Shown one piece after another: positions 1 through 11,634 of a stretch of DNA of 11,634 nt. The position numbers were made by a program, and so were the translations under genes. The DNA is from Tannerella sp. GTDB taxonomy: Bacteria; Bacteroidota; Bacteroidia; Bacteroidales; Tannerellaceae. Below the pieces are notes generated by a model that made no database searches, was not told where the DNA came from, and was given only the letters and a program-made list of their open reading frames with translations. The number at the start of each line of letters is the position of its first letter. The stretch's first letter is position 1. The stretch lies in assembly GCA_031263835.1 (NCBI GenBank), contig JAISEZ010000050.1:1-11634 (forward strand). Reading direction: 5' to 3'.

Positions 1-11
1 AAGTTTCTTAT

Positions 12-19
12 TACCTTTG
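12..19 (+). promoter_or_regulatory. Bacteroidota-type -7 promoter element upstream of glgP
   Basis: The octamer TACCTTTG matches the Bacteroidota sigma-ABfr -7 consensus TAnnTTTG. It lies about 38 bp before the glgP ATG, so transcription would start near base 26 and leave a short leader. The same TTATTACCTTTGC string precedes rpsP at the other end of the window. The -33 element would lie at or beyond the window edge and cannot be judged. Confidence 0.6.
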
Positions 20-57
20 CGGGGTATTTATTGATTGAACATACAGGAAAGATAACG

Positions 58-2625
58 ATGAAAATTCAGGCAAGACACTCAAACGAAGCCATCTGGAGAG
101 ACATTCATGCTCATGTCAAACTCCCCGGACAGCTGGCGCCGCTTCAGGAAATATCGACCAATCTCTGGTGGGCTTGGAATCATGAAGCGACCGATCTCTT
201 TGAAAAGATAGACCCTGCGCTTTGGGAAAAGACGGAGGGCAATCCGGTACTTTTTCTCCAGCAACTGACCCATAAGCAAATGAATGAACTGATGGCCGAT
301 CAGGAAATGATGAGCTATATCCATTCGGTTTACAGCCGGTTTACCGCCTATCTGCAGGCGCCGCCGGACCGTACAAAGCCGTCGATTGCCTACTTCAGCA
401 TGGAATATGGATTGACCCATGTGCTGAAAATCTACTCCGGCGGCCTGGGCATTCTGGCCGGCGACTACCTGAAGGAAGCCAGCGACAGCAACATCGACCT
501 TGTCGCGGTCGGTTTTCTCTATCGCTACGGCTATTTTACGCAGTCCCTGTCGATGGACGGCCAGCAGGTCGCCAATTACGAAGCGCAGAATTTCGGACAG
601 CTGCCCCTCGCACAGGTGCTGGATGCCGCCGGCGCGCCGCTGCTGCTGGAAGTGCCCTACCCCGAGCGCATCGTTTACGCGCATGTCTGGAAAGTCAGCG
701 TCGGGCGCGTCCCGCTTTACCTGATGGATACCGATATTCCGGAAAACAGCGAGTGGGACCGCTTCATCACCCACCAGCTTTACGGCGGCGACTGGGAAAA
801 CCGAATGAAACAGGAATACCTGCTGGGCATCGGCGGGATTCTGCTGCTCAACAGGCTGGGCATCCGGAAGCAGGTTTACCACTGCAACGAGGGACACGCC
901 GCCCTGATTAACGTACAGCGGCTGGTGGACTATATCCGGAATGAAAAACTGGATTTCAACGAAGCGCTGGAAATGGTTCGCGCCTCGTCGCTCTACACCG
1001 TGCACACGCCCGTCATGGCCGGGCACGACTACTTTGACGAAGCCCTGTTCGGGAAGTACATGAGCGAATTTCCCGCCAGACTGGGAATCACGTGGGCCGA
1101 TTTCATCGACATGGGACGCGAAAACCCGGGTTCGTCGGAGAAGTTCTGCATGAGTACGTTTGCGCTGAACACCTGTCAGGAAGTCAACGGCGTAAGCTGG
1201 CTGCACGGCGTCGTGTCCCGCCAGATGTTCGCCCCGCTCTGGAAAGGCTATTTCCCGGACGAGCTTCATGTCGGGCACGTCACCAACGGCGTCCACATGC
1301 CGACCTGGACAGCCTCCGAATGGAAAGTATATTACACTAAAATCTTCGACAGGAATTTCATGAACGACCAGTCCAACAAAGCCATCTGGGACGCCATCCA
1401 GCTGGCGCCGGACCTGGAGATATGGGAAATACGGAAGAAACTCAAGAACAAGCTGATTGACTACATCAAGCTCGAATACCGGGACAACTGGCTGAAGAAC
1501 CAGGGCGACCCGCTGAAAGTGGTTTCGCTGCTGGAAAAAATCGACCCGAATGCGTTGATGATTGGCTTCGGACGCCGGTTTGCCACCTACAAGCGGGCGC
1601 ATCTCCTGTTTACCGACCTGAACCGGCTGGCGCAGATTGTCAACAACGAAAAGTGTCCGGTTCAATTCGTATTCACCGGGAAGGCCCATCCGGCCGACGG
1701 AGGCGGACAGGGACTGATTCAGCACATTGTCGAGATTTCGCGCCGCCCGGAATTTCTCGGCAAGATTCTCTTCCTCGAAAACTACGACATGCGGCTGGCA
1801 CGCCGGCTGATTTCCGGGGTAGATGTCTGGCTGAATACGCCGACCCGTCCGCTGGAAGCCTCCGGCACCTCCGGCGAAAAGGCGGAAATGAACGGCGTGC
1901 TGAACTTTTCCGTGCTGGACGGATGGTGGTACGAGGGCTACAAGCCCGGCGCCGGATGGGCGCTGACCGAGAAGCGCACCTACGAGAATCAGGAATATCA
2001 GGACCAGCTGGATGCTGCAACCATCTATCACATGCTCGAAGATGAAATCATCCCGCTTTACTTTTCGAAGAACAACAAGGGCTGTTCGCCCGAGTGGATT
2101 CAGTACATCAAAAACTCCATCGCCTGCATTGCGCCGGATTACACCATGAAACGGATGCTGGACGACTACATCAGCCGTTTCTACAACAAACTGGCGACCC
2201 GCTCGGCGGCGCTGGCGGAGAACCGTTATGCGCTGGCGAAGGAGATTGTCGAATGGAAGCGCGAAGTGGCTGCCCACTGGGACGCCTTTACCGTCGAATC
2301 CTTTCGCTACGACGATTCGATTTCCCACATCGCAGTGGGCGAAAACAGCCTCTTCCATGTCGTGATTGACCGCAGGGAACTGCAAAGCGAGCTTGGCATT
2401 GATTTTGTCTGCACGAAAGAGAATCCCGATAACTACCGGATGGAATTTGTTTACTCCACGCCCTTCACGCTGGTGAAGGAGGAAGGTTCCAAACTCTATT
2501 TCGAACTGAACATAAAGGCTTCCGAATTCGGCCATCTGAAAATAGGTTTCCGCGTATATCCGGCCAACAGACACCTGCCTCACCGGATGGATTTCCCCTA
2601 CGTGCGCTGGATTCAGCCGGAATGA
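58..2625 (+). CDS. glgP: Alpha-glucan (glycogen/maltodextrin) phosphorylase, GT35 family
   Basis: This enzyme would release glucose-1-phosphate from alpha-1,4-glucans by phosphorolysis in the cytoplasm, so it belongs to glycogen and maltodextrin use. The 855-residue protein has the shape of the bacterial alpha-glucan phosphorylase subfamily with an N-terminal DUF3417 region (NLWWAWN at 35-41). Seen motifs are YFSMEYGL (112-119), the glycine-rich [11 protein letters not shown] (126-136), HCNEGHAAL (275-283) and [14 protein letters not shown]. In the last, K608 aligns with the lysine that binds pyridoxal phosphate in GT35 enzymes. ATG 58 is preferred to the in-frame TTG at 31: it follows an A/G-rich stretch, gives the expected N-terminus, and sits at a sensible distance from the promoter at 12-19. 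Length is normal and there is no break. It is followed after 14 bp by a repeat element. No other glycogen gene is in view. Confidence 0.95.
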
Positions 2626-2639
2626 AGGAGGGGGTAAAA

Positions 2640-2833
2640 TAGTAGATAGTAGTTAGTAGTTAGTAGTTAGTAGATATGGATACATTTACAGTTCATATAC
2701 AAAATCAAACGGCTCCGACAGGTGCAGCGCCTGTTACCGTATCCCGGTATGGAGACATGCGGTTTTCCCGCCGACATACGGGCGAAAGCATTTCGCCCCT
2801 ACTAACTACTAACTACTATCTACTAACTACTAA
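2640..2833 (+). repeat. Heptad-armed intergenic repeat, copy A
   Basis: Five TAGTAGW heptads (2640-2674) and five complementary CTACTAW heptads (2799-2833) bracket a 124-bp core. The arms form a long inverted repeat. The core ends with a perfect 8-bp stem, GGGCGAAA (2780-2787) and TTTCGCCC (2791-2798), with loop GCA. The core is homologous, in reverse orientation, to copies at 5241-5685 and 8052-8265. Shared words include ATGGATACAT, CGTATCCCG and TATGGAGA. The core holds a small open frame starting ATG 2676 (see findings). Together with A/T-rich DNA to 2882 it fills the whole gap between glgP and the DUF1080 gene, and it could fold as an RNA hairpin after glgP. Confidence 0.9.
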
Positions 2834-2882
2834 CTCATTGATTCGCATGATTTATTAATTTATAATTATAATGTTATTACCT

Positions 2883-3653
2883 ATGAACAAGTTATTTTTG
2901 ACTACCGTATGTCTGGTCTGCTTCACGGCCGTCCGGGCACAAACCGGTTATCCCGAACCGGAGCCGATGCGTCCGGGCATGTCCGAATTCTGGCTTCCGC
3001 AACCGGAGGTCGTTACGCCGGGCGATATTCAAACGCAGTCCGCTCCGTCGGACGCCCTCATCCTGTTTGACGGGAAAGACCTGTCGGCCTGGGAAAACGC
3101 CAAGGACCGGAGCGCGGCCGGATGGACGGTCAACCGGGACGGCTCGTTTACCGTCAACAAGGAAACCGGCGACATCCGGACGAAGGAATCGTTCGAGAAC
3201 TTCCAGCTGCACATTGAATGGTACATACCGCCCGGCATCTCCGGCAACAGCCAGGGACGCGGCAACAGCGGCATCTTCCTGCAGGGCGTCTACGAATTGC
3301 AGGTGCTGGACAGCTACGAGAACGCCACGTATGCCAACGGTCAGGCGGCCAGCATCTACAAGCAGGTGGCTCCGCTGGTCAACGCCATGCGCAAGCCGGG
3401 CGAATGGAACGTCTTCGACGTCATCTATTCCGCACCCGTCTTCAAGGACGACGGCACCTACCGCATTCCGCCCTACGTGACGGTGATTCATAACGGCGTG
3501 CTGGTGCTGAACCATTACACCATCCTCGGAACCACCCCCTACACCGGTTTCCCGAAGGTGGTCAGGCACGGCGCCGGCCCGATCGTCCTGCAAAGCCACG
3601 GCGACCCCAGCGCACCCATCAGCTTCCGGAACATCTGGATCAGGAAACTGTGA
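2883..3653 (+). CDS. Secreted DUF1080 protein, 3-keto-glycoside hydrolase family (PF06439-like)
   Basis: The product is a predicted exported protein of 256 residues with a single DUF1080 jelly-roll domain. Members of this family studied in Bacteroidota hydrolyse 3-keto-glycosides, but the substrate here cannot be told. A signal peptide is clear (MNKLF, then a hydrophobic run, then AVRA before Q20), pointing to the periplasm or outside. There is no Cys for lipidation at the cleavage site. Family landmarks are LFDGKDLSAW (61-70), FQLHIEWYIP (107-116), GNSGIFL (127-133), YELQVLDS (137-144), GEWN (173-176), LQSHGDP (236-242) and a C-terminal FRNIWIRKL. ATG 2883 is chosen because it gives the better signal peptide; ATG 2871 would add four residues. 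It stands alone: no oxidoreductase or SusC/D partner is visible. Its 3' end converges on nuoN. Confidence 0.88.
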   Translation: MNKLFLTTVCLVCFTAVRAQTGYPEPEPMRPGMSEFWLPQPEVVTPGDIQTQSAPSDALILFDGKDLSAWENAKDRSAAGWTVNRDGSFTVNKETGDIRTKESFENFQLHIEWYIPPGISGNSQGRGNSGIFLQGVYELQVLDSYENATYANGQAASIYKQVAPLVNAMRKPGEWNVFDVIYSAPVFKDDGTYRIPPYVTVIHNGVLVLNHYTILGTTPYTGFPKVVRHGAGPIVLQSHGDPSAPISFRNIWIRKL

Positions 3654-3663
3654 AAATCGGATA

Positions 3664-3777
3664 ATGAGCAAATGTGAGAATTAGCAAATGAGAGAATGCG
3701 GGAATATGCCTGTTCATTCTCTCATTTTCATATCTCCACATTTGCTCATTCTCTCATTTCCTCATTTGCTCATTTGT
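3664..3777. repeat. GAGCAAATG-type inverted repeat array between convergent genes
   Basis: The 124-bp gap between the DUF1080 gene and nuoN consists almost wholly of short words on the themes AATGAGCAAATG, AATGTGAGAAT and AAATGAGAGAATG, on the left as written and on the right as complements. The word AATGTGAGAAT (3671-3681) recurs at 6310-6320 inside the CACGGAG element E. The right-hand words abut the nuoN stop codon directly. It is best read as a small palindromic intergenic repeat family. Confidence 0.8.
3686..3727. terminator. Possible bidirectional terminator hairpin
   Basis: AAATGAGAGAATG (3686-3698) and CATTCTCTCATTT (3715-3727) form a perfect 13-bp stem with a 16-base loop. It lies between the convergent stop codons of the DUF1080 gene and nuoN. 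Position fits a shared terminator, but the stem is A/T-rich and has no classic long U-tract, so this role is inferred. Confidence 0.45.
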
Positions 3778-5205
3778 TTATTGTATTCCGAAGCTGCTTA
3801 TCCAGCCGTACAGCGAGCTGACGATGCCGAACGCCAGTACTCCGGCGAGGCAGAGCACAAGACTCAGGCGCGTATAGCCGTCGCTCCGGAAGGGCGCAAC
3901 CGGCTGTTCGGCGGGCCGGATGTACATCGCCTTGACCACCAGCAGATAGTAGTACAGCGAAATCACTGTGTTTATCACCGCTATGAACACCAGCGCCTTG
4001 AACCCGGCCTGAAATGCCGCCATGAAGATGAAGAACTTGCTGAAAAAACCGGCAAACGGCGGTATCCCCGCCAGCGAAAACAGCGCCAGTGTCATCAGGA
4101 GCGCCAGACGCGGGTTGGTCCGGTAGAGACCGTTGTAGTCCGTCAGGTTTACTTTCCCGTCCGTCTGCTGTTCGACGATGGAGAGGATGCCGAAAATCAC
4201 AAGATTGGCCGCCAGATAGACCAGCGCGTAAAAGACGAGCGGCGTCAGCCCGTCGGCGTGGCCGCCTATCACGCCCAGCATCAGGTAGCCCGCCTGCGAG
4301 ATGCTGCTGAAGGCGAAGAAGCGCTTGAGGTTCTGCTGGCGGATGGCAAACAGGTTGGCGACGGTGATGGTGGCGATGATAATCCAGTAGAGCAGGTCCT
4401 GCCAGAGGGGTATCATCTGCGCAAAGACCTTGAGGAATATCACCGTCAGCGCGAACACGGCCGCCGTCTTGGAGATGACCGACAGGTAGGCCGTCACCTG
4501 CGTCGGCGCGCCTTCGTACACGTCGGCGGTCCAGAGGTGGAACGGCACGAGCGAAATCTTGAATCCCAGTCCGGCGAAGAAGAAGACGAGCGCCAGGATT
4601 TGCAGCGGCGAGCCTGTCAGGGCGGCCGTCACGTCGTCGAAGTAGAGCGTGCCCGTCGTGCCGTAGATAAAGGAGATGCCGTAGAGCATCAGGCCGGACG
4701 AAAACATGGCCGAAAGGATGTATTTGGCGCCGGCTTCGGCCGAGTGGCGCCTGTACTTGTCGAACGCCACCAGACAGGCCATCGGGATGGAGGCCAGTTC
4801 AAGTCCCAGCACAAACGTCAGGAAATGACCGGCGCTAATCATGAAAAACATCCCCAGCAGCGTGGAGAGCAGCAGGACATAGAACTCGCCGCGCTTGTGT
4901 TCCGTATCCTCGCGCCGCAGCCACGGCGCAGCCTGCATAACGACCAGCAGCGTGCCGGCGGAGAGGATGGTCTTGACCACGCTCATCAGCGGAACGTAAC
5001 GGTACATCCCGCCGAAAAGGCTCAGTGGCGCCGGCTGCGGAATCAGGTTGACCGCCAGATGTACCGCCAGCAGGATGCACGCCAGCGGGTGAAACCAGCT
5101 GCGCGCCCGTCGCCCGGTGGCGTACAGGTCGTACAGGAACAGCGCCAGCATCACGCCCATCAGCGACAGCTCCGGACGCATGGATAAAAATTGACTGTAA
5201 TCCAT
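3778..5205 (-). CDS. nuoN: NADH-quinone oxidoreductase (complex I) subunit N
   Basis: NuoN is one of three antiporter-like membrane subunits through which complex I pumps protons. The 475-residue protein is a polytopic membrane protein of normal length. Charged residues needed for transfer are present: E136 in LGLELASIP (TM5), K216 in FKISLVPFH (TM7), K246 in SVISKTAAV (TM8) and K390 in [11 protein letters not shown] (TM12). The string [20 protein letters not shown] (221-240) is the NuoN family signature. ATG 5203-5205 begins [12 protein letters not shown], a typical NuoN start; no strong ribosome binding site precedes it. It is last in the TPR-nuoL-nuoM-nuoN order but lies 1351 bp from nuoM, a gap full of repeats. 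It may therefore depend on read-through or on an unseen promoter. It ends in TAA directly against the inverted repeat at 3664-3777. Confidence 0.95.
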
Positions 5206-5240
5206 ATCTTATTCTTTTGTTTATAGGTTATTATTTATAT

Positions 5241-5685
5241 GAATCGGTAGTTAGTAGTTAGTAGATAGTAGTTAGTAGGGGGCAGCCGGCGGGAAAGCCG
5301 CATATCTCCATACCGGAATACGGCAACACGCGCTGCATCTGCCGGGGCCATCTGATTTGGTATATGAACTGATGTATCCATTCTACTATACTGCACGCGA
5401 GATGGTTTTGTGCATAGAAATAGAAAAGAATAAATATCACCACGGAGACACAGAGAACACAGAGAAGTGCACTGCGGAACGCAGTGTTTTCTCCGTGCTC
5501 TCCGTGCAGGGAAAGAGGTTACCCGGAGGCCACAGAGAAGGAACTTCGTTCCGCTGAGACACGAATCTCCGTGTCCTCTGTGCCTCCGTGTTGATAATTT
5601 ATTTTTTATGTTCATGCACAAAACCATGCCGTGTAAAGTATAACTACTATCTACTAATTACTATCTACTATCTACCGATTCGCAT
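5241..5685 (-). repeat. Heptad-armed intergenic repeat, copy B (interrupted by a MITE)
   Basis: The left arm has TAGTAGW heptads (5248-5278) preceded by GAATCGG. The core (5279-5382) matches copies A and C but lacks the GGGCGAAA hairpin. After one CTACTA unit the sequence is broken by a 254-bp insertion. The right arm resumes at 5644-5678 and ends CTACCGATTC, the mirror of the left outer end GAATCGGTAG. The two outer ends thus mark the boundaries of the original element, about 190 bp before insertion. The core runs in the same direction as copy C and opposite to copy A. Confidence 0.88.
5387..5642. mobile_element. MITE-like CACGGAG element D with 29-bp terminal inverted repeats
   Basis: The ends 5387-5415 and 5614-5642 are inverted repeats matching at 24 of 29 bases. 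They begin TATACT and end in a perfect 14-base block, ATGGTTTTGTGCAT. Inside is a second, imperfect inverted pair of CACGGAG/CACAGAG words (5440-5466) and CTCCGTG/CTCTGTG words (5567-5592). There are also two perfect hairpins: CACTGCG-GAA-CGCAGTG (5470-5486) and GGAAC-TTC-GTTCC (5540-5552). No transposase can be encoded in 256 bp, so it would be non-autonomous. Removing it with one copy of the flanking TA restores the interrupted heptad arm of repeat B. The TA duplication suggests mobilisation by an IS630/Tc1-mariner type enzyme; that is inference. Confidence 0.8.
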
Positions 5686-5740
5686 ATACTGTTTATCAGC
5701 AGTTAACTGTTATTCCGAAAGTCCTTTGGAGATTCCCGGA

Positions 5741-6223
5741 AGCCATAGAGAAATCGCCGGTTTTCTCCGGAAAAACCGTCAAAAAACCCGGAGAAATTGC
5801 CAATTTCCCCCGGAAAATGGCCAATTTCCGCCAGGGAATCGCCGATTTCCGCCAGGGAATGGCTGATTTCCGCCAGGGAATCGCCGGTTTCCGCCAGGGA
5901 ATGGCCGATTTCCGCCAGGGAATGGCCGGTTTCCGCCAGGGAATCGCCGGTTTCCGCCAGGGAATCGCCGGTTTCCGCCAGGGAATGGCCGGTTTCCGCC
6001 AGGGAATGGCTGATTTCCGCCAGGAAATGGCCGGTTTCCGCCAGGAAATTACCGATTCCCGTTGGGGAATTACCGATTCCCGTTGGGGAATTACCGATTC
6101 CCGTTGGGGAATTGCCGATTCCCGTTGGGGAATGACCGATTCCCCATGGGGAATTGCCGATTCCCGTTGGGGAATGACTGATTCCCCATGGGGAATTGCC
6201 GGTTTCCCATGGGAAATTTGCCC
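5741..6223. repeat. 21-bp-period minisatellite of small palindromes
   Basis: Nineteen clear units of exactly 21 bp run in register from 5825 to 6223, with decayed units to the left at 5804, 5783, 5762 and perhaps 5741. The first eleven (5825-6055) are mostly TTTCCGCCAGGGAAT plus six variable bases. The next eight (6056-6223) read ATTCCCGTTGGGGAAT or ATTCCCCATGGGGAAT plus five or six bases. Each unit is an inverted repeat with a 0-4 base loop. Perfect palindromes occur at 6139-6154, 6181-6196 and 6203-6216 (TTTCCCATGGGAAA). Because 21 is a multiple of three and the unit has few stops, long open frames occur on both strands, but none looks like a gene. It lies inside the nuoM-nuoN gap. Confidence 0.92.
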
Positions 6224-6254
6224 TGTACGAACCTGTTTTTATCCTTATTTCCAT

Positions 6255-6520
6255 GCAAATAACCATAAAAAATAAATTATCAACACGGAGACACGGAGAC
6301 ACGGAGAATAATGTGAGAATGAGCCAATTTGCCAATATGCCAATTCATTTTCACATTGGCTCATTGACTTATTCTCACATTTTCTTCGTGCAGAGAAAGC
6401 GTTTGCCCGGAGGCCACAGAGTAGGAACTTCGTTCCGCAGAACAGCGAATCTCCGTGTCCTCCGTGCCTCCGTGTTGATAATATATATTCCATATTACAA
6501 AACCATACCGCGTCAAACTG
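6255..6520. repeat. CACGGAG element E, second and diverged copy
   Basis: This copy shares with element D the string CATAAAAAATAAATTATCAA before its left CACGGAG words (6283-6306), CCCGGAGGCCACAGAG (6408-6423) and the GGAAC-TTC-GTTCC hairpin (6424-6436). It also shares the closing words CTCCGTGTCCTCCGTG with CCTCCGTGTTGATAAT, and ACAAAACCAT near its right end. Where D has the CACTGCG hairpin, E has an unrelated 72-bp palindrome (6310-6381). Its left terminal repeat is not clear, so the left boundary is approximate. Confidence 0.8.
6310..6381. repeat. GAGCAAATG-type palindrome inside element E
   Basis: AATGTGAGAAT (6310-6320) followed by GAGCCAAT (6321-6328) pairs with ATTGGCTC (6355-6362) and ATTCTCACATT (6371-6381), leaving an 8-base bulge on the right side. 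The words match the array between the DUF1080 gene and nuoN (3664-3777), so it is probably a member of that family placed within element E. Confidence 0.75.
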
Positions 6521-6567
6521 TCCATCTACTAACTACTAACTACTAACTACTATCTACTAACTACTGA
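6519..6567. repeat. Lone heptad arm overlapping the nuoM 3' end
   Basis: Six CTACTAW heptads (6526-6567) follow TGTCCAT, which resembles the core end TATCCATT of the heptad-armed family. This is probably the remnant of another copy whose core was lost or replaced by element E. The stop codon and last two serine codons of nuoM lie inside the array. Confidence 0.8.
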
Positions 6568-8035
6568 CCACCAGCATCACACTTTCGTTCACCATGCGGC
6601 TGATGCCGAACGGCGCCAGTCCCATCCCGGCAATGGCCACGATGAGGCAAATCAGCGTCAGGCGTTCGTCCCACGTGGCATCCGTCAGTTTCAGGTGTGC
6701 GGGATTTTCCGCTTCGCCGTACAGGATTTTCCCCACCAGCCGCAGGATATAGACGGCCGTAATCACGATGGACGTCGTGGCGAGGATGGTCAGCGTGCGG
6801 TGGAACGTGTCGTTCACCTCGAACGCGCCGACGAAAACCGTCATCTCGGCCACGAAGCCGCTCAGCCCCGGCAGTCCGAGGTTCGCCAGCCCCGCAATCA
6901 CGTAGCCGACCGAAAGGAAGGGCATGATTTTCATCAGCCCGCTCATTTCGCGGATGTCGCGCGTATGCGTCCGGCCGTAAATCATCCCTATCAGCGCGAA
7001 GAAAAGCGCCGTCATCAGGCCGTGCGAGAGCATCTGCAGCACCGCGCCCGTGACGGCCGTCCGCGTCATCATCAGGATGGCAAACAGCACCAGACTGCAG
7101 TGCGACACCGACGAGTAGGCGTTGATGTACTTCAAATCCTTCTGCACGCAGGCCGCAAAAGCGCCGTACACCACGCCGGCAGTCGTCAGCAGCAGGAAAA
7201 TCCAGGCCTGTTCGTGCGCCGCTTCGGGCATCAGGCAGAGGGCCACGCGGAAACAGCCGTAGCCGCCCAGCTTCATCAGCACGCCGGCGTGGAGCATGGA
7301 GACGGCCGTCGGCGCCGACGCATGACCGTCGGGACTCCAGGTGTGGAACGGAAACAGCGCGCCCAGCACGCCGAAGCCGATGAACGTCAGCGGGAAAAAG
7401 ATGCGCTGCACCTCGACGGGCAGGTGTGCCTGCGCCAGTTCGGTCAGGTGCATCGTCGTCGCCCCCGCACCGAAATAGACTCCCAGGATGCCCATCAGTA
7501 TCAGCGTCGAACCGCCCATCAGCATCAGCGTCAGCTTCATCGCGGAATATTCCTTCCGCCCGCTGCCCCAGACGCCTATCAGCAGGTACATCGGAATCAG
7601 CGCCACCTCGTAGAAGAGGAACATGGTGAACAGGTCGAGCGAGATAAAGAAGCCGAACACGCCTTCGCTCAGCAGGCAGAACCACAGGAAAAACTCCTTG
7701 GTCAGCGGCTGCATGTGCCACGAGGCAAACGTGCCCGTGAAGACAATGACGGACGACAGCAGCAGCATGACGACCGAAATCCCGTCCACGCCGACGGCAT
7801 AATGGATATGCAGCGGAGCATACCATACCTGACTGGCGGTGAAGAGCATTTCCGACGTATCGCCCCCGGCGCGCCGGTGGAGGTAGAGGAACGCCAGCGT
7901 GACGGCCAGCGCCAGCAGCGCACCCGCGCCCGTGACCATCACCGCGCGGATTTGCTTCATCCCCCGCGCCGCCCACAGCCCCAGCATCATCAGCAGGGGA
8001 ATCAGTACAAACAAAGACAGAAAATTTATATTCAT
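6557..8035 (-). CDS. nuoM: NADH-quinone oxidoreductase (complex I) subunit M
   Basis: NuoM is the middle antiporter-like proton channel of the complex I membrane arm. The 492-residue protein has about fourteen hydrophobic segments. Family landmarks are FYEVALIPMYLLIGVWG with E143 (TM5), FPFHTWSPDGHASAPT (228-243), HAGVLMKLGGYG with K255 (TM8), and GLPGLSGFVAEM with E397 (TM12). The residue seven places before the conserved His of TM7 is Leu (L224). In NuoL and NuoN here, and in E. coli NuoM, that place holds a lysine essential for pumping (see findings). ATG 8033-8035 gives MNINFLSLFVLIP. The last two serines and the TAG stop are made by the heptad repeat at 6526-6567. It follows nuoL by 212 bp and precedes nuoN by 1351 bp. 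Confidence 0.95.
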   Translation of the reverse strand: MNINFLSLFVLIPLLMMLGLWAARGMKQIRAVMVTGAGALLALAVTLAFLYLHRRAGGDTSEMLFTASQVWYAPLHIHYAVGVDGISVVMLLLSSVIVFTGTFASWHMQPLTKEFFLWFCLLSEGVFGFFISLDLFTMFLFYEVALIPMYLLIGVWGSGRKEYSAMKLTLMLMGGSTLILMGILGVYFGAGATTMHLTELAQAHLPVEVQRIFFPLTFIGFGVLGALFPFHTWSPDGHASAPTAVSMLHAGVLMKLGGYGCFRVALCLMPEAAHEQAWIFLLLTTAGVVYGAFAACVQKDLKYINAYSSVSHCSLVLFAILMMTRTAVTGAVLQMLSHGLMTALFFALIGMIYGRTHTRDIREMSGLMKIMPFLSVGYVIAGLANLGLPGLSGFVAEMTVFVGAFEVNDTFHRTLTILATTSIVITAVYILRLVGKILYGEAENPAHLKLTDATWDERLTLICLIVAIAGMGLAPFGISRMVNESVMLVVSS

Positions 8036-8051
8036 ATCACGTGTATTTATT

Positions 8052-8265
8052 TAGTAGTTAGTAGATAGTAGTTAGTAGTCAGTAGGGGCGAAATGCTTTC
8101 GCCCGTAAGGCAGCCGGCGGAAAAGCCGCATATCTCCATATCGGGATACGGCAACAGGTACTGCCTTTGCCGGAGCCATATTCTGTATATAAACTAATGT
8201 ATCCATTCTACTAACTACTAACTACTAACTACTATCTACTAAAACTACTATCTACTAACTACTCC
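8052..8265 (-). repeat. Heptad-armed intergenic repeat, copy C
   Basis: The left arm is TAGTAGW heptads (8052-8086). The right arm is eight CTACTAW heptads (8208-8265) with a 2-base slip at 8243-8244. The core carries the perfect hairpin GGGCGAAA-TGC-TTTCGCCC (8086-8104), a second stem CGGC-GGAAAA-GCCG, and the shared words CATATCTCCATA, GGGATACGG and GTATCCATT. It fills the gap between nuoL and nuoM. The right arm overlaps the last codons of nuoL, whose TAG stop at 8248-8250 lies inside it. Confidence 0.9.
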
Positions 8266-10128
8266 AAGCAAAATCACCGTCAAAATCAGCGCTCCGCCCA
8301 GGAACACCATCGCATACTGCTGCACGTTCCCGCTTTGCAGTCCCCGGATACGGACGCTGGCCGCGTTCGTCACGTACGCCAGTCCGTTCATGAAGCCGTC
8401 GACCACGTGGCGGTCAAACCAGGCCAGCGGCGTGGAGATGCAGGCAAAGATAATCCGGTGGGTGACGAACTGATACACCTCGTCGATATAGAAGCGCCGG
8501 TACGCCGCGCGGTACAGGCCCCGGAGGTGCGTAACCGTCCGTCCGGACGCCTTCCCGTATATCGCCGCGGCAAGTCCGATAGCCACTGCCGCCGCGCAGA
8601 CGCTGACAGCCGCTACGGCGGCGTTCAGGTGAATCGCATACGCTTCGCCGCTGCTGCTGACAAACCGGCCGAAGGGTATCCATCCCGCCACGCACGTCAG
8701 GGCGGCCAGTATGATTAAAGGCACGGTCATGGTGCGCGGCGCTTCGTGCGGCGCAGGATGACCGGCGTCATACGTTCCGTTCCAGAAAATCCGGAAATAG
8801 AGGCGGAACATGTAGAACGCCGTCAGCATGGCAATGCCGCTCATCAGCACGCCCATCGCGGGGCTGAACCGGAAACAGGCCGCCAGTATTTCATCCTTCG
8901 AGAAGAAACCGCTGAAGGGCGGAATCCCCGCTATCGCCAGACAGGCAATCAGGAACGTCACATGCGTCACGGGCAGGAATTTCCGCAGCCCGCCCATGTC
9001 CTTCATTTCGTTGGAGTGGACGGCATGGATGACGGCGCCGGCGCAGAGGAAGAGCAGCGCCTTGAAGAAGGCGTGCGTGAAAAGGTGGAACAGGGAAGCC
9101 ATGTACCCCAGTCCACCCCCGTGCGGGTCGGCGGAGGTGCACACGCCCAGCGCCACAATCATAAAGCCAATCTGCGAGATGGTGGAAAAGGCCAGCACGC
9201 GCTTGATGTCGGTCTGCGTGCAGGCGATAACGGCGGCAAACAGCGCCGTGAACGCGCCGGCATAGCCGGCGGCGTGCAGCACGTCGGGCGCGCAGCCGAT
9301 GTACAGCGGGAACATCCGCGCAACCAGATAGACGCCCGACACGACCATCGTTGCCGCGTGAATCAGCGCGCTGACGGGCGTCGGGCCTTCCATGGCGTCG
9401 GGCAGCCAGATGTGCAGCGGGAACATGGCGCTCTTGCCGGCGCCGCCGATGAACATCAGCCCCAGCGCCAGCGGTATCATCGACCCGGCGGCCGCCAGCG
9501 CCTGCGTCTGCGGCGTGAAGGCGAAGGAGCCGGTATAGTATCCGTAAATCAGGATGCCGACCAGAAAGCCGAGGTCGGCAAAGCGGGTCACGACAAACGC
9601 CTTCTTTGCCGCCGCCACGGCCGTCGCACGGGGGTAGTAGAAGCCAATCAGCAGGTAGCTCGAAACGCCGACCAGTTCCCAGAAGACGTACATCTGGAAG
9701 ATATTGGTTGCGACCACCAGTCCCGTCATCGAGAGGGTGAAGAGCGACAGGAAGGCGAAATAGCGCTGGTAGCCGCCTTCGCCCTTCATGTAGCCAAGCG
9801 AATAGATGTGCACCATCAGCGAAACGGTGGAAATGACGACCAGCATCATGACCGAAATCGGGTCGAGCAGGATGCCGAAGTCGATGTGCAGCGATTCGGT
9901 GAAAGGCAGCCAGGTAACATTGAACGGCGTGAGTGTCGGGAAGGTGCCGTCCGCCGCCCGTTCGCCGCCGAAGTACCGCAGGGCCGTCATCCACGAGAGC
10001 GCCGTCACAAGTGCAAGCGAGGCCGTCCCGACGACGCCTGCCGTCCGGGGTTTCATCCGTTTTCCGCCCAGTCCGAGCCAGAGGAACGAGGCGAAGGGTA
10101 GCAGGAGTATCAAGATTGTAAAATCCAT
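8248..10128 (-). CDS. nuoL: NADH-quinone oxidoreductase (complex I) subunit L
   Basis: NuoL is the distal antiporter-like proton channel of complex I and carries the long lateral helix. The 626-residue length is normal. Key residues are present: E151 in VFWELVGVSSYLL (TM5), K232 in GGAGKSAMFPLHIWLPDAME (TM7), H352 and K356 in THAFFKALL, and K411-D412 in GIPPFSGFFSKDEI (TM12). The C-terminal RRFYIDEVYQ (544-553) and RGLQSGNVQQYAM (595-607), before a last membrane helix, show that the lateral-helix region is complete. ATG 10126-10128 gives MDFTILILLLPF. It starts 19 bp after the TPR gene, so the two are probably co-transcribed; nuoK is not upstream. The last four residues (VVSR) and the TAG stop are encoded by heptad repeat DNA. 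Confidence 0.96.
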   Translation of the reverse strand: MDFTILILLLPFASFLWLGLGGKRMKPRTAGVVGTASLALVTALSWMTALRYFGGERAADGTFPTLTPFNVTWLPFTESLHIDFGILLDPISVMMLVVISTVSLMVHIYSLGYMKGEGGYQRYFAFLSLFTLSMTGLVVATNIFQMYVFWELVGVSSYLLIGFYYPRATAVAAAKKAFVVTRFADLGFLVGILIYGYYTGSFAFTPQTQALAAAGSMIPLALGLMFIGGAGKSAMFPLHIWLPDAMEGPTPVSALIHAATMVVSGVYLVARMFPLYIGCAPDVLHAAGYAGAFTALFAAVIACTQTDIKRVLAFSTISQIGFMIVALGVCTSADPHGGGLGYMASLFHLFTHAFFKALLFLCAGAVIHAVHSNEMKDMGGLRKFLPVTHVTFLIACLAIAGIPPFSGFFSKDEILAACFRFSPAMGVLMSGIAMLTAFYMFRLYFRIFWNGTYDAGHPAPHEAPRTMTVPLIILAALTCVAGWIPFGRFVSSSGEAYAIHLNAAVAAVSVCAAAVAIGLAAAIYGKASGRTVTHLRGLYRAAYRRFYIDEVYQFVTHRIIFACISTPLAWFDRHVVDGFMNGLAYVTNAASVRIRGLQSGNVQQYAMVFLGGALILTVILLGVVSR

Positions 10129-10147
10129 TGTATCATCTGTTTTTATA

Positions 10148-10984
10148 TCAATACGTTTGTTTCAGTAGCATTTCAATTGTTTCGGCGTCATACCCCATCG
10201 ACAGGGCTTTCCTGAAATCAATCGCCGCCGAAGCCTTTTCATACTGCGCCAGCTTGACCCGCCCGCGCAGGACGTACAGTTCCGGGGCAGGGTCGGACTC
10301 TTCGGCAAACACCCTGTTCAAATCGGCCATCGCCCGCGCATTTTTACTCATCAGGTAATAGAGTTCGGCGCGTTCCTCGTAGAGGCGCCAGTACTCGGGC
10401 CGCTTGCCTATCAGGTAATTGAGGATGACTTCGCAGTCGTCGTAATTCTTCCGGACCTTTTCCAGCAGCGCATACCCCAGCCGTCCCTGAATCGTCTCCT
10501 TATTCATATCCAGGATTTTCTCGAAATCCGCTTCGGCCGGAATGAGATTCTGCATCCCGAGGTACAGCAGACCGCGGTGAAACAGGGCGTCTTCGTTCTT
10601 CGGATTAATCGAAAGCAGTAGCTGATAGTCGCTCAGCGCCTTTTCCGTTTCGTTCATTTCGGTGTACAGTTCGGCGCGGTTCGAGAGAATCACTTCGTTT
10701 CCGGGCTGCTGATTCAAAGCCGCCGTATAAGACACAAGCGCGTCGTCCGGCTTCCCCTGCCGTCGCTGGATAGTACCCAGATTCGTAAGCAGCGCATAAT
10801 TATTCCGGTTGCCCGGCTCCAGCCGCATCGCAGCTTTCAGACACTCCTCGGCAGCCGGCAAATCGTTCCTGTCCACATAATCATAGCTTTTCTCAATCAT
10901 CTCCTCATACGTCTGCGCACGGGCGCTTCCCCCGACCGCAAGCAGGAGCATCCAAAGCATTCCGGACAAAACAAATTTCCTCAT
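10148..10984 (-). CDS. Secreted tetratricopeptide-repeat protein
   Basis: The 278-residue product has a signal peptide (MRKFVLSGMLWMLLLAVGG, cleavage likely after ARA before Q24) followed by about seven TPR units of 34-36 residues covering the rest of the chain. Examples begin near residues 24, 62, 96, 130, 164, 198 and 235, with motifs such as NLGTIQRRQGKPDDALVSY, NRAELYTEMNETEKALSDY and HRGLLYLGMQNLIPAEADF. No other domain is seen, so it is probably a periplasmic scaffold for protein contacts; its partner is unknown. ATG 10982-10984 is chosen over the upstream in-frame start at 11062: it directly precedes the signal peptide and lies 21 bp after a good -7 element, which the longer form would include as coding. 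It is first in an apparent operon with nuoL. A role in complex I assembly is possible but only suggested by position. Confidence 0.85.
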   Translation of the reverse strand: MRKFVLSGMLWMLLLAVGGSARAQTYEEMIEKSYDYVDRNDLPAAEECLKAAMRLEPGNRNNYALLTNLGTIQRRQGKPDDALVSYTAALNQQPGNEVILSNRAELYTEMNETEKALSDYQLLLSINPKNEDALFHRGLLYLGMQNLIPAEADFEKILDMNKETIQGRLGYALLEKVRKNYDDCEVILNYLIGKRPEYWRLYEERAELYYLMSKNARAMADLNRVFAEESDPAPELYVLRGRVKLAQYEKASAAIDFRKALSMGYDAETIEMLLKQTY

Positions 10985-11005
10985 ATTCTTTCCCAATAAA
11001 CGGCG

Positions 11006-11013
11006 CAAATCTA
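11006..11013 (-). promoter_or_regulatory. Bacteroidota-type -7 element for the TPR-nuoL operon
   Basis: Read on the minus strand, TAGATTTG matches TAnnTTTG and lies 21 bp before the TPR start codon. A TTTG (plus-strand 11036-11039) lies 22 bp further upstream, about the place of a -33 box. This is the only good promoter seen for the operon; none was recognised just before nuoM or nuoN. Confidence 0.6.
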
Positions 11014-11087
11014 CGTAATAAAAACGCAGCCGCTGCAAAAACAGAAAAATAATCTGCCTCAAAATGGTGTGGATTTAGTTTTTTTAT

Positions 11088-11095
11088 TACCTTTG
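11088..11095 (+). promoter_or_regulatory. Bacteroidota-type -7 element for rpsP
   Basis: TACCTTTG matches TAnnTTTG and sits in TTATTACCTTTGCAG, 36 bp before the rpsP ATG. Transcription would start near 11102, giving a leader of about 30 bases that is A/T-rich and has no Shine-Dalgarno site, as is usual in this phylum. Confidence 0.65.
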
Positions 11096-11131
11096 CAGCC
11101 GCTAATACAAATTTTAAACGATTCAAATAAA

Positions 11132-11634
11132 ATGGCAACAAAAATCAGATTGCAGAGACACGGGCGGAAAGGGTACGCCTTTTACCAGCTCGTTGTCGCG
11201 GACAGCAGGGCTCCACGGGATGGAAAGTTTATTGAAAGGATAGGTTCATATAATCCGAACACAAATCCTGCTACAATAGATTTGAATTTCGAGCGGGCTT
11301 TGTATTGGTTACAGGTGGGCGCACAGCCGACCGATACGACACGCACGATTCTTTCGCGCGAAGGCGTGTGCTTGAAAAAGCACCTGCTGGAAGGCGTAAA
11401 GAAGGGTGCATTTGACGAAGCCGCCGCCGAAGCGAAGTTTCAGGCATGGCTGACCTCGAAGAACCAGTCTTTACAGGCCGTCAGGGACAAAGACCGCGAG
11501 GCTGCCAGGGCGGCAAATAAAGCGCGTTTGGATGCTGAAAAAGAATCCAACAGGGCAAAGGCCGAAGTGGTGGCTAAAAAGAAAGCCGCTCAGGCTGCCG
11601 AAGCTGCCAAACAGGCCGCCGAAGCAGCAGCAAC
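11132..11634 (+). CDS. rpsP: 30S ribosomal protein bS16, partial (runs off the window)
   Basis: bS16 binds 16S rRNA early in assembly of the small subunit. The reading frame from ATG 11132 gives [20 protein letters not shown], then [20 protein letters not shown] and [20 protein letters not shown], the typical bS16 core (about residues 1-85). From about residue 110 it continues into an Ala/Lys/Glu-rich, probably helical tail ([18 protein letters not shown]), as is usual for bS16 of Bacteroidota and absent from the ~80-residue proteobacterial form. At least 167 residues are encoded before the window ends without a stop. It is transcribed divergently from the TPR gene, 147 bp apart, from its own promoter. 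Confidence 0.95.

Follow-up and report, generated by a model that had tools for sequence, protein, structure and literature searches.

Among the described systems, the RUP element of Streptococcus pneumoniae together with IS630-Spn1 is probably the nearest parallel to the element analyzed here (element D), the comparison being one of architecture only. RUP comprises 107 bases and is present in 108 copies in one species (PMC2229807). According to that source, RUP and D have in common that they are short, gene-less, high-copy and intergenic, that they use a TA target and that their ends resemble those of an IS630-family element; both also share their regions with other mobile elements (PMC2229807). 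What separates them is that members of the D family measure 83-386 bases and contain many different interiors, that their end occurs genus-wide and that a putative transposase partner was detected in sister species only.

Further comparisons come from Porphyromonas, another genus of the Bacteroidales. The BrickBuilt and MITE239/464/700 elements of Porphyromonas gingivalis have ends that match the IS5-family elements ISPg1, 3, 4 and 9 (PMC4596501). Like D, they are MITEs; their ends resemble those of resident insertion sequences, and tandem repeats are present in two of the four. However, their target duplications vary and their ends are of the IS5 family (PMC4596501), whereas D is of the IS630 type with TA. 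The GAGACC-type ends that Table 2 of PMC4596501 gives for BrickBuilt, an IS5-type MITE, are absent from D, whose termini read TATACT. The Correia/NEMIS elements of Neisseria, compared here by description, share with D terminal inverted repeats with a terminal TA, a target duplication and the occurrence of filled and empty sites (PMC2229807). Regarding the mechanism, ISY100 inserts in vitro at TA, which is duplicated, and mini-elements with 30 bases per end work equally; normal products made up 34 of 39, the others being two with AA/TT and three that were one base short on one side (PMC2170065). The parallel between D and this IS630/Tc1-mariner element lies in the duplicated TA target and in the short ends, which suffice for ISY100 (PMC2170065); D differs from it in having no gene. 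In all visible respects, D fits the ISY100 mechanism. Sequence strings yielded no paper, and D was undescribed among the literature matches listed, in a search outside which supplements, figures and most subscription papers lay.

The window, i.e. the whole stretch of 11,634 nucleotides that was analyzed, is contig C94 of a metagenome-assembled genome (MAG) of an uncultured, Tannerella-related bacterium; the MAG has 331 contigs, totals 2.05 Mb and is 63% complete. In our reading, to which we assign a probability of roughly 90%, D is a non-autonomous MITE of the IS630/Tc1-mariner type that is moved in trans by a transposase from an IS630 subgroup which this genus harbours. The parts of D are as follows.

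5389..5640, no strand: element D, MITE, 252 bases, TA on either side
5387..5388, no strand: left TA, target duplication, on the basis of copy C at 8203
5641..5642, no strand: right TA, target duplication, on the basis of copy C at 8203
5387..5415, plus strand: left terminal inverted repeat, TA included; 24/29 against the right end; genus-wide pattern
5614..5642, minus strand: right terminal inverted repeat, TA included; pairs with the left end
5438..5466, plus strand: inner arm with CACGGAG-type short repeats, by eye; hairpin
5566..5594, minus strand: inverted inner arm with CACGGAG-type short repeats, by eye; hairpin

A preliminary description of the locus had proposed a MITE-like element with inverted ends and a 2-bp TA duplication. 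Its ends were confirmed: 24 of the 29 positions of 5387-5415 are identical in the reverse complement of 5614-5642. Among all segments of this length (256 bases) that the whole window contains, 11,378 in number, D alone has an end match of at least 24/29 (runner-up 18). For two open reading frames overlapping D, Pfam yielded no family at E 0.01. As RNA, D is predicted to form a single end-to-end hairpin (-132.8 kcal/mol, z -14.07; 0/200 shuffles as good). The junctions and the TA read on both sides as had been claimed. Joining the flanks of D with one TA gives CCATTCTACTAACTACTA, and this matches copy C of the surrounding repeat at 8203 exactly. Because the right flank of D is a heptad array, the non-repetitive anchor of this match is only CCATTCTAC; the single comparison with copy C is therefore weaker than it appears, and independent copies were examined.

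A BLAST search of the own MAG with D yielded 88 matches, both strands counted, many places being matched twice because D is nearly self-complementary. The closest copies, located at other places, are 96% (L002) and 94% (L003) identical; many others are partial or diverged. The 29-base end was found 100 times with at most two mismatches (50 forward, 50 reverse), while the same end read backward gave no match in all 41 genomes of the genus. From 80 stretches of the own MAG, some of them overlapping, 37 complete elements of 90-350 bases were paired after duplicates had been dropped, using a pattern that includes TATA and tolerates up to 7 mismatches of 29. TA is present at both outer ends of 30 of these 37, a count biased upward because the search pattern holds TATA, and is missing on one or both sides in seven. 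Other copies without TA flanks, one of the outcomes that the preliminary description had named as contrary to its claim, are the minority, and the proposed duplication is supported by these members in addition to copy C. TATACT...AGTATA is read by 27/37 elements, and 6/37 terminate in the 14-mer TATACTTCACGCGG without a mismatch. The base outside the TA, read towards the element, is T in 48 of 72 flanks, so that TTAA-like sites are common.

The 37 elements were grouped by their interiors together with 19 complete elements from loci of relatives (83-386 bases in all). They fell into 15 groups, an upper estimate because the shortest interiors can hardly be matched; the largest group contains 28 own elements and ten are singletons. 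The family is thus one conserved end with many differing interiors. In two D copies (L016, L018), a CTCTCCCC...GGGGAGAG palindrome lies inside the interior, at different arms. Being short, without a transposase gene, with inverted ends and TA, and having many dispersed copies, D withstood the examination as a MITE-like element.

D lies within another repeat (repeat B), three copies of which occur in the window.

5239..5688, plus strand: repeat B interrupted by D, with heptad arms, core and GATTCGCAT end; limits by eye
8050..8270, plus strand: repeat B, copy C, which lacks D and serves as the empty-site reference; limits by eye
2640..2850, minus strand: repeat B, copy A, which is inverted and likewise lacks D; limits by eye

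At two further loci, family members occupy other spots of repeat B: one lies in the right arm on the far side of an extra hairpin (L003), and a 115-base member stands within the left arm (L142). Together with the absence of D from copies A and C, this shows that B predates D, and the proposed nesting order held. Alternatively, D and B might be a single composite which spreads or is copied as a unit, the nest being its normal anatomy. That three loci (L001, L014, L018) carry a D-type element at an identical spot, ATTCTAC-TA, could be read in this way, but the core of repeat B at L014 and L018 is different by eye, copies A and C lack D, L003 and L142 carry the element elsewhere in B, and some members are found outside recognisable arrays (e.g. 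L007, L140, L146, L153). Moreover, flank sharing was determined for the 36 elements with at least 30 bases on both flanks (local score of at least 30 over 200 bases each), and no pair among them had both flanks in common. One flank was common to three pairs (L001, L003, L156), their elements lying in different copies of repeat B. The nest is therefore not a fixed composite found at many loci, an outcome that the preliminary description had named as contrary to its claim, and the composite was rejected as scarcely credible.

Repeat B itself is element-like, with ends GCGAATCRGTAG and CTACYGATTCGC, heptad arms and a hairpin core (2640-2850, 5239-5688 and 8050-8270; also L142, L155 and L138). In 5/8 paired copies it is bordered by AT on both sides, so that B may represent another mobile family, one that duplicates AT. 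Three layers were recognized by eye at L005 (1475-1757) and L012 (1474-1762), where a period-7 array, GTGATTA or AATTCAT, surrounds a B-type unit and this in turn a D-type element.

The nest belongs to a larger stack between two genes.

3778..5205, minus strand: downstream gene, which we take to be nuoN from its protein; orthologues in relatives
6557..8035, minus strand: upstream gene, presumably nuoM, named from its protein
5206-6556: nuoM-nuoN gap, holding B, D, the minisatellite and E
5795-6207: 21-base minisatellite, 19.7 copies, 83% matches
6254..6496, plus strand: element E, related to D but old and decayed, 85% over 114 bases and 76% over 46

An orthologue of NuoN was detected in 19 relatives, 18 of which have both genes on one locus. 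The gap comprises 1354 bases here versus 1-141 in these 18, and D was found between nuoM and nuoN in none of the 18. Nor do the relatives possess the rest of the stack at this site, repeat B included; in the closest relative (L199, 91%) the locus is incomplete. As the stack is missing from all 18 comparable relatives, B, D, the minisatellite and E were gained in the own lineage. This gain bears on the idea that the family is no longer mobile and consists of relic hairpins, perhaps kept for mRNA or chromosome structure, which would be compatible with the IS630 MITE reading. The very stable hairpin, the position of D between the co-directional nuoM and nuoN, the many partial or diverged copies and a cognate transposase not found in the own MAG would suit such relics, whereas the stack, absent in 18/18 comparable relatives, and the copies 96% and 94% identical at different places make an immobile family unlikely.

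Some other peculiarities of the region were noted. In the middle of element E there is another inverted repeat, ATGTGAGAATGAGCCAAT, by eye, and a D-type element lies inside a repeat of the ATGTGAGAATGAGCCAAT kind around position 427 of L172. At the 3' end of nuoM (6557-6571) and at the end of nuoL (8248), the last codons and the stop are supplied by the heptad array. The C-termini read LVVSS for NuoM and GVVSR for NuoL here, and VIALN (L200, L202) and FMALNS (L201) for NuoM of relatives. In some relatives, minisatellite-type repetitive reading frames lie beside D-type ends (L026, L034).

Counting the own MAG, 21/41 genomes of the genus contain the 29-base end (at most two mismatches). A draw of 295 genomes from the order, with three other members of the family and zero other congeners, yielded it in the own genome alone. 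When relatives were searched by BLAST with D, mostly the end alone was covered among the matches listed, while some matches listed for G007, G024 and G030 cover the interior. Genomes with the end hold a match to the DDE_3 profile more often (15/21) than those without it (6/20; Fisher p 0.013, uncorrected for kinship).

An IS630-type transposase with matching ends, which the preliminary description had recommended to look for, was found in congeners. The DDE_3 profile gave 46 matches in 21/41 genomes of the genus, and 30 of these loci were examined, the own one included. The exact TATACTTCACGCGG plus one base (15 positions) is present at 4/30 and absent from 26, many being partial or of another subgroup; with at most one mismatch there were five matches versus one for the reversed pattern. 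A more specific query was P0001, the transposase of a congener (G048), which is 100% identical to a Tannerella sp. record (match in L134) and scores 112.4 bits with NCBIfam transpos_IS630 (NF033545; cut-off 100). Nine of its matches in the genus reach at least residue 214 of 217. Eight of the nine loci were examined, and all eight carry the end at the transposase C-terminus, exact over 15 positions in six (L104, L105, L106, L107, L120, L128), with one mismatch in L131 and two in L110. In three transposase loci the open frame stops inside the end; the match in L107 has two stops within, and in L128 a 369-base family member adjoins a transposase remnant.

The related protein P0003 (85% identical to P0001 over 96% of P0001) has 34 residues between the second D and the E (DD34E) and reveals DDE_3 and two helix-turn-helix domains above the cut-off. 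In a Tannerellaceae record (L137), a left end precedes the start region, and the first 18 residues equal P0003 before the sequence departs; this end agrees with D at 17-18/29, no better than the control. A 352-aa match (71%) lies between two such ends 1204 bases apart (L135). Full copies at the level of the order are 53% identical in L249, which has both ends, and 52-53% in L249/L250; the ends, more distant, follow the same plan (TATACTAAAAACGGG left and TATACATCAAACGGG right in L249). Intact related genes were found among metagenome proteins and in L135 and L249/L250, while the congeneric copies with a matching end are truncated or frame-broken. A partial match of 75% (L136) had no such end.

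Ten transposon ends were compared with a reference end of the family, taken from L018, and agree with it at 19-25 of 29 positions; with the left end of D they agree at 18-22 and with the right end of D at 17-23. The end of L131, CATAGTTTTGTGC, reaches 25/29 against the family reference. By contrast, the best 29-mer in 25 other DDE_3 loci reached 18/29 against this reference. The agreement comprises mainly the outer 14 bases, of which D has 12 at each end and other members all 14, and the TTTTGTG block, exact in six of the ten tabulated transposon ends. The expectation that the ends of the transposase would match was thus borne out for these parts, not for the whole ATGGTTTTGTGCAT block. Owing to the TA duplication, the IS630 profile and the DD34E partner with a shared outer end, the assignment to IS630/Tc1-mariner was upheld.

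D might conceivably owe its movement to a different transposase family whose ends are TA-rich, its IS630 match then reflecting convergence on TATACT, as its end differs in the middle, only 12/14 outer bases are retained and no cognate IS630 gene was found in the own MAG. This is nevertheless very unlikely in view of the outer block at the C-terminus in 8/8 loci examined, six of them exact over 15 positions, the identical 14 bases that end 6/37 own elements, and the low agreement (at most 18/29) in the 25 other DDE_3 loci. In the own MAG, 63% complete, no cognate transposase gene was found, only a fragment with 37% identity on C305; multi-copy insertion sequences would be expected to assemble badly. 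This IS630 remnant on C305 was rejected as partner because no matching end with up to 9 mismatches of 29 was present in L048.

That D belongs to an IS630-type MITE group like RUP is well supported. Since no cognate was found in the own MAG, the congeneric genes with the end are truncated or frame-broken, the middles of the ends have diverged and L136 showed no such end, the mobilization step is one that we infer. A DD34E transposase of the IS630 subgroup resident in the genus would recognize the outer TATACTTCRCGCGG block and probably also the inner TTTTGTG block. The enzyme, acting in trans by cut and paste, would excise D and insert it at a TA, which would be duplicated. D itself inserted into a repeat B already located between nuoM and nuoN, in its right heptad arm. 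Because the ends diverge in the middle, it may be an unsampled sister of the detected transposases that acts as the true partner.

The target of D raises the question of a preference for short-period arrays. TA sites were sampled from 20 contigs chosen mostly by round contig number (122,478 bases, 5809 N excluded), the non-coding part, i.e. that outside open reading frames of at least 100 aa, amounting to 8341 of 116,669 bases. A short-period array was found at a distance of at most 15 bases for 14/37 elements and for 70/461 of the TA sites in non-coding sequence (odds ratio 3.4, p 0.002). Compared with all TA sites, coding ones included, the values were 11/37 versus 71/3836 (Fisher p 1e-10), the non-coding comparison being the fairer one. 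These data suggest that the elements prefer arrays as targets, but the same picture would arise if repeats tolerated insertions. In the own-MAG sample (L228-L247), period 7 accounts for 610 of 1119 array bases, while shuffled sequence contained 21 array bases, all of period 6. Heptamer arrays, in that case of TAACTGA, reportedly also occur in Beggiatoaceae. A member located mid-way between inverted heptad arms was seen in L004, and some others are placed likewise. As a general rule, targeting of palindrome centres was rejected, because flank symmetry over 36 elements equalled that of permuted pairing (115/360 matches at arm 10 versus a permuted mean of 116.8). Tentatively, and somewhat against the odds, an interchangeable end "shell" of one IS630 lineage might repeatedly wrap unrelated interiors, other repeat families such as the CACGGAG arrays among them, throughout the genus. 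It might also favour period-7 arrays over the remaining intergenic TA sites, resulting in layered repeat islands inside operons, with three levels in L005 and L012.

It is well supported that D represents a new MITE group of an ordinary kind; its nest is unusually clear, and the type of its partner has been identified. General knowledge of MITEs is unchanged by D. For the genus, a bacterial MITE group gains a plausible transposase partner across its MAGs. Within one operon gap the layers can be ordered, first B and then D, and the growth of intergenic repeat stacks is illustrated by 1354 bases where 18 relatives have 1-141.
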